Source: Halodesulfovibrio aestuarii DSM 17919 = ATCC 29578 (lineage in GTDB: Bacteria > Desulfobacterota > Desulfovibrionia > Desulfovibrionales > Desulfovibrionaceae). From it: a DNA stretch of 64,000 bases. Numbering within the stretch: position 1 is the first letter of the stretch; every line of letters begins with the position of its first letter. This document shows, piece by piece, positions 1 to 64,000 of the stretch. The notes below the pieces were generated by a model. That model searched no databases. It saw nothing but the letters and a program-made list of their open reading frames with translations, and was not told the DNA's origin. The stretch spans positions 248,001-312,000 of the forward strand of contig NZ_ARQF01000020.1 in the NCBI RefSeq assembly GCF_000384815.1. The letters are read 5' to 3'. The translations under genes were made by a program, and so were the position numbers.

Positions 1-1287
1 TGCTTGCGTAAACTCATCAATAACTGTGCTTTTTGCTTCCTTATATTGGATAAAACCGGATAAGCCGCTTTCGTTAGCAACAACAGTAGATGAAGTACCG
101 GTATCTACAAGACGCACGACGCTCATATCCACTGTATTTCCGGAGCAAAACACAGTCAGACGGCGAACATAGTTTTGCAGTTCACGTACATTTCCATGCC
201 ATTGTTTTGTTGAAAGATACGTTAATACATCCGACTCAATGCCTTTTTCCGCCAACCCCATTTCGTTACAGGATTGGCGTAAAAAATGATGCGTCAGCAA
301 TGGAATATCCGTTACACGTTCACGCAACGGCGGAATTGTAACGGTAAGGACATTCAAGCGATAATACAGATCCTCACGAAAAGCCTTATCCTGAATCCGC
401 TTTTCCAGTTCCTGATTTGTTGAGGCTACCACACGAACATCCACTTGTTCATTGTGGTTTGCGCCTACGGGACGTATCTCACCTTCCTGCAACACCCGAA
501 GCAACTTTGTCTGCACCTTGAAAGATATATCGCCAATCTCATCTAAATGCAGAGTGCCTCCATCTGTTGTAGCAAAAAGTCCCTTGTGATCTTTATCAGC
601 ACCAGTAAATGCACCTTTTACATATCCGAAGAGTTCGCTCTCAAGCAGCTGCTCCGGTATAGCCGGACAGTTAATACTTAAAAAGTTCTTCTCAGTGCGA
701 GGGCTCAACTGATGAATCATCCGTGCGACCATCTCCTTACCGGTTCCGGATTCACCACGAACCAGCACGGTATAATCCGAATGCGCCACAGCCTGAATAG
801 AAAGCTTAAGCTGCTGCATGGCTGGAGATTCGCCTATAAGCTCTCCGGAAGTACTAAAAGAGCGCACTTGTTCTTTTAACAGTCTGTTCTCGTTCATCAG
901 TGTTGCGCGTTCCTGACTTTTAGCCACGACTCTAAATAATTCGGCCGGCTCAACAGGCTTAGTCAAAAAATCATACGCACCTTGCTTTACAGCCTGAACA
1001 GCCAGTTCAATAGTACCATGTGCAGTGAGCATCACCATTGAAAGATCAGGACGCTGCTCCAATGCAAGTGGAAGCAAATCCATGCCGGTCATTCCCGGCA
1101 TAAGCATATCCGTAAGCATGATATCCACGTGCGTTGATTTCAAAACATCAAGAGCAGCTTCGCCCGTATGGGCAAGCAGCACTTCAAAATCCGGAAACTT
1201 ACGCACAATCAGACGCTGCAACCCACGGGCAAAATCCCGCTCGTCATCAACAAGCAATATAGTTAGTTTTACACCTGATAGTTCCAC
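1..1287 (-). CDS. NtrC-family sigma-54 response regulator (3' end outside window)
   Basis: DNA-binding response regulator that activates sigma-54 promoters when phosphorylated. Translating the minus strand from a GTG at 1287 gives 429 codons running off the window edge. The receiver domain (about residues 8-125) has the acidic pair D14-D15, a phosphoacceptor D60 in LTDMLMPGM and the conserved FLTKP lysine, so it looks functional. The AAA+ domain follows with Walker A GESGTGKE, the sigma-54 contact loop GAFTGA and an arginine-rich NVRELQN segment. The Fis-type helix-turn-helix is just beginning at the window edge. The GTG start is preceded by GGAG with 7-nt spacing, inside the end of the kinase gene, so kinase and regulator are translated as a pair. 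Its targets are not shown; the YeiH-type exporter upstream is one candidate. Confidence 0.93.
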   Translation of the reverse strand, partial: MELSGVKLTILLVDDERDFARGLQRLIVRKFPDFEVLLAHTGEAALDVLKSTHVDIMLTDMLMPGMTGMDLLPLALEQRPDLSMVMLTAHGTIELAVQAVKQGAYDFLTKPVEPAELFRVVAKSQERATLMNENRLLKEQVRSFSTSGELIGESPAMQQLKLSIQAVAHSDYTVLVRGESGTGKEMVARMIHQLSPRTEKNFLSINCPAIPEQLLESELFGYVKGAFTGADKDHKGLFATTDGGTLHLDEIGDISFKVQTKLLRVLQEGEIRPVGANHNEQVDVRVVASTNQELEKRIQDKAFREDLYYRLNVLTVTIPPLRERVTDIPLLTHHFLRQSCNEMGLAEKGIESDVLTYLSTKQWHGNVRELQNYVRRLTVFCSGNTVDMSVVRLVDTGTSSTVVANESGLSGFIQYKEAKSTVIDEFTQA

Positions 1288-1289
1288 TA

Positions 1290-3713
1290 CTATTCTCCAA
1301 AGTCACATGGTGTTGCAGCCGGAAGCTGCACTACGAATTTAGCCCCGCCAAAGTCTATGCTTGAATTCGCTTCAACTTTGCCGCCAAGGTCAGTCACCAT
1401 GCCGTACACAATAGCGAGCCCGAGACCTGTACCGGAACCGGGGCCTTTTGTTGTAAAAAATGGATCAAAAATTCTATGCATGTTTTCCGGCAAAATACCT
1501 TCGCCGTTATCCTCAACGCTAACCACAACAGCATCACCCTGCTGAACGACACTCAGGTGAATATGTCCATTTCTCTCTTCCACAGCGTCTAGAGCATTCA
1601 GCACAAGGTTGGAAAGAACCTGCTCCAGTTCATGTTCCCCCATTGCGACAAAGGAATTGTCTGTCATGACGGATGCCGTGAGCTCTACTTTTTTTACTGC
1701 AGCCTGAACAGAAAAAACCTCTGTTATATTCTGCACAACCAGCGCGATATTCGATACGCCCTTATGGCTTACCTTCGGGCGGGCAAAATCAAGCAAATCG
1801 CGCAGCACCCGTTGTGCATGACGGGTATGACGCAAAATAATATCAATATCCTGAGTTTGTTGAGCATCTTCAGCATCGTCTTTCAATAGTTCTGCATAGC
1901 AAAGAATCACACCCAGTGGGTTGTTAATCTCATGCGCAAGGCCTGCCGCAAGCTTACCGATTGTCGCCAGTTTTTCATGCTGCTGCATCTGGGCAATCAT
2001 TCGTTTTTCACGCGTAACTTCGCGCACATGTACAACAACACGATCAGGAAGATTATTCCCCTGAATAACGGGATAAATACCTATAGCAAATGTGCGGCTA
2101 TCATCCACAACAACCTCATCCACAAACGGAACTTTCCGGGAAAGGGCAAGCTGCATGGAACAGCCACCCGTAGCATTATAAGCTGACAACATGGAAAGAA
2201 TATTACCGCTGGTATCATGACCTCCGCTGAATTCCGCAGAAAGATTGCATGCAGCTTGGTTCGCCGTAAGCAAATTGCAGGATGAATCCATCAGCACAAG
2301 CGGATCAGTAATACCTTCAACAATAGTTTGCAGGGTCTGCATCTGACGCATCATATTATCGAGTGCCACAAGGTTTTCTCCTGCAGCACCAAGCTGTCTG
2401 CCAAGAGCGCGCATCAATCCCTGATCCTGCAACGCAACGTATCGAGGATCATCCCAGTACAAGATCAACACACCTTCTGCATTACCCGCACTGGACTCTA
2501 CAGAAATAATGATACGGTTATCTTCAAATTTAATTCCACTTTCGGTGATTACATAGAGCCAATCATCAGGAAGTTTTTGAGCCTCTGCACCATCAGGCCA
2601 TGAATAACTGTTATTTGAAGCAAAGGTACAGATATACGTAACCGTTGTGGCGCGGAAACGGTTGCCAATTTCAGGCATTGCAAGATTCAGCAACTCACCA
2701 CGGGAGCGACTCTTCTGCATAAGTGAAAGCATTGTAATAAACAAAGCAACATCTGAACGACGCTCCAGTGCTTCGTGCGTCAATTCCTGCGTACGCTCTT
2801 CAACCATTTCCCGAAGATTTTCTGCATACTCTTTCAGCTGTGCACGGGCAGAAAATAAATGGTTGTTTAGCTCAAGCAGTCCTGACTCAAGTTCCTCAAT
2901 CTCATCTTGCTCTACAAGGCTGTCCAGCAGTTCTGTACCGCCTGTTTCTTCAAGATTTGAACGGAACACGGTGGAAATTCGCTTAATATTATCCACCACA
3001 ATCACTTTAAAAAGCACATTGGTTATGGAGAAAAACACAACCGCCCCCACAACAAAGAAGGCAAAATAACCAATAATAATCTTTTGCAATTGTCCGAGGC
3101 TTGCCATGACATTAACGCCTACCAAGTCCACCCCGCCGATCGAATCCACATCCTTATTAAAGCCGCGTTCCCCATACTGCTGAACCACTTCCTCAGGAGC
3201 ATCATTAATATCACCGTGACAACGCATACAGCTTTCAACATACGTAACAGGGCGTGCCATTACATAGTAACGCTGCTCTGCTATATCTTTATACCCTTTC
3301 CAAAGTCTTTCGCCAGGATGCTCTCGGAAATATTCCACTAAACCACGCTCAAGCGTATTGGCTTCAAATTGCGGATTACGGGAATTAATAGCCACACGGC
3401 GGTACAGATATCCATGGTCTCCCTTAAAATGCTCCATGACACTTCGGGAAATATACGAAGAGCTCATGGCCTCGATAACGAACGTACCGGGGATCATTTC
3501 GTACATCTTAGGCCGTAGTACCTTTCGCACATAGTTCTGGACAGCATCCACCTGTGTAAACGTAAGTGTAGCCTTTGCCTCAACTTCATCTTCCAAAACT
3601 GTCCGCATATGAATGTAGAAGCCAATGGCAAACATTATCCCGAGCACAAGAGATGCCACGGCAAGTCCACTTAAGAACTGCTTTTGCAAAGAATACGGCT
3701 TACGAAAAAACAT
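1290..3713 (-). CDS. Membrane histidine kinase with CXXCH haem-binding sensor domain
   Basis: Sensor kinase partner of the sigma-54 regulator that follows it. An N-terminal membrane helix (about residues 12-36) is followed by a periplasmic domain of the DUF3365/Tll0287 type. That domain carries the c-type haem motif CMRCH at about residues 162-166, then a second membrane helix (about 211-235), a linker/HAMP-like coiled region, a GAF/PAS-like middle, and a HisKA/HATPase core. The core shows the H-box AHEINNP, the N-box LVLNALDAV, DNGEGI and GTGLGLAIV. A covalently bound haem would let it sense redox state or a gas ligand; this follows from the family and is not shown. I chose the ATG at 3713; an in-frame TTG at 3731 would add six residues, and the only Shine-Dalgarno-like GGAG lies between the two. 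Confidence 0.9.
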   Translation of the reverse strand: MFFRKPYSLQKQFLSGLAVASLVLGIMFAIGFYIHMRTVLEDEVEAKATLTFTQVDAVQNYVRKVLRPKMYEMIPGTFVIEAMSSSYISRSVMEHFKGDHGYLYRRVAINSRNPQFEANTLERGLVEYFREHPGERLWKGYKDIAEQRYYVMARPVTYVESCMRCHGDINDAPEEVVQQYGERGFNKDVDSIGGVDLVGVNVMASLGQLQKIIIGYFAFFVVGAVVFFSITNVLFKVIVVDNIKRISTVFRSNLEETGGTELLDSLVEQDEIEELESGLLELNNHLFSARAQLKEYAENLREMVEERTQELTHEALERRSDVALFITMLSLMQKSRSRGELLNLAMPEIGNRFRATTVTYICTFASNNSYSWPDGAEAQKLPDDWLYVITESGIKFEDNRIIISVESSAGNAEGVLILYWDDPRYVALQDQGLMRALGRQLGAAGENLVALDNMMRQMQTLQTIVEGITDPLVLMDSSCNLLTANQAACNLSAEFSGGHDTSGNILSMLSAYNATGGCSMQLALSRKVPFVDEVVVDDSRTFAIGIYPVIQGNNLPDRVVVHVREVTREKRMIAQMQQHEKLATIGKLAAGLAHEINNPLGVILCYAELLKDDAEDAQQTQDIDIILRHTRHAQRVLRDLLDFARPKVSHKGVSNIALVVQNITEVFSVQAAVKKVELTASVMTDNSFVAMGEHELEQVLSNLVLNALDAVEERNGHIHLSVVQQGDAVVVSVEDNGEGILPENMHRIFDPFFTTKGPGSGTGLGLAIVYGMVTDLGGKVEANSSIDFGGAKFVVQLPAATPCDFGE

Positions 3714-3890
3714 ACGGATGTGTATCTCCAAAAACTAAGACGCGTAACGTTGTGCAGCAAAGCGTCAAATTACATACATACTCGCGGTTGCAAGCACATA
3801 AAGAAAAGGCACCGTAGCGTAGAATCTATGGGGCTACAACTCAATGCAGGGCCAAATTTGCGCCACACTGTAATAAGTCAGTTTAAACAT

Positions 3891-3921
3891 AAAAAACCCC
3901 GTAGAGTGTGCACCACGGGGT
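3891..3921 (-). terminator. Rho-independent terminator behind the exporter operon
   Basis: Stem ACCCCGT (3896-3902) pairs with ACGGGGT (3915-3921). Read on the minus strand it is followed by six T residues. It lies about 30 bp past the stop of the 88-residue gene and should end the exporter operon. Confidence 0.85.
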
Positions 3922-3952
3922 CTCGGACAATAAACAAGCAAGTAAAACGACG

Positions 3953-4219
3953 CTACTTTGCGACCACATTCATTGAGCGGGGCATATGCTCAAATGTCGA
4001 GCGGGCACCTAGGTCGGCTTCTCCGCAAACTTCTATATCAGTATAATAAAATTCACCTGTTTCAATCCCGCTATCGTCAATGAACTTTGCCATTGTGGTA
4101 AAATCCTCAGAGCTTGCGGTAATAGCAGGACAAATCACGTACGTGAACGACCAAAAGATTGCGAGTCCGGCTACAAACTTGGTCCATCTATAAGCTGCGC
4201 TTGTCTTATCCATTGTCAT
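3953..4219 (-). CDS. Small membrane protein encoded with YeiH-type exporter
   Basis: 88-residue protein of unknown function. One transmembrane segment is visible at about residues 13-33 (FVAGLAIFWSFTYVICPAI), followed by a polar C-terminal half that would lie outside the membrane. It has a Shine-Dalgarno-like AAGGAA before the ATG. It lies about 100 bp downstream of the exporter gene on the same strand, ahead of a terminator, so it is probably co-transcribed and may be an accessory subunit. That role is inferred from position only. Confidence 0.65.
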   Translation of the reverse strand: MTMDKTSAAYRWTKFVAGLAIFWSFTYVICPAITASSEDFTTMAKFIDDSGIETGEFYYTDIEVCGEADLGARSTFEHMPRSMNVVAK

Positions 4220-4281
4220 GTTCCCGTTCCTTATGCGGCGTAGTTACACCGGATAAGGTGAAAATTTATTTTGCTTAAGGA

Positions 4282-4305
4282 CAGGAGAGGCCGGAGCCTC
4301 TCCTG
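4282..4305 (-). promoter_or_regulatory. Intercistronic perfect hairpin
   Basis: A perfect 10-bp stem (CAGGAGAGGC with GCCTCTCCTG) with a 4-nt loop lies between the exporter and the 88-residue gene. No T-run follows on the minus strand, so it is more likely an mRNA-stabilising or attenuating hairpin than a full terminator. Confidence 0.6.
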
Positions 4306-4317
4306 AAATGTATATAC

Positions 4318-6054
4318 TTAGATTTTTGCTGTGATCTCTGGGAATACCACATAGAACATGAGATATGCCATTGTAAGAGTCAGCATCAGGTTAAGGGACT
4401 GACCACAAACATACAGAATAAGCGGCTTGCCGCCTTTAAAGTACCCTGCAAGTTCACGGAAGTTAGTTGCAAGACCAATTGCTGCAAAACTGAGGCAGAA
4501 GAACCAGCCGCGGAAGATTTTAGAGAAGCCGCGGATTACACCGTGGTCAACCATCGCAAAGCCTGCGTCGGAACCAAGAGAGGTGTAGATAGTTGAGAAG
4601 ATGATAGAAGCGATGATAAAACCGATAACAAATTTAGGGAAGCGGTGCCAGATTTCCATCCAGCCAACTTTCTTGCCTGCTTCAGCTTCAACTTTAGTAC
4701 ACCAGTAAACTGCTACACAAAATGCTGTCACACCGATAAGCACGTTCTGAATCATCTTAATTGTTGCAGCAACAAACATTGCTTTCTCAGAAAGGAATGC
4801 ACCAGCAGCAGCTACAGCACCAGTTGCGTCAATGGTACCACCCATCCATGCACCACCGAGAACGTGCGGCATTGCAGTCGCTTTGATAACTGCTGGCATC
4901 ACGATCATCATGATGGAGGTGAACACGAGAGAAAGACCGATTGAAAGAGTAAGCTCTTCTTTTTTCGCACGACAAGCAGCAGCGGTAGCAATAGCAGCAG
5001 AAGTACCACATACAGACATATCTGCTGAGATTACCATGTTAAGGGTCTTGGAAGGCATCTTGATTACTTTCTGACCGAAGATAAAGGTCGTAATCAAAAC
5101 AACAGGTGTCACAACCCACGCTACAAAGATACCTGGAACACCAATCGCAATAACTTTACTGAAGAGAACTTCAGCACCGAGAAGTACGAGACCTGTTTTA
5201 ATGTAGTATTCAACCTGAAGAGCTGGTTTGATCCAGTTAGGAGTACCAACAGTGTTTGCGATGAGCATACCAATTGCAATAGCCCATGCAGCATAGCCGA
5301 TACCATAATGCTTCATAGTTGCCTGATACCCCATGAGGTATGCGAGAACACCTACTAAGAATACTGCAAAGAAGCCTTTAAGGAATCCGCCGGCATCTTT
5401 ACCCATAACTTTGATACCCACAGAGAACATAAGTGCCATAGCAAGGCAAAGTCCGAGAAGAGAAGGGAACAAGTTATATGGCTTATGTTTGATTTTCTTT
5501 TTAGCTTTGCTGGAAGCCTGACGAGCTTTACGCCATGTTGCAATTTGAGAAATAGCTTCGTCATTAAGAGCTGCATTTGTAAAGGAAGCTTGTGCAGCAA
5601 CTTCCTGAGCAGCAAGTGCTACCGTTTTGGCAGCCTTAGTTTTGGCCTGAGCAGCTTCGTACTTAGGTTTGTATTTAGCGTTCAGAGCATCTGCAGTAGA
5701 TTGGTCCATGTAGAACGCGTCAAGCGGGTTAGATTTCCATTTTTGAGGCTTATTGGTCCAAGACTTGATCATCTTGCCAACAGGAGAACTTGTAGCTTTC
5801 AGCTTACCTTTACTATCCTGAGCATCATAATAGGCAACGGTTTTAAACGGTGCATACTCAGCCTGTTCCTGCATTATAGAGTTTGCAGCTGCAATCTTCG
5901 CATCAAGGTCTTTAGGCGCATTGTTAAAATAGATAACGCTACCAATAAGTAAAATAAGAGCACCAAGCCAAATAGCCCAGTAATCTTCCTTAAGCCATAA
6001 ATCGGAGATCTTTGAGTTCCCCTCATCAACTACAATATTTTTTTCTTCAGCCAT
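4318..6054 (-). CDS. YeiH-family putative sulfate/sulfite exporter with N-terminal extension
   Basis: Integral membrane protein of the YeiH/UPF0324 (Cons_hypoth698) family, usually annotated as a putative sulfate exporter; the true substrate is not certain. Family members are usually near 340 residues, but this one is about 578. The first ~200 residues hold one membrane helix (about residues 28-43) and then a lysine- and alanine-rich segment that would sit outside the membrane and looks partly helical. The multi-helix transporter core follows, with the family stretch [18 protein letters not shown] and [15 protein letters not shown]. The start is the ATG at 6054, because AAAGGAGG precedes it with 9-nt spacing; an upstream in-frame ATG at 6075 overlaps the Shine-Dalgarno. 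The two-component system downstream is on the same strand and may control it. Confidence 0.85.
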
Positions 6055-6522
6055 TATGCATTTCCTCCTTTGCAATTGGCACTACCATTTGTGTTACACC
6101 CCACGAATAAAACCTGAAGGTTTGACAGTGAGTTAGCAAAGAGAATGCCATTTCTTTCACAAAAGAAAACACGCATGTTTTCAGAATGTTACAGTAAAAA
6201 AACTTTATTTACCCGTACGACAATAAAGAACATGCATACTCAAGTTTGCACAAAAAAACAGGCCATTATGCACACTAGTAAATATAAAACTAATAAATAC
6301 AGCATAATAAAGAACTGCAAACCCAACTTTGCAACAAATAATGAATAGCCCTTCCTGAAGTATGCGCCATGTCTGCGAGCAGAGAATAACAGCGATTTTT
6401 CGGTTAAAACTCTACATGACAGTATGTTATGTCTGGACAGACATATAGATTTAACACTATCAGCTACTAAGTAAGCACTTACAAATTAATGTTCAACGAT
6501 TCTACTTACCAGGTTTAACACT
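6055..6522. promoter_or_regulatory. AT-rich divergent intergenic region with inverted repeat
   Basis: Gene-free region between the minus-strand exporter and a plus-strand gene. It holds the exporter ribosome-binding site (AGGAGG complement at 6061-6070) and, at 6428-6445, an 18-bp inverted repeat TATGTCTG-GA-CAGACATA that resembles an operator for a dimeric regulator. The rest is AT-rich and I see no convincing ORF in it. Confidence 0.5.
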
Positions 6523-7368
6523 ATGACTACCAAACGAAACATACTGATTATTGTCCTGCTCATTATCGGCGCAACTGCTATCGTCGGCTCTTTTGCACTC
6601 ATAAAACAGAACAAAGAGCTTGCAGCAAAAATGCTCAAGGATGCAAATTCACAAAAGATTTCCGTCACATGCGATAAAATCGATGCCGGAATTTTGTCGA
6701 TTGAATACAGTGACCTAAAAATCCATGAAAAGAGCAACAATAATTCTTCAGAAGCTATTACCATTACAAATCTTACCATTACGAAATCACCTTCACTGGC
6801 GACACTTATTTCTCAAGATATGAAACAAGGTAAAACGACCATCCATTGTAATGGCGTTCTTATTCCGCTCACTGCTCCTGTTTCAAATCAATATGGCTCT
6901 GATGTGCTTGAGCTTAACCTTTCTACAACTTCCGTCATTCAAGATGAAAACGTTCACGCTATTTCAACAATAGATATTCCAAAACTAGGAAGCATTACGT
7001 CTACCCTCGCACTCAAAGTTAATCCAAAGCTCTACGAACTAAAGGGCAAAGTCGATGGTACAACATTTGTCCGCAATATCGCCCTGAACTCTTTTGAGTT
7101 TACACTGGAAAATAACGGCGGAGTTCAGAAGCTCTTAGCCGCCAACAACATACAGGAAGATTCCATTAAAAAAGCCGAACATGAGCTACAAAAGCTCTCT
7201 GCTGTTGACTACAAGGCAGACTTAAAAAGTTTTATTGATGGTTCAAAAAAGTTATCCCTGTCCTACAGCTTTCCGAATGATACAAGCGTTCCCCTCAGCC
7301 AGCTCTTTCTTGCATTTTTGATGAAAAATCCAAATGATCCTTCCAAGATCAAAATTGCTTCATTCTAA
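6523..7368 (+). CDS. Hypothetical membrane-anchored exported protein
   Basis: 281 residues with an N-terminal hydrophobic helix (about residues 6-27) and no lipobox. It is probably an uncleaved signal anchor holding a periplasmic domain. The rest is rich in beta-type patterns (LTITKSPSLATL, VLELNLSTTSVI), compatible with a sheet-rich periplasmic domain loosely like AsmA or DUF945 proteins, but I cannot place it in a family. It is a single gene ending at a bidirectional terminator. Confidence 0.65.
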   Translation: MTTKRNILIIVLLIIGATAIVGSFALIKQNKELAAKMLKDANSQKISVTCDKIDAGILSIEYSDLKIHEKSNNNSSEAITITNLTITKSPSLATLISQDMKQGKTTIHCNGVLIPLTAPVSNQYGSDVLELNLSTTSVIQDENVHAISTIDIPKLGSITSTLALKVNPKLYELKGKVDGTTFVRNIALNSFEFTLENNGGVQKLLAANNIQEDSIKKAEHELQKLSAVDYKADLKSFIDGSKKLSLSYSFPNDTSVPLSQLFLAFLMKNPNDPSKIKIASF

Positions 7369-7370
7369 TA

Positions 7371-7404
7371 AAAAAAAAGCTGCCGATTACGGCAGCTTTT
7401 TTTT
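7371..7404. terminator. Bidirectional rho-independent terminator
   Basis: A long stem (A-tract plus AGCTGCCG pairing with CGGCAGCT plus T-tract, loop ATTA) sits between two convergent genes. It has A-runs on one side and T-runs on the other, so it works in both directions. Confidence 0.92.
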
Positions 7405-8314
7405 ATTTCAATTGCGGTTGTTCTATAGCTTCCGGTGAAAGACTAAGCTCCACCTTGGATGCCTTTATTTCATGTTTGTGGAACACCTTAATAATCTTGG
7501 ATCGAACTTCATGCCCAAGCTCCCATGCGGAAGGAGGATTTTCAGCCCACGCCACAACCCAGCATTTAAAATTCCGCTCATCCATACTGATCACCCAAAA
7601 ACGCGGGTCTTCATAATCAGCAAAATGGTTGGAATTTACCACTGCACGCTTAACGAGCCGCTCCACGTTATCCAAATCACAATCATACGAAACCAAAAAT
7701 TCAATGTTAACCCATTGGTATAAATCTGTTTTCGTATAATTAATAACTTTCTGTGAAAGCATCATACTGTTGGGGAAAATTACCCGTTTCCAGTTCCAAA
7801 GCTTAAGCACTGTATGAATTGTAGTAATATCTTCAATAGTCCCGTAATGACCGTCAACAATTACAGTATCATTAACACGGAAAGGTTGAGAAAAGGAAAT
7901 TACCATCCCTGCAATAGTGTTCTCGATAAGCGGACGAGCCATGATCCCCACAACAACACCGATAGATGCAGCAAACACAGATATGTATGTTGCCGGGATA
8001 CTACCCATATACGGAAAAAACAGTGCAATCATCCATATCAATATGAGAACAAATAACGAAATACGACGGATAATAGAAAAACGGTTCTCAATTGACTCCA
8101 TAGCCTTTCGACGGGCCCGCCTATTTGGACGATCCACAGGGCTATCTGTATTTTTCGCTAAAAATTTATCCAGAGAAGAAATTCGCTCCTGACGCTGCGA
8201 TTCGGTATCATCAATTTTATTTTTCGCCCATACAATGACAAACACCCCGAAAAATGCTGTCAATATCGTCAATACCGGAAGACCTTGTGAGTATAAGATG
8301 ATCTCTTTAAGCAT
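7403..8314 (-). CDS. MscS-family mechanosensitive ion channel
   Basis: 303-residue small-conductance mechanosensitive channel protein that releases solutes on osmotic downshock. One N-terminal helix (about residues 11-31), a charged linker rich in Arg and Lys (about 35-80), two helices (about 85-130) and then the MscS core follow. The pore-lining helix region is GIMARPLIENTIAGMVISFSQPF, then the beta domain with FRVNDTVIVDGHYGTIEDI and a C-terminal cytosolic domain. It is monocistronic, with its stop codon inside the bidirectional terminator. The Shine-Dalgarno is weak. Confidence 0.9.
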   Translation of the reverse strand: MLKEIILYSQGLPVLTILTAFFGVFVIVWAKNKIDDTESQRQERISSLDKFLAKNTDSPVDRPNRRARRKAMESIENRFSIIRRISLFVLILIWMIALFFPYMGSIPATYISVFAASIGVVVGIMARPLIENTIAGMVISFSQPFRVNDTVIVDGHYGTIEDITTIHTVLKLWNWKRVIFPNSMMLSQKVINYTKTDLYQWVNIEFLVSYDCDLDNVERLVKRAVVNSNHFADYEDPRFWVISMDERNFKCWVVAWAENPPSAWELGHEVRSKIIKVFHKHEIKASKVELSLSPEAIEQPQLK

Positions 8315-8412
8315 AGCGTTATATTAGCGTCAGCGAACAGCATGCGCAACTTCTTTCCTTCCGGTACATACCCATTGACCTCATAGCTACTCTCCACTAC
8401 TTTTTATTACAT

Positions 8413-9762
8413 ATGCGACGCAATATTTTAGTAGTAGATAAAGATAACGGTTCCCTTGCAGCTCTTCCAGAACTCTTGAAAGCTGCAGGCTATGAGGTGA
8501 TTCATGTCCATACTCATCATGAAACACGTTCGACTCTTACAAAAGAACATTTTGCAGTAGTCATTGCCGGGCTTGAAGAACACCACGCACAAAAGCAAAG
8601 CCTGCTTAAATCCATCAAAGCAAACACACCCGACACAGAAGTCATTCTAGTCTCACGTGCCGCACGTGTTGATGCTGCCGTACGCGCCATGCAAATGGGC
8701 GCATTCCATTTTTTATCACTGCCTGAAAACCCTGCCGATCTTCTTGTTATTGTTGATAAGGCAATGGAAAAATGCTTCCTGCAATCAGAAGTTAACGAAC
8801 TTCGTCAAATCTTGAAAAAACAGCAGACAATGCCGACACTCATCGGCCAGAGTGCGCCCATGCAGGAGCTTAAAAAAGAGATCGCCCGCATTGCTCCGCT
8901 CGACTGCACCGTTCTCATTCAAGGAGAAACAGGTACAGGTAAAGAGATGGTCGCCAAAATGATCCATAAGCTCAGTTCACGGGCGGACAAACGCTTTTAT
9001 GCCATAAACGCCGGTGTATTCAGCCCAGAGCTGCTTGCCAATGAACTTTTTGGACACGAAAAAGGTGCCTTCACAGGCGCACAGTCCACCAAAGAAGGGA
9101 TTTTTGAAGCTGCTAACAACGGCACCCTTCTTCTCGATGAAATCGGTGAAATGCCCGTAAATATGCAGGTACAGCTATTACGTGTACTTCAGGAACGCAC
9201 TATTACACGTGTTGGTGGGACATCTGACATCTCCATTGATGTACGCGTCATAGCCGCAACACACCGTAATCTGGAAAAATTAGTCGAAAAAAATCAGTTC
9301 AGACAAGATCTCTTCTATCGTCTCAATGTATTCACTCTGCGTTTACCTGCTCTGCGCGAGCGCCCTGACGATATCCCCTTGTTCTGTAACTTCTTTATTG
9401 AAAAGTACTGCAAAACATTTGGCAAAAAAGTCACAGGACTTTCTGAAAATGCCATGCTCGCTTTAATGCGCCATTCTTACCCGGGCAACGTTCGCGAACT
9501 GGAAAACATAATCGAACGTGCCGTTGTGCTCTGCGACAGCGGAACTATTCATCTAGCCCACCTTCCACAAGAATTTTCTATAGGCACAAAACGAACACGC
9601 AAGACTCACACAAACAACACGCACAGAACTTTGGCCGATGTTGAACAGGAACACATTACACAAGTCCTTCACAGTGTTGATGGCAACAAGGCAAGTGCTG
9701 CCAAAATATTAGGAATTGATCGTGCTACACTTTGGCGGAAATTAAAAAAATATTCTTTGTAA
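8413..9762 (+). CDS. Sigma-54 activator with degenerate receiver domain
   Basis: 449-residue NtrC-type activator. The receiver-like N-terminus (about residues 1-120) keeps the fold signature NILVVDKDN but has VVIAGLEEH where the phosphoacceptor Asp should be, and FLSLPEN where the conserved KP lysine should be. It is therefore unlikely to be phosphorylated. The AAA+ domain is intact, with Walker [16 protein letters not shown], Walker B LLLDEIGE and the R-finger region. It ends with a Fis-type helix-turn-helix ([20 protein letters not shown]). No kinase gene is adjacent. Directly downstream are three palindromes, a sigma-54-like promoter and a candidate small RNA, which are the obvious targets. 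No clear Shine-Dalgarno precedes the ATG, so the start is moderately certain. Confidence 0.92.
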
Positions 9763-9790
9763 AATCAGTCTATTACTCCGCGCCTCTAAT

Positions 9791-9805
9791 GTTGCACTTT
9801 GCAAC
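9791..9805. promoter_or_regulatory. Candidate activator site 1 (GTTGC-N5-GCAAC)
   Basis: Perfect palindrome GTTGCA-CTT-TGCAAC, the first of three with the same core upstream of the sigma-54-like promoter at 9970-9985. Its centre is about 185 bp from the -12 element, a normal distance for sigma-54 activator sites. Confidence 0.6.
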
Positions 9806-9807
9806 GC

Positions 9808-9822
9808 GTTGCATTACGCAAC
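9808..9822. promoter_or_regulatory. Candidate activator site 2 (GTTGC-N5-GCAAC)
   Basis: Palindrome GTTGC-ATTAC-GCAAC, centred 17 bp from site 1. Paired sites about two helical turns apart would suit cooperative binding of an NtrC-type dimer. Confidence 0.6.
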
Positions 9823-9872
9823 ACCCTCGCTGCATTCCCCTAAATGACAGTGGTTTTCAATCCAAAATTCTT

Positions 9873-9897
9873 AAAGCGTTGCACATTGCAACGCTTT
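9873..9897. promoter_or_regulatory. Candidate activator site 3, possibly also the activator gene's terminator
   Basis: A 25-bp perfect inverted repeat with 11-bp arms around CAT contains the same core, GTTGCA-CAT-TGCAAC. A T-rich stretch follows, so it could also be a rho-independent terminator for the activator gene. The shared core with sites 1 and 2 favours protein binding; both roles are possible. Confidence 0.6.
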
Positions 9898-9969
9898 TAT
9901 TTTTTATACATTTTGTAACTAAAGAATTTTATTCAATAGATTTCAACATATTATGCATACAATCAATTT

Positions 9970-9985
9970 TGGCACGACATTTGGA
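9970..9985 (+). promoter_or_regulatory. Sigma-54-type (-24/-12) promoter
   Basis: TGGCAC at 9970-9975 and TTTGGA at 9980-9985 give the GG-N10-GG spacing expected for -24/-12. The only deviation from consensus is GG instead of GC at -12. It lies downstream of three matching palindromes and a sigma-54 activator gene, and points into the candidate small RNA. Confidence 0.6.
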
Positions 9986-9995
9986 TATAGTAAAT

Positions 9996-10208
9996 TGAAC
10001 AGTAACTAGGCTTATTTGGACCTCCTCCAATTTGTCTATCCAGTAACGTAAATCGTCGGCAACCGAGTTACGTTGATCCACACATAGTGCTCCTCTCACT
10101 TAGTTTCAGTGTCGCACGGAGGACCCACCTCCTCTTCCACCACCATCCATCATTCGGCACTGGAACAGAAAAGGCTTCATGACGTCAGCGCGTCATGAAG
10201 CCTTTTTT
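9996..10208 (+). ncRNA. Candidate sigma-54-dependent small RNA with anti-Shine-Dalgarno loops
   Basis: About 210 nt without a credible ORF, running from 12 nt past the -12 element to a strong terminator. Four hairpins can be drawn. TTGGA(10016)-CCTCC-TCCAA shows the loop CCTCC. The second pairs AACGTAA (10045-10051) with TTACGTT (10068-10074) and has an inner TCGG/CCGA. AGTG-CTCCTCT-CACT (10086-10100) shows another C/U-rich loop. GGAGG-ACCCA-CCTCC spans 10118-10132. Exposed CCUCC or CUCCU loops are complementary to ribosome-binding sites and are a known device of trans-acting small RNAs (RsaE and alpha-proteobacterial 'cuckoo' type families). Function and ends are inferred; no expression data. 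Confidence 0.62.
10169..10208 (+). terminator. Strong rho-independent terminator of the small RNA
   Basis: AAGGCTTCATGACG pairs with CGTCATGAAGCCTT around a 6-nt loop, followed by a T-run. No protein gene ends just upstream, so it supports a non-coding transcript. Confidence 0.93.
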
Positions 10209-10311
10209 GATTTCCAAATACCATATAAGCGTATATAACCGTCGTAGCACAACATTTTACATTTTTTCGCACCAATTACCCACAATGTATACAAGATAAA
10301 CTGGAGGCTAC

Positions 10312-11739
10312 ATGTTTTCTGCTGCAACATACGCTGAGCGAAGAAAAATCTTATGCACCCGTCTCACAGAGCGCGGTGAAAAAGGTCTGCTATTATTTCC
10401 GGGACATTCTGCATCCCCCATGAATTACACAAATAATACATATCCATTCCGTCAAGACTCCTCTTTTCTCTATTTTTTCGGACATGATCATGAGGGATTA
10501 ACAGGCGTCATCGACCTTGATGCCGGAGAATCGTGGTATTTTGATCAAGGCTTTTCCATGGATGACATCATATGGTCTGGAGCACTGGCTACGCCTGAAG
10601 AACTCGCAGCCCGTTGCGGAGCAGAAAGATACGGTGCAGAAAAAACACTTACCCACATGGTGACCGAAGCAAAAAAATCGCAGCGCCCTATACATATTTT
10701 ACCTGTCTACCGTGCCGAAACCCGTATGCGCCTTGTTCAACTGTTAAACTGCGGCATTATGGAAGCAGACAAATTTGTCTCCACTCCTCTCATCGAAGAA
10801 GTTGTCAAACTACGTTCCGTAAAATCCATTGAAGAAGTTATGGAGATCGAGCAGGCATTGGAAACATCCTATGCCATGTACGCCAATGCACTCACCGCAA
10901 CACGTCCGGGTGCTTCAGAGCGCCAACTTGCTTCCGTTCTCCATTCAACATTAGCGTTGGCAGGCTCCGCTCCGTCATTTACCCCTATATGCACTGGACG
11001 TGGTCAAATTTTACACAACCACGAATATAGCCACATGCTCCATTCAGGAGACCTACTGCTCATCGATTCAGGTGCTGAATCTGAAAATCACTACGCATCA
11101 GACATCACAAGGACATTCCCTGTAGCCGGCACATTCACCGGGCAACAGCGAGATGTATACTCCATAGTCCTTGCCGCGCAGGAAGCAGCTATTTCTCAAT
11201 GTGCACCAGACATTCCTTTCATTGACTGCCATATGACCGCCGCAACCACTATTGCTTCCGGCTTGCGAGATCTGGGCATCCTTAAAGGGTCTGTTGAAAG
11301 CATTGTAGCGGCCGGCGCTCATGCGCTCTTCTTCCCGCATGGTCTCGGACATATGCTCGGACTGGATGTACATGATATGGAAGGTCTTGGTGAAGACTTC
11401 GTGGGCTACGACAGCACCATTACCCGTTCTGAACAATTTGGATTACGCGGCCTGCGCCTTGCACGCAAACTTCAACAAGGTTTTGTCGTCACCATTGAAC
11501 CGGGTTGTTATTTTATTCCGGCTCTTATGGAACAATGGGAGGCCGAAGGCACTTGCAAAGAATTCATCAACTTCGATACAGCAAAACAATTCAGTGAATT
11601 TGGCGGCATCCGGATTGAAGATGATATTTATATCACCAGTGACGGGCATAGAGTTCTTGGACAACAAATTCCTAAAACAGTCGCTGGAATCGAAGGCCGT
11701 ATGCACGCTTGTTCACAACGCATGTTCCAAGGCAGATAA
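10312..11739 (+). CDS. pepP: Xaa-Pro aminopeptidase (M24B, aminopeptidase P family)
   Basis: Cytoplasmic metallopeptidase that removes N-terminal residues preceding proline. The N-terminal AMP_N domain covers about residues 1-140 and the pita-bread catalytic domain about 180-455. Dinuclear metal ligands are recognisable: two Asp in DSGAESENHYASDITRTFP (about 250-265), His in HGLGHMLGLDVHD (about 343), Glu in TIEPGCYF (about 395) and Glu in GGIRIEDDI (about 430). Length (475) is slightly above the E. coli enzyme. GGAGG lies 4 nt before the ATG. Monocistronic by position. Confidence 0.92.
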   Translation: MFSAATYAERRKILCTRLTERGEKGLLLFPGHSASPMNYTNNTYPFRQDSSFLYFFGHDHEGLTGVIDLDAGESWYFDQGFSMDDIIWSGALATPEELAARCGAERYGAEKTLTHMVTEAKKSQRPIHILPVYRAETRMRLVQLLNCGIMEADKFVSTPLIEEVVKLRSVKSIEEVMEIEQALETSYAMYANALTATRPGASERQLASVLHSTLALAGSAPSFTPICTGRGQILHNHEYSHMLHSGDLLLIDSGAESENHYASDITRTFPVAGTFTGQQRDVYSIVLAAQEAAISQCAPDIPFIDCHMTAATTIASGLRDLGILKGSVESIVAAGAHALFFPHGLGHMLGLDVHDMEGLGEDFVGYDSTITRSEQFGLRGLRLARKLQQGFVVTIEPGCYFIPALMEQWEAEGTCKEFINFDTAKQFSEFGGIRIEDDIYITSDGHRVLGQQIPKTVAGIEGRMHACSQRMFQGR

Positions 11740-11854
11740 AACTGATGCGACTATCATAGGCTCCTCCCCATACAATAGGCTACAGTCTTTCCCAAATACC
11801 AAAAGGACTGCGTCAGTATGCTGACCTGCCGATACCTTTGTAGGAGGAGATTGC

Positions 11855-12391
11855 ATGAGTAATTCTGACAAAGAGGCCCGTCGTGAAAAAGTCATTGAAG
11901 TATTGAACAAAGCCCGCAGCATGGAATTGCATGCCATTACTCAATACATGAACCAGCACTACGGTCTGGACGACATGGATTACGGAGAACTCGCAAAGCA
12001 AGTTAAACTGATTGCTCTTGATGAAATGCGGCACGCTGAAATGTTTGCAGAACGCATTAAGGAACTGGGCGGTGAACCGACAGCTGAACTATGCTGTCCA
12101 GTGGAACGCAAACAGGCTGTTGAACGCATTTTCCCTTTCGATGCAGATCAGGAAGATGACACCATAGATAAATATAACCAATTTCTTATCGTATGCCGTG
12201 AAAACGGAGACAGTGTAAGTCAAAAGATATTTGATACAATCATCGAAGAAGAACAACTGCATTACAACTACTTCGATGCCATCTCAGGGCATATCGAAAA
12301 ACTCGGCGACGTGTTCCTTAGCAAAATTGCAGGCACACCAGCATCAACAGGTTTAGTAAGTCAGGGCTTTGCAGTTGGTGGCGGAGAATAG
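11855..12391 (+). CDS. bfr: Bacterioferritin
   Basis: 178-residue four-helix ferritin-like protein that oxidises and stores iron in a 24-mer. Ferroxidase ligands are E24, E57, H60, E100, E133 and H136 (MELHA, DEMRHAE, DADQED, EEEQLH), and the haem-ligand methionine is M58. This pattern matches the Desulfovibrio-type bacterioferritin, which binds an iron-coproporphyrin haem. AGGAGG precedes the ATG. It is a single gene ending at a strong bidirectional terminator. No Fur-box was clear enough to report. Confidence 0.93.
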   Translation: MSNSDKEARREKVIEVLNKARSMELHAITQYMNQHYGLDDMDYGELAKQVKLIALDEMRHAEMFAERIKELGGEPTAELCCPVERKQAVERIFPFDADQEDDTIDKYNQFLIVCRENGDSVSQKIFDTIIEEEQLHYNYFDAISGHIEKLGDVFLSKIAGTPASTGLVSQGFAVGGGE

Positions 12392-12490
12392 CATCAAGTT
12401 GCCTCAGGTGATCTTCGACGAGCCTCCGGCGGCAAAAAACCTTGTAGCCCCGCGCTTTGGACTCCACTACCTTTCATAAGTTTTACAATG

Positions 12491-12528
12491 AAAAAAGGCT
12501 GTCCCATGTATGTAGGACAGCCTTTTTT
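12491..12528. terminator. Bidirectional terminator between bfr and folE2
   Basis: The stem AAAAAAGGCTGTCC pairs with GGACAGCCTTTTTT around a 10-nt loop, with A and T tracts on opposite sides. It serves convergent genes. Confidence 0.93.
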
Positions 12529-12557
12529 ATTTTCAAAGCAGTAAAAAACTTATGCTC

Positions 12558-13337
12558 TTATCGACTTTCAATCACAGCATAGGCACTGTGGTTGTGGATA
12601 GACTCAAAGCTTTCCACTTCAACTCTGTACCAGTCGATTTTTTCGTGTTCACTAAGTTGTTTTGCAACAGCACGCACGACGTCTTCCACAAATGTAGGAT
12701 TTGCAAAGGCATATTCTGTAACATACTTTTCGTCTTCACGCTTAAGTAGTGAATAGACTGGAGATGAACCAGCGTTATTCGCAATTTCAATAAACTCTTC
12801 AATCCATGCAAAGCCATTCATGTTAACCTGAAGGCGAATTTCGGCACGCTGGCTATGTGCGCCTTCTTCTGAAATAGCTTTAGAACACGGGCACACTGTC
12901 ATAACCGGCACGCAGACTTCAAGCATGCAACTCATTTCATTTTCTTCAAGCGCACCAGTAAGCGTCACTTCGTAATCCATACGACTGTTGCGCTTTGTTG
13001 CCGGAGACGACAACGTCATAAAATATGGGAACGTGAAAGAAATAAATGCATTCCGCGCGCTAAGGCGTTCCTGAATCTGCGCAAGTAATTCTTTCAGACT
13101 ATTATAATCCAGCTTTTCCCCAAAGTTTTCAAGGGACTCCACAAAACGACTCATGTGAGTACCTTTAAAAGCTGCTGGTAAGTCAACTCCCACTTCCACT
13201 TGAGCAACGGTATGCTGTGCACCACTTGCACGATCTTGGACAGAAAGTGGAACCCGTAAATTTTTTACACCCACACTATCGATAGGAATTGCCACGTCAG
13301 ATGAGCCCATCTGAATATCTTGTAACTGCTTAGGCAA
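12558..13337 (-). CDS. folE2: GTP cyclohydrolase IB (FolE2)
   Basis: Converts GTP to 7,8-dihydroneopterin triphosphate, the first step of folate biosynthesis, without the zinc dependence of FolE. 259 residues with the family N-terminus ([20 protein letters not shown]) and the active-site Cys motif [18 protein letters not shown]. The start is a TTG at 13337 that overlaps the nikR stop by 8 bp. A GGA lies upstream, and the resulting N-terminus aligns with the family better than the internal ATG at 13310. Translational coupling to a nickel regulator is unusual. Confidence 0.9.
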
Positions 13338-13749
13338 TGTCTTGTCCTGTTGTAGTTAAGTTTAATTTACCATGCTTAACCCCCTTGGTGGAGGTAAGCT
13401 GTTGAGCTAACGCACGGATTCCGGAACCACTTCCTTTAAGAACAAGAACTTCAAGACAGTTGTCGTGATCTAAATGTACGTGCATGGAAGTAATAATCAT
13501 ATCATGCGAATCATGCTGAATTTCTGTAAGGCGCTGCGCTAAATCACTCTTATGGTGATCATACACAAGCGTCAGTGTCCCTGCTAATTCTTTATCGTCC
13601 TGTTCCCATTCCTGCTGCACAAGGGTATTACGAATTAAATCGCGGATAGCCTCAGAGCGCGTCTGGTAACAGCGATCTTCACATAAATCATCAAACTTTT
13701 CTAACAGTTCAGAATCAAGGGATACGCCGAAGCGAATTGTACGTCCCAT
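13330..13749 (-). CDS. nikR: NikR nickel-responsive transcriptional regulator
   Basis: 139-residue ribbon-helix-helix repressor with an ACT-like nickel-binding domain. The N-terminal RHH is [19 protein letters not shown]. The square-planar nickel ligands map to H79, H90, H92 and C98, equivalent to E. coli H76, H87, H89 and C95. GGAGG precedes the ATG. It is the middle gene of a methyltransferase-nikR-folE2 operon; no nickel transporter gene lies in the window, so its targets are elsewhere. Confidence 0.92.
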
Positions 13750-13773
13750 ATATCCTCCAGACTTCCCGAAATT

Positions 13774-14544
13774 TTAGCGGGACAGTTCCCAAAGATTAAC
13801 AGTAACTTTCGATGGCTGCTCATAGATCGCCGTTGTCTTTTCAGTACGCAACTTGTGGGACATCCATCCCCTTTTATCAAGCTGCGCTTTAAATTCGTTG
13901 TACACGTTTCTATTGGGTTCTGCCACCCATGCCCGGCCCCCCGGTACGAGGCAATGATCCAAAAATGTAAGCACAGGCTCTACAAAACGAGTTTCGTACA
14001 TAATGTCGCCGCCCCACATCAGATCTACAGACTGCGCACGGACAGCCGGGAAGCGCCAGTCCATAAGAGTCCAAACCGGTTGCGGAACATTATTTAACGC
14101 TGCATTCTTTCTGGCAAAACGCAGTGCCTCAAATTCATAATCCATTGCTATGACATCGGCACCCAGCCAGGAAGCGATAATAGCTGTCAGTCCAAGTCCA
14201 CAGCCAATATCAAGACAACATTTACCAGTAATAGCTTCTTTATTAGCAAATAAATGTTCACCAAGCACCAGACTGGAAGGCCACAGTTCTGTCCAGTATG
14301 GCAAACGTTCGTCATCATCAAGATCGTCGTCCACCATGGCTTCCCATAATGTTTCGAGATCAGCAGCTCTATCCAGCGTCCAAGTCCGTCCGCAAAGCGG
14401 TACTTCCAGACGCGGTGCATATTCAGAAAGTTGATTCATTAATGAAACTACCATTGGGTTTTGCAAAAAAACGTTCAATAGCGCACCTTGATTCATCCGT
14501 CTACAAAAGACACATGCTCCCAAATGCGGATATACGCAATTCAA
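13774..14544 (-). CDS. Class I SAM-dependent methyltransferase
   Basis: Rossmann-fold methyltransferase of the METTL-like/methyltransferase-16 kind, probably acting on protein lysines; the substrate is not known. Motif I is CCLDIGCGLGLTAIIASWLGA, preceded by PYWTELWPSSLVLGEHL. Motif II-like residues are VIAMDYEFEAL, and DLMWGGDIMYE follows. The N-terminal ~25 residues fit the family poorly, and translation may start at one of the internal methionines at about codons 17-37; I keep the longest frame. First gene of an operon with nikR. Confidence 0.78.
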   Translation of the reverse strand: MNCVYPHLGACVFCRRMNQGALLNVFLQNPMVVSLMNQLSEYAPRLEVPLCGRTWTLDRAADLETLWEAMVDDDLDDDERLPYWTELWPSSLVLGEHLFANKEAITGKCCLDIGCGLGLTAIIASWLGADVIAMDYEFEALRFARKNAALNNVPQPVWTLMDWRFPAVRAQSVDLMWGGDIMYETRFVEPVLTFLDHCLVPGGRAWVAEPNRNVYNEFKAQLDKRGWMSHKLRTEKTTAIYEQPSKVTVNLWELSR

Positions 14545-14688
14545 ACCAATATAGTCACGCTTGTGACCTTTCCATATCCCCGTTACTATACATTTCTAAC
14601 CGTTAATATTACGACTCCGTCTAAATGCCGGAAGGCACCATAAACTCACCGCCTAAATGTATACTCACAATATATAGTAAGGATATAT

Positions 14689-15225
14689 ATGCAACCGTCA
14701 CCACTTACAGGACTACACAGACAAGTTTGGATTGCGTTACTTGCAGCACTTATCGCTGTAGGAGCACTTATTCAAATTCCAATCGGCCCGGTACCGATAA
14801 CCCTGCAAATATTTTTCATAGTACTGGCAGGCTATATTCTTGGTCCGGTCGGCGGTGCAGTTGCTATGCTGCTCTATATCCTTGCGGGAATCATCGGGCT
14901 TCCAATTTTTGCTGGCGGAAAAGCTGGTTTTGCAGTCCTGTTCGGCCCGACTGGTGGGTACCTTCTGGGCTTTGTGGGCACAGCCTACATTGCAGGCATA
15001 GGAAAGCATAGCAAAAACAACGTCATGCCCCTTGTCTGGGGACTTCTCGGGCTAGCCTTCGTGTATGGCATTGGTTTTTTACGATTAAAATTTGTTCTGG
15101 ATATTTCTTTCGCTAAAGCCGCTGCAATTGGCATTATCCCGTTCATCTGGAGCGACCTGATTAAAATAGCCGCAGCAGCAACCGCGTTCCGGTTCTTACG
15201 CTTACAGGGACTACTACCAGAATGA
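14689..15225 (+). CDS. bioY: BioY biotin transporter substrate-binding subunit
   Basis: 178-residue six-helix S component of the biotin ECF transporter. Family signatures are IPIGPVPITLQIFFIVLAG near the N-terminus and GLPIFAGGKAGFAVLFGPTGGYLLGF in the middle. AAGGATAT lies just before the ATG. It overlaps the following ATPase gene by 4 bp (ATGA), so the two are coupled. The upstream ~140 bp probably holds its promoter; I saw no clear BirA operator. Confidence 0.92.
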   Translation: MQPSPLTGLHRQVWIALLAALIAVGALIQIPIGPVPITLQIFFIVLAGYILGPVGGAVAMLLYILAGIIGLPIFAGGKAGFAVLFGPTGGYLLGFVGTAYIAGIGKHSKNNVMPLVWGLLGLAFVYGIGFLRLKFVLDISFAKAAAIGIIPFIWSDLIKIAAAATAFRFLRLQGLLPE

Positions 15226-15956
15226 TCACCGCAGAAAATCTTACCTTTACGTATCGTGGAACGACTGCCCCTGCTCTCAACAATCTATCCTTTTCTATTC
15301 CTAAAGGAGAACTTGTCTGCCTGTGCGGTACAAACGGAAGCGGAAAATCAACATTGTTCTCTTTGTTGGCAGGTCTGCAAACGCCATCCGCAGGGACTCT
15401 CCACGTAGGCTCCATAACTGCCAAAGGAAATGAACAGCAACTGCGGGCGCAAAGTGCACTTGTTTTACAAGATGCTGATTTACAAATTATCGGTGCAACT
15501 GTGGCAGAAGATATGATGCTCGCATTCCCTACAAATGATGCTGACGCAGAAGTACTCTGCCGCGCCATGGCAGAACGTTTTTCACTGCTTGACCATTGGG
15601 AGTCTCCTGTACACGTGCTCTCCTACGGACAAAAAAGAAAACTTTGTCTCGCTGTATCGTTGCTTTCAACACCATCCATTCTGCTTTTAGACGAACCATT
15701 CTCCGGTCTCGACTATCCCGCCATGGTTGAAATGCGTTCCATTATGAAAGCCAATAAAGAGCAAGGACTCACGCAGATAGTTTCCGTGCACGATCTTGAG
15801 CCTGTTATTGATCTGGCAGATTCCATGATTGTCCTGCATCAAGGTGAACTCAAAGGGGCTGGTGCCCCCGACGGCCTTTTAGGGTCGCTGCTGGAATATG
15901 GCATCCGACCACCGTATTCGTGGCTATGCGAAAATACTATATCTCCTTGGGGGTAA
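15222..15956 (+). CDS. ECF-transporter ATP-binding protein
   Basis: 244-residue ABC ATPase of the EcfA/BioM/CbiO kind, energising uptake through BioY. Walker A is GTNGSGKST (about residue 40), the Q-loop is VLQDADLQIIGAT, the signature-like element is LSYGQKRKLCLAVSLL and Walker B is ILLLDEPFSGLDY. No membrane T subunit (EcfT/BioN) follows, so one must be supplied from elsewhere or BioY may function without it. Confidence 0.9.
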   Translation: MITAENLTFTYRGTTAPALNNLSFSIPKGELVCLCGTNGSGKSTLFSLLAGLQTPSAGTLHVGSITAKGNEQQLRAQSALVLQDADLQIIGATVAEDMMLAFPTNDADAEVLCRAMAERFSLLDHWESPVHVLSYGQKRKLCLAVSLLSTPSILLLDEPFSGLDYPAMVEMRSIMKANKEQGLTQIVSVHDLEPVIDLADSMIVLHQGELKGAGAPDGLLGSLLEYGIRPPYSWLCENTISPWG

Positions 15957-16002
15957 TGGTTGGTATTTACCCCCGCCTCTGCACTCCCCTCCTGAAAAAA
16001 TG

Positions 16003-16039
16003 ATTAGAGCTACCGCACAAAATATGCGGTAGCTCTAAT
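16003..16039. terminator. Long hairpin downstream of the biotin genes
   Basis: A perfect 15-bp stem (left arm 16003-16017, right arm 16025-16039) with a 7-nt A-rich loop. The T-run is weak, but the position between convergent genes suggests termination. Confidence 0.7.
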
Positions 16040-16123
16040 TGTTACTTTGGCAATGTGCTTATCAGTGGACTACTTTTGCCTCATATGAGGAAAAAAGCTC
16101 TGCACACCGACAAAAAACAGTCG

Positions 16124-17305
16124 CTAAAATGACTCTTCGAAAATTGCAACAACGTCTTCTTCAGAAGTTTCCACAGGAGTAGAGGCGAAGAGCACTCCCA
16201 TAGTTGTCTTGGCATTCTTTGCCATCTTCGCACAGTCTTCCTTCTTCACTCCGTATCGAGCCAAAGACAGTTCACCCATGCCGATATTGTGGATGAGCTT
16301 ATCAAGTGCATCAACAAAAGCGTAAGGTCGTTTATCTTCCGGCAATGCATCTACATCAACATCCATAAAGTATGCGAGGTCAATCATGCGCTCCGGCATA
16401 TGCGGGGTGAGATATTTGAAGTACGCTCTGGAGAGCAGAATTAAACCAGCACCGTGTGGTATTGCCGGATAGTACGCAGAGAGCGCATGTTCCATTGAAT
16501 GCAGCGACATACAAGATGACAGAGACTGACACACACCTGCCGCAGTGGAAGCCCATGAAACCATGGTTCGAGCTTCAATATTCTGCCCTTCCTTCACAAT
16601 TTCAGGGAGGAAGGTATTGATAAGATGTACAGCCTGTTGAGCAAGCAAATCACTGGTTGGTTGACGCCGTGCTGAAAGGTACGTTTCTACTGAATGAAAA
16701 AATGCATCCATTCCGGTAAAGGCTGTCACCTTAGGCGGAACAGTAAGGGTAAACCAAGGGTCGATAATAGACAGAGTCGGATATGTGGAATCATTACCCC
16801 AACCAATTTTCTCATTAGTTTCGGTATTGGTAATAACAGTCCAAGGGTCTGCTTCTGTACCGGTACCTGCTGTAGTCGGGATGGCCACGATTGGTAACGC
16901 AGGATTCGCAGGAATTTTCTTACCGCCGGTTCCTTCCTGCATATAATCCCAGTAGTTGCCTTCGTTTGTTGCCATCAGCGCAATAGATTTTGCAGAATCA
17001 ATGGAGCTGCCACCGCCGAGACCGATTACGAAATCACATCCATGCTGTCGAGCCAATGCGGCGCCTTCAGTAACATGATCAAGAATCGGATTTTCTTGAA
17101 TTTTGTTGTAGACCACGCTCTCAACTTCATTATGAGCAAGCATGTTTTGTACAAAGGTCAGGTAGCTGTGACGAATCATCGAACCACCGGAGCTGATTAC
17201 AATGAAGGCTTTTTTACCCGGAACATTTGCCGGATTGGTCAGCTCTTTCAATTTACCGCTACCGAAAATCAATTTCGTCGGCATGTGGAACATAAAATCA
17301 ATCAT
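16124..17305 (-). CDS. Iron-containing alcohol dehydrogenase
   Basis: 393-residue NAD(P)-dependent alcohol dehydrogenase of the group III iron family. The cofactor motif is GGGSSIDSAKSIAL (about residue 95). Metal-binding residues are in TGMDAFFHSVETYL, HSMEHALSAYYPAIPHGAG and the later C-terminal half, and the start IDFMFHMPTKLIFGSGKL is typical. Sulfate reducers use such enzymes for ethanol oxidation or aldehyde reduction; the substrate here is not known. Monocistronic. Confidence 0.9.
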   Translation of the reverse strand: MIDFMFHMPTKLIFGSGKLKELTNPANVPGKKAFIVISSGGSMIRHSYLTFVQNMLAHNEVESVVYNKIQENPILDHVTEGAALARQHGCDFVIGLGGGSSIDSAKSIALMATNEGNYWDYMQEGTGGKKIPANPALPIVAIPTTAGTGTEADPWTVITNTETNEKIGWGNDSTYPTLSIIDPWFTLTVPPKVTAFTGMDAFFHSVETYLSARRQPTSDLLAQQAVHLINTFLPEIVKEGQNIEARTMVSWASTAAGVCQSLSSCMSLHSMEHALSAYYPAIPHGAGLILLSRAYFKYLTPHMPERMIDLAYFMDVDVDALPEDKRPYAFVDALDKLIHNIGMGELSLARYGVKKEDCAKMAKNAKTTMGVLFASTPVETSEEDVVAIFEESF

Positions 17306-17600
17306 ATTCTAACTCCTCGCAACTTGAGCATATTTTCAAACATTTCATACCATCGCTTCCCGCCGCATCAAACGACCGGCAAAGTCAGAAAGTTCCAACG
17401 GCAAGAGAAGCCCATTGCACCCAATTTTATCTGTAGCAGACTCATCAAAAGGTGGAACGTCTTCTAACTACTACTCTTACAGGTATTTTTTAAAATAAGG
17501 AACAATAGCGGATTATTACTAATCAAAGTCCAAGGAGACAGTATCCCCTTGCAGATGCAAGGTAGAGTCTGCCCGTCGGAGACAACAAGTAACTAACAAA
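17306..17600. promoter_or_regulatory. Intergenic region with 16-bp inverted repeat
   Basis: The region upstream of the alcohol dehydrogenase contains a perfect inverted repeat CCTTGCA-GA-TGCAAGG at 17547-17562. It resembles an operator, and partly the TTGCA/TGCAA core near 9800, though with a different spacer. Nothing else is recognisable here. Confidence 0.4.
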
Positions 17601-17632
17601 TAAAAAAGCGATGGAAACATTTCCCATCGCTT
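17601..17632 (-). terminator. Rho-independent terminator of the folC-selA-aminopeptidase operon
   Basis: The AGCGATGG/CCATCGCT stem, read on the minus strand, is followed by a run of six T residues, directly past the aminopeptidase stop. Confidence 0.88.
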
Positions 17633-17639
17633 AGTCATA

Positions 17640-19028
17640 TTATTTAGCTTCGAGGAAAGCAGAAAATGCTTTCATGGTCGCATATAAATCTGCCTTACTT
17701 GCTAACTCAAACGGGCTGTGCATTGCTAGTAGCCCCGGCCCGAAATCGACAATATTCATGCCGTACATGGCAAGGTACATAGCAACGGTACCACCGCCGC
17801 CATGGTCAACTTTACCAAGCTCTGCCATCTGCCAAGGAACACCGGCGGAGTTCATCACGCCGCGCAGCCAACCAAGGTATTCCGGATGGGCATCATTTGC
17901 TTCGTATTTACCGCGATGTCCGGTGAACTTGCAGAAACACGGCCCATAACCCAGAGTTGCGGAGTTGAGCTTTTCATGCACCTCCTGATAGTCTGGATCC
18001 ATCGCACCGTGCACATCAGAAGAAAGAGCTCGGGTGGCAAGCATTACCTGACGGAAACGAACGTTCGGATCCCATGCTTCAATAAGGTCTTCAATGCAAT
18101 ATTCAAAGAAACGGGATTTAGCTCCAGTCGAACCTTCTGAGCCGATCTCTTCTTTATCCCACAGAACAATAACCTGTGCGTAGTCAGAAGCCTCGGTTTC
18201 AATAAGAGCTTCAAGCGCAGTGAAGCAGCAAATTCTGTCGTCCTGACCATAGCCACCGATAATAGATTCATCCAGCCCGACCATACGTGCAGAACCAGCC
18301 GGAACAGCCTGTAACTCGGAAGAATACAGGTCTTCTTCATTAATACCATATTTGTCGTGCAGAATATTAAGTACGCGTTGTTTAATTTTTTCTTTCGGTG
18401 CATCCTTGCTTTCTTCGTCCTCAACTTCAACAGGACGATGTGCGAGGATAATATTCAATTTTTCTGCATCAAACGCGTCAGAAAGAACCTTTTTAGACTG
18501 ATCCTGCGCAAGATGCGGAAGAAGGTCTGCAATGGTGAACACTGGATCAGAAGCATCTTCACCAATATTTACGATAACTCTTTCGCCATTTTCTTTGACA
18601 ACCACACCGTGCAGTGCGAGAGGACGGGAAAGCCACTGATACTTACGGATACCACCGTAGTAGTGGGTTTTTGCCTGAGCCACGCCGCAAGTTTCATACA
18701 GAGGATGCTGTTTGAAATCGATACGCGGGGTATCTGCATGTGCACCTACAAGATGTACACCTTCAGCTAAGGACTTAGTCCCCTTGCGGGCAACAAAAAG
18801 AGTCTTGTCATGAAGGATTGTGTAGTATTTTCCAGAAGAAATATCGGTTGAAAAACCTGCTTCTTCAAGGCGCTTCACTGCATAGGCAATAGTCTCACGC
18901 TCGGTCTTGCAGGTAGAAAGAAATTCAACATAGCGTGCAGCAAGGGAATCCATTGCTGCAAGATCGCTTTCACTGTTATAAACTTCCCAGCAACTTTTTG
19001 GTTCGCAGGATAAGGAGTCAGAACTCAT
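17640..19028 (-). CDS. M18-family aminopeptidase
   Basis: About 462-residue dinuclear zinc aminopeptidase (aspartyl-aminopeptidase family, tetrahedral assembly). Metal and catalytic motifs: GAHADTPRIDFK (His, Asp), GGYGQDDRICCFTALEAL, DKEEIGSEGSTGAKS (catalytic and ligand Glu), DVHGAMDPDY and HSPFELASKADLY near the end. The ATG at 19028 is chosen because GGAG lies 6 nt before it; a TTG four codons upstream overlaps that site. Third gene of folC-selA-aminopeptidase. Confidence 0.9.
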   Translation of the reverse strand: MSSDSLSCEPKSCWEVYNSESDLAAMDSLAARYVEFLSTCKTERETIAYAVKRLEEAGFSTDISSGKYYTILHDKTLFVARKGTKSLAEGVHLVGAHADTPRIDFKQHPLYETCGVAQAKTHYYGGIRKYQWLSRPLALHGVVVKENGERVIVNIGEDASDPVFTIADLLPHLAQDQSKKVLSDAFDAEKLNIILAHRPVEVEDEESKDAPKEKIKQRVLNILHDKYGINEEDLYSSELQAVPAGSARMVGLDESIIGGYGQDDRICCFTALEALIETEASDYAQVIVLWDKEEIGSEGSTGAKSRFFEYCIEDLIEAWDPNVRFRQVMLATRALSSDVHGAMDPDYQEVHEKLNSATLGYGPCFCKFTGHRGKYEANDAHPEYLGWLRGVMNSAGVPWQMAELGKVDHGGGGTVAMYLAMYGMNIVDFGPGLLAMHSPFELASKADLYATMKAFSAFLEAK

Positions 19029-19062
19029 AAATATCTCCAATGCACCAATGGTGCTTCATGTA

Positions 19063-20466
19063 TTAAGAAACAGCCTGTAAAGCTTGCTGCAACGCATCGA
19101 TGACGAGAGAAAATTCTTTATCAGTCAACGTACGCGGGTCTAAACAAAATGCCTGCTGTTCAATTCTGCCGACAAGCGGCGGATTTGTGTCGAGCAATGC
19201 TTTTTTAAGCACTGTTTCTGAAACAGCAGACGGCGTAATCGCAACAAGAGCTGTCGGTAAATCTCGTTCAGGGAAGGAGCCGCCGCCTACGCGGGAATTT
19301 CCATCCAGTACGGTTACAGAAACCTGTTCACCGCAGGCTTTTTTGATACGGTTTGCAAGGCGACGTGCTCGCTGTTTCAGCGTAGTCTGCTCTGCAAACA
19401 TCATCGAAAGAGTCGGGATTTGTATACGGGCAAGCTCCGGCTCACGGTACAAACGCAATGTGGCTTCCAATGCTGCAAGCGTCATTTTATCAATACGCAA
19501 TGCACGGTTCATCGGGTTACGTTTAATCATGTCGATATATTTCTTTTTACCGACAATAATACCCGCCTGAGGCCCGCCAAGCACTTTATCACCGGAGAAA
19601 GTAACCACATCGGCACCTGCTCCTACAACCTGCTGCACTGTAGGCTCTTCACCAATGCGCAAAGAAGAAAAGTCTGTAAAGCTACCGCTGCCTAAATCTT
19701 CAATCACTGGAAGATCATGTATTTTGCCAAGGGCAACCATCTCTTCCAGCGTCACTTCTTTATGAAAGCCTACAATACGGTAATTTGAGGTATGCACACG
19801 TAGCAACGCGCCAGTCTCTTCAGTAATTGCCTGTTCGTAGTCCTTCACATGCGTACGGTTAGTCGCACCTACTTCACGCAGGGTTGCACCGCTCTTTTCC
19901 ATAACCTCCGGAATACGGAAACTACCGCCGATCTCCACAAGCTGCCCACGGGAAACAGGCACTTCTTTACCCTTACATAAGGTATCAAGAACAATAAGTA
20001 CCGCCGCAGCATTATTGTTTACAACCAGACCGGCTTCCGCACCGCACACCTTGCAAAGCAATTCTTCCACATGGCTATAGCGGCTTCCACGTTCTCCGGT
20101 AGTAAGATCAAATTCTAAATTCGAGTAGTGTGCGCAGGCCTCAGTAACAGCTTCCACAGCAGACTCTGCAAGCAAAGAGCGTCCAAGGTTTGTATGCACA
20201 ACAACGCCAGTGCCGTTAAGTACTCTTCTAAAATGAGGACGAGACTGCGCACGGATATACGCTTGCATTCGCGGCTGGATTGTATCCAGAGCAAGCTGTT
20301 CCGGCTCAGTGATAACACCTGCGCGAATCTCTTCACGGCACACATCGAGAAAGCCGTTCACATGCTCACGCACAATCGATCGAGGAATACTAGAAAATTC
20401 ACCGGAAGTGGTGAGGGCATCGAGGACTTTATCAACAGATGGTAAGGCGCGGAAAAAAATTGACAC
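19063..20466 (-). CDS. selA: L-seryl-tRNA(Sec) selenium transferase
   Basis: 467-residue PLP-dependent enzyme that turns Ser-tRNA(Sec) into Sec-tRNA(Sec) with selenophosphate. The PLP-binding Lys is in FSGDKVLGGPQAGIIVG, and the N-terminal domain has RRVLNGTGVVVHTNLGRSL. The start is a GTG at 20466 with AAGGAG 6-7 nt upstream, just past the folC stop; a longer frame to 20520 would overlap folC. It shows that the organism makes selenoproteins, but selB, selC and selD are not in the window. Confidence 0.94.
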   Translation of the reverse strand: MSIFFRALPSVDKVLDALTTSGEFSSIPRSIVREHVNGFLDVCREEIRAGVITEPEQLALDTIQPRMQAYIRAQSRPHFRRVLNGTGVVVHTNLGRSLLAESAVEAVTEACAHYSNLEFDLTTGERGSRYSHVEELLCKVCGAEAGLVVNNNAAAVLIVLDTLCKGKEVPVSRGQLVEIGGSFRIPEVMEKSGATLREVGATNRTHVKDYEQAITEETGALLRVHTSNYRIVGFHKEVTLEEMVALGKIHDLPVIEDLGSGSFTDFSSLRIGEEPTVQQVVGAGADVVTFSGDKVLGGPQAGIIVGKKKYIDMIKRNPMNRALRIDKMTLAALEATLRLYREPELARIQIPTLSMMFAEQTTLKQRARRLANRIKKACGEQVSVTVLDGNSRVGGGSFPERDLPTALVAITPSAVSETVLKKALLDTNPPLVGRIEQQAFCLDPRTLTDKEFSLVIDALQQALQAVS

Positions 20467-20476
20467 GCAAGGCTCC

Positions 20477-21742
20477 TTAGCGCTGTAAAAATTCTGGGTG
20501 CAGAGCAAAAAATTCGGCAAGCAAATATAATGAACCGCACAATAAGACAGGGTTATCTCCTGCGATTTCTTTACTGCGAGTCAACGCATCCTGCAATGAC
20601 TCACACACAACAGCCCTCTCACTAAAATGCGTGGCAAGACGCGCAGCCGGCTCTGCTCTCTCCAAATCAGTAAACTGAGGAAGCAGAATAGTACCTTTCG
20701 TGAGAGCCTCCACCATAGGAACAAGTGTCTGGATATCTTTGTTTCCCATGCAGCCAAAAATAACTACAGCCGGTTTAATTCCGGTCTCCTGCAACGCGGC
20801 TGTAAGCACGCTGAATGCCGGTTCGTTATGCGCACCATCAAGGTATAATTCAGGAAGAGATTCCGTTGCGGGAACATGCTGGAAGCGCCCAGCTATCCAT
20901 GCATCGGCAACACCAATTTCTTTTACATCATCCCAGTCCATAATATCGGCAGGTTCCCATCCATAGATGCCAACAAGCTGCCTAAACGCCGCAAGGGCGA
21001 GTAACGCATTATCTTTCTGGTGTGCACCGACCAATCCAAAACGATCTGTCTGCGGCAACGTCACAGTGCCTTCAGCAGTCAAAAAAGTTGCTCCAACCTT
21101 CTGGGCTTCTTCCTTCAGTACTGCCATGGCTTCTTTAGGCTGCACATGAGTAATGACAGGCAAATTCTTACGCATTGCCCCTGCCTTATCACGGGTAATA
21201 TCTTCTAACGTTTTACCCAGCACATCGACATGGTCCAGCCCGATTGGCGTATAGACCACAAGATCACGCTCTATAGCTGTGGTAGCGTCATGTTTTCCAC
21301 CAAGCCCTGCTTCAAAAATGGCAAGGTCGACTTCGTAGTCAGAAAACAGAAATACAGCCATTACGGTAAGCAACTCAAAATATGTGAGATCTTTACCACC
21401 ACACTCCATAACATCGTTCGCAACATCGCACCACTCTTCTTCATCCAGCATTTCGCCGTTGATAAGAATTCGCTCACGCGGGGTAACAAAGTGTGGAGAT
21501 GTATACAGTCCAACAGTCAATCCTGTTGCCTGCCCAAATGCGGAAAGAAACGAACTGGTGCTGCCTTTCCCGTTTGTGCCAACAACTTGAACCACCGGAT
21601 AATCAGGGCGTTTTAATTCCGCTTCTTCTAACACTGCATCAATTCTGCTGTGTGCCAGATCCATATGGAACAAGCCAAGCTTCATTAAATGCGCTTCAAA
21701 ATCTTCATACGTTGCAAAAAAATTTCGTTCTGTTTCACTCAT
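20477..21742 (-). CDS. folC: Folylpolyglutamate/dihydrofolate synthase
   Basis: 421-residue ATP-dependent ligase that adds glutamate to dihydropteroate or folates. The P-loop is VVGTNGKGSTSSFLSAFG (about residue 50), followed by TSPHFVTPRERI, the family loop FEAGLGGKHDATTAI and the C-terminal Mur-ligase-like domain with YLDGAHNEPAF. First gene of the operon; its stop precedes the selA start by 10 bp. Confidence 0.92.
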   Translation of the reverse strand: MSETERNFFATYEDFEAHLMKLGLFHMDLAHSRIDAVLEEAELKRPDYPVVQVVGTNGKGSTSSFLSAFGQATGLTVGLYTSPHFVTPRERILINGEMLDEEEWCDVANDVMECGGKDLTYFELLTVMAVFLFSDYEVDLAIFEAGLGGKHDATTAIERDLVVYTPIGLDHVDVLGKTLEDITRDKAGAMRKNLPVITHVQPKEAMAVLKEEAQKVGATFLTAEGTVTLPQTDRFGLVGAHQKDNALLALAAFRQLVGIYGWEPADIMDWDDVKEIGVADAWIAGRFQHVPATESLPELYLDGAHNEPAFSVLTAALQETGIKPAVVIFGCMGNKDIQTLVPMVEALTKGTILLPQFTDLERAEPAARLATHFSERAVVCESLQDALTRSKEIAGDNPVLLCGSLYLLAEFFALHPEFLQR

Positions 21743-21998
21743 GCAGTCGCCCTAGAATATGATTGCTTACAGGTCAAATGCTTTTACAGCATTCATTCAT
21801 GTTAACTAGCTACTACCTGTTGGTAGCACTGTTTTGTATTGCGGGTATTTTGCAGCAACTTGCGATACTCTGCAAAGCAATTTTTCACTGCAATTATCAT
21901 CCCCTAGCGATCATTTTCCGTCTAGGATTCCATCCTGACCTAACATAACAGTACCCTTCATATTTTCTTCAAAAATGCAATTAATTACATAAGGGGAC

Positions 21999-22026
21999 TT
22001 GACCTGTCATCTTTGTTCAGATAAAC
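21999..22026 (+). promoter_or_regulatory. Sigma-70-type promoter of the truncated tRNA gene
   Basis: TTGACC at 21999-22004 and ATAAAC at 22021-22026 with 16-bp spacing lie 14 bp before the tRNA fragment. Because the tRNA is truncated, this host promoter now reads into the left end of the element. The stretch 21763-21998 shows nothing recognisable. Confidence 0.5.
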
Positions 22027-22040
22027 ACACCCCTCAATGA

Positions 22041-22082
22041 GCGCCAGTAGCTCAGTTGGATAGAGCAACGGCCTTCTAAGCC
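22041..22082 (+). tRNA. 5' half of tRNA-Arg(TCT), cut in the anticodon arm
   Basis: The acceptor 5' strand GCGCCAG, D-arm GCTC-AGTTGGATA-GAGC and anticodon arm ACGGC-CTTCTAA-GCC (anticodon TCT) are all present. The sequence then diverges after 22082: there is no anticodon-stem completion, no T-arm and no acceptor 3' strand. This marks the integration site of the downstream element. An intact copy must exist elsewhere, presumably rebuilt at the element's missing right end. Confidence 0.85.
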
Positions 22083-22141
22083 CTGCATCCCCTTCATATT
22101 TAAGGATAATCCCCACTTCAGTTTAAACACTGGAGAGTGGT

Positions 22142-22579
22142 GTGATTAATCTTCTTCTTACTTGTCCCGACATTAATTCAAACAGTTCCAATGAGCTTAT
22201 ACAGTTCAATATTGTATCACGTACTGTTGCACAAATTATGAGCAACGGAATGGGAGTCTTTTCTCCTGCACTCCATAAATACAGTATTGAAAAAAACTCA
22301 AAAAGTTCTCTTGAATCAAGCTTCTGGAAACAATTTCATTCTTCTTTCCTTTCATGGGCAGATGCACTTCTGGTTCTTGACCTGCCAGAAGTAGACAATT
22401 GTTTTGAAGTGCAAGAAGTCATAACTATTTTTAGAAACGCTGAAAAGCCAGTACGTTTCATTACGCCCGATTTATCAAACGCCCAGTTGGGTGTGCTGCT
22501 TAGTGATCTCACAATTAAGCAACACACCCAACTGGGCGTTTCTTGTCAGGCCCTTCAAGACTTACCAACAATTAATTAA
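22142..22579 (+). CDS. DUF1937-family protein
   Basis: 145-residue protein resembling the DUF1937 family (nucleoside-deoxyribosyltransferase-like fold) common in phages and plasmids. Recognisable segments are LLLTCPDIN at the N-terminus, GMGVFSPALHKY, FWKQFHSSFLSWADALLVLDLPE and NAEKPVRFITP. The start is GTG at 22142 with GGAG 6 nt upstream. The last ~35 codons contain a large inverted repeat and match the family poorly, so the natural end may have been altered. It is probably transcribed from the host tRNA promoter. Biological role unknown. Confidence 0.7.
   Translation: MINLLLTCPDINSNSSNELIQFNIVSRTVAQIMSNGMGVFSPALHKYSIEKNSKSSLESSFWKQFHSSFLSWADALLVLDLPEVDNCFEVQEVITIFRNAEKPVRFITPDLSNAQLGVLLSDLTIKQHTQLGVSCQALQDLPTIN
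22477..22541. repeat. 65-bp near-perfect inverted repeat inside the DUF1937 gene
   Basis: Outer arms of 19 bp (22477-22495 and 22523-22541) are perfectly complementary. After one mismatch come 6 more pairs (TGCTTA/TAAGCA) and then GTGA/TCAC. Each outer arm also contains its own small palindrome, CCCAGTTGGG or CCCAACTGGG. It could be a cruciform, recombination or regulatory site, or a strong mRNA hairpin. Confidence 0.85.
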
Positions 22580-22597
22580 TCACTGTGAGGTGATATC

Positions 22598-22972
22598 ATG
22601 CAAGAGCACATCATTACAGAACCTATCAACATCAATGTTTGCGTCTTTCTACCAGACTGGATTCTGGTACGTCGAGACATCTCTATCGGCGCAAAACTCG
22701 CATTTGCAACTCTAGGAACGCTCGTAAAAGCAAAAGACTACATCGCGATGCTGGATGCAAAAGAAATAGGTAAACGCATGGGAACTCATGAAGGTGCGGC
22801 AAAAAAATTTCTACGCGAATTAAAGCGCGCTGACCTGATCGGGCCAGAGAACATGCCGCAGCCTTACTTGCAAAAAGCTGCTGAAGAAAGCGACGCAATC
22901 TGCAATGCCCAATTCATGCAGCAAGCAATCTGGGCAAGTGATCCGAGCGTAAACGTACCTGCGTTTAACTAG
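22598..22972 (+). CDS. Small winged-helix protein
   Basis: 124 residues with a helix-turn-helix/winged-helix domain (about residues 28-85: ISIGAKLAFATLGTLV...DAKEIGKRMGTHEGAAKKFLRELKRADLI). It is clearly related to the N-terminus of the 430-residue initiator-like protein that follows, so it may be a paralogue, copy-control regulator or orphan DNA-binding domain. GAGGTG precedes the ATG. Confidence 0.7.
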   Translation: MQEHIITEPININVCVFLPDWILVRRDISIGAKLAFATLGTLVKAKDYIAMLDAKEIGKRMGTHEGAAKKFLRELKRADLIGPENMPQPYLQKAAEESDAICNAQFMQQAIWASDPSVNVPAFN

Positions 22973-23185
22973 TCGGTTTACAGTGGCTTTGAAGAGAATT
23001 TTCGAAAGGAACGTACAAGAAAACATACGCTTGAAAAAAGAAAAAGGGTGAACCGGCAAGTTCACCCTTAGCAGTCGGGTTTGTCCCCAAAAACATACAA
23101 AAAGGACAATAGCCCAAGGGAAAAACCGTGTCAAGCGGTCTGCACTACCCTTTTGCCTTTTTTCTAGCGCCATCAAGGTGCTGAA
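22973..23185. other. Gene-free region with hairpin ahead of the initiator gene
   Basis: Contains a perfect 10-bp stem hairpin AAGGGTGAAC/GTTCACCCTT (23044-23069). An A-rich run on its left makes it a terminator candidate on the minus strand. A spaced TTGTCC/GGACAA pair follows. No ORF. It could hold the initiator promoter; a transfer origin is possible but no nic consensus was found. Confidence 0.4.
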
Positions 23186-24478
23186 ATGAAAGAATTTTTT
23201 ATTCAGAAGTGCGAAAACGCATTCTCTCCTGTTCCCAACTGGGTACAACGTCTTGCTTCACTTACAATGGGCGCAAAGCTCACATATGGTCGCCTATTGC
23301 AATGCGCTAACGATGAAGGTGTAGCCTGGCCTAGCCAGCGCTACCTTTCTAAAGAACTTGGCTGCTCCTTGCGAAGTATTGTCACCTACATCGGTGAGTT
23401 GAAAAAACACGACCTCATTGCCGTATCAAAAACTTATATCGGGGACTATCCACGAACAGTTTACCGTTTCGTTGTTCCCGACGATCAACGTTCTATTCCT
23501 GAACCAAAAGAATTTACTCCATCCATCTTAGATGACGATGCAGACATATTTTTTTGCACAGATGCAGGAACCTATCTCTACGCCACTCCATCAACACAAA
23601 TTTCATCAGCACCCGCCTCTGAACAAGGTTTGCACGAAAACAGTGCAGTAGAGTGCAAACCTTGCGCAGGGGTAAGCAACTCCTGCGTAGAGGGTACGCA
23701 ACGTTTGCGTAGGGGGTACGCAACACCTGCGCTTTCTTATAATGATGATAAGAACAAGATATTAGAACAAAGAAAAAACAATACCCCCCATATCCCCCCA
23801 CGTTCAAAAGAGCACAGCTTTCCCAACAAAGCACAGCAACCTACATTCGGGGAAAAAGCATCTTCTTTTTCTCCTACTTTTCCTTATTCCCCAAGGAACG
23901 ATTCTACTCCTACCTCTCTCAAGGACGGACGGGGCAAGATCACTTCTTGCCCTGCGTCCCCCCTTCCAGAAAAGCTCACTTCCGACTTTGAAGCTATTTG
24001 GGACATTTTTCCTCTCAAGCAAGGAAAAATTCCAGCACAGACTCGTTGGAATCAACTCGTAAGACAAAAAAAGCTTCCAGAACTCTCGGTAATTCTCAAC
24101 TCAATCAAAGAGCATATCGCTACCGACAATCGGTGGCAGCGAGGAATAATACCAAATTTAGAACGCTGGTTGCGCGAACATAGATGGACTGACCAACCTT
24201 TTGCTGATCCAGCTGCACGAGAAAAAGAACTCACCGAAGCTCGCAAGCAAGAACTTGAGCTTCAGGCAGCTAAAGAACTTATGAGTCTCAGAGAGGCGAT
24301 AAAAGGTTATCCGACACCAATCACTGATCCTGTCACGGTAGAATTAATTGACTCGCACGGTGGTCTCTCTACACTTTCTCGAATGCCGGAACGAAACCTG
24401 CCGTACATTCTAAACTCGTTTGTTAAAAATTACACACAATTATCTCTCAAAAAAGGACTGGAGGAAGTTCATGTCTAA
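23186..24478 (+). CDS. Replication-initiator-like protein with internal iterons
   Basis: 430 residues in three parts. An N-terminal winged helix (about residues 1-95: MGAKLTYGRLLQ, AWPSQRYLSKELGCSLRSIVTYIGELKK) comes first. A long low-complexity linker (about 100-265) follows. A C-terminal domain (about 266-350) has FEAIWDIFPLKQGK, the SVILNSIKEHI helix, RWQRGIIPNLERWLREHRW and a charged tail. This layout resembles phage and plasmid replisome organisers such as lambda O or DnaT-like proteins. Within the linker-coding DNA lie direct repeats and an AT-rich stretch that look like an origin. Function inferred from architecture only. Confidence 0.72.
   Translation: MKEFFIQKCENAFSPVPNWVQRLASLTMGAKLTYGRLLQCANDEGVAWPSQRYLSKELGCSLRSIVTYIGELKKHDLIAVSKTYIGDYPRTVYRFVVPDDQRSIPEPKEFTPSILDDDADIFFCTDAGTYLYATPSTQISSAPASEQGLHENSAVECKPCAGVSNSCVEGTQRLRRGYATPALSYNDDKNKILEQRKNNTPHIPPRSKEHSFPNKAQQPTFGEKASSFSPTFPYSPRNDSTPTSLKDGRGKITSCPASPLPEKLTSDFEAIWDIFPLKQGKIPAQTRWNQLVRQKKLPELSVILNSIKEHIATDNRWQRGIIPNLERWLREHRWTDQPFADPAAREKELTEARKQELELQAAKELMSLREAIKGYPTPITDPVTVELIDSHGGLSTLSRMPERNLPYILNSFVKNYTQLSLKKGLEEVHV
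23625..23782 (+). repeat. Iteron cluster with AT-rich stretch: candidate replication origin
   Basis: Perfect 11-bp inverted repeat (23625-23635 with 23653-23663), followed by three direct repeats starting at 23663, 23684 and 23706. A half copy starts at 23728, giving a 21-22 bp period. Copies 2 and 3 share TGCGTAG-R-GGGTACGCAAC, each itself palindromic (TGCGTA/TACGCA). Then comes an 80% A+T stretch at 23733-23782. Iterons in phase with the helix next to an AT-rich segment are the hallmark of an origin. Confidence 0.65.
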
Positions 24479-24809
24479 AAAGCGGCTAGGTTTTGCAAGG
24501 ATTGAATTCATCGCTTGTAAACAAGAAATCGAAAATCTCCTTACCGCCGGATACACGATTATCGGAGTTCATGAGGAGTTAACAAAACAAAACAAAATCA
24601 CCATGGGTTACGCTCGTTTTACTCAACTTCTTCGAAATGGTGTCAAAAGATCAAAATCAACTCCGCCCAAAGAAAAAGAAATCTCAACAGAAAAAATCGT
24701 CACAAAGCAGCACCCGCAAGAAGTTCAAAAACAACAGGCAAAAGTTTTGGGCGTTGCAGAAACTAACAGTTTCAAAAAAAGCAGTTCAGAAAAGAAAGAC
24801 CTAATCTAA
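24471..24809 (+). CDS. traK: TraK-family oriT-binding protein
   Basis: 112-residue basic protein matching the RP4 TraK pattern: FARIEFIACKQEIENLLTAGYTIIGVHEEL then MGYARFTQLLRNGVKR, with a Lys-rich tail. In RP4, TraK binds and bends the transfer origin. The ATG at 24471 has GGAGG 6 nt upstream and overlaps the initiator gene by 8 bp. First gene of traKLM. Confidence 0.82.
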   Translation: MSKKRLGFARIEFIACKQEIENLLTAGYTIIGVHEELTKQNKITMGYARFTQLLRNGVKRSKSTPPKEKEISTEKIVTKQHPQEVQKQQAKVLGVAETNSFKKSSSEKKDLI

Positions 24810-24827
24810 CAAAACAAGGAAATACGA

Positions 24828-25568
24828 ATGGCTACTGTAAACATGGTACTTCAGGGAAAAGGCGGCGTTGGCAAAAGTTTAGTTGCGAGTCTTCTCGCGC
24901 AGTATTTTATCGAACATGACTACCCTCTTGCTTGCATTGATACCGACCCAGTGAACACAACCTTCGCTGGTTATGAAGCACTCAAGGCAGACGTTATCGA
25001 AATCATGGAAGGCGACAACATCAATCAGCGCTGTTTTGACAAGCTCATGGACCGCATTGAGCTGCTGCCAGAAGATGATTGCGCACAAATGGTCGTAGAT
25101 AACGGCGCAGCGACCTTTGTCCCTCTTGGCTCATACATGGCCGAAAACGATGTCACTGACTACATCCGTGATAAAACTCCGCATAGATTGCGCCTTCATT
25201 GTATCGTTACTGGCGGACAAGCAATGCACGACACGCTTGACGGACTCAAAAAGCTGCTTGAAGCGTTCCCAACTAGTCCGATCGTACTGTGGCTTAATCC
25301 GTACTTTGGCAACATTGTTTCAGACGGAATTCCGTTCAGTGACTTCAAAATTTACAAGAACAACATTCACCGTTTCGAATCAGTCATTCAGCTCCCGATT
25401 AAGAATCCAAGCACATTCGGCCAGGACTTAATTAACGTCCTGAACCAGCGCATCACCTTCCGCGAAGTTGCAGAGTCCAACATGCCTACAATGCAGCGTC
25501 ATCGTATCAAAAAGTACTGGGCAGAAATTAAAGCTGAAATGGATAAGGCCGGACTACTGGAGTTCTAA
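24828..25568 (+). CDS. traL: TraL-family ParA-like ATPase
   Basis: 246-residue P-loop ATPase with the deviant Walker A GKGGVGKS at residues 10-17 and CIDTDPVNTTF. It matches the plasmid TraL family of RP4-type transfer regions; its role in transfer is accessory. It overlaps traM by 1 bp (TAATG). Confidence 0.85.
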   Translation: MATVNMVLQGKGGVGKSLVASLLAQYFIEHDYPLACIDTDPVNTTFAGYEALKADVIEIMEGDNINQRCFDKLMDRIELLPEDDCAQMVVDNGAATFVPLGSYMAENDVTDYIRDKTPHRLRLHCIVTGGQAMHDTLDGLKKLLEAFPTSPIVLWLNPYFGNIVSDGIPFSDFKIYKNNIHRFESVIQLPIKNPSTFGQDLINVLNQRITFREVAESNMPTMQRHRIKKYWAEIKAEMDKAGLLEF

Positions 25569-25984
25569 TGGAAGACCACGCAAAGCAAAAAACCGCAAAA
25601 CTTACTGCTGAAAAAGTTCGTCACGCGCTGATCGAAAAGCATGGCCAGCCCTTGAGTGAAGATGATCCGATACTCATGGTCGCAAGCATGTTTGAGATGT
25701 TTCAAGATGAATACGACTCCACGTTGAAAAAGCATCAAAGCGCCATTGAAAAGTTCATGGTTAGCAGCTCGAAGCATTACGCAGACAAAGTACAAAAAAG
25801 TACTGACGACCTCCTGAACCGGGCCGTCCAAGGAAACATTCGTAACAACATTGAGGCAATGGCTGACTTCAAAGACTCTATGAACGATTTCACAAAAACA
25901 AATCGAATTTATGCCGCGGTTTCCCTTTGCTCATGTGTCATTTCAATCTGTCTGTTTTTGAGCTGGTATCTTTTCAGGGGATAG
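25568..25984 (+). CDS. traM: TraM-family conjugal transfer protein
   Basis: 138 residues: a helical charged body and one C-terminal membrane helix (about 115-135). Position directly after traK-traL reproduces the RP4 order. RP4 TraM is needed for efficient transfer but its mechanism is poorly defined. Confidence 0.75.
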   Translation: MEDHAKQKTAKLTAEKVRHALIEKHGQPLSEDDPILMVASMFEMFQDEYDSTLKKHQSAIEKFMVSSSKHYADKVQKSTDDLLNRAVQGNIRNNIEAMADFKDSMNDFTKTNRIYAAVSLCSCVISICLFLSWYLFRG

Positions 25985-25986
25985 CA

Positions 25987-26967
25987 ATGGATATTTTAGA
26001 AGATGAAGATCTGGCGAGACTGCTTGCGAACCTTGAGCACAGCTTGGGCAAAGTCATCTGTAATGCCTTAAAAGACCCGACAGTCGGGGAAATTATGTTG
26101 AACCCCGACGGCAAAGTCTGGATTGAACGATTCGGCAAACCGATGATGCATGAAGCTGACCTCACCACGAGAGAAGGTGCCCTCATAATCTCACTTGTAG
26201 CCAGTTCGCTCGAGCTGACCGCAAACCGTAAGAACACGAGTATTGCGGGAGAATTTCCTATCGGTGGGCATCGCTTTCAAGGGCAGCTGCCTCCGAACAC
26301 CCCGCGCCCGATGTTCAGCGTTCGAAAAAAGGCAGAACGGGTCTTTACCTTGGACGAGTATGTTGCCGGCGGCATTATCACAAAAGAAGCAAAAACGATC
26401 ATTGAGGAGCAAGTACGGCGCAAGCGGAACATCTTAATCGCCGGTGGAACAGGGTCAGGAAAAACCACCCTGACCAATGCGATCATCCATTCCCTGAGCC
26501 AGATCAGCCCGAACGACAGGCTGTTTTTACTGGAAGATACGTATGAGCTGCAAAGCCAGAGTGAAAATACAGTTCGTCTCAAAGCTACGAAAGAGTTCCC
26601 GATGACATCTCAAATTGAAGATACATTGCGCCTCCGTCCGGATCGCATTGTTGTCGGAGAAATACGAGACGAAGCAGCGTTGGGATTACTCGAAGCCTGG
26701 AACACGGGACACCCTGGAGGTATTTCAACCCTTCATGCAGATTCCGCGTTTGATGCGCTCCAGCGTCTTGAGACTCTGGTCAGGCGAAAATCAATATCTC
26801 CATTGTCTGAAGTCATCGGAAGCGCAATAGACACAGTCATTTACATCACAAAGGCAAACACTAAAAGCTGTCGTAAGGTCACTGAAATTTTGGACATTGC
26901 TGGATTTGACACCTGTACACAAAAATACACAAAGGAACACCTCTACTATGAACCACAACAATATTAA
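25987..26967 (+). CDS. trbB: TrbB (VirB11-type) transfer ATPase
   Basis: 326-residue hexameric traffic ATPase powering the type IV secretion channel. Walker A AGGTGSGKTT is at about 152-161, followed by the Asp box LEDTYELQ, Walker B LRPDRIVVGEIRD and the His box GGISTLHADS. The ATG at 25987 is preceded by AGGGG; an upstream in-frame ATG would overlap traM by 58 bp. Confidence 0.93.
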   Translation: MDILEDEDLARLLANLEHSLGKVICNALKDPTVGEIMLNPDGKVWIERFGKPMMHEADLTTREGALIISLVASSLELTANRKNTSIAGEFPIGGHRFQGQLPPNTPRPMFSVRKKAERVFTLDEYVAGGIITKEAKTIIEEQVRRKRNILIAGGTGSGKTTLTNAIIHSLSQISPNDRLFLLEDTYELQSQSENTVRLKATKEFPMTSQIEDTLRLRPDRIVVGEIRDEAALGLLEAWNTGHPGGISTLHADSAFDALQRLETLVRRKSISPLSEVIGSAIDTVIYITKANTKSCRKVTEILDIAGFDTCTQKYTKEHLYYEPQQY

Positions 26968-27268
26968 ATTTCTCTTTTTTGCAGCTATAGCCGTCGCATT
27001 AATACATCCGGATATTGCTCATGCTTCAAATGCGATCAGCGACTTCAATGATCCCTTTGAAAAAGTCGTGGGAACAATCACCGGCCCTGTAGGACGCTGG
27101 ATAGCCATCTTCGCAATGGCAACATCTGGCGGGATGCTCATATGGAAACGTGAAGATCCAATGGGCGGTTTCAAAATGCTTCTCAGCGTTGTCTTCGGGA
27201 TTTCATTTATCGCCTTCGCTGCGAACATCGTCGATTCAATCTTCTCCTTTACGGGAGCACTCATCTAA
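26948..27268 (+). CDS. trbC: TrbC (VirB2-type) conjugative pilin
   Basis: 106-residue pilin precursor with a signal peptide (about residues 1-28, ending AHASNA) and two membrane segments. In RP4 the pilin is cut by leader peptidase and circularised by TraF, whose gene is also in this element. The start overlaps the trbB end by 20 bp; an upstream in-frame start at 26897 would overlap further. Confidence 0.85.
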   Translation: MNHNNIKFLFFAAIAVALIHPDIAHASNAISDFNDPFEKVVGTITGPVGRWIAIFAMATSGGMLIWKREDPMGGFKMLLSVVFGISFIAFAANIVDSIFSFTGALI

Positions 27269-27558
27269 TGCGTGTAATCCCAGTCCATCAATCCCTACAC
27301 CGCCACACGTTGGTATTAGGTGCAGAGCGTGACCTCGTCATGACTTCAGGATTACTTTCATTTCTTATCGGCATTGGTGGGTTCACCCTGCCCTCTGCAA
27401 TGGTGGGCATAGGATTGTGGATCGTTTCAGTCTTTGTTTTACGCCAAATGGCAAAAGCAGACCCTCAAATGTCTGTGGTCTGGCGTAGGCACATCGACAA
27501 ACAAGATTTCTATGAAGCTAAAGGGACACCTTGGCAGCACAATGTTTGGAAGGGGTAA
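27268..27558 (+). CDS. trbD: TrbD (VirB3-type) inner-membrane protein
   Basis: 96 residues with HQSLHRHTLVLGAERDLVM at the N-terminus, typical of TrbD/VirB3, then a hydrophobic hairpin (about 35-62). It overlaps trbC by 1 bp. Confidence 0.85.
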   Translation: MRVIPVHQSLHRHTLVLGAERDLVMTSGLLSFLIGIGGFTLPSAMVGIGLWIVSVFVLRQMAKADPQMSVVWRRHIDKQDFYEAKGTPWQHNVWKG

Positions 27559-27561
27559 GTA

Positions 27562-29976
27562 ATGCTTTCTCTGAAAGAATACCGCCATAAAGACCGTAGC
27601 CTGGCCGACATGCTTCCGTATGCCGTTCTTGTCGATAACGGAATCGTGATGTGCAAAGATGGCGCTCTTCTCGCTGGCTGGAACTTTTACGGACAGGACA
27701 CTGCATCAAGTACTCCTGAGGAATTAGCCGCTATCAGTTCTCGGGTATCAAATGCTTTTAAGGAATTGGGTACTGGGTGGACAATTAACGTAAACGCCCA
27801 GCGTATTCCGGCAAAAAACTATCCACAAAAGGAAAGAAGCTACTTTCCAGATGGCGTTACCAAAGCCATTGAAGCTGAACGAAGAAACATTTTTGAGAAC
27901 CACGGCGGCTTTGCGACTAAAAACATCCTTACGATTTCTTACCGTCCGGAGGCCACCGCTGAAAAGTTGAAAAAACTCGCCTACAGTCGCAATGAAGCAA
28001 CTCTGCAACACAATGCACTTGAAAAAAGCATCATCCACTTCAAAACAACCATCGCAGAAGTTGAAGACGCATTGAGCACCGTGCTTTTTTTAAAGCGTCT
28101 CACTGACACCACTGAAGAGTCTGAAGATGGTGTTACAAGCGTCTTTTCTGAGCTGCTTACGTTCCTGAAGGAATGCATAACCACGGACAACTCACCCGTG
28201 GCGCTTGCTGATACTCCTATGTACCTCGATGCTCTACTTAGTAGCGCTGATCTTGTGGGAGGAATTGCTCCAAAAATTGGTGACAATCATCTAGGAATTC
28301 TTTCTTTAGACTGCTTACCTGCGAAAAGTTGGCCGGCAATGCTTGCAAGTCTGGATCATCTTCCTATTTCTTTCCGTTTTTCCACCCGGTTCATATTACT
28401 CGACCAAATGGACGCACTGGAAGAGATTACTAAATACCGTAAGACATGGAACCAGCTTAAAATTAAGTTTTGGGATGCTATGTTCAACAATCCACAAGCT
28501 CGTGTGAACCGCGACGCGATGATCATGACAGAAGATGCAGAAGAGGCAGCAACAGACGTGCAAGGTGGTATCGTTGGTTCTGGATTTTACACAGCGACAA
28601 TAATTTTAAACGACACCGATCCCGAAAACATTGAGGAAGGTTTACGATTATTACGCCGCACTCTGCAACCGCTTGGCTTTGGGTGCAGAATTGAAACAGT
28701 TAACGCTCTGGAGGCATGGTTCGGAACTCACCCGGGCAACACATATGCTAATGTCCGCCGACCATTAATCAACACTCTGAATCTTGCGGACTTTCTACCT
28801 CTGTCTTCAATATGGGCAGGACAAGACACCAATCCGTGTCCTTTTTATCCACCGGAGTCTCCTCCGCTCATGTATTGCACTACGGACGGCTATACTCCAT
28901 TCCGTTTTAACCTCCATTCTGGTGACATTGGACACTCTCTCATATTCGGACCGACTGGTTCCGGTAAATCTACACTACTCGGAATCATAGCAGCACAGTT
29001 CAGGCGCTACCCCGATGCAACTGTCTATGCCTTCGACAAAGGCATGTCCATGTATCCACTTTGTAGCGCTACTGGGGGAACCCATTACGAGATTGGTGGA
29101 GACGGATCAACACTCGCGTTCTGCCCTCTCAGCAAAATTGAGTCTAATAATGAAAGAAGCTGGGCAGAAGACTGGCTCGCGACCTGTTGCATTATGCAAG
29201 GACTTACAATCCAACCCGTGCATCGAAGCGCAATCCATGATGCGGTAATCCTATTGCAAAGCAAGCCTGCCACACTTCGCTCACTTTCAGATTTCTATCA
29301 TGCAGTTCAGGACGCCGAAGTAAAAGAAGCAATCAAACACTACACCATCAAAGGAGCAATGGGGCGTCTGCTTGATGCACAAACCGATTCCCTTGGTCTT
29401 TCAAATTTCACTGTATTTGAGATCGAAGAACTCATGAATCTTGGAGATAAGAACTTAATTCCAGTTCTTCTGTACGTATTTCACCAGATTGAGAAGTCAT
29501 TTAATGGCCAACCTTCCCTGCTCATCCTAGATGAAGCCTGGATAATGCTCGGACACCCTGTTTTCAGAGAAAAAATCAGGGAATGGCTCAAGGTTCTGCG
29601 TAAATCCAACTGCGCCGTAGTTCTCGCAACACAGTCTCTTTCGGATGCAGCAAGTTCAGGAATCCTTGATGTTCTTGCGGAGTCTTGTCCAACAAAAATC
29701 CTATTACCTAACGTAACCGCAAGACAAGACACACAGCGTGACTTGTACATCAGTATGGGATTGAACACGAAACAGCTTGAAATCGTGGCTCTCGCTACTC
29801 CTAAACGCGAATATTACGTCATGTCTCCTGAAGGAAACAGACTCATAAGCCTGGCGCTTGGACGAATTGCACTAGCCTTTGTGGGGGCATCCGACAAAGA
29901 CAGCATCACACGAATTAGAGAATTGGAAGCTACACACGGAGAACATTGGCCAGAAAAGTGGCTGAAGGAACGTTAA
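27562..29976 (+). CDS. trbE: TrbE (VirB4-type) secretion ATPase
   Basis: 804-residue ATPase, the largest component of the export machine. The N-terminal CagE/TrbE domain starts LKEYRHKDRSLADMLPYA. Walker A GPTGSGKST is at about 461-469, Walker B LLILDEAW at about 653, with ATQSLSDAA after it. It is required for pilus assembly and substrate transfer at the inner membrane. Confidence 0.94.
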   Translation: MLSLKEYRHKDRSLADMLPYAVLVDNGIVMCKDGALLAGWNFYGQDTASSTPEELAAISSRVSNAFKELGTGWTINVNAQRIPAKNYPQKERSYFPDGVTKAIEAERRNIFENHGGFATKNILTISYRPEATAEKLKKLAYSRNEATLQHNALEKSIIHFKTTIAEVEDALSTVLFLKRLTDTTEESEDGVTSVFSELLTFLKECITTDNSPVALADTPMYLDALLSSADLVGGIAPKIGDNHLGILSLDCLPAKSWPAMLASLDHLPISFRFSTRFILLDQMDALEEITKYRKTWNQLKIKFWDAMFNNPQARVNRDAMIMTEDAEEAATDVQGGIVGSGFYTATIILNDTDPENIEEGLRLLRRTLQPLGFGCRIETVNALEAWFGTHPGNTYANVRRPLINTLNLADFLPLSSIWAGQDTNPCPFYPPESPPLMYCTTDGYTPFRFNLHSGDIGHSLIFGPTGSGKSTLLGIIAAQFRRYPDATVYAFDKGMSMYPLCSATGGTHYEIGGDGSTLAFCPLSKIESNNERSWAEDWLATCCIMQGLTIQPVHRSAIHDAVILLQSKPATLRSLSDFYHAVQDAEVKEAIKHYTIKGAMGRLLDAQTDSLGLSNFTVFEIEELMNLGDKNLIPVLLYVFHQIEKSFNGQPSLLILDEAWIMLGHPVFREKIREWLKVLRKSNCAVVLATQSLSDAASSGILDVLAESCPTKILLPNVTARQDTQRDLYISMGLNTKQLEIVALATPKREYYVMSPEGNRLISLALGRIALAFVGASDKDSITRIRELEATHGEHWPEKWLKER

Positions 29977-29977
29977 T

Positions 29978-30784
29978 ATGAATATTCTGAAACAAGTAGC
30001 CCTTAGTTTCGCTCTTCTTTGTCTTTTTCAGACTCAAGCGCAAGCATTCACAGTCTATTGTGCAAACTGTTCCAACAATTTCGTTCAAATGTTGGAACGG
30101 ATCACAAATATGGAACAGTTGACAACGGCTTGGAAACAATACGGTGAAGATGTGCAGCAGACAGCGCAGCAAGTGCGAATGGTGCAACAGAACATCGAAC
30201 AGTACGCCAACATGGTTCAAAACACAGTGACACTACCGGTTGATACCATGAACAGAATGGTTGGAGATTTTAACAGGCTGTCTGGCTATGTGGAGAGAGT
30301 TTCCGCTCGAACAGGCGAAATTAACGGAATGAAAGACCTCTACAACGCCTTCTACGCCAAACAATCAGCATTGAGAGGTTTGGTTAATACGGCTGAAGGT
30401 ACAAAAAATTATTCAACCATGTGGGATCGCTGGTCTGGTGAAGTTGATCGTGCAGCTGAAGCAACTTTTAAAATGACTGGAACCCAGCTCGCGGATCTAC
30501 GTAACAACGGTGAGCTGGAAACGCATATTAGAAGCCTTCTTTCAACTCCAAAAGGAAGAATGGAAGCAATACAGGCAGGAAACAAACTTGCAGCCATCCA
30601 AATAAAAGAAGCTCAGGAAACCCGAGCTCTTATGGCTACATATTTGCAGCAAGAAATGGCTAGAACACAGAAAAAAGAAAAGGTCGAGCAAGTTCAGGAA
30701 GAGGCAAGGCGTAGCTTATTTCATCCAAATCCTGATTCTTACTTCACTGCACCGGACAAACCAGTCACATCCAACAACTTTTAA
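29978..30784 (+). CDS. trbJ: TrbJ (VirB5-type) pilus-associated protein
   Basis: 268 residues with a cleavable signal peptide (about 1-23, ending AQAF) and long helices, as in TrbJ. TVYCANCSN at the mature N-terminus has a Cys pair. VirB5 proteins sit at the pilus tip and act in adhesion and entry exclusion specificity. Its C-terminal 22 residues resemble those of the convergent lipoprotein gene next to it (14 of 22 identical), which is unexpected. Confidence 0.87.
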   Translation: MNILKQVALSFALLCLFQTQAQAFTVYCANCSNNFVQMLERITNMEQLTTAWKQYGEDVQQTAQQVRMVQQNIEQYANMVQNTVTLPVDTMNRMVGDFNRLSGYVERVSARTGEINGMKDLYNAFYAKQSALRGLVNTAEGTKNYSTMWDRWSGEVDRAAEATFKMTGTQLADLRNNGELETHIRSLLSTPKGRMEAIQAGNKLAAIQIKEAQETRALMATYLQQEMARTQKKEKVEQVQEEARRSLFHPNPDSYFTAPDKPVTSNNF

Positions 30785-30969
30785 AAGTTATTTGTTGTAA
30801 CAGGCTTGGATTTTTCTTCAAAGTAACTGTCGGAATTTGAATTAAAAAGTTCTTTATAGGCTTTTTCTTGCTTAGGCGTTCTTGAATTTACATCTTTTGT
30901 ATCCTCTGAACACCCTAATAAAGCTGAGCACAAAACAAGCATCAATATCGTTACAACTGTTTTTTTCAT
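30781..30969 (-). CDS. Inverted small lipoprotein, TrbK/entry-exclusion-like
   Basis: 62-residue lipoprotein on the opposite strand to all surrounding trb genes. The signal peptide ends in the lipobox LLGC (Cys about residue 20), leaving a ~43-residue mature peptide. In RP4 the gene after trbJ is trbK, an entry-exclusion lipoprotein of similar size, so this is a positional counterpart in reverse orientation. The C-terminus DSYF....KPVT.NNF repeats the TrbJ tail, with mainly synonymous differences at the DNA level. It overlaps the trbJ stop by 4 bp. An upstream GTG at 30984 is possible; I prefer the ATG at 30969. Confidence 0.7.
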   Translation of the reverse strand: MKKTVVTILMLVLCSALLGCSEDTKDVNSRTPKQEKAYKELFNSNSDSYFEEKSKPVTTNNF

Positions 30970-31008
30970 AATAATCAATCTCACGAATAGACTTTATAAG
31001 GAAAGGTA

Positions 31009-32214
31009 ATGAAAAATTTTACCATTAACCATGCAGCATTGATAGCATTTACTATATGCTTATTCCATCCAAAAGTCACCTTTGCGGCACAACAAAATGC
31101 GCATGTCCTTTCTGAAATAGCCTTTCAGTTCCAACAAAAAGCCTCTGCATGGCAACCCGTTATCGAATCTCACGCTTTATCTCTCTTTCGCATTTTACTC
31201 ATCGGTAGCGTTGCTTGGATGGGAATCACAGCAGCGATTAAGCAAGAAGAGTTTAAAAATGTTTTAGGAAACTTTATCCGTTTAATTTTTTTCGCTTGTT
31301 TAATGCTTGCTGTTTTACGGTATTATACCCAATGGGCTAACCTTTTAATCTCTGGGCTTTCAGACATTGCAACCGAACTTAACGCTCCTCCAGCTGACCC
31401 TAGCAGTGTCTTTATTGTAGGCATGAAACTCATCTTCAAAGTGTTAGATAGAATCAGTGTAATGAAACCTGTCGACAGTTTAGGACTATTAATTTGCGCT
31501 CTAGCTATTGCAATTACATTTGCCCTAATTGCAGCTCAAATGCTTCTTGTTAAATGCGAAAGCTACATTGTCTTAAGTGCCGGTACAATTTTACTTGGAT
31601 TTGGCGGCGCAGAACAAACACGAAGCTATGCAACAAACTTTTTAAGGTATTCTCTTGGAGTCGCAGCAAAACTTTTTGTCATGCAGCTGCTTATTAGCTT
31701 AGGCACTTCATTCATCAATGAGTTTGGCAGTGCTGCTATTCAACTTCAAGACCTCTTCATTTTGATCGGGGCCTCAATCGTTCTCTTAGCACTTACTATG
31801 AGCATCCCTGACATCGTCTCAGGAATTATCAACGGTTCCCACGTTTCTACAGGACAAGCAATTACATCCGCTGCTTCTACCGTGGCCATGGGAACTATGG
31901 CTACGATGGGGGCGATGAAAGCTGGTGGATTCAATGCCTTTGATGGAGCTCAAGCAACAAGAGCTGCGGCTGGAATGGCGAATGCTGACGGTGCGAGTGG
32001 GCTCGGTAAAGCTGGGCATATGGCAAAAAATCTTGGTTCGGCAGCTCTCTCCACTCGTGGGCAAGGACGTATACAAAATATCCGTTCAGCTATTCAAGGA
32101 AAAAGCGAATTGCAAGACCTTATGAACAGCGGAGAAGCTCCGTCTGCCCCACCTATGGAAGATAAACCATATCAAAGTCCTGCTGTCGACTTAACAAAGG
32201 GAAAGGAGAGTTAA
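31009..32214 (+). CDS. trbL: TrbL (VirB6-type) polytopic channel protein
   Basis: 401 residues: signal-like N-terminus (about 1-26), then several membrane helices (about 60-80, 93-112, 160-185, 215-235, 245-270) and a soluble Ala/Gly-rich C-terminus (about 280-401), typical of TrbL. It forms part of the inner-membrane channel. AGGAAAGG precedes the ATG. The tail ends in SPAVDLTKGKES, and its SPAVDLT recurs in a degenerate frame 450 bp downstream. Confidence 0.9.
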   Translation: MKNFTINHAALIAFTICLFHPKVTFAAQQNAHVLSEIAFQFQQKASAWQPVIESHALSLFRILLIGSVAWMGITAAIKQEEFKNVLGNFIRLIFFACLMLAVLRYYTQWANLLISGLSDIATELNAPPADPSSVFIVGMKLIFKVLDRISVMKPVDSLGLLICALAIAITFALIAAQMLLVKCESYIVLSAGTILLGFGGAEQTRSYATNFLRYSLGVAAKLFVMQLLISLGTSFINEFGSAAIQLQDLFILIGASIVLLALTMSIPDIVSGIINGSHVSTGQAITSAASTVAMGTMATMGAMKAGGFNAFDGAQATRAAAGMANADGASGLGKAGHMAKNLGSAALSTRGQGRIQNIRSAIQGKSELQDLMNSGEAPSAPPMEDKPYQSPAVDLTKGKES

Positions 32215-32217
32215 GTA

Positions 32218-32628
32218 ATGAACCACAATAATTTTTCAAAATTCAGAGTACCGTTGATGGACGCTGGATTAGCGTTATCAACCATCGGACTTATTCTCCA
32301 CTACAGAACGGATAACCCTTTTATGCGTATTCTTATCCTAATTGGAATAGCTATGTACTGCGGTGCAAGGGGATACTGCTACGTAACAGAAAACGCCCCG
32401 CTTTCAGCAAAATTAATTGCCTTAGATCTAGTGACCATCACCGGTGTAGTTTCATTGTTGTATTACATTACAGAATCTTACATGTGGGAATTACGATGGA
32501 TATTTTTAACAAGCATTGCCTATTACGTCACAGTCCGAACGGCCTATGGGGTGGAATTGACGCATCGTCGAGCGATACCATTAAAAGAAAAAATTATAGG
32601 CAGCTGCCAAGTCTTCTTTAAAAAATAA
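32218..32628 (+). CDS. Four-helix membrane protein of unknown function
   Basis: 136 residues with about four hydrophobic segments. It follows trbL by 3 bp, so it is in the same operon, and is followed by a terminator. I do not recognise a family. Confidence 0.65.
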   Translation: MNHNNFSKFRVPLMDAGLALSTIGLILHYRTDNPFMRILILIGIAMYCGARGYCYVTENAPLSAKLIALDLVTITGVVSLLYYITESYMWELRWIFLTSIAYYVTVRTAYGVELTHRRAIPLKEKIIGSCQVFFKK

Positions 32629-32646
32629 GGAGAACACTCTGTATGT

Positions 32647-32936
32647 ATGGAGAGTTACTCCAACTTTTTTAGTCCGGCAGTGGATTTAACCTCTCCTAGC
32701 GCAACCAACGAATACTCAGGAATGTTGAAGAAGCAAAAGTAGTTAACGGAGACAATGCCACTTTGAAACATGGCGGGAAGGAAGATGTTGCGGTCGATAG
32801 CAAAATTTACGATGCCAATGGCGAGGTCACCGGAACTCAAAAAATCAATACGATGCTCTAGCAATAAAATCTTCAGCACTAATCATTTCATCTTCAAACA
32901 TAGCTTTTTTAATCAACGCACCGCAACAATAGGGAA
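32647..32936 (+). pseudogene. Degenerate coding remnants
   Basis: A 31-codon frame (32647-32742) with an upstream AAGGAG encodes NFFSPAVDLTSPSATNEYSG, which repeats the SPAVDLT tail of TrbL. After a frameshift a second open frame (32700-32861) continues with protein-like composition (VAVDSKIYDANGEVTGTQ). It looks like the broken end of a duplicated gene. A minus-strand ORF over 32655-32879 is an alternative reading I trust less. A small hairpin TGGAG/CTCCA plus T-run (32648-32670) lies at its start. Confidence 0.4.
32648..32670 (+). terminator. Weak rho-independent terminator after the trbL block
   Basis: TGGAG-AGTTA-CTCCA followed by six T residues; 5-bp stem, hence weak. It would separate the trbB-L part from the cargo genes. 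Confidence 0.5.
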
Positions 32937-32957
32937 ATGACCAAAAGGGATATTAAT

Positions 32958-33476
32958 ATGACTCAACCTTCTCTAGTACAAACTATAAAAAACACATTAG
33001 CCCATAATAAAAAATGCACATTCACTCCAGAGACTCCAGTTATCTTTGTGACATCTGGGGTTACGGGAGGAAAAGAACTTCTTGTTCCAATATTTTTAGA
33101 TCACATTGGCCACAAAGGCTTCTGGTATGGCTACATTCAACATGCAACAAAAGGCCTAAGTGGATACTTTTCACTTCTTGTTTGGCTTAACCAACCAATT
33201 AAGGGCGAAAACAACAATCAACTTCTTTCCTCATTTCATAATCTAGCATGGAAAGAAAAACTTTTTGAACCATCCACTATTCAGAATGAACATGACGCAT
33301 TTATTCATGCGCATTCCTTTAATGATGCTGTAACAGGGCTAATTCACATAATTTCCCAGTTTGACATCGAAAAGCGATTTCCAAATGAAGATAGCAGGTA
33401 CTACGACGACCCTATTGAACTAAATATCATCATGTATCTGACTAACTGCCAGGAACTTATTCTTGGGGAAGAATAA
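32958..33476 (+). CDS. Hypothetical cargo protein A
   Basis: 172 residues, soluble, not recognised. The ATG at 32958 has AAGGG about 8 nt upstream; an earlier ATG at 32937 is worse placed. AT-rich relative to the trb genes. It overlaps the convergent minus-strand cargo gene by 20 bp, so the two are probably a unit that arrived together. Confidence 0.6.
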   Translation: MTQPSLVQTIKNTLAHNKKCTFTPETPVIFVTSGVTGGKELLVPIFLDHIGHKGFWYGYIQHATKGLSGYFSLLVWLNQPIKGENNNQLLSSFHNLAWKEKLFEPSTIQNEHDAFIHAHSFNDAVTGLIHIISQFDIEKRFPNEDSRYYDDPIELNIIMYLTNCQELILGEE

Positions 33477-34206
33477 GTTTATGGAACCGACTGGAATCGA
33501 AATTCATCCATTCTAAATTACTAGTTTTTTCGTCAAAAGTTTGCTTTGCAACCTCCATCGGATAACTAAAACATTCCTTTTTATTGAATGATATTCCGCT
33601 ATTAGAAAATACTCGCTCAATCTTGTAGCCAGTAGAGTTTTTCAACATTTTATCCATTGAAAACTCACCTTTATGGGAAAATAAAAAATGAAATTTATAC
33701 GGTTTCTCTTCGTTAGAGGCAACAAAGTCTCCGACAAAAAGAAGGATATAGGGCATCATCCAAGCTTTCATTCCTACATAATTCCATACATTTTTTCTGT
33801 TAGCGTTACGCAATGTATCTTCAAAGGTTGCGTAAGGAAGACATCCCCTTCCACAGGATTTCAGCATAAAGTAGTAAGCTTTTTTAACATACCCATCCTT
33901 TACAAATTGCTTTCTAAGCTCTCTCCCAGAGCGTTCATCTTTTTCAGAACAATCAAGTACAGAATAACGTTTACTTGCTTTGCTAGAGAGCGGGCAAATA
34001 TTCATTTCTGATGTTCCTGCTGGCGAAGGATGATGGTGAAAACTTGCTTCAACATTCAAACTTGCTAAGGCATGTGGAAACACTCTCTCACCACAAGCTC
34101 GGCAGTAGGGAATATATTTTGATCCACTCCGCTTATGAATGCCTTTCCGTTGATATTCATCAATTGTAATTATCGGCCCTTTTCTACCAAGACGTGCTTT
34201 TCTCAT
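33457..34206 (-). CDS. Hypothetical cargo protein B with zinc-ribbon-like N-terminus
   Basis: 249 residues on the minus strand. The N-terminus has YCRACGERVFPHA, then FHHHP and CPL, a C-x2-C ... H ... C pattern similar to the N-terminal zinc finger of CoiA-like proteins. The rest is not recognised and contains a Cys-rich KSCGRGCLPYATF. It interrupts the trb operon between trbL and trbF. A defence or DNA-uptake role is only a guess. Confidence 0.6.
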   Translation of the reverse strand: MRKARLGRKGPIITIDEYQRKGIHKRSGSKYIPYCRACGERVFPHALASLNVEASFHHHPSPAGTSEMNICPLSSKASKRYSVLDCSEKDERSGRELRKQFVKDGYVKKAYYFMLKSCGRGCLPYATFEDTLRNANRKNVWNYVGMKAWMMPYILLFVGDFVASNEEKPYKFHFLFSHKGEFSMDKMLKNSTGYKIERVFSNSGISFNKKECFSYPMEVAKQTFDEKTSNLEWMNFDSSRFHKLILPQE

Positions 34207-34253
34207 ATCTACCTCTCTTTTTGTAATATTTTGTATAGGAATTAAGATAAAAA

Positions 34254-34904
34254 ATGTCTACCTCACCATACTTAAAAGGCCGTGAAGAATGGCTTGAACG
34301 ATACGGAAACTACATCAAACGTGCGCGCAACTGGCAGGTCGCAACGTTTTTGGCACTTTGCATTGCGATTCTCTCTATTACTGGAAACGTCATTCAAGCA
34401 ACGCAATACAAAGTTGTGCCATACGTTATTGAAGTAGATAAAATAGGCAACGCTGTTGGAGTAAAACCGGCTGCTGAAGCTTCTACAATTCCAAAAGCAG
34501 TTATTCAGGCAAACATTGCAGAATGCATTGTAAACTGGCGCACCGTCACTGCGGATCTAAGTTTGCAGGAACGCATGATCAAGAAGTTTTCTGCATTCGT
34601 GACCGGCTCGGCAAAAGGAACGGTCGGCGGCTGGTACCAGAAACATAATCCTTACGAACGAGGTCGCGACGTCCTTGTTGATGTCCGAATTAAAGGCATT
34701 CCGCTTCCCGTCAGCAAGGAAAGCTGGCGTATTGAATGGGAAGAAACCGTCCGTAACCACTCTGGAGTTGCTTTAGAGACTGCCTCGTATGAAGCAACCG
34801 TCAGTATTCGCCAGAGTCCCCCTACCACTGAAGCTCAAATCATGCGTAACCCCGGAGGGGTGCACATTACTGCTCTGTCCTGGAGCAAACTTCTTAGCTC
34901 GTAA
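34254..34904 (+). CDS. trbF: TrbF (VirB8-type) inner-membrane protein
   Basis: 216 residues with one N-terminal membrane helix (about 28-48) and a periplasmic VirB8-like domain (VPYVIEVDKIGNAVGV, IRQSPPTTEAQIMRNPGGVHIT), the scaffold between channel and ATPases. Confidence 0.9.
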   Translation: MSTSPYLKGREEWLERYGNYIKRARNWQVATFLALCIAILSITGNVIQATQYKVVPYVIEVDKIGNAVGVKPAAEASTIPKAVIQANIAECIVNWRTVTADLSLQERMIKKFSAFVTGSAKGTVGGWYQKHNPYERGRDVLVDVRIKGIPLPVSKESWRIEWEETVRNHSGVALETASYEATVSIRQSPPTTEAQIMRNPGGVHITALSWSKLLSS

Positions 34905-34938
34905 TACACCCTAAACATAACGATTCAGGAGAATTACT

Positions 34939-36036
34939 ATGAATCTGTGGAACCCCTACATTTTAGGGGGGTTGCTCTCGCTTTACCTAATTTCAGGATT
35001 TACGCCTCCTGTAATGGCAGAACAAATCCCTCTGGATAGCCCGGCAAACAAGGCTTTACAGGCAAAAAAGCAATTGCCGGCTGCACAACAAAACTCAACT
35101 GGACTGCTGAACAGAATCTTTACTGATGGCCGCACAGCTCCATCCGCAACACAGCCGGACAGGAGCCAATATGGCTACACAGCCAGCACTGAAATCAATG
35201 AAGCAGATATCTACAATACGCCGCTTCCTGAATACCTCAGTCCGGTGAATGTGCCGTTGAATGGCAAGGAAAAGAAGGCGGTGAAGCTGTCCAAAAAGTG
35301 GATCAACAACGATGTCACTCCATTTTTAAGCAATGGAGGGAAGCTGATGTACGTATTCGGCTCCACCCTGCCTACAATTATCTGCTCTCCTCTTATGGGG
35401 TCAGACTTAGAACTTCAGGCCGGAGAGTCAGTCAAAGACGTGTTGTTAGGCGACACAGCCCGTTGGCGCTGGCAAACAACAAGCTCCGGAGAAGCTGGCA
35501 GAGAAAAAACTCACATCATTTTTAAACCGACAGATACCGGCCTGGTAACGACCGCTGTCATTCCGACAAACAGGCGCGTTTACCACATCAAACTGGTCTC
35601 AAACCGGAAGAACTACACGCCGTATGTCGGCTTTGAGTATCCAGAGGATCAGCGCCGACTCTTGCAGCAGCAGTTTGCACAGCAGGCCAAGAAGAAAACA
35701 TGGAAAACTGCGCCGACAACTGCCGGCACTGCCGTTGATCTTTCAACACTCGACTTTGGCTATGACGTGACAGGCAAAGCCAACTGGAAGCCGCTTCAAG
35801 TCTACAACGATGGGACCCGTACAATAATTCGGCTCCCACAAGAAGCTGCTCAAAGCGACCTTCCTGTTTTGCTTGTAGAAAAGGCCGGTCAGGAAGCGCT
35901 GGTGAACTACCGAGTCCGGACAAAGGGCAAACACACCAGTCTGATCGTAGATGAAATATTTGAAGAAGCCATGCTCATCGCCGGAGTCGGCTCCCATCAA
36001 CAGAAAATTAAAATTCGCAAGCAGGAGGAAGAATGA
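34939..36036 (+). CDS. trbG: TrbG (VirB9-type) channel protein
   Basis: 365 residues with a signal peptide (about 1-28) and a VirB9/CagX C-terminal domain (VSNRKNYTPYVGFEYPED, YVFGSTLPTIICSPL, KPTDTGLVTTAVIPTNRRVYHIKL). The N-terminal linker of ~90 residues is low-complexity. It overlaps the next gene by 4 bp (ATGA). Confidence 0.9.
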   Translation: MNLWNPYILGGLLSLYLISGFTPPVMAEQIPLDSPANKALQAKKQLPAAQQNSTGLLNRIFTDGRTAPSATQPDRSQYGYTASTEINEADIYNTPLPEYLSPVNVPLNGKEKKAVKLSKKWINNDVTPFLSNGGKLMYVFGSTLPTIICSPLMGSDLELQAGESVKDVLLGDTARWRWQTTSSGEAGREKTHIIFKPTDTGLVTTAVIPTNRRVYHIKLVSNRKNYTPYVGFEYPEDQRRLLQQQFAQQAKKKTWKTAPTTAGTAVDLSTLDFGYDVTGKANWKPLQVYNDGTRTIIRLPQEAAQSDLPVLLVEKAGQEALVNYRVRTKGKHTSLIVDEIFEEAMLIAGVGSHQQKIKIRKQEEE

Positions 36037-36812
36037 TCTCCCCATCACTACGCCGCATGACCTTGCTTCTCATAGCACTCGCTCTGCTTTCAGGTTGCGC
36101 AGCAAAAACACAAAGGCCCGTCATGGAATCATGGCAAGCCTACAACGGCATGTCTGATGTTCCTGAAGAACTTATGGCACCACTGGCAGAACTGACAGCT
36201 CAAAAAGTTGCTGACAGATATCCTCCAGGGAGAACAACCATTGGACTCCACTACCGGAATACGGACGAATTCGGTTCCATGTTTGAATCAGCCCTACGTG
36301 AAAAAGGGTTCTCTATCGACTCCACTGAAGAACCTGAAATAGACGTGCTTCAATGCTCTTACCTCATGGACAGCATTGCTTCTCCGGACACGAAAACGCG
36401 TCCAAGCTACCTGCGATTAAAATTTTCAGATGGTTACAGCATTGGCCATATTTACACTTACAGCCCAGAAACAGGGTTCATAGAAAAAGGCGTGGCAACA
36501 AGTACTGAAGCTCTTTTCACCTTTGTCAGCTCCCAAAGCGCTACAATGGAACCAAGCGAAAAGATCGGTGACTACACATGGCAAATCAAGCCTGGAAGCC
36601 TAAAGAAGCAGCTCGCAGCATGGGCGCGTGCTGCCAATTATCAACTCGTATGGAAGGCCGCACACGACTTTGAAATGCAGGCCGAGGCTACCTTCAAAGG
36701 CAGCTTCTACGGCGCTGTAAAACGTCTCTTTACCCGCATGAACAGGAGCGGAAATTCCCTTCGCGTCACTCTCTATCAGCAAAACTCCGTACTCGAAGTA
36801 CGGGAGGACTAA
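36033..36812 (+). CDS. TrbH-like lipoprotein with C-terminal TcpQ/PilL domain
   Basis: 259-residue lipoprotein (lipobox LLSGC, Cys about 22). The N-terminal ~150 residues look like the TrbH lipoprotein of RP4, which follows trbG there. The C-terminal ~90 residues (YTWQIKPGSLKKQLAAWARAANYQLVW, AVKRLFTRMNRSGNSLRVTLY) are a TcpQ/PilL-type pilus domain that pairs with the PilN secretin. It seems to join the two machines at gene level. AGGAGG precedes the ATG. Confidence 0.75.
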   Translation: MISPSLRRMTLLLIALALLSGCAAKTQRPVMESWQAYNGMSDVPEELMAPLAELTAQKVADRYPPGRTTIGLHYRNTDEFGSMFESALREKGFSIDSTEEPEIDVLQCSYLMDSIASPDTKTRPSYLRLKFSDGYSIGHIYTYSPETGFIEKGVATSTEALFTFVSSQSATMEPSEKIGDYTWQIKPGSLKKQLAAWARAANYQLVWKAAHDFEMQAEATFKGSFYGAVKRLFTRMNRSGNSLRVTLYQQNSVLEVRED

Positions 36813-36814
36813 TT

Positions 36815-38314
36815 ATGCGAAAGACTCTTATAGCCTTACTGCTTGTAATTTTATCTCTCTCCGGATGCGCACTGAATCAGACAAATGAACCGCAAACACG
36901 TGTCCAACACCAGGCAGCAAAACTAAAACAAGCTGTTCAGCCACAGACCGTTCATGTAGTTCAGCAAGCTTACCTTGGCGCTGATCCGGTGAAGATAGAT
37001 CAAGATGCTGTACTTCCGTTTATCTTTAGCCAGAAGATTACACTTCGCACCAAAGGTACTCTTCCTGAGCTGGTGAATGCCATTCAAGACATAATCCCGC
37101 TCGGTATCAAATACTCCGTTGATGAGAAGTCTATTGTTGAATCAAAAGACGGCATTGCAACTCCTCCAAAGCGTATGGCGTTGGCGTACCACGGCACAGT
37201 TGAGAACCTGCTGAATACCATAGGCCAGCACTTCGGCCAGAGCTGGGAATACGAAAACGGCATTGTCGAATTTTCATATCTCAGAGTGAAAACCTTCACC
37301 CTCTTCACGTCTCCGAGTGAAGTTGGTTACGAAGGCACGATTACCAACAACACAGAATCAAAAAGTACTGACTCAGGTTCAGCTGCCAGCGCGTCCGGAT
37401 CTACCTCTCAAACCTCACAGACAAGCAAAAGCCATTACAAGGCTGATGCCTGGACAGAATGCAAAACCGGCGTTGAATCCATGCTCTCCAAGCGTGGCAG
37501 TGTTTCCATGAGCAAATCCAGCGGTACTATCACCGTTACAGATACGGCTCCAGCTCTGCGCCGCATTGAAAAATACATCGACAGCGTAAACGCAAAACTC
37601 GGCAAACAGGTAGCGCTTAGCGTCCATGTCTGGGCATTAGAGCTTTCAGACAACACAGACACCGGCATCAATCTTAAAGTATTGCTTGAAGGTTCCGGAC
37701 TTAAATTAGCTTCAAGCGTTGTGAACCCTTATCAACTCTTGGATGGCGCGGGTTCACTCACTGCAACAATTCTTGGGAACGGACAACTTAGCGGCTCTGA
37801 AGCCGTACTTCGCGCGTTGAAAAAGAAAGGTCGCACCACGCTGCTTACTTCCGGCAGCGGTATCAGCATGAACAACCAGACACTTCCTGTTCAGGTTGAT
37901 CGTCGCATCGCCTATTTAGCTGGAACAAAAACAACCAGCACAAATGAAAGCTCCAGCACAGAACTCACGGCTGGTGAAGTTTCTCCTGGCTTTGCAATGG
38001 CTGTTATCCCGCACATCCTTGATCGCCGCCGTGTGATCTTGCAATGCAACGTATCTCTCTCTTCACTCGACAAACTCGTGGAGTTCAAATCCGGAGAGCA
38101 AACAATCCAGCTTCCACAGCTCTCCACTCGTAGTTTTGCACAGCAAATCAGTATGAACATGGGCCAGACTCTTGTTCTTGCAGGCTTCGAGCAGGAAAAA
38201 GGTGTTGAGTCTGAAGGTGTGGACATTTTCGCAGCCGGCCAAAGCTCCCAGCGTGAAAAACGCATCATCATAATTACCATCGATGTGGAAAGCGCCGGAG
38301 ATTTAAATGCATAG
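36815..38314 (+). CDS. pilN: PilN type IVb pilus secretin lipoprotein
   Basis: 499 residues with the lipobox SGCAL (Cys about 18) and a secretin domain toward the C-terminus (QISMNMGQTLVLAGFEQEKG), preceded by a secretin-type domain (VDEKSIVESKD... KRMALAYHGTVENLLNTIG). It forms the outer-membrane ring for the thin pilus, as in R64 PilN. Confidence 0.9.
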   Translation: MRKTLIALLLVILSLSGCALNQTNEPQTRVQHQAAKLKQAVQPQTVHVVQQAYLGADPVKIDQDAVLPFIFSQKITLRTKGTLPELVNAIQDIIPLGIKYSVDEKSIVESKDGIATPPKRMALAYHGTVENLLNTIGQHFGQSWEYENGIVEFSYLRVKTFTLFTSPSEVGYEGTITNNTESKSTDSGSAASASGSTSQTSQTSKSHYKADAWTECKTGVESMLSKRGSVSMSKSSGTITVTDTAPALRRIEKYIDSVNAKLGKQVALSVHVWALELSDNTDTGINLKVLLEGSGLKLASSVVNPYQLLDGAGSLTATILGNGQLSGSEAVLRALKKKGRTTLLTSGSGISMNNQTLPVQVDRRIAYLAGTKTTSTNESSSTELTAGEVSPGFAMAVIPHILDRRRVILQCNVSLSSLDKLVEFKSGEQTIQLPQLSTRSFAQQISMNMGQTLVLAGFEQEKGVESEGVDIFAAGQSSQREKRIIIITIDVESAGDLNA

Positions 38315-39572
38315 CGTCAAACTCAACGGAAAAACCTACGCTGCCGGTCTTTGGTGGCAGGTTCTCAAAGGCAGCAAACGGCGAGATCAACTTGAGCACA
38401 TCCGCAATCAGGTTGCTGAATTCAAAGACGAAAACTTCAACTGCTATGTCATCCGGAAGTCTCAGTTCGGGCTGGGCAACCTGAAGGGAAAAATAAAATC
38501 ACCCCCTTCTCTTGTCTGCGCTCTGATTGATCGAACTCAAGACACATGGCTTGGCCGCTTTCTTCTTGAAGAAACTGGCGGGAAGCTAGTCTGGTGGGTT
38601 TGCGCCATTAAGGACGGGAAGCCGCTCGCTGAAGGTGATGCAATTTTCGAATCACAGAGCGAGGCTGACAAACATCTCAACAAGCTCCGCGTTATTTCCA
38701 AGTGGGAAAACGAGATTTTGACCGAGACGGTTGCTGAAACTGAAGAGCAGTTCAAAGGACTCCTCAAGTCAGCGCAACGCCTGCACTCTCTTGAAGAGAA
38801 AAGTATTCCCTCTTCAGTTCGGTTGATCATAATTCTGCTGATCTGCGCCGGCTGCTACATGGCATACACCAGATACGAAGCGCACAAACTTGCTGAGTTT
38901 AATCGTAAACAACAGCAGATCAACGCGCAGAACGCACAAAACCGACGTAAGCAGCTCGAAAATTCTCCAGAACAATTCTTCCCGAAAGTCTGGGAAAAAG
39001 CTCCGGACGTTGCTCACGTCGCAGCACTCTGCGTTCCGGCTATGCAAGGCTTGCCACTCTACAATCGCGGGTGGGCACTGTTAAGCAGCACATGCGATCT
39101 CGCTTCTGTTCCGGCTCAGCTAAAAACAGAATGGAACCATAAATCCGGTGCGCGATTTGATGCACTGCCTGTTGTGTTTGAAGAAGCGGCCATTCTCGAT
39201 CCGGTCACACCGACTAGAGCATTCTCTACACACGCCCTCTATGTAAAGCGCGAGCGCCCTGCAAAAAACCTTCTCACCAAAGAAGAGGCTGTAGGCAAAC
39301 TCTATCAGCTCACATCCGCTGCACAGGCACATATCAGCGTGGTTTGGTCTCCGGTCAAAACGCACAAAGAGAGTGATGTCATTGGTTCTCCTCTGGTCTT
39401 CACTTCTCCGTGGCTTCACAGCAAATGGACACTCTCCGCCATACCAAGTGCAGCAATCATCGATCAATCCCTTCTCACTTCATTGGGCGAGCTTTCTGGC
39501 ATCGTAATCGCTCAAATCACCTACCTTCCCCAAGGATGGACAATTACGGGAGAACTCTATGTCCAAAATTAA
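38307..39572 (+). CDS. pilO: PilO type IVb pilus protein
   Basis: 421-residue PilO2-family protein (KLNGKTYAAGLWWQVLKGSK, QFGLGNLKGKIKSPPSLVCALID) with a central membrane helix (about residues 170-190), an inner-membrane scaffold component. It overlaps pilN by 8 bp and pilP by 14 bp. Confidence 0.88.
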   Translation: MHSVKLNGKTYAAGLWWQVLKGSKRRDQLEHIRNQVAEFKDENFNCYVIRKSQFGLGNLKGKIKSPPSLVCALIDRTQDTWLGRFLLEETGGKLVWWVCAIKDGKPLAEGDAIFESQSEADKHLNKLRVISKWENEILTETVAETEEQFKGLLKSAQRLHSLEEKSIPSSVRLIIILLICAGCYMAYTRYEAHKLAEFNRKQQQINAQNAQNRRKQLENSPEQFFPKVWEKAPDVAHVAALCVPAMQGLPLYNRGWALLSSTCDLASVPAQLKTEWNHKSGARFDALPVVFEEAAILDPVTPTRAFSTHALYVKRERPAKNLLTKEEAVGKLYQLTSAAQAHISVVWSPVKTHKESDVIGSPLVFTSPWLHSKWTLSAIPSAAIIDQSLLTSLGELSGIVIAQITYLPQGWTITGELYVQN

Positions 39573-40299
39573 CATCAAAACACTGGCCTTAATGCTGCTC
39601 TGCGTTGCCTTTGCAGGCACAGCATACGCGGCTTCAGAAGAGAAGAAGCCAGCACGTTCAACTCAGCCCCCTACACAGGAAGAAACGCAAAAGGCTACTG
39701 AGAATCTCAATAAACTTTTTAATGAGAACCGCCCCGCCGCTGTTCAGGCGGCAGGGCAAAATGAAGAGAAAAAGCCTTCTTCTTCGACTCCAGAGGCAGA
39801 AAAAGAAGAAAAAACAGCGCCGGCTGACCAAAAAATAGAAAAACCGGTTCAAACGGCACAGATTGAAGACTCAATGACCGATAAAAAGACAAAAACAAGC
39901 GCTGCTATCAAATCGACACTTCCGGCCAAAGAAGCAGCAAAACTCAGCGCACTTGATCTTCTCAAATCTGATTTGGAATTGCTGAACGTTAAAGTTGAAA
40001 TTGCGCAGAAGCAAAAACGCCTGAAAGAGCTGAATCACGTCCTCAAGCCTGTTGCTGCGCCAAAGATCTATCGCAGCCCTCGCGCAAAGGCCAAAAAGGT
40101 TAATCCACCGGTTGTTCTATCCGTACAAGGTATTGGTGAGCAACTCACTGCAACTCTTCAGTTCCAAAGTAGCGGTAAACCTGTCCGCACTGTCTCCACT
40201 GGCGACCGTTTAGCAACCGGAACAGTTGCAAGCATCGCGCATAACCGCGTCACTCTACACACTCAAAACGGGGTCATCACCCTGCCTTTCAAGGAGTAG
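39559..40299 (+). CDS. pilP: PilP type IVb pilus protein
   Basis: 246 residues with a signal peptide (about 1-24), a long Lys/Glu/Pro linker and a C-terminal PilP domain (about 175-246: LSVQGIGEQLTATLQFQSSG, RLATGTVASIAHNRVTL). It probably links inner membrane and secretin. Confidence 0.85.
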   Translation: MSKINIKTLALMLLCVAFAGTAYAASEEKKPARSTQPPTQEETQKATENLNKLFNENRPAAVQAAGQNEEKKPSSSTPEAEKEEKTAPADQKIEKPVQTAQIEDSMTDKKTKTSAAIKSTLPAKEAAKLSALDLLKSDLELLNVKVEIAQKQKRLKELNHVLKPVAAPKIYRSPRAKAKKVNPPVVLSVQGIGEQLTATLQFQSSGKPVRTVSTGDRLATGTVASIAHNRVTLHTQNGVITLPFKE

Positions 40300-40302
40300 T
40301 GC

Positions 40303-41889
40303 ATGAACTCCGCAATGCCCGAGAACCTCAAAGGAACTGTCATCATTGTTGATGGTGTAGTGCACATTTCTGAAACACTGGCGCAGGATGACCACGAGCT
40401 GCTTTCCTATCTCAGCTTTGCAGCTCGTAAGGGATTTTCCGAAACCAAGTGGCACTCAATCAAAGAGTTTGCCGAGTTCTTCACCAAAAACAAGAAGGCC
40501 GTCAGCGAGAGCGAGGTTCAAAAAATGGCCGTTAAAATATTAGAAGATGCTCGTGAAGTCGGAGCATCCGACATTCACATTGCCGACTATGGCGCGTTTA
40601 CCACCATTCAGTTCCGTAGAATGGGGATGCTCGAAGAACGTGAACAGCTTCCGGAAGGAGTTGGTCATAAACTTCTCAGTTCTATGTACACAACTATGAC
40701 TGAAGGCGCGGATTCCAACTTCAGCAAAACCGAACGACAGGACGGCACACTCAAGAGTGAATATCTGCCAGCTGATGTGCAATCAGTTCGTCTCCACACA
40801 GAGCCGCTCCAAGCAGACATGGCAAAAGACAAGCAAGGCACATTCATGGCCATGCGCTTGCTCTATGACGTGACAGAAGCCACAGGCACGCTGGAAGAAC
40901 GTATGCGGACCCTCGGCTACACTGAGCAACACGTTGCTCTCTTCAGATACCTTTCAACCCGTTCCGGTTGCGTGATTCTCTCCGGCCCAACCGGTTCCGG
41001 TAAAACCACGGCACTTAAACACGCAATGGAAAGTATGGCCGCTGAGAATCGCGATAAGTCGTACATGTCACTGGAAGATCCTCCAGAATTCGCCATGCAT
41101 CTTGTTAAACAAATCCGCATTATCAGCGACTACACGGACGAACGGAAGCGTGCGACCGTATTCAGAGCTGCTCTTGGTGGTTTAATGCGTTCCGACATCG
41201 ACGGCATCATGATCGGTGAAATGCGTTATCCTGAAGTTGTTATGGCTGTGCTGCGAGCTGCCCAGACAGGGCACAGCATTTGGACTTCCGTTCATGCTTC
41301 CAGTGCGCTGAACATCATCACGCTGCTGTCCACCATGCTCACAGATTATGGAATCCGCGAGCCTCGTAACTATCTTTGTGATCATTCCATTTGTTCCGGA
41401 CTTATCAACCAGCGTCTTGTTCCTGTGCTTTGTGACCATTGCAAAAAACCGTTCACAGAAGTCGTCAAGCTTCCGGAAGATGATCCTGAACGTCTGCGTA
41501 TTCTTCCACGCGGTGTCTTTAACCGCATGTTGGAAGTTATCGACACTGACAAGCTTAAGAATGTTCATTTCAAAGGAACCGGCTGCGAGCATTGCGACAA
41601 TATGGGCATCATAAGTCAAACCGTTGTGGCCGAGGTAATAGCCACCGACTACACCTTACTTGAATACCTGCGGAACAACGACTTTATCAGTGCGCATAAG
41701 CATTGGATCAACGAACAGAACGGTAAAACGTATGTTGGTCACGCCATTGATCTCATCGGTGAAGGGAAAATCGATCCAACCATCGTTGAAAAGAAACTTG
41801 GTGTTCCACTCAACTATGACAAGGCGTTCGGACAATACAGCTTTAACGCTGCTGACCTTGCCCGTCTTTCAGGCTCCGGAGGCAAATAA
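40303..41889 (+). CDS. pilQ: PilQ pilus assembly ATPase (GspE family)
   Basis: 528 residues; Walker A GPTGSGKTT at about 227-235, Asp box LEDPPEFAM, Walker B IDGIMIGEMRYPE, His box HSIWTSVHAS. A Cys-rich zinc element (LCDHCKKPF ... CEHCDNMG) near the C-terminus is typical of extension ATPases. The stop overlaps the pilR ATG. Confidence 0.92.
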   Translation: MNSAMPENLKGTVIIVDGVVHISETLAQDDHELLSYLSFAARKGFSETKWHSIKEFAEFFTKNKKAVSESEVQKMAVKILEDAREVGASDIHIADYGAFTTIQFRRMGMLEEREQLPEGVGHKLLSSMYTTMTEGADSNFSKTERQDGTLKSEYLPADVQSVRLHTEPLQADMAKDKQGTFMAMRLLYDVTEATGTLEERMRTLGYTEQHVALFRYLSTRSGCVILSGPTGSGKTTALKHAMESMAAENRDKSYMSLEDPPEFAMHLVKQIRIISDYTDERKRATVFRAALGGLMRSDIDGIMIGEMRYPEVVMAVLRAAQTGHSIWTSVHASSALNIITLLSTMLTDYGIREPRNYLCDHSICSGLINQRLVPVLCDHCKKPFTEVVKLPEDDPERLRILPRGVFNRMLEVIDTDKLKNVHFKGTGCEHCDNMGIISQTVVAEVIATDYTLLEYLRNNDFISAHKHWINEQNGKTYVGHAIDLIGEGKIDPTIVEKKLGVPLNYDKAFGQYSFNAADLARLSGSGGK

Positions 41890-42962
41890 TGTTTGCCAAG
41901 GCTGACAGACTGCGCATTATCGCCGCCCTGTTCTTCTCAGGGAAAAAACGCTGCAAGTTCTACCAAAAACTTGCAGCGATGACTGAGAATGGCCTCGGGC
42001 TGAACGATGCGCTTGAATCCATGCAACGCCGTTTAGAGCGCAAGCATGACCCGCAACACCTCTTGCTGTCTGAAGCGCTAGTGCGAACACAAAGCGGGGA
42101 TTCCCTTGCCGATGCATTCCACGGGTTTATTCCGGACGCTGAATACATGCTCATCAAAAGTGGTGTAGACGGCGGGGATCTGCCGAACGCTCTGGAACTG
42201 ACATGCGGTTTGATCGATGCAAAAGAAAAAATCGTAAGCGCGATCGTTCAGGCATTGAGCTATCCAGTTCTACTTTGTTCTTTGCTGATGGTCTTCCTGC
42301 TTGTGCTCTCGCATTACGTCGTGCCTCAGCTTTCACTCATCGTAGATCCGGAAAGCTGGCGCGGCGGTGCTGCAATCCTCTACTCCGTGGCCGTATTTAT
42401 CAGTTCACCGACTGGAGTACTGTTTTTAATCTCCACCTTCGGCGCTGTAGTTTTGTCCATGGCAACCCTTCCGCACTTTACAGGAAAACTCCGAATCAAG
42501 TGTGACAAGTTGCCACCGTGGTCGCTCTACCGTTTGATTCACGGTTCTATCTGGCTTTTCACATTGGCAACCATGCTCAAAGCGAATGTGCAGCTCTCTG
42601 TTGTCCTCGATGACATGCTTGAATCAAGCAAGCGCAACCGCTGGATGTCAGAACGTATTCAGGCAATCCGTGCGCAGCTCAATCTCGGTAAAAGTCTCGG
42701 TGAAGCGCTGGATGACAGCGGCTTTAACTTTCCGGATGAAGAGCTTGTCGAAGACATGCTGATCTACTCAACCCTTCCGGGTTTCGACTCCCGTCTATAT
42801 ACCATCGCCAAACAGTGGCTTGAACAAGGCATCGATCGCATCAAAGCACAGTGCAAAGCGCTCAATTTCGGGCTTCTCATTGCAATTTTAACCACTCTTT
42901 GTGGCATCGCTCTTGCCGTTTCTTCCCTGCAACAACAACTCGGTCAATCAATGACCCTCTAG
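41889..42962 (+). CDS. pilR: PilR inner-membrane platform protein (GspF family)
   Basis: 357 residues; a GspF repeat near the N-terminus (KFYQKLAAMTENGLGLNDALESM) and again later (MLKANVQLSVVLDDMLES), with three membrane helices (about 130-150, 165-195, 325-350). Platform for pilin extrusion. Confidence 0.9.
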   Translation: MFAKADRLRIIAALFFSGKKRCKFYQKLAAMTENGLGLNDALESMQRRLERKHDPQHLLLSEALVRTQSGDSLADAFHGFIPDAEYMLIKSGVDGGDLPNALELTCGLIDAKEKIVSAIVQALSYPVLLCSLLMVFLLVLSHYVVPQLSLIVDPESWRGGAAILYSVAVFISSPTGVLFLISTFGAVVLSMATLPHFTGKLRIKCDKLPPWSLYRLIHGSIWLFTLATMLKANVQLSVVLDDMLESSKRNRWMSERIQAIRAQLNLGKSLGEALDDSGFNFPDEELVEDMLIYSTLPGFDSRLYTIAKQWLEQGIDRIKAQCKALNFGLLIAILTTLCGIALAVSSLQQQLGQSMTL

Positions 42963-42971
42963 GAACTTACT

Positions 42972-43517
42972 ATGACTAAATTCCACCCTGCTAATACTGT
43001 TCAATGTCCACAAAAAGAAATTGAATTACGTAAACAAGCCGGCTGGCTTTCCATCGAAGTGCTTGGCGCGATCTTGTTTGTTCTCATTATGATTGCGGCC
43101 TCCGGTGTGAACTTCACTTCGCTCTTCTCCAGCAACAACCTTGCGGACACGGAACAGGCGCTTTCAACGCTGCGTATGCAGATTAAGCAGCTTTACACCT
43201 CATCTCCGGATTACACAGGGCTGACAAGCGCTAGTGCAATAAAATCTGCTATTATCCCTAACAAAATGATTAAAAGTAATAGGTTACGCAATGTTTGGAA
43301 TGGGGCAGTAACAATTGAAGCTGGAACTAATCCAAACACCTTTGTGATCAGCCTCGCTGAAGTCCCGCAGGAGGCTTGCACCAAGCTTGCAACCTACCAG
43401 AGTGGTTCATGGGTAGATGTAAAAGTAAACGGCTCCACCCTCAGCCAGAACTCTATCGTGTCCGAAGCTGCCAACCAATGCACTGATACCAACACCCTCA
43501 CGTTCACCTCAAACTAA
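42972..43517 (+). CDS. pilS: PilS type IVb prepilin
   Basis: 181 residues with a 23-residue leader and the prepilin junction KQAG-WLSIEVLGAILFVLIMI (conserved Glu at +5), then a globular domain with two Cys (CTKL, QCTD) likely disulfide-linked. Major pilin of the thin pilus. No prepilin peptidase (PilU) gene is in this window, so it would rely on another one. Confidence 0.9.
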   Translation: MTKFHPANTVQCPQKEIELRKQAGWLSIEVLGAILFVLIMIAASGVNFTSLFSSNNLADTEQALSTLRMQIKQLYTSSPDYTGLTSASAIKSAIIPNKMIKSNRLRNVWNGAVTIEAGTNPNTFVISLAEVPQEACTKLATYQSGSWVDVKVNGSTLSQNSIVSEAANQCTDTNTLTFTSN

Positions 43518-43526
43518 GGAGCACGT

Positions 43527-44798
43527 ATGCGTCTTAGTGAAATATCTTTCTCCAGCCTTCTCCTGTTCAGCACCGGACGTTTCGTACTTGTCGGTAAAAA
43601 CGACTTTGTGGAAACCGATCCGGACGACGCGCAGTTCAAGGAGGACGTGGCAAAACTGACAGAATCAATTTCAGGCGTGTCCCCTTCTGGCCAGCAGGTA
43701 TTCTCAGTCAATTTTGAGACCTACAAATACAACGTAATTTGTATTCCTAACCCTGCAACAGACGAGGTTCTTTACACAGTCTCAAAGGGAGATCCGATTT
43801 TAACTGATCCGGACAACATGCCGCAGACACTCAATGAACTGGAGTTCTCCGACATCCTGCTCAACAACGGCAGCACCTACCTTCGCGGTATGCGGGGTTT
43901 TGGCCGACAAGTTCTCCCGTCTCCAAGTGAGTTTCAGGAAGAAATTGACGAGCTGCGCACACAGGTCAACACGGAGTTTGAAAAACATAAGCGCCACTCC
44001 TTCCGGATCAACTTTAAGGGTCGTTCATACCGTGTGGCTGTGTTTGATGGGATTGCCTCCGGGAACGGACACGCCTTCTCACTTCGCAAAGGCATGGACA
44101 CAATTCCGGACTTCTACAAGCTCGGTATGCCCGAAGGTCTTTCTGAATGGCTGACAGACGCCAATCAGCTCAAAGGGCTGATCTTGTTTTCCGGCGCTCA
44201 GGCTTCCGGAAAAACGACTTCAGCGGCCTCTTGCATATCCAAACGCCTCATAAAATTCGGCGGTCACGCCCTGAGCATTGAAATGCCGGCTGAAATGCCT
44301 CTCAGTGGAATGCACGGCGAACACGGAACATGCTGGCAGTGCGATCTTGATGGCGAAGCAGATCTTCCCGCTGTTCTTCAGGTCTCTCACCGTTCAACAG
44401 CAGACATTATCTATATTGGTGAGGTTCTGGGAAGCACGACCGCAAGCGAGCTGCTTCAAATCAGCCTCAGCTCAAGCCGTCAGCTCATTTTCAGCACCAT
44501 CCACGGCACCGGAGTTGTTGCAGCACTTGATCGACTCTTAACCTGGGCAAAGGAAAGCGCTGGCGAAGCCGCAGCGCTCAACCTTTCCGAATGCCTCCTT
44601 GGAGTTATCCATCAGGAGTTAGTTCCAACTGAAAATGGCGGCTGGGAGTTGAATGTCCCTGAATTCCTGCTTTTGCCAAGTTCCCAACGCGCAAAAGCAA
44701 CTCGCGCGATAATCAAGGACGGCAATCTCAAAGCGCTCAATGACGTGATCAAAGAGCAGCGCAGTATCATCGAATACCAAGGAGTACATGCACTATGA
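43527..44798 (+). CDS. PilT-like ATPase with atypical P-loop
   Basis: 423-residue second pilus ATPase. The P-loop is GAQASGKTT (about 222-230), not the usual GPTGSGKST. It is followed by SIEMPAEMPLSGMHGEHG (Asp-box position), IIYIGEVLGST (Walker B) and LIFSTIHGTG (His box). There is no zinc element, so it is more like a retraction (PilT) type than the extension PilQ. It lies between pilS and pilM; R64 has a lytic transglycosylase and peptidase in that area instead. Confidence 0.78.
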   Translation: MRLSEISFSSLLLFSTGRFVLVGKNDFVETDPDDAQFKEDVAKLTESISGVSPSGQQVFSVNFETYKYNVICIPNPATDEVLYTVSKGDPILTDPDNMPQTLNELEFSDILLNNGSTYLRGMRGFGRQVLPSPSEFQEEIDELRTQVNTEFEKHKRHSFRINFKGRSYRVAVFDGIASGNGHAFSLRKGMDTIPDFYKLGMPEGLSEWLTDANQLKGLILFSGAQASGKTTSAASCISKRLIKFGGHALSIEMPAEMPLSGMHGEHGTCWQCDLDGEADLPAVLQVSHRSTADIIYIGEVLGSTTASELLQISLSSSRQLIFSTIHGTGVVAALDRLLTWAKESAGEAAALNLSECLLGVIHQELVPTENGGWELNVPEFLLLPSSQRAKATRAIIKDGNLKALNDVIKEQRSIIEYQGVHAL

Positions 44799-45223
44799 AG
44801 GCTCTGGCTGTGTTTGTAGTGCTCCTCGGTGTGATTGCAATGTATGCAACGCAAGCCCCGTTCGGCCAAAGTGACGAGTCCGCGCAATCTGTCGCAACCA
44901 ACTATGTCATCTACCGAAACGCGGCCATAATGTGCGCTGTTAACACTCCCGCAATCACAGTATCACTTACTCCATCCATGCTTGGCCTGCCATCTGATTG
45001 GCGGGCCTTGCGGAACTGGAAAAACCGCATCGAAGGCAACACGCTCTACGTTTACGGCGAAGCGACCGCGCAAGAAGTCGTTGTCATAGAAAATATCCTT
45101 AAAGGCAGCTTTGCCGTGGGCGTGAACCAGCACAACCGCCTCGTCACCGCGCACGGCACAGGCGTAACGCTTCCAGCCTTTATTCCGGAAGGCAACGTTA
45201 CAACCGTGATCTCCGTAAGATAG
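44795..45223 (+). CDS. pilM: PilM-family pilus protein
   Basis: 142 residues with a signal anchor (about 1-20) and the PilM body (IYRNAAIMCAVNTPAI, LPSDWRALRNWKNRIEGNTLYVYGE). It overlaps the ATPase gene by ATGA. Confidence 0.82.
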   Translation: MKALAVFVVLLGVIAMYATQAPFGQSDESAQSVATNYVIYRNAAIMCAVNTPAITVSLTPSMLGLPSDWRALRNWKNRIEGNTLYVYGEATAQEVVVIENILKGSFAVGVNQHNRLVTAHGTGVTLPAFIPEGNVTTVISVR

Positions 45224-45232
45224 GTGGCTAAC

Positions 45233-46402
45233 ATGATAAAACCCCAAAAAGTTCCACAGCAGCAGGCACACCCTGAAGGTGGCTTTGCAACTCTCGACGT
45301 GCTCGCCGCGCTGCTCATGCTGCTGATCTTAATGCCGGTGCTCGTTCAATACATTGAAGATGGTTTGGAAAGTACCCAACAAAAGGCGATCGCAAGTCAC
45401 CTTTCGACCGTCACCAAAGCCGTTTCTAAATACACCAAAGAACACCGCGCTGAGCTGCTTGCAGCGGCCACTGACTCCACAGCAAAAGAAGTAGCCTTCA
45501 ACGATATCCGCTCTGCCGGCTTTCTTCCTGCATCTTTTTCGAACAAGAACGCATGGGGGCAGACATATCGAATCTTTGTCCTCGAACCTGATACTGACAC
45601 GCTGCAAGCCGTTGTGCTCACCTACGGAGGTAGAACTTATACCGCGTCCAAACCGAAGTTTGCCAGCGCCACAGTGCCGGCGACTGCCGCAATGGTCGGT
45701 GCAAACGGTGGTTTCATCCCGACAGGTTTCCTTACCGGCCAAACCAATCAGGAACTTCGCGGTGCGTTCAGCGGTTGGGTACTCCCCCTCGCTGCAACCA
45801 ACATCCCGATACCTCCTGCAGGACACCTTGGTTCACTCGTTTTCTATGACGATTACGACATCAGACAGGATTATCTCTACCGTTTCGCAGTACCAGGCAA
45901 GCCGGAACTGAACGAAATGCACACAGAGTTGGACATGACCACAAACGCGATCCGCAACGTAGGAGAAATCCAATTCGTCAAACACGACACAGTGCCGGTC
46001 AGCTTTTGTGATGCTCCGGAAGATGAAGGAACTGTATTCCTACACAAGGATTACGGCCTCTACATCTGCCGCGACCAAAAAGCGCAGACCATTGCAGACA
46101 CCGGAAACACTGACCTCGTAAAAAACACAGCACTTGCAGCAAACGGTGACCGGTTCAAAAAGCCGAAGTGTCCAGAAGGAACTAACACCACTCCTGGTAT
46201 CTTTGTCAGCCCGACAATCGTGGCAGAAGGTCCACTTGCAAAGCCGATGGTCACATTTCAATCGTGGGCGCTGGATCTAGGCGACGAATGGGAAGTGAAA
46301 CTTCGTGTTAAAACAGACGAGGAAGAAGGCTACCGGTTCCCGACTGCCAATTACGCCCGAATGAATGTGCAGACATTTTGTGCCAACGATTCCAACAACT
46401 AG
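45233..46402 (+). CDS. pilV: PilV pilus tip adhesin
   Basis: 389-residue prepilin-like protein: a leader ending in EGG, a hydrophobic helix FATLDVLAALLMLLILMPVL, and the long PilV body (YTKEHRAELLAAATDSTAK, AWGQTYRIFVLEPD, LDMTTNAIRNVGEIQFVKHD). In R64 the C-terminus is exchanged by a shufflon; here only one C-terminus exists and no recombinase or sfx repeats are present. ATG at 45233 is chosen because AGGTGG precedes it; a GTG at 45224 is part of that site. Confidence 0.88.
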   Translation: MIKPQKVPQQQAHPEGGFATLDVLAALLMLLILMPVLVQYIEDGLESTQQKAIASHLSTVTKAVSKYTKEHRAELLAAATDSTAKEVAFNDIRSAGFLPASFSNKNAWGQTYRIFVLEPDTDTLQAVVLTYGGRTYTASKPKFASATVPATAAMVGANGGFIPTGFLTGQTNQELRGAFSGWVLPLAATNIPIPPAGHLGSLVFYDDYDIRQDYLYRFAVPGKPELNEMHTELDMTTNAIRNVGEIQFVKHDTVPVSFCDAPEDEGTVFLHKDYGLYICRDQKAQTIADTGNTDLVKNTALAANGDRFKKPKCPEGTNTTPGIFVSPTIVAEGPLAKPMVTFQSWALDLGDEWEVKLRVKTDEEEGYRFPTANYARMNVQTFCANDSNN

Positions 46403-46411
46403 GAGAATATC

Positions 46412-47074
46412 ATGCAAAATCGTTTAGTCCGAGCCTCAGCATACTTTTTAGCTTCATTAGTGATCTTTTTTGCTGTTTCCATCGCCAACGCCGGCGATTC
46501 TACAAGCTTTAATCCCACAGACGTTACCGTAGAAGTAAATTCCGTTGGCGGCATTCCTATTGGTGGTGTAATCCCTTGGTTTTCTGACACACCCCCTAAA
46601 GATTTTTTGATGTGTAACGGGCAGTCTTTTTCTACTTCAACGTATCCTAAATTAAGTTCGGCATTGAAAGGTTCTAGTAATGTTCCAGATTTACGGGGGG
46701 TATTTATTCGTGGTGCAGATGCGGGGAGGGGAATTGAGTCCGGCAGAGCTGTAAATACTTATAAGGCTGCACAAGGCTCTATGACACTTACTCGTCAAGT
46801 TGCTAATATTTCCAAGTATAAACGTCTATGGGGGAATGACGTGCCAGTCGGATCACTATACCCTGTCTACTCAACTACTTCAACGCGTGGTGACAACTGG
46901 TCTAATTGGGGAACAGTAGGCACCGTTAATCCTGCTCTAAATTGGGTGTCCGGTGGTAGCGCCGAGTATCCGAATACATCACCTTATACATATGCTGTTC
47001 GTTTTAGGGCAGCAGGTAACAACGCAGGTGGCCCTGCTAATGTGGCTGCTAATTATGTTATCCGCGCAAAATAG
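46412..47074 (+). CDS. Secreted collar-domain protein next to PilV
   Basis: 220 residues with a signal peptide (about 1-28, ending ANAG) and a phage tail-collar domain: IPIGGVIPWFSDTPPKDFLMCNGQSFSTSTYP, VPDLRGVFIRGADAGRGIESG. In other thin-pilus systems this domain forms the variable C-terminus of PilV. Here it is a separate exported protein in the same operon, and its gene is more AT-rich than its neighbours. It is probably a receptor-binding tip component. Confidence 0.78.
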   Translation: MQNRLVRASAYFLASLVIFFAVSIANAGDSTSFNPTDVTVEVNSVGGIPIGGVIPWFSDTPPKDFLMCNGQSFSTSTYPKLSSALKGSSNVPDLRGVFIRGADAGRGIESGRAVNTYKAAQGSMTLTRQVANISKYKRLWGNDVPVGSLYPVYSTTSTRGDNWSNWGTVGTVNPALNWVSGGSAEYPNTSPYTYAVRFRAAGNNAGGPANVAANYVIRAK

Positions 47075-47082
47075 AGGCCGCC

Positions 47083-48318
47083 ATGTCTGATGAAAATAAT
47101 GATCCGAACGGCCTCGCACGACCGAAAGTAAAAGTAGTCAAGCTAAGCCGAAATCTGCTGTACGCAATCATTGCGGTGTTAATCGGCCTTCTCATCTTCC
47201 TCGCGATGGAAGTCGACAGGTCAACGACAAAAACAGCTGAAATCCAAGAACAGCAGGATGCTCCAGCGCCTCCGGACAACAAACTTCCGATTGAAAACCC
47301 CGGAAACTCTGCCGGCCTGTCTGTTCCTAAACCAACTCCAGAAGATCCTGATAAAAAAGCACAAGCCATCAGTTCAGAGCCGATTGTCATCGTTCCGACT
47401 TCAACCCGAAACCCTGCGCGCGAACGGAAAAACCGAGAGCTTATAAAGCTGCGCCAGTTAAAATGGCAGCAACAACAGCAAGCGTTCAACTCTCCTCTTC
47501 GTTTGAGTTCAACAAATCAAAACAACAACGGAGCTCAGCAGGCAAAAAGAGTGCAGCCTTTTAATGACAACGCGACGAATCCATTGGGTAACATGCAAAT
47601 GCCGCTGCCAGTTCCGGAAGGAGCATACAACCCGGCAGACCAAAAAGACAAAGAAGCGTTCCTTTCAACACGCTCCTCCGGAACTGACGAATGGACGTTG
47701 AAACACTCACGAACTCAAGGCTCACCGTTTGAGTTGAAAACAGGTTCTGTTATTCCTGGCATCATGCTCTCCGGAATCAACTCGGACTTACCAGGGCAAC
47801 TCATCGGCCAAGTCGCGCAGAACGTCTACGATTCTGCAACCGGTCAATATTTGCTGATTCCACAAGGCAGCAGAATGATCGGAATCTATGACTCGCGCGT
47901 TGTCGCCGGTCAGTCCCGAGTACTCGTTGCATGGAACCGCATCGTCTTTCAGGACGGCTCTTCCATCACGCTCGGCTCAATGCCTGGAACAGACATGGCA
48001 GGTTACAGCGGATTTTCAGATGATACCAATAACCACTACCTGCGTACCTTCGGTTCTGCCGCAATTATGAGTCTGATTTCTGGCATCGGTGCCTTTGCTT
48101 CAGACACATTCAAAAGTGACACTGCGCAAAATGATAAACCCTCCTTGCAGGACGAACTAGGCTCAGCCCTTTCAAGCCAGCTCGGCCAATCAAGTCAAAA
48201 ATTGTTACAGCAAAACCTCAACATTCAGCCGACTCTCACCATTCGCCCTGGCTATCGATTCAACATGGTTGTGCGAAAGGATATTGTATTCGGCAGCCCC
48301 TATAAACCGTGGAGATAA
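47083..48318 (+). CDS. trbI: TrbI (VirB10-type) channel protein
   Basis: 411 residues: a short cytosolic tail, a membrane helix (about 27-47), a Pro-rich periplasmic linker and a VirB10/TrbI domain (about 220-411: FELKTGSVIPGIMLSGINSDLPGQLIGQVAQNVYD, LIPQGSRMIGIYDSRV, RPGYRFNMVVRKDIVF). It links the inner and outer membrane complexes. This is where the trb order resumes after the pil cluster. Confidence 0.92.
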   Translation: MSDENNDPNGLARPKVKVVKLSRNLLYAIIAVLIGLLIFLAMEVDRSTTKTAEIQEQQDAPAPPDNKLPIENPGNSAGLSVPKPTPEDPDKKAQAISSEPIVIVPTSTRNPARERKNRELIKLRQLKWQQQQQAFNSPLRLSSTNQNNNGAQQAKRVQPFNDNATNPLGNMQMPLPVPEGAYNPADQKDKEAFLSTRSSGTDEWTLKHSRTQGSPFELKTGSVIPGIMLSGINSDLPGQLIGQVAQNVYDSATGQYLLIPQGSRMIGIYDSRVVAGQSRVLVAWNRIVFQDGSSITLGSMPGTDMAGYSGFSDDTNNHYLRTFGSAAIMSLISGIGAFASDTFKSDTAQNDKPSLQDELGSALSSQLGQSSQKLLQQNLNIQPTLTIRPGYRFNMVVRKDIVFGSPYKPWR

Positions 48319-48321
48319 GCC

Positions 48322-50370
48322 ATGTCTGACAAAACGCAATATGGCCTCAACGAGTCAAAAGCCCGCTCCTACATCTGGCTCTATCCCATCATTCTCTGCC
48401 TGCTTGCAGTGGTCGCGCTCAGTGCGGCCACGCAGCAAGTAGCTGCTGCTTACGGATACCACCAAGCCCTTGAAGGCATGATCTGCAACAATTGGTACGT
48501 ACCGTGGGCTATCATCAACTGGAGTCAACAATTCCCACAGGCCGCAAAAGTTATCGATGACGCGACAGTCACCGGTCAGCTCATTTTCGCCATACCGCAG
48601 TTCATCATATTCGGCCTATGGCAGCTCTTCATGCGTAACCCGAATCTGTACAAAAATCTGCATGGTTCTGCTCGATGGGCCAAAAAGAAAGATATCGAAA
48701 AAGCCGGACTTCTTGCAGACAAAGGTGTTTATGTTGGTGGCTGGCAGGACAAAAAGCAGCTTCGCTACCTTCGGCACAGCGGAGCAGAACATATTCTTGT
48801 GTTTGCTCCAACCCGTTCTGGTAAAGGTGTCGGGCTGGTCTTACCAACGCTGTTGAGCTGGAAGGAAAGCGCTCTTGTGCTCGATATCAAAGGTGAAAAC
48901 TGGGCGCTGACTGCCGGCTGGAGACAGAAACAAGGGCATAGAGTCTTGCGGTTCGAACCTACTGACGAAACCGCAAGCGGCGCACGGTTCAATCCGCTCG
49001 AAGAAATCCGCTTGCACACAGCCCATGCCATTGCAGATACGCAAAACATTGCAAGTATGATTGTTGATCCGGACGGCAAAGGTCTCAAGGACTACTGGAA
49101 CAAAGCAGCCTTTGCCCTTCTTGGTGGTGCTATTTTGCATTGCCTGATCGAAGTCCGGAAGAAAGAAAACAGAACTGCGAACCTGAGCGACCTTGGCTTG
49201 ATGCTTGCGAATCCGGAGAAAGAAAACGACGTCCTTTTTCAGGAGATGCTTAATTCAGAACAAGCTGTCGTCCTTCAGGAGTTTCTTGGCGCAAGTAAAG
49301 AAGAGTCTCTCAGCGTTCAGCGCTTCATTGCCTCCTCTGCACGCGAGATGCTGAACAAGGCAGATAACGAACTGTCCGGTGTCGTTTCAACAGCCGTTGC
49401 CAACCTTGCGCTCTATCGAGATCCGATCGTTGCGGCCAACACTTCGCACTGTGACTTCCGCATTGACGACCTCATGAACTACGAAGCGCCAGTGTCACTT
49501 TACTTAGTTATTCGTCCTTCTGACATCGACCGCTTGAGGCCGTTGATCCGTCTTATCCTCAACCTCATTTTGCGCCGGCTGACTGAAGATATGGAATTTG
49601 AGGGTGGCCGCTCTGTTGCCAACTACAAATACCACCTGCTGCTCATGATGGATGAATTCACGTCCCTTGGCCGGCTTGAAATATTTGAACGCTCGCTTGC
49701 ATTCATGGCCGGATTTGGCCTGAAGGCATACTTCATCGTGCAAGACTTAACCCAGCTCCACTCCGCGTACACCAAGGACGAGAGTATCATGAGTAACTGC
49801 CATATTCGAATAGCCTACGCACCGAACAAGGTTGAAACGGCGAAAGTCCTCTCCGACATGACCGGTAAAACAACGGTCGTAACAAAGAAAACGTCTCTCT
49901 CCGGAAGCCGTTCCGGACACTTAGGCCGCGCCAGTGTGAGTGTCGCCGAAACGGGCCGCGCTTTATTGACTCCAGACGAATGCATGAGACTTCCAGGCGC
50001 AAAAAAAGACGCCAACATGCAAATCATTGAAGCCGGTGACATGCTCGTCTTCCCTGCCGGCTTTCCGCCAGTGTACGGCAAGCAGATTCTCTATTTCCTT
50101 GACCCTGTATTCTCTGAACGCTCTCAAATTAAAACGCCTCTCAAGTCAGACAGGCTTGTTCCGGACGAACAGGAGACAACGAAAGACGATAGCCCTGCTG
50201 TCTACGCCGTTGAGCCGGAAAAGAAAGATTCTGAAGAAAAGAAACCTGACTCCGAAGTCCCTGCATATGGTGCTGAAGACGAACCTGACTTCGACGACGA
50301 GCCTGAGTATGACGGAGAGGAGCCAGACTTTGAAGAACCCGACTTCGAGGAGGAAACATGCTCAAGCTAG
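48322..50370 (+). CDS. traG: TraG (VirD4-type) coupling protein
   Basis: 682 residues with two N-terminal membrane helices (about 15-37, 85-105), Walker A APTRSGKGVGLVLPTLL (about 160-170), Walker B LLLMMDEFTSLGRLEIFE and an acidic C-terminal tail of Asp/Glu-rich repeats (about 615-682). It brings the relaxase-DNA complex to the channel, although no relaxase gene is in this window. Confidence 0.93.
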   Translation: MSDKTQYGLNESKARSYIWLYPIILCLLAVVALSAATQQVAAAYGYHQALEGMICNNWYVPWAIINWSQQFPQAAKVIDDATVTGQLIFAIPQFIIFGLWQLFMRNPNLYKNLHGSARWAKKKDIEKAGLLADKGVYVGGWQDKKQLRYLRHSGAEHILVFAPTRSGKGVGLVLPTLLSWKESALVLDIKGENWALTAGWRQKQGHRVLRFEPTDETASGARFNPLEEIRLHTAHAIADTQNIASMIVDPDGKGLKDYWNKAAFALLGGAILHCLIEVRKKENRTANLSDLGLMLANPEKENDVLFQEMLNSEQAVVLQEFLGASKEESLSVQRFIASSAREMLNKADNELSGVVSTAVANLALYRDPIVAANTSHCDFRIDDLMNYEAPVSLYLVIRPSDIDRLRPLIRLILNLILRRLTEDMEFEGGRSVANYKYHLLLMMDEFTSLGRLEIFERSLAFMAGFGLKAYFIVQDLTQLHSAYTKDESIMSNCHIRIAYAPNKVETAKVLSDMTGKTTVVTKKTSLSGSRSGHLGRASVSVAETGRALLTPDECMRLPGAKKDANMQIIEAGDMLVFPAGFPPVYGKQILYFLDPVFSERSQIKTPLKSDRLVPDEQETTKDDSPAVYAVEPEKKDSEEKKPDSEVPAYGAEDEPDFDDEPEYDGEEPDFEEPDFEEETCSS

Positions 50371-50870
50371 CCATCATCTTCTGTAACATTCTGGCAGTAC
50401 TCATAACGGCTCATTGTGCCGGCTATCGGCTCAACCTCACTCGTTCAGAACCCTTAGGCTTGTACAAAATAGTTTCTGAAGCACCTAGTCGCGGGGATTT
50501 AGCAAGCTTCTGCTTCTCTCCGGAGAATGAATACAAAGATCTTACAGCTGACCGTAATTACCTTGGCACAAGTCTACTTTGCCCTTCCGGCCAGAAGCCT
50601 CTTTTAAAGGAAGTTGTTGGCGTGGCCGGCGATTCCATCACAGTCAAATTCAGCTCGATTAAGGTGAACGATACCATTTTCATACTGACGAGCCGGACTC
50701 ACGACAGCAACGGGCGCAAGCTGCCGCACGAATTACGCTCAGGCACCATTCCAAGCGGCAAAGCACTCCTACTTTCTACACATCACAAAAACAGCTTTGA
50801 CAGCAGATATTTCGGACTTGTGGATGCACTGGCGCTCCGCAAAGTCATCCCCGTTTTCACCTTTAACTAA
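50358..50870 (+). CDS. traF: TraF (S26-type) pilin-processing peptidase
   Basis: 170 residues with one N-terminal membrane segment. Catalytic Ser30 (RSEPLGLY) and Lys84 (LLKEVVGVAGD) form the signal-peptidase dyad. In RP4 it cuts and circularises the TrbC pilin. It overlaps traG by 13 bp, with GAGG before the ATG. Confidence 0.88.
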   Translation: MLKLAIIFCNILAVLITAHCAGYRLNLTRSEPLGLYKIVSEAPSRGDLASFCFSPENEYKDLTADRNYLGTSLLCPSGQKPLLKEVVGVAGDSITVKFSSIKVNDTIFILTSRTHDSNGRKLPHELRSGTIPSGKALLLSTHHKNSFDSRYFGLVDALALRKVIPVFTFN

Positions 50871-50882
50871 CAGGAGTCAATC

Positions 50883-51095
50883 ATGACCATTACCACCAAA
50901 GAGTACTTACAAGAAGCCGCGCAACAAGCCGACGCAGACGCAACTGAGCTTGCCGAATTCAATGAAGGTGTTCCGGTTGATCCGGATGTAGCCGACCACA
51001 TGGGTGCATTTGAAGAAGTCGCTTTGCGTTTCAAGAATCTTGATAAGCCGCTTAATCGCGAGTTGCTGGAAAAAACCCTCAAAGAAATGAGGTAA
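50883..51095 (+). CDS. Small acidic protein of unknown function
   Basis: 70 residues, acidic, helical, between traF and traC and in the same operon. AGGAG precedes the ATG. It corresponds by position to small RP4 genes such as traE/traD; I see no diagnostic motif. Confidence 0.65.
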   Translation: MTITTKEYLQEAAQQADADATELAEFNEGVPVDPDVADHMGAFEEVALRFKNLDKPLNRELLEKTLKEMR

Positions 51096-51101
51096 ACACG
51101 T

Positions 51102-53429
51102 ATGAAAGCCCAAAGGAAACCATTTCATCAGGAATTTGCAGAACAGATTATCGACGACTTGAAAAACGGCACAGCTCCTTGGCAAAAGCCGTGGAAAGCC
51201 GGCGAGTTCCATCCACCGTTCAATCCCGTCTCTGGCACAGTCTACAGCGGCGTTAACTTCGTATCGCTTGCCCGCGAGGGCATGGATGACCCGCGCTTTG
51301 TTACCTTCAACCAAGCCAATGCAGAAGGCTGGCGAATTAAGAAAGGATCTAAATCCCGCCCTGTGGTCTTCTGGCAGTTCACAAAAGAAGAAAACGTCCT
51401 CGATGACAACGGTAAACCCGTTTTAGACGACGAAGGCAAACCGCAAAAAGAAGAATTCCGGCTAGAGCGCCCTATCCTGCGCTTTGCCAGCGTCTTTCAT
51501 GCAACGCAGGTCGAAGGAATTCCGGAATGGAAGGGACGGGATGTTAGCTGGAATCCACACGAACGTAGTGAAGCGATTCTCGAAGGCTCCGGCGCATCTA
51601 TTACCCACGACCAGCGCGACCGCGCATTCTTTTCCTACACTTGGGATCAAATCAAACTCCCACCAAAAGACAAGTTCGAAGATCAAAACAAGTATTACGC
51701 AACCGCGCTTCATGAACTCGGACATTGGACCGGCCATGAAAAGCGCTGGAACGGCAATGAGCGCACCTTCGGCCCAAAAGGAACGCAGGAGTATGCACGC
51801 GAAGAATTGAACGCCGAAATTGGAAGCTGGATGACAGCTATGGAACTCGGCCTCGAGTATGATCGCGGCCAACACCTCTCCTATGTAGACAGCTGGATTC
51901 AGGCTCTTGAGAAAGACCCATACGAGATTATGCGTGCCTGCCAGACCGCTGAGCGCATCAAGGGCCATATGCTCGGCTTTGAAAAGGGTATTAAGATGGA
52001 AGCAACTCAAGAAGTAAAAAACGAACAGTCAAAGCCTGTAAAAGAAGACCTGACTCCAAAACAGAAAAAAGAAATTGAACGCATTAGAACAGAGTCCCTA
52101 CAGTCAGTCCAACATGAAATCAAGGAGTTAAAGAAACTTGGCTTTAGCGATGAAGATATTGAGGAGCAAAAAGCAGAACTATATGACGATGCCCATGACT
52201 GGCAAAAGATGCAGATAGATAAAGTTCTGGGCGAAGAGCGATTACCTAAAGATGACCTTACTAAGCAGCGTAAATCTTCAAGCAAAAATACCGCCCAGAC
52301 AAAAATCTACCTTGCGGTTCCCTACTCTCAGAAAAATGCAGCCAAAGAGCTCGGTGCCAAATGGGATGGTAAAAAGAAGAGTTGGTACGCTCCGGAAGGT
52401 GCTGACATGGCCGGACTGAACCAATGGCTCCCGAAAGAAAAACATCAAGAGAGCAAACCGCAAATGGCCCCAGAACAGGAGTTTGCTCAAGCTTTGCGCG
52501 AGGCTGGACTGATCGTGGAAGGCTTACCCATCATGGACGGCAAGCTCCACCGCGTTCAAGTTGAGGGCGGCAAGCAGAACAAAAAAGACGGCACATACAC
52601 TGGCTATTTAGATGGCCGTCCTGCTGGCTTCATCGAAAATCATAAAACAGGATTTCGGACTAACTGGAAGGCGAACGGACACAAGCTTTCTCCTGAAGCT
52701 ATGGCAGAGATTAAAGCCAATGCAGCAATGCGACAGGAAGCTCGCGATCTGGAACGAAAAGAAGAGCAAGATCGTGCAGCCAGGCGCGCCTACGCCAAGT
52801 GGAAAAACGCAAAGAGCTGGGCACCGGACGATCAGCAGTACCTCAAAAAAAAGGGCGTTAAAAGCCACGGAACCAAGATCGATATGCATGGAAACTTGCT
52901 TATCCCGGGACGTGACTCCAGTGGACGAATTCAGACCATACAAACGATCACTCCAGAAGGAAAACTCTTCGAATCTGGAGCAAAAAAGCAAGGCGCGTTT
53001 CACCTCATTGCGCACTATTCAGACACAAATCCAAAACAGCCAATTCTTATTGCTGAAGGCTATGCAACTGCCGCCAGTATCCATGAAGCAACGCATAAAC
53101 CTGTAGCGGTTGCATTTGATGCTGGAAACCTTGAGCCGGTAGCAAAAGAGCTAAAAAAAGCGTTTCCGGACGCGCCGTTTGTTTTTGTTGCTGACGATGA
53201 CCATACCCAGAAAAACAACCCTGGCATCACAAAAGCCCACGCAGCAGCACGAGCCGTTGATGGCGCTGTCCTTGAGCCGAAGCTCACTGAAGCTGAGAAA
53301 GCAAAGGGGCTGACGGACTACAATGACATCCACCAGGAGCGTGGTCTTACAGCGCTCAAGATTGAACTGAATGCCGGCATTCGCAAAGCGCTTAGCAAAA
53401 AGCAAAGCCACGAGCTGGCTCCACAGTAA
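51102..53429 (+). CDS. traC: TraC-type plasmid primase with ArdC-like and Toprim domains
   Basis: 775-residue multidomain protein. An ArdC-like single-strand DNA-binding N-terminus (about 1-130: FAEQIIDDLKNGTAPWQKPW) is followed by a zincin-like domain with HELGH at 204-208. A DUF5710-type domain (about 405-450: IYLAVPYSQKNAAKELGAKWD) and a C-terminal Toprim domain (about 640-775: ILIAEGYATAASIHEATH, FVADDDH) complete it. It primes the transferred strand in the recipient and may protect it from host defences. Confidence 0.88.
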   Translation: MKAQRKPFHQEFAEQIIDDLKNGTAPWQKPWKAGEFHPPFNPVSGTVYSGVNFVSLAREGMDDPRFVTFNQANAEGWRIKKGSKSRPVVFWQFTKEENVLDDNGKPVLDDEGKPQKEEFRLERPILRFASVFHATQVEGIPEWKGRDVSWNPHERSEAILEGSGASITHDQRDRAFFSYTWDQIKLPPKDKFEDQNKYYATALHELGHWTGHEKRWNGNERTFGPKGTQEYAREELNAEIGSWMTAMELGLEYDRGQHLSYVDSWIQALEKDPYEIMRACQTAERIKGHMLGFEKGIKMEATQEVKNEQSKPVKEDLTPKQKKEIERIRTESLQSVQHEIKELKKLGFSDEDIEEQKAELYDDAHDWQKMQIDKVLGEERLPKDDLTKQRKSSSKNTAQTKIYLAVPYSQKNAAKELGAKWDGKKKSWYAPEGADMAGLNQWLPKEKHQESKPQMAPEQEFAQALREAGLIVEGLPIMDGKLHRVQVEGGKQNKKDGTYTGYLDGRPAGFIENHKTGFRTNWKANGHKLSPEAMAEIKANAAMRQEARDLERKEEQDRAARRAYAKWKNAKSWAPDDQQYLKKKGVKSHGTKIDMHGNLLIPGRDSSGRIQTIQTITPEGKLFESGAKKQGAFHLIAHYSDTNPKQPILIAEGYATAASIHEATHKPVAVAFDAGNLEPVAKELKKAFPDAPFVFVADDDHTQKNNPGITKAHAAARAVDGAVLEPKLTEAEKAKGLTDYNDIHQERGLTALKIELNAGIRKALSKKQSHELAPQ

Positions 53430-53436
53430 TAAGCAA

Positions 53437-53462
53437 GCGTCTCGCCCGTCCGGGCGGGACGC
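53437..53462 (+). terminator. GC-rich hairpin between traC and topB
   Basis: GCGTCTCGCCCG pairs with CGGGCGGGACGC (one wobble) around a TC loop, with no T-run; it may slow or stop transcription. Confidence 0.5.
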
Positions 53463-53506
53463 CCTTCCCGCCACTATCTTCCCATCAAATTTCATAGGAC
53501 AAAAAT

Positions 53507-53560
53507 ATGCGACTATTCATAGCTGAAAAACCGTCTCTAGGCCGCGCTATCGCTGAAGGA
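53507..53560 (+). pseudogene. topB: 5' fragment of DNA topoisomerase III gene
   Basis: The first 18 codons read MRLFIAEKPSLGRAIAEG, the diagnostic N-terminus of TopB (Toprim start). The frame then hits the IS3 left end, whose first codon is TGA. No continuation of topB is found on the far side of the IS, so the rest of the gene has been lost or moved. Confidence 0.9.
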
Positions 53561-53621
53561 TGAGGTGGTCTTATTTTCTAGGACCATTATGCGGCAAAAT
53601 TAAGGTGGACGAATTGATGGT

Positions 53622-54500
53622 TCATGCCGCTTGTTGAAGATCTTTCTGAGGGGAGGTGGACGTAGCCAATGAGCTAGAATATATGTTCATCGGCTTATCT
53701 CCGTCAAATGTAAAGTGTGGGCGGCGGTGGTTATAAAAGTCGAACCAGTCTGCGAGTGCATGCCGCACCTCTTTGCCATTCTGAAATTCTTTCAAATAGA
53801 TACACTCGTACTTCAAGGAACGCCAAAGACGTTCAATCATAATATTATCCATACAGCGTCCTCGCCCATCCATTGAGATTCGAACACCTGCCGCCTTAAG
53901 CCGACTGGTAAATGCATAGCTCGTAAATTGAGCTCCTTGATCGGTATTGAAAATTTCTGGTGTCCCATATCGCATCAGCGCGTCTTCCAGCGCTTCAACA
54001 CAAAAATCAGAATCCATTGTGTTGGACAGCCTCCATGACAACACAGCTCGACTATGCCAGTCCATTACAGCCACCAGATACAGAAAGCCTTTCCCTGTTG
54101 GAATATATGTTATGTCAGCACACCAAACTTGGTTAGGCCTATTGATGCAAAGCCCCCGAAGAAGATATGGATAAACTTTATGTTCAGGATGAGGAGTGCT
54201 TGTTTTGGGTTTCTGGAACACCGCCATCAGTCCCATCTTCCGCATTAAACGGCGCACCCTGCCACGCCCGACAGCATACCCAAGGTCGCGTAGCGCGTTA
54301 CGCATTTGCCTGCTGCCATAAAACGGACATTCTAAAAACAGTTCATCGATCTTTCGCATTAGTTCCGTATTAAAAATGGATTCTTCTACAGGCTGAGAAT
54401 AATATGCAGACCTGTTTAGCTTGAGAAGATCACACTGTTTTCTGATGCTGAGCATAGGATGTGCCTTATCGACGACACGACACCTTCGCGCTGTGCTCAA
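53622..54500 (-). CDS. IS3 transposase OrfB (integrase domain)
   Basis: 292-residue DDE transposase. The N-terminal region resembles IS3-family OrfB ([29 protein letters not shown]). The catalytic triad lies in [20 protein letters not shown] and [12 protein letters not shown], and [14 protein letters not shown] follows. It starts 4 bp inside the end of orfA. Confidence 0.93.
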
Positions 54501-54784
54501 ATTTTGGCGAAGGCTTGTTGCAAAAAATCTTTCTCCACTGTGAGTTGGCCAATCTTCGCATGAAGATCCTTGATTTGATCTTCAGTACATTGGACAGCCT
54601 TTTGTTGCTTGCCTGAAAAGGAGGCCACAACACCTTCCTTCGCGTGCTTCTTCCATTTGGCAATCTGATTGGCATGGACGCCATACTTACTGGCTAGTTC
54701 AGCTAGCGTCTGGTCACTTGAAAGAGCATCTAGGGCAACACGGGCTTTAAATTCTGCTGTAAAACTTCTTCTTTTTCGGGACAT
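54497..54784 (-). CDS. IS3 transposase OrfA (HTH)
   Basis: 95-residue helix-turn-helix protein (RRSFTAEFKARVALDALSSD, ELASKYGVHANQIAKWKK) plus a leucine-zipper-like segment. AGGAGG precedes the ATG. With OrfB it makes the functional transposase, by coupling or frameshifting. Confidence 0.92.
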   Translation of the reverse strand: MSRKRRSFTAEFKARVALDALSSDQTLAELASKYGVHANQIAKWKKHAKEGVVASFSGKQQKAVQCTEDQIKDLHAKIGQLTVEKDFLQQAFAKI

Positions 54785-54851
54785 AGTTGAACCTCCTGTG
54801 GTTCTTGTATGTCCACCTTAACGAGTGGTCTAGTTTTTTGGGACCACCTCA

Positions 54852-55045
54852 ACGCAACTCCTTTTTATATTTTTCTTAATGGTACCAATCAGCAAGCTCG
54901 TCAGAAGTCATATTCCTATACACATCAACTAGTTAATTAAGAAATCTTCACTAGTTCCTATAAACGGTTCTATATATCCATCCCAAACTTTTGCTCCATC
55001 TTGTACTTCCTTCCCCTCAGCCCATTTTTTAACACGACCTGCCTG
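54852..55045 (-). other. Non-coding gap with possible coding remnants beyond fliD
   Basis: The frame past the fliD amber stop stays open for 38 codons to a stop at 54929-54931 with protein-like composition (KKWAEGKEVQDGAKVWDGYI). A shifted frame then carries VDVYRNMTSDELADWYH. Together these look like the decayed end of a gene, or an extension of fliD lost through a stop codon. No terminator is obvious. Confidence 0.3.
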
Positions 55046-56767
55046 CTACCCCGTCTGAGAAATCATAGCCGTTATGCTACTCTGCAAATTTGTGTAATAC
55101 GACAACTGCGAATCCAACGCGGCATACTTTCTACGAAGCGATGTCTCCATCTTCGAAAGACGTTCTTCCTGATAGTAAATTTCATTCTCCAATTTTGTCG
55201 CGTCCGTATCATAGGTATCCGCAACTGCGGTAAGAGTACCGTCTTCGGCGTTTGTCCATTTATCAATTGCTGTCTGAAGTTGCGGAATAATCCCCTCTTT
55301 AACACGCAGTTCCGCAGCATGGTTTCCCTCTGCCATATCAGAAATTTCAAGCACCATACCTGCCGCAGCAGTCCCCGCCGCAGCCGTAACGGTATTACCC
55401 TTAACAGTTGCTGACTCACCGTTCACTGTTGCAGAAACAATCTCTCCCCCCACAATGGTATACTCAAAATCATAAGCGCCAGGGTCTGTAATTCCTTCAA
55501 TTGTCGAAGTTACCTGCACACCTCTTGTATCGCTGATCCCGGTGTTTTTACAGCTTAGTAATTCCGCAACAGCATAAGGATTTTCGTCCAGAGCCTCATC
55601 CAACTCATCGTCATCAATCAGCAACTGGCCAAAGGTATCAGACCCTTCATCAGTGTCGGTGTACAACCCGATCTGGGACAAAGCATTGTAGGAGTCGTAC
55701 TTCCCACTAAACCCCACAACCGACATAGACAATTGACTTTTAATGTCGTTGTAAACCATGTCGAGTGAATAGCTGTCGATAGTGTATGCCTCCACCGTCT
55801 CACCGGAATTTTCATCCTCAACATAGGTAACAACCCGACCGGTAAGAACCTGAATCTCGTAGACAAGAGAGTTCACTTCATCAATAAAAGATTCAATATT
55901 TTCTTTTGTCACGTCAGTATCACAAGTGACTGTAACAGTGGCAATCCCCTCGGTTGTATCTGTCAGTGTTAAATCAAGCCCCAGCACGACATCATCCACC
56001 GTATTTGAGTCTCGTTCCATCCACTCATCTGTACCCGCAGGGAATCCATCAACTTTTAACTTTGCATTCTGCGCTGTACGTACGTTTGTAAATTCCGCAG
56101 TACTGTAGTCGCTAAGCGTAGTGGAAGCGGACAACACAATAGCGTGGTCTGCACCCGTTTCTGAGCCGGAAAGTCTAAAATACAACTCATTACCGTCTGA
56201 CAACAAATCAGCAGTTACAAAATCTCGAGCCACCGGATCACTATTGATCATGTCCACCAACTGCTGTGCAGTTGTGTTTGCTGCAACCTCAATAGAAATT
56301 TCTTCACCGTCACACTCAAAAGCAAATACTGCATCCACGCTAGTAATAACATCAGTAGGTTCTGAATATGTAAGGCTTGTATTCACCCATATATCATTCT
56401 GCGCCAGTTGGTTAACTTCTACAGTATGATTCCCTTCTTGAGCATCACCCGTAACCGTGCCTGTAACCCCGTCTTCAGACGAGACAATTGACATTTCTAA
56501 AAACTCGCTCATCGAGTTCATTTCGTTGAGGGTATCATCCAATTCGCTCATCGAAGAGACAAGCTCTTCCAACAAAGTAGAACATGCTTCTGTCTCTTTC
56601 AATTTGGCTTCATACGTTGTCTTTGCGTAACTTTCTGCCTCAATCTGAGCATCAATAATTTCATTAAAATCTGTCCCGTTACCAAGGCCGGTAAAGTTAA
56701 CAGACCCCGAGGTACTGGCAGACTGGTAGGCTATAACATCTGATGATACAGAAGATACATATGTCAC
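55046..56767 (-). CDS. fliD: FliD flagellar filament cap (HAP2)
   Basis: 573 residues with the FliD N-terminal domain (SGSVNFTGLGNGTDFNEIIDAQIEAESYAKTTYEAKLKE) and C-terminal helical domain (LRRKYAALDSQLSYYTNLQSSITAMISQTG). It caps the filament and folds flagellin. The start is GTG with GGAGG 6 nt upstream. Last gene of the flg operon. Confidence 0.92.
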   Translation of the reverse strand: MTYVSSVSSDVIAYQSASTSGSVNFTGLGNGTDFNEIIDAQIEAESYAKTTYEAKLKETEACSTLLEELVSSMSELDDTLNEMNSMSEFLEMSIVSSEDGVTGTVTGDAQEGNHTVEVNQLAQNDIWVNTSLTYSEPTDVITSVDAVFAFECDGEEISIEVAANTTAQQLVDMINSDPVARDFVTADLLSDGNELYFRLSGSETGADHAIVLSASTTLSDYSTAEFTNVRTAQNAKLKVDGFPAGTDEWMERDSNTVDDVVLGLDLTLTDTTEGIATVTVTCDTDVTKENIESFIDEVNSLVYEIQVLTGRVVTYVEDENSGETVEAYTIDSYSLDMVYNDIKSQLSMSVVGFSGKYDSYNALSQIGLYTDTDEGSDTFGQLLIDDDELDEALDENPYAVAELLSCKNTGISDTRGVQVTSTIEGITDPGAYDFEYTIVGGEIVSATVNGESATVKGNTVTAAAGTAAAGMVLEISDMAEGNHAAELRVKEGIIPQLQTAIDKWTNAEDGTLTAVADTYDTDATKLENEIYYQEERLSKMETSLRRKYAALDSQLSYYTNLQSSITAMISQTG

Positions 56768-56777
56768 GACGTTCCTC

Positions 56778-57974
56778 CTACAAGTAGCTTAAGATGTTAA
56801 GCTGAAACACGCTTGTGGTCGTGGAGAGAACAGCCTCATACACATATTTTGCCTGAGCCATTTCAACAGTTAACTGTGTTGCATCCGCATCTTCAATCGA
56901 ACTTATCTGAGAGACACTGCGGTCTTTTGTGATAGCAATTGCGGTTGCTGTATTTTCTGCTGTATTCTGCCGAGCCCCAACACTCGCAGCCTGTTGTAGC
57001 ATATGTTCATAGGCATCGTTTATTGTTTCAATGCACGACGCAACTCCATCCGTATTCCCTGTTTCCATATATGCTACAAGGTCACCCAACGCTTCGAATA
57101 AATTCGGATCAGGATATGGTTCACCTGTTGCTGGATCAATACCGCCGAATACAGAAGAACCAGCCGAGGTCACGCCAAGGGTCGTATCTTCTCCTATGGC
57201 TAGAGAAAGCTCATCATCACTTCCCTCATATTCATAGGCAGTTCTAATATAGAGGTTGGTCCCCTCTCCACTGCCATCCTCTGCAGTTACAGCTGTACCT
57301 GTTGCCAGAGTAATAGAAGTTTCCCCTGCTACAATCTCCGTGTCACCGGCAAGCAGTGTACCTGTCGTCCACGTATCACCACCATCAGTGGAGTACTGGT
57401 AATCAAGATCTTCAGTACCACCTACAGTGCCGGATTCCGTCATCTGAATATATACGGTATAAGACGCGCTTCCCTGTACAGAAACAACATCGGCATGCGT
57501 CATAGAGGAATCATCAATTGTTACCCCCAGGCTTTTCTCATAGGCACTGTTCTCAATGTCATTCCCAGAAAACAAATAGATTTCCCCCATCTTGGTATTA
57601 GCCATCTGGAAAAGAGAATCCATCTCCTGACGCAATTCAATTGCCATGTCTTCCATCTGCACGTTTGTATATGTTTCTGTGGCGGCCTGTTCAGCAAGCT
57701 CGCTAATTGACGTCAGACGTTCACTGCACACCTGCAAAGCTCCATCCGCTGTAGCCAGATAATTCTTTCCAAGCGTGCAGTTATCTTCATATGTCAGCAA
57801 CGTTGCAGAATAAGAGCGCAACTGCATACTCAATGCTGCACCGGAGGGATCATCAGAGGGGTTATTCAATTTTTTTTGCGAAGACTCCATCATCTGAAGT
57901 TCCATAACTTTATTAAGTGACGTATTAATTTGCTTTAATGAAGCTGTGTAAATTTGTGATGTTGCGATTCTCAT
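56778..57974 (-). CDS. flgL: FlgL hook-filament junction protein (HAP3)
   Basis: 398 residues with flagellin-like N- and C-terminal helices (MRIATSQIYTASLKQINTSLNKVMELQ, SIEDADATQLTVEMAQAKYVYEAVLSTTTSVFQLNILSYL) and a variable, acidic middle. AGGAG precedes the ATG. Confidence 0.92.
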   Translation of the reverse strand: MRIATSQIYTASLKQINTSLNKVMELQMMESSQKKLNNPSDDPSGAALSMQLRSYSATLLTYEDNCTLGKNYLATADGALQVCSERLTSISELAEQAATETYTNVQMEDMAIELRQEMDSLFQMANTKMGEIYLFSGNDIENSAYEKSLGVTIDDSSMTHADVVSVQGSASYTVYIQMTESGTVGGTEDLDYQYSTDGGDTWTTGTLLAGDTEIVAGETSITLATGTAVTAEDGSGEGTNLYIRTAYEYEGSDDELSLAIGEDTTLGVTSAGSSVFGGIDPATGEPYPDPNLFEALGDLVAYMETGNTDGVASCIETINDAYEHMLQQAASVGARQNTAENTATAIAITKDRSVSQISSIEDADATQLTVEMAQAKYVYEAVLSTTTSVFQLNILSYL

Positions 57975-57983
57975 GACGATCTC

Positions 57984-59996
57984 CTAGAGCATATCCAGCA
58001 CTTCATCGAGCATTTCACGTGCCGTTGTAATAATTTTCGCGCATGCTTCGTACTGCTGCTGATATTTAATAAGGTTTACTTCTTCCTCATCAACGTTCAC
58101 CCCACTCACGGATAACTGATAATCGTAATAGTACTCGTTTGAACCCTGTGCATATGCCTGATTCAATTCCGCAAGCTGTACCTCCGCTCCGATATCCGCG
58201 ACAATCATGCTGGAAAAACTTGAAAGCGAATCCGTGTATGTCACACCGCACGCGGTTATGGTCACGTCTTTCTCAGAAAGAGCAGCAAGTTGTAACGCAG
58301 TGCTGTTATCGCCACTTGTTACAGTCCCGTCCTCGTTCACTGTACCGGCATTGATATGCTGAGAATTATTTGAAACATAGCCGTTCACAGCAATAGTCTC
58401 AGCAGATGTTCCCGTATAAAACGTATTCAGTCCCAATCCTGCCATAAGATTCGCATCGTCCTGCGCGACTTCGAACGACAAGCCTGTGGCCGAAGCAATT
58501 TCAAGAGTTCCATCCGCAGACACTGTGGCTGTGAGGTCACCGCCGGATGTTGTGTTAATCTTCGTGGCTATATCATCGAGAGAGTCAGTATCAGGATCGA
58601 CAACAATAGACACAGTGGAAGCAACTGATCCGTCATCGTCATAACAAACATACTCCACATCTCCTGATTCAAGCTTATCCGCAAAAAACAGCCCGCTTTC
58701 AGAAAGTGATACAGTAGAGTCGTCCACCGCGTATGATCCGGACAGACTGGTATGATGTTCCAGTCCAGCCCCCTTGGCATGCAGCACGTTTGTTTCCCAG
58801 ATAACAGACTCTGCAAGTCCGTCCATGGCATCCATACTTGGCATTACAGAGTCATCACGGGTAATGAACAATCCGGCAATAGAACCGGAGGTCGCTTTGT
58901 CTGAAGCAAGAGTTCCCTGATCGTCAGACAGTGGAGTCAAATTCAGATACGAACCATCGCTTTTTTCCAGATACAGACCGGACTTAGGGGTAATAATATA
59001 TCTGTCACCTGCGGTATGTGTTCCGGAAGTTGTGGAAAACCAGACATCAACATTGGCAATAGTCTCTGCACTATCCACATCACCTGCCTCATACTCGACA
59101 GGCTTACCACTTTCGTCTGTGACCCATGTTTTTCCACCGTCAAGCGATGCGTAGTAATGGGTGTCATCAATGAACTCGAGCATAATTTCTTCGCTCGAAG
59201 TCCCTTGAAACTCCACTCCCCCTTCAAACGTTGAGGATGGCATCAACGATTCACGGGACTGTGCAGGCTGAGATAACAAATGATGTGTCTGCTGTCCTTC
59301 TACCAACGCATAACAACCTTCTGCCAATACCGTCGCTGTCCCGTCACTCTGGTATTTTACATTGACATTCATATAGGTTGAGAGTTCTCGAATAGCCTGA
59401 TCTCTGGCATCAATTGCCTCATTATCTGTCGGGTTAGCAGCGACCTGTGCGTTCAATGCTGCTATGTCATCTATCAATGTATTCGCTTCCGAAACTTGAG
59501 AGGATATCTCCTGATCAATGGATTGATAAATATCCTCCATCTGCGCCACAGTATCATTATATGTAGAAGCAACAGCCTGACCGGAGCTAAGCACCTCTTC
59601 CCATGCGCCAGGCTGAGTCGGATCATTTGTCAGCGTATTCCAACCTGAAAAAAGCCCGCTTAGAGCAGCAATCAGCCCCGTAGTATCCGTCTGGCTAAGA
59701 GTACTCTCCATCTGTTTCTCATATGTGAGTTGCTGATTATACCTAGAAGCATCAGCAGAGGTAGAAAGGTATTGTTGTTCCACAAAATAATTCATGGAAG
59801 CTTCAATTCCGGCAATTTCTGCGCCGGTACCAATATGCAGCCCACTGGATTTTATTGAGATAGAGGTTTCATAAATTGGTGTCTGCTTTTTATATCCCGC
59901 CACATCCGCGTTTGAAATATTATTACTGGTGACATTAACGCTGGTCTGCGAATTCATCACCCCATTCAGCCCTGTATTATAGATAGCATTAATCAT
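57984..59996 (-). CDS. flgK: FlgK hook-filament junction protein (HAP1)
   Basis: 670 residues: N-terminal rod-type motif YNTGLNGVMNSQTSVNVTSNNISNADVAGYKKQ and C-terminal VNVDEEEVNLIKYQQQYEACAKIITTAREMLDEVLDML, with a long variable domain between them. GAGGAG precedes the ATG. Confidence 0.92.
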   Translation of the reverse strand: MINAIYNTGLNGVMNSQTSVNVTSNNISNADVAGYKKQTPIYETSISIKSSGLHIGTGAEIAGIEASMNYFVEQQYLSTSADASRYNQQLTYEKQMESTLSQTDTTGLIAALSGLFSGWNTLTNDPTQPGAWEEVLSSGQAVASTYNDTVAQMEDIYQSIDQEISSQVSEANTLIDDIAALNAQVAANPTDNEAIDARDQAIRELSTYMNVNVKYQSDGTATVLAEGCYALVEGQQTHHLLSQPAQSRESLMPSSTFEGGVEFQGTSSEEIMLEFIDDTHYYASLDGGKTWVTDESGKPVEYEAGDVDSAETIANVDVWFSTTSGTHTAGDRYIITPKSGLYLEKSDGSYLNLTPLSDDQGTLASDKATSGSIAGLFITRDDSVMPSMDAMDGLAESVIWETNVLHAKGAGLEHHTSLSGSYAVDDSTVSLSESGLFFADKLESGDVEYVCYDDDGSVASTVSIVVDPDTDSLDDIATKINTTSGGDLTATVSADGTLEIASATGLSFEVAQDDANLMAGLGLNTFYTGTSAETIAVNGYVSNNSQHINAGTVNEDGTVTSGDNSTALQLAALSEKDVTITACGVTYTDSLSSFSSMIVADIGAEVQLAELNQAYAQGSNEYYYDYQLSVSGVNVDEEEVNLIKYQQQYEACAKIITTAREMLDEVLDML

Positions 59997-60019
59997 GCGT
60001 ACTCCTCATAATCTAGGAA

Positions 60020-61621
60020 CTAGTTTCGCTTCAGATTAATTGCTGTCTGCAACAATGTATCCGCAGTGGTGATGACCGTGCTGTTTGCCTGATAGGCAGA
60101 TTGGAGAATAATAAGATTAGTCATCTCCTGCGCCATATCGACGTTGGAAATCTCCAATTTGTTGGACGCAATCCCCCCCATACCACCAACGCCCGGTATC
60201 CCGATGATAGCCTCTCCGGATTCTGATGTAGCGAGGAATTTATTCCCGCCCTGCGCGCTTAATCCATCCTCATTTGAAAAATCTGCAATACCGACATTAT
60301 ATAATTCAATTGTCTGTCCATTGGAGTATTCACCGCTAATTACGCCACTCTGGTCTACTGTTACGTCTTGTAGCGTACCTGTAGGAAATCCATCCTGATA
60401 CAGCCCGAGCGTGGCTGAACTGGATTCGTAAGAAGTTGTGGCAGCATAATTAATGGATGAGGAATTAAAACTTGGGAGATCCGTGTAATCAACGTCGGCG
60501 CCGCTGTTTTGCAAATCTGCAAGAGTTACAGCGCCGTCACCATCATTATCCGTCGCACCGGCCCAACCAGTTCCGGTATCATGATCCTTGTTAACCATAC
60601 CAAAGTTAAAGGATATTTCTTGATTTTCTGTGCTACCAGAAAAGTTAGTTTCCAAAACAGGGATGCCAGCAGAATCAAAATCAGCCAATGTCCAGTTTGT
60701 GGTGTCTTTGCCATCAAAGCCTGTTCCTGTAGACGCTACCGGAGTATAGGCAGTCATAGAAGACATGGTTCCAGAAGAAGAGAAGGTTATGGTTCCAGCC
60801 ATAAGAAGCCCTGCGGCCTCTGTTCCTTCAAAACCTTCACGCATATCGTCACCGGGGTCACAGGCCACAGTGTATTCCCACACGGTATTACCATCTGCAT
60901 CTACGGATACAGGATCCATATATACTGTCAGCTCATGTGTACCGCCTGCTTCATCATAAACAGTAATTGTAGACTGATACTCATAACGACTTTGATCAAG
61001 CGGAGGGGATGCTGTCCCGTCATACACATCAAACAACGCAGTGTAGGCGCAGCTAGTTGTATCATCCGTTGTGTCAGCAGGCGTACTATTGTCATCAACC
61101 GTTGCGACGCTATTATCGTCTGCTGAATTATTGAGATTAAGAGACATCTGAATACTATTTGTTGCTTGTGGTGGAGATTGAGAATCGTCAACTTGTATGT
61201 CACCGATGGCACCTGTCGGACTACCGTTATCCATCTCCCAGCCTTGAACACGGTTACCTTCAGGATCAACAAGATACCCTTCTTCATCAAAATCAAAGTT
61301 ACCAGCGCGGGTATAGTAGACGGCCTGAGTCTTAGGGTCCTTGACCATAAAGTATCCGTCACCTGTAATCGCAAGGTCTGTATTGGATCCTGTGCTCTGG
61401 TACGACCCCTGAGTAAAGTCTGTATCAATATTAGCAACAGAAACACCGTTACCAGTCTGGCCGCCCTGCACGGTCTCATAAAAGACATCCTGAAAAACAA
61501 CACTTGAGCTTTTGAAGCCTACCGTACTGGAGTTAGCAAGGTTGTTACTGACTACCAATGTGGCCTGACTTTGTGCATGCAACCCTGAAATACCATTGTA
61601 CATTGAACCTGTAATACTCAT
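60020..61621 (-). CDS. flgE: FlgE flagellar hook protein
   Basis: 533 residues, N-terminus YNGISGLHAQSQATLVVSNNLANSSTVGFKSS, FlaE-type central domain, C-terminus NVDMAQEMTNLIILQSAYQANSTVITTADTLLQTAINLKRN. The ATG overlaps the flgD stop (TAATG). The acidic Asp/Thr-rich middle region is an adaptation seen in marine proteins. Confidence 0.92.
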   Translation of the reverse strand: MSITGSMYNGISGLHAQSQATLVVSNNLANSSTVGFKSSSVVFQDVFYETVQGGQTGNGVSVANIDTDFTQGSYQSTGSNTDLAITGDGYFMVKDPKTQAVYYTRAGNFDFDEEGYLVDPEGNRVQGWEMDNGSPTGAIGDIQVDDSQSPPQATNSIQMSLNLNNSADDNSVATVDDNSTPADTTDDTTSCAYTALFDVYDGTASPPLDQSRYEYQSTITVYDEAGGTHELTVYMDPVSVDADGNTVWEYTVACDPGDDMREGFEGTEAAGLLMAGTITFSSSGTMSSMTAYTPVASTGTGFDGKDTTNWTLADFDSAGIPVLETNFSGSTENQEISFNFGMVNKDHDTGTGWAGATDNDGDGAVTLADLQNSGADVDYTDLPSFNSSSINYAATTSYESSSATLGLYQDGFPTGTLQDVTVDQSGVISGEYSNGQTIELYNVGIADFSNEDGLSAQGGNKFLATSESGEAIIGIPGVGGMGGIASNKLEISNVDMAQEMTNLIILQSAYQANSTVITTADTLLQTAINLKRN

Positions 61622-62295
61622 TACGCGTCCTCCTCACCAAGGCTGACAGAAATAATATCTGTGTAGTTAACAACTGTTCCGTTCTTCAAAGTAAATTCCG
61701 TACCATCAGAACCGTTGACCACAGAAACAACACTATCCTTTATGGTTATTGTTGCGTCTACATCCTGCCCGCTGGCATCCAGTGCACGAACCGCTATGGT
61801 GTAGGTGCCATCCGTTGCGGTTGCACCTGTCAGCAACGTCCCGTCCCACTCAATTTTTTGTGAGCCGGCGGACATAGTACCCAAGTTCTGCATGGACACA
61901 ATATTGCCGGAAGTATCATATATATCGATGATGACAGAATCTGCGTCTTCATCCAAAGACACGGTAACGTCAGAGGATTCCCCATCACTCAAAGTGAGTG
62001 TGTCGCCTTCAACAGTTACATTCTGCCCAAGATACGACACAGGATTGACTCTATTACTGACAGCATCTTCCAAATCCGTAATCTGATCTCCAATGTTTTG
62101 CAGTTCATCCAACTGTGAAAACATGCAGGTTTGCTCTGTCAACTTGTCTGTATCCATAGGGTCCGTTGGATCCTGATACTGAAGCTCTGTTGCGAGCAAC
62201 AACATGTAGTCTATTTCGCTGAAAGTACTGCTACTTGTACTGTCGGTAGTCGTTGAAGTTACATTTTGACTGGAGCTAATACTGCTAATGGTCAT
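61621..62295 (-). CDS. flgD: FlgD hook-cap scaffold protein
   Basis: 224 residues: flexible Ser/Thr-rich N-terminus, FlgD motif YMLLLATELQYQDPTDPMDTDKLTEQTCMFSQLDELQNI, then FlgD Tudor/Ig domain (VEWDGT-type EWDGTLLTGATATDGTYTIAV). It overlaps the sigma-factor gene by 11 bp, so the two are coupled. Confidence 0.9.
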   Translation of the reverse strand: MTISSISSSQNVTSTTTDSTSSSTFSEIDYMLLLATELQYQDPTDPMDTDKLTEQTCMFSQLDELQNIGDQITDLEDAVSNRVNPVSYLGQNVTVEGDTLTLSDGESSDVTVSLDEDADSVIIDIYDTSGNIVSMQNLGTMSAGSQKIEWDGTLLTGATATDGTYTIAVRALDASGQDVDATITIKDSVVSVVNGSDGTEFTLKNGTVVNYTDIISVSLGEEDA

Positions 62296-62833
62296 GCTTC
62301 CCCCCGTAGGAGTTGTATTTAGTATAGTAGTTACGTAAACGTCGTAGTGCCTGATGCTTCATGCAACGGACAGCACTCTCTGATAAACACAACACAGTTG
62401 AGGCTTCTTTTGTTGAATACTCTTTTTCAATAGTGAGAAGTAAAATCTCCATTTGTCTTTCAGTTAGCAAACTTTTTGGAATGTAGTTTCTCACTGTAAA
62501 AAAATGCGTTGTCACGCCTATTGTAAAAGTTTCGTCTAATGTTTCCGTTTTATGTTTTTGTTGTTTTCTTAAATCATCAATAATTGAAGTCTCAACAATG
62601 ACGTAAATCCAAGATGATAACTTTGCTTTTGCACTGTCATATTTATCTAAATAATTATTTTTGATAATCTTAAGTGCTACATTTTGAAAAAATTCATCTA
62701 CTATTACTGAATCTATGCGTGAATTAAACTTCTTTAATACAGATACAATTGTTCTTTTAATTAAATTTGTATGGTTAACAAAGAAATCATTATAGATATC
62801 TGAATTTTGTCTATCTACTAAGCATTGTTTCAT
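62285..62833 (-). CDS. ECF-like RNA polymerase sigma factor heading the flagellar operon
   Basis: 182 residues. Region 2 resembles SSWIYVIVETSIIDDLRKQQK (ECF-like) and region 4 resembles SLLTERQMEILLLTIEKEYSTKEASTVLCLSESAVRCMKHQALRRLRNY. No FliA-type region 3 is visible. The gene is much more AT-rich than flgD-fliD. The ATG at 62833 has GGAG 6 nt upstream; the longer frame to 62866 contains that site as coding. Its position suggests it directs the hook and hook-cap genes, but this is inferred. Confidence 0.8.
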   Translation of the reverse strand: MKQCLVDRQNSDIYNDFFVNHTNLIKRTIVSVLKKFNSRIDSVIVDEFFQNVALKIIKNNYLDKYDSAKAKLSSWIYVIVETSIIDDLRKQQKHKTETLDETFTIGVTTHFFTVRNYIPKSLLTERQMEILLLTIEKEYSTKEASTVLCLSESAVRCMKHQALRRLRNYYTKYNSYGGKHDH

Positions 62834-63059
62834 ATTGAACTCCATAGTTTCAATAGAGCAACACACATGCCCAACAACATTATGTTTCTATAAAAATATA
62901 CTAAAGTTACAGTTAACGTTTCTTTGAGAAATATTGAGAAGAAGAAAAAGCAGTTTAGATAAAGCTAGATTGCTTAACCTTTCTTTAGATTCAGGCGCAT
63001 TTTTTAAGTATTTTCCCGCAAAAAAAGAGGAAAATTTTGCCTAGTGGAGGGTTTTACAG

Positions 63060-63178
63060 TGCATATTTGTCAGGCGGTAAATATTGCCTGGTATTCAAAA
63101 GGGGAGAGAAATTGCTGGTTGCGAAGCTGTAAACCTACGCGACGGAGAGTCTCTTGCTTCCAATAATAAGCATTTTTT
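63060..63178 (+). ncRNA. Structured stretch, possible small RNA
   Basis: Hairpins AGGC...GCCT, GTTGCG/CGCGAC (with wobbles) and a weak terminator-like TGCTT-N8-AAGCA plus six T residues (63155-63178) can be drawn on the plus strand. No ORF and no recognised riboswitch family; the transcript is speculative. Confidence 0.3.
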
Positions 63179-63520
63179 GCCCATTAAGCCCAAACTAGCA
63201 GAAATTATTTTATGAAGAATGCTGTGTATGTGGTGGGGGGGGGACTGAAGACTTAGAGGCCACCCATTTGAGCAGCCTCAACTCATTCAACAATAACTAA
63301 TAAAAAAAAACGGTATATTACTAAAATTCATCAGTCGTATTTTATGAACCTTCTTCCAGATCTCAAAACGCGAAAAGCCAATCTTCACATTGATCTAAGT
63401 AACTACTTTGAATCAAAACCTACCAGTTCATCTGTAACGCAAAGGTTTAAAAGAAAAGTTACAAGCAACAGATGAATCTTATACCAGAAAAAGAACACGT
63501 ATTCCGTATATCAGACCACT

Positions 63521-63557
63521 AAAAAGCCCCCGATTCCTGCAGGAGAACCGGGGGCTT
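63521..63557 (-). terminator. Rho-independent terminator of the flagellin gene
   Basis: AAGCCCCCG (63524-63532) pairs with CGGGGGCTT (63549-63557), with an inner CCTGCAGG palindrome in the loop. Read on the minus strand it ends in a T-run, about 40 bp past the flagellin stop. Confidence 0.92.
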
Positions 63558-63599
63558 ATAGCAAGCAGAAGCTGTTTACTGCTTCCGACAAATATACAG

Positions 63600-64000
63600 T
63601 TAGCCGCTAATTAATTTTAATGCATTTTCCGGCAAAGAGTTTGCCTGAGCTAACATTGAAGTTGCAGCGGATGAAATGGTCTGACGTAAGGTGTATTCTG
63701 TCATTTCTGTTGCTACATCAACGTCTGAAATTCGAGACTCAGCAGCCCCGAGGTTTTCTGATTGAATCTCAAGGTTAGAAATAGTTGCGCTTAGACGGTT
63801 TTCGTACGCACCAAGGTTTGCACGGTTTTTATCTTTAATTTCAATGGCTTTTTCAATAGCAGCAAGTGCCGCCTCTGCACCTTCTTGCGTTGCAATACTG
63901 GAACCTGCATATTCATCTGTTTTACCAAGTTCTTGTTCAAAACTTGTAACCTTGTCATCCGACACACTGGAAATAGTCATGTCAAAAGCTGCTGCGGCAG
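63600..64000 (-). CDS. Flagellin, C-terminal part (5' end outside window)
   Basis: The reading frame is open to the window edge (AAAAFDMTISSVSDDK...). The conserved flagellin C-terminal D0/D1 helices are clear: AIEIKDKNRANLGAYENRLSATISNLEIQSENLGAAESRISDVDVATEMTEYT and SAATSMLAQANSLPENALKLISG. It forms the filament that FliD caps. Gene number (fliC/flaB copies) cannot be judged from this fragment. Confidence 0.93.
   Translation of the reverse strand, partial: AAAAFDMTISSVSDDKVTSFEQELGKTDEYAGSSIATQEGAEAALAAIEKAIEIKDKNRANLGAYENRLSATISNLEIQSENLGAAESRISDVDVATEMTEYTLRQTISSAATSMLAQANSLPENALKLISG

Follow-up and report, generated by a model that had tools for sequence, protein, structure and literature searches.

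A predicted sigma-54-controlled non-coding RNA with anti-Shine-Dalgarno stretches beside a sigma-54 activator gene in Halodesulfovibrio

Does the stretch between a sigma-54 activator gene (8413–9762) and an aminopeptidase P-type gene (10312–11739) of Halodesulfovibrio aestuarii DSM 17919 hold a small-RNA gene, and what might its product do? We analyzed this locus in a window of 64,000 nucleotides (the whole stretch of DNA studied; all positions refer to it) and in related genomes. A preliminary description had proposed a sigma-54-controlled regulatory RNA carrying three C-rich hairpins complementary to Shine-Dalgarno (SD) sequences. The three palindromes, the adjoining activator gene and the strongly conserved loop described below did not feature in it. 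The elements upstream of the predicted RNA are as follows.

8413–9762, + strand: gene for a sigma-54 enhancer-binding protein with Sigma54_activat (AAA+, GAFTGA), HTH_8 (Fis-type HTH) and receiver-like domains
9791–9805, no strand assigned: enhancer palindrome UAS1, GTTGCACTTTGCAAC, from a pattern scan; putative binding site of the adjoining activator
9808–9822, no strand assigned: enhancer palindrome UAS2, 17 bp from UAS1
9878–9892, no strand assigned: enhancer palindrome UAS3, 70 bp from UAS2, with a T-run after it
9970–9985, + strand: predicted sigma-54 promoter (-24/-12), TGGCACGACATTTGGA, from a pattern match; same promoter type at the locus in 10/10 genomes of the genus

The window had one match to TGGCAC-N5-TTG[GC][AT], namely TGGCACGACATTTGGA, with 0.28 expected and at least one match in 25 of 100 shuffles. 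Single matches being this common in shuffled sequence, the predicted promoter is unremarkable alone, and is convincing because of the three adjoining palindromes and its conservation. A sigma-70-like match overlapping it (9/12) was at chance level (1.7 such matches expected). For three palindromes of the form GTTGCA-N3-[TC]GCAAC 5' of the promoter the expectation was 0.02, and none of 100 shuffles of the window contained three. Their starts were located 174–180, 157–163 and 88–93 bases before TGGCAC in all ten genus genomes, with spacings of 17 bp and then 68–70 bp. The strict tandem palindrome was found exactly once in each of these genomes; outside the genus it turned up in G036 alone among 338 genomes of the order. 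A scan of contigs with named records, which may omit records near the window's own genome, found the tandem only in Halodesulfovibrio (H. spirochaetisodalis JC271 and isolates N3 and SZUA-473).

Single exact palindromes were restricted to the RNA locus in G000 (the genome of the window, with all three exact copies there), G002, G005, G006 and G007. Further copies away from the locus were found in G001 and G009 (one each), G004 (two) and G008 (four). The exact pattern had no match anywhere in G003, and the reversed-pattern control gave 0–3 matches per genome. Because the exact palindrome is absent elsewhere in G000, the predicted RNA is probably the main or only target of the adjoining activator. 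The activator has the GAFTGA loop, which reads GAYTGA in four genomes (group B, see below). In an alignment with 17 relatives, read by eye, the phosphate-accepting Asp of its receiver was replaced in all ten genus members (Gly in group A, Ala in group B), and all ten also lacked the conserved receiver Lys; several relatives from other genera retained both residues. With acceptor Asp and Lys gone, the activator is unlikely to be switched on by phosphorylation.

The UAS3 region with its T-run (9873–9907) was scored as an intrinsic terminator by a simple terminator scan. Given this score and the T-run that comes after the palindrome, UAS3 may double as an activator-binding site and as the end of the activator mRNA. 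The scan picked this region instead of 10167–10208, which was absent from its list, probably because the stem there extends into the T-run. The predicted RNA has the following parts.

9996–10208, + strand: predicted small RNA of ~213 nt, its 5' end placed by the distance to the -24 element
10007–10038, + strand: hairpin H1, apical loop CCUCC at 10021–10025; the UCC after the loop belongs to the stem
10044–10075, + strand: hairpin H2, loop UCGGCAAC at 10056–10063, closed by a G-C pair
10086–10100, + strand: weak hairpin or single strand holding the second anti-SD stretch, CUCCUCU, at 10090–10096
10103–10166, + strand: long closing helix H4 with a C-rich region inside; its internal GGAGG (10118–10122) pairs with the third anti-SD stretch, CCUCC (10128–10132)
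10167–10208, + strand: intrinsic terminator, 19-bp stem plus U-run

As the preliminary description had stated, the promoter is followed by a gene-free stretch, with no ORF of at least 60 aa inside 9996–10208, and by a strong terminator ~210 nt on. An 88-aa mechanical ORF (9732–9998) overlaps the end of the activator gene and the promoter. In the folding, proposed earlier as a check, the whole predicted RNA folded better than 200/200 shuffles (z -6.1). Without the terminator the z value was -2.3, with 5/200 shuffles equally good, and it was -1.1 when the last helix was also cut short. Terminator-free folds of two relatives gave z values of -4.6 (G005) and -2.5 (G001). The window had no Rfam match at gathering score; weak matches, all below it, were taken as chance.

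A DNA-level search of 59 relatives detected the RNA in six, all within the genus. Since it missed four genus members, absence elsewhere by this search says little, and presence outside the genus was therefore judged by the palindrome pattern and by a promoter-plus-loop pattern. The latter, the promoter with CGGCAACC from the H2 loop at the right distance, had one match in each of the ten genus genomes and was present in four of the 337 others; its reversed control matched five genomes. Promoter and RNA were present beside the closest activator homolog in all ten genus genomes, four of which were added by reading downstream of the homolog.

The RNAs formed two groups: group A (G000, G001, G002, G007, G008 and G009), with 210–214 nt and 95% mean column identity, and group B (G003–G006), with 263–265 nt and 93% mean column identity. 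A whole-RNA MAFFT alignment of the ten misaligned the groups; they were aligned separately, and H1–H2 jointly. Most stems differ between the groups, and the order of the hairpins is kept: H1, whose loop contains CCUCC; H2, whose G-C-closed loop reads [UA]CGGCAAC; the CU-rich anti-SD stretch; the long helix, which encloses a region rich in C and A; and the terminator hairpin with its U-run, present in all ten RNAs. Group B has an additional hairpin 3' of H2, and H1 of G001 folds differently in the prediction.

In the H1–H2 alignment of all ten sequences, ACCUCCU and CGGCAACC were the sole long invariant runs. The right arm of H2 was shifted by about three columns between the groups, and for this reason pairing across groups was read ungapped outward from the loop. 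In most sequences, six of the first 11 stem positions (2, 3, 7, 8, 10 and 11) had standard pairs that differed on both sides between the groups. Position 4 was mismatched in several sequences, and G009, with a one-base insertion in H2, was out of register beyond it. Inside group B, double-sided changes affected 5 of 79 predicted pairs (four sequences), compared to 0 of 61 inside group A. Compensatory changes, which the preliminary description had named as evidence to look for in relatives, are thus present between the groups and inside group B.

The sequence comparisons speak against a decaying remnant, with a live promoter and a functionless RNA. The invariant runs span both groups, and the group A RNAs are 95% alike, against a region between palindromes and promoter that, as read by eye, varies in much of its sequence. 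Two observations would suit a remnant, namely target searches without a standout and related promoters seemingly driving other products elsewhere (both below); we hold this explanation to be highly improbable. The comparisons point instead to a real, conserved RNA gene under sigma-54 control, which we hold to be very probable.

The same-strand peptidase gene, whose start codon is ~100 nt from the terminator, raises the question of whether the RNA is a leader or attenuator of that gene (10312–11739). Such a role is very unlikely, as a strong terminator closes the RNA in 10/10 genomes and two other predicted ORFs separate it from the peptidase gene in G005 and G006. In G003 the peptidase gene is on a different contig from the RNA.

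Three anti-SD clusters were counted in G000 (10021–10028, 10090–10096 and 10128–10132), with 0.6 expected (shuffle P 0.007). All ten RNAs had three CCTCC/CTCCT clusters outside the terminator, compared to shuffle means of 0.55–0.82 (P 0.006–0.026), in a modest test with non-independent P values and a motif chosen post hoc. From pairing probabilities, computed for seven of the ten RNAs, the CCUCC loop of H1 is predicted to be open in G000 (~1.0) and the second stretch, in its weak hairpin, mostly unpaired (0.67–0.97). The third stretch was mostly paired in all seven; in G000 its partner is the internal GGAGG at 10118–10122, making it a stem strand and not a loop. The earlier claim of three C-rich anti-SD hairpins holds for the H1 loop and the second stretch, so that two of three copies are exposed in G000, and fails for the third. 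Exposed CCUCC/CUCCU stretches were conserved in relatives. In group B the first was open in 4/4 RNAs and the second mostly open in 3/4 (partly paired in G004), and in G001 the first was half in a stem and the second partly paired. The second stretch, CUCCUCU, was invariant in all six group A sequences. We take these stretches to resemble the anti-SD tail of 16S rRNA as generally described; a search of this assembly for GGATCACCTCCTTT gave no match.

The invariance of CGGCAACC equals that of ACCUCCU, and its unpaired probability was 0.53–1.0 in G000, 0.56–1.0 in G001 and no lower than 0.87 in the other five RNAs computed. This would fit an RNA that works chiefly through a protein or RNA partner at the H2 loop, as a sponge or scaffold, with the CCUCC stretches being secondary. 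We consider this unlikely, as it does not account for the presence of three anti-SD clusters in every one of the RNAs. For a CsrA-type sponge many GGA loops would be needed; GGA was found by eye to be rare and mostly in predicted stems, and this candidate was set aside.

With respect to partners and targets, the Hfq family PF17209 was detected in 0/59 relatives of the order (positive control 5/14 genomes), in a search that could overlook a very divergent Hfq. Wobble-aware complements of the second anti-SD stretch with up to two mismatches were found 6 times on the RNA gene and 50 times elsewhere in the ten genomes, with 28 matches for the reversed control. No start region stood out when the 56 predicted in the window were ranked crudely by duplex, and the ranking mis-called the activator start. 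Neither search yielded a usable target.

We also considered whether the transcript encodes a small protein, as corresponding loci in other genera seem to do; there, seven genomes have a FAQAN-like ORF of 33–53 aa near a related activator. Among ORFs of at least 12 codons with start and stop inside the RNA, group A has a 29-aa GTG frame closed in 5/6 members; a second frame, 31 aa long except in G008 (44 aa), is present in 4/6. The 29-aa frame is without an SD-like sequence and, in G007, without a stop in the RNA, and the SD of the second frame is unconvincing. No frame is common to groups A and B, which agrees with the non-coding nature proposed in the preliminary description and leaves very little probability for a small-protein mRNA. 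Mechanical ORFs of 160 and 182 aa, running into the RNA from 5' of the promoter in G005 and G006, were outside the frame comparison. A predicted sigma-54-driven non-coding RNA with anti-SD elements is thereby supported by its conservation in 10/10 genomes, by two invariant runs on differing stems and by the lack of an ORF common to the groups.

The related activators of other genera were followed at 46–52% identity, with orthology judged by best match and position. In G036 a 38-aa ORF is preceded by the three palindromes, spaced as in the genus (17 and 69 bp). In G019, G278, G039 and G023, a sigma-54 promoter and partial or degenerate palindromes precede an ORF of 33–37 aa with FAQAN or FAQAG. 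Similar ORFs with FAEAN, on the opposite strand, were spotted by eye in G053 and G092; the small-ORF screen covered the activator's strand for 1.4 kb downstream, and convergent ORFs such as these were outside its reach. The FAQAN-like proteins of 33–53 aa (L040, L041, L042, L043, L046, L080 and L082) are encoded behind sigma-54-type promoters; five of them were scanned against Pfam, with no match above cut-off. Weak profile matches to these proteins were seen in the genus, a few kb from a paralogous activator. In G119 and for one activator of G098 (L081 and L083), a sigma-54-type promoter is followed by a longer ORF starting MSIISISRDS, which we take to be cytidylate-kinase-like.

No comparable unit was found on the activator strand within 0.9–1.4 kb in G224, G229, G099, G100, G101, G025, G057 and for the second G098 activator, nor near the distant paralogs of G005 and G006 or in G032, where the contig ends shortly after. 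The predicted Halodesulfovibrio RNA was found at none of the examined loci outside the genus. In G025, two palindromes of the same type were seen 21 bp apart (L047, 6034–6069), ~2 kb from the activator homolog. In G019 and G278 (L043 ~3893–4215, and L082), the RNA 3' of the small-ORF stop was alike in 100/122 columns, compared to 78/108 for the ORF. This post-ORF RNA (120 nt) had raw folding energies, without shuffle control, of -47.8 and -41.1 kcal/mol and no Rfam match at gathering score. The unit may be a dual-function mRNA/sRNA.

Part of the preliminary description was that no such layout was known from a delta-proteobacterium. This part did not stand, in view of the published cases of Pxr/nla19 in Myxococcus and of DVU0653 and DVU0679 in D. 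vulgaris; the sigma-54-controlled regulatory RNA itself is backed by the comparisons above. Kazakov et al. 2015 list four ncRNAs as targets of sigma-54 regulation in D. vulgaris, of which two lie 3' of their activator genes, DVU0653 and DVU0679 (PMC4641369), and Rajeev et al. 2011 place ncRNAs downstream of the same genes (PMC3333781). These ncRNAs (DVU0653; DVU0679, Dv_sRNA2) are, by their description, like the predicted RNA in that the activator gene adjoins an ncRNA listed as a target (PMC4641369, PMC3333781). Four genomes presumed to be D. vulgaris-like or distant gave a best activator match of 45% identity. Reading by eye downstream of the activators in G024 and G111, guessed to be D. vulgaris-like, we found no ncRNA. 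In the library searched, only PMC4641369 and PMC3333781 mention Dv_sRNA2, DVU0679 or DVU0653, and no paper mentions both Halodesulfovibrio and sRNA; little published work on small RNAs of sulfate reducers was found.

Pxr of Myxococcus xanthus is located downstream of the sigma-54 response-regulator gene nla19, apparently with a sigma-54 promoter (PMC5568312). It resembles the predicted RNA as an sRNA with stem-loops 3' of a sigma-54 activator gene, and differs in its 108-nt gene and known developmental role; the likeness is one of description (PMC5568312).

Among sigma-54-dependent regulatory RNAs, Qrr and CrcZ act with or on Hfq. The predicted RNA differs from both, as Hfq was not found in the 59 relatives and no Rfam match was obtained in the window at gathering score, from a library that presumably included the Qrr and CrcZ models.

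A precedent for the proposed mode of action is NfeR1, an Hfq-independent RNA that represses at translation starts; each of three hairpins carries one of its redundant anti-SD motifs, in an unpaired region (PMC10746234). NfeR1/alpha-r14 (RF02344, Alphaproteobacteria) and the predicted RNA have in common several unpaired anti-SD motifs on stems differing in sequence; NfeR1 is independent of Hfq (PMC10746234), and Hfq was not found in the relatives here. The predicted RNA scored 14.5 bits (E 1.6) against RF02344, below the gathering score of 58.8. Where NfeR1 has three identical CCUCCUCCC motifs in unpaired regions, the predicted RNA combines a single CCUCC loop with one CUCCUCU, a further copy that is mostly sequestered, and the CGGCAACC loop. 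Control differs as well: LsrB activates NfeR1 and NtrC represses it. NfeR1-style feedback onto the own activator through anti-SD pairing is unlikely, because no SD-like stretch was found at the activator's start.

Our preferred reading, by analogy with NfeR1 and in our view rather probable, is an Hfq-independent RNA that would block translation starts. The activator would bind the three palindromes 5' of the sigma-54 promoter and switch on the ~213-nt non-coding RNA. The CCUCC loop of H1 and the second stretch (CUCCUC) would pair with SD sequences in several mRNAs and keep ribosomes from loading, with no need for Hfq; anti-SD repression is our best guess at the mechanism, and we lean toward it. 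The third CCUCC would be kept in reserve by the internal GGAGG, and the invariant CGGCAACC of H2 may add another recognition element, serving as a target seed or as a site for a protein.

The predicted RNA is probably a new family, kin to known kinds. New are this family and the observation that related activators in other genera appear to drive small-protein or kinase-like mRNAs, in one genome (G036) with an unchanged enhancer geometry. Of most interest is that one enhancer architecture seems to serve different products. A tentative and on the whole doubtful extension is that one activator/enhancer module, its palindromes and their spacing unchanged, swapped its product, a FAQAN-type small protein in another family and, in Halodesulfovibrio, an RNA mimicking the 16S anti-SD tail; the latter would broadly slow translation initiation in a lineage that lacks Hfq, and its activator would no longer depend on phosphorylation. 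With invariant loops carried on stems that have been exchanged, the activator and its predicted RNA would be a good system in which to test anti-SD regulation without Hfq, and the same enhancer layout before a small-protein gene in another family offers a way to ask how the output of a regulator shifts from protein to RNA.
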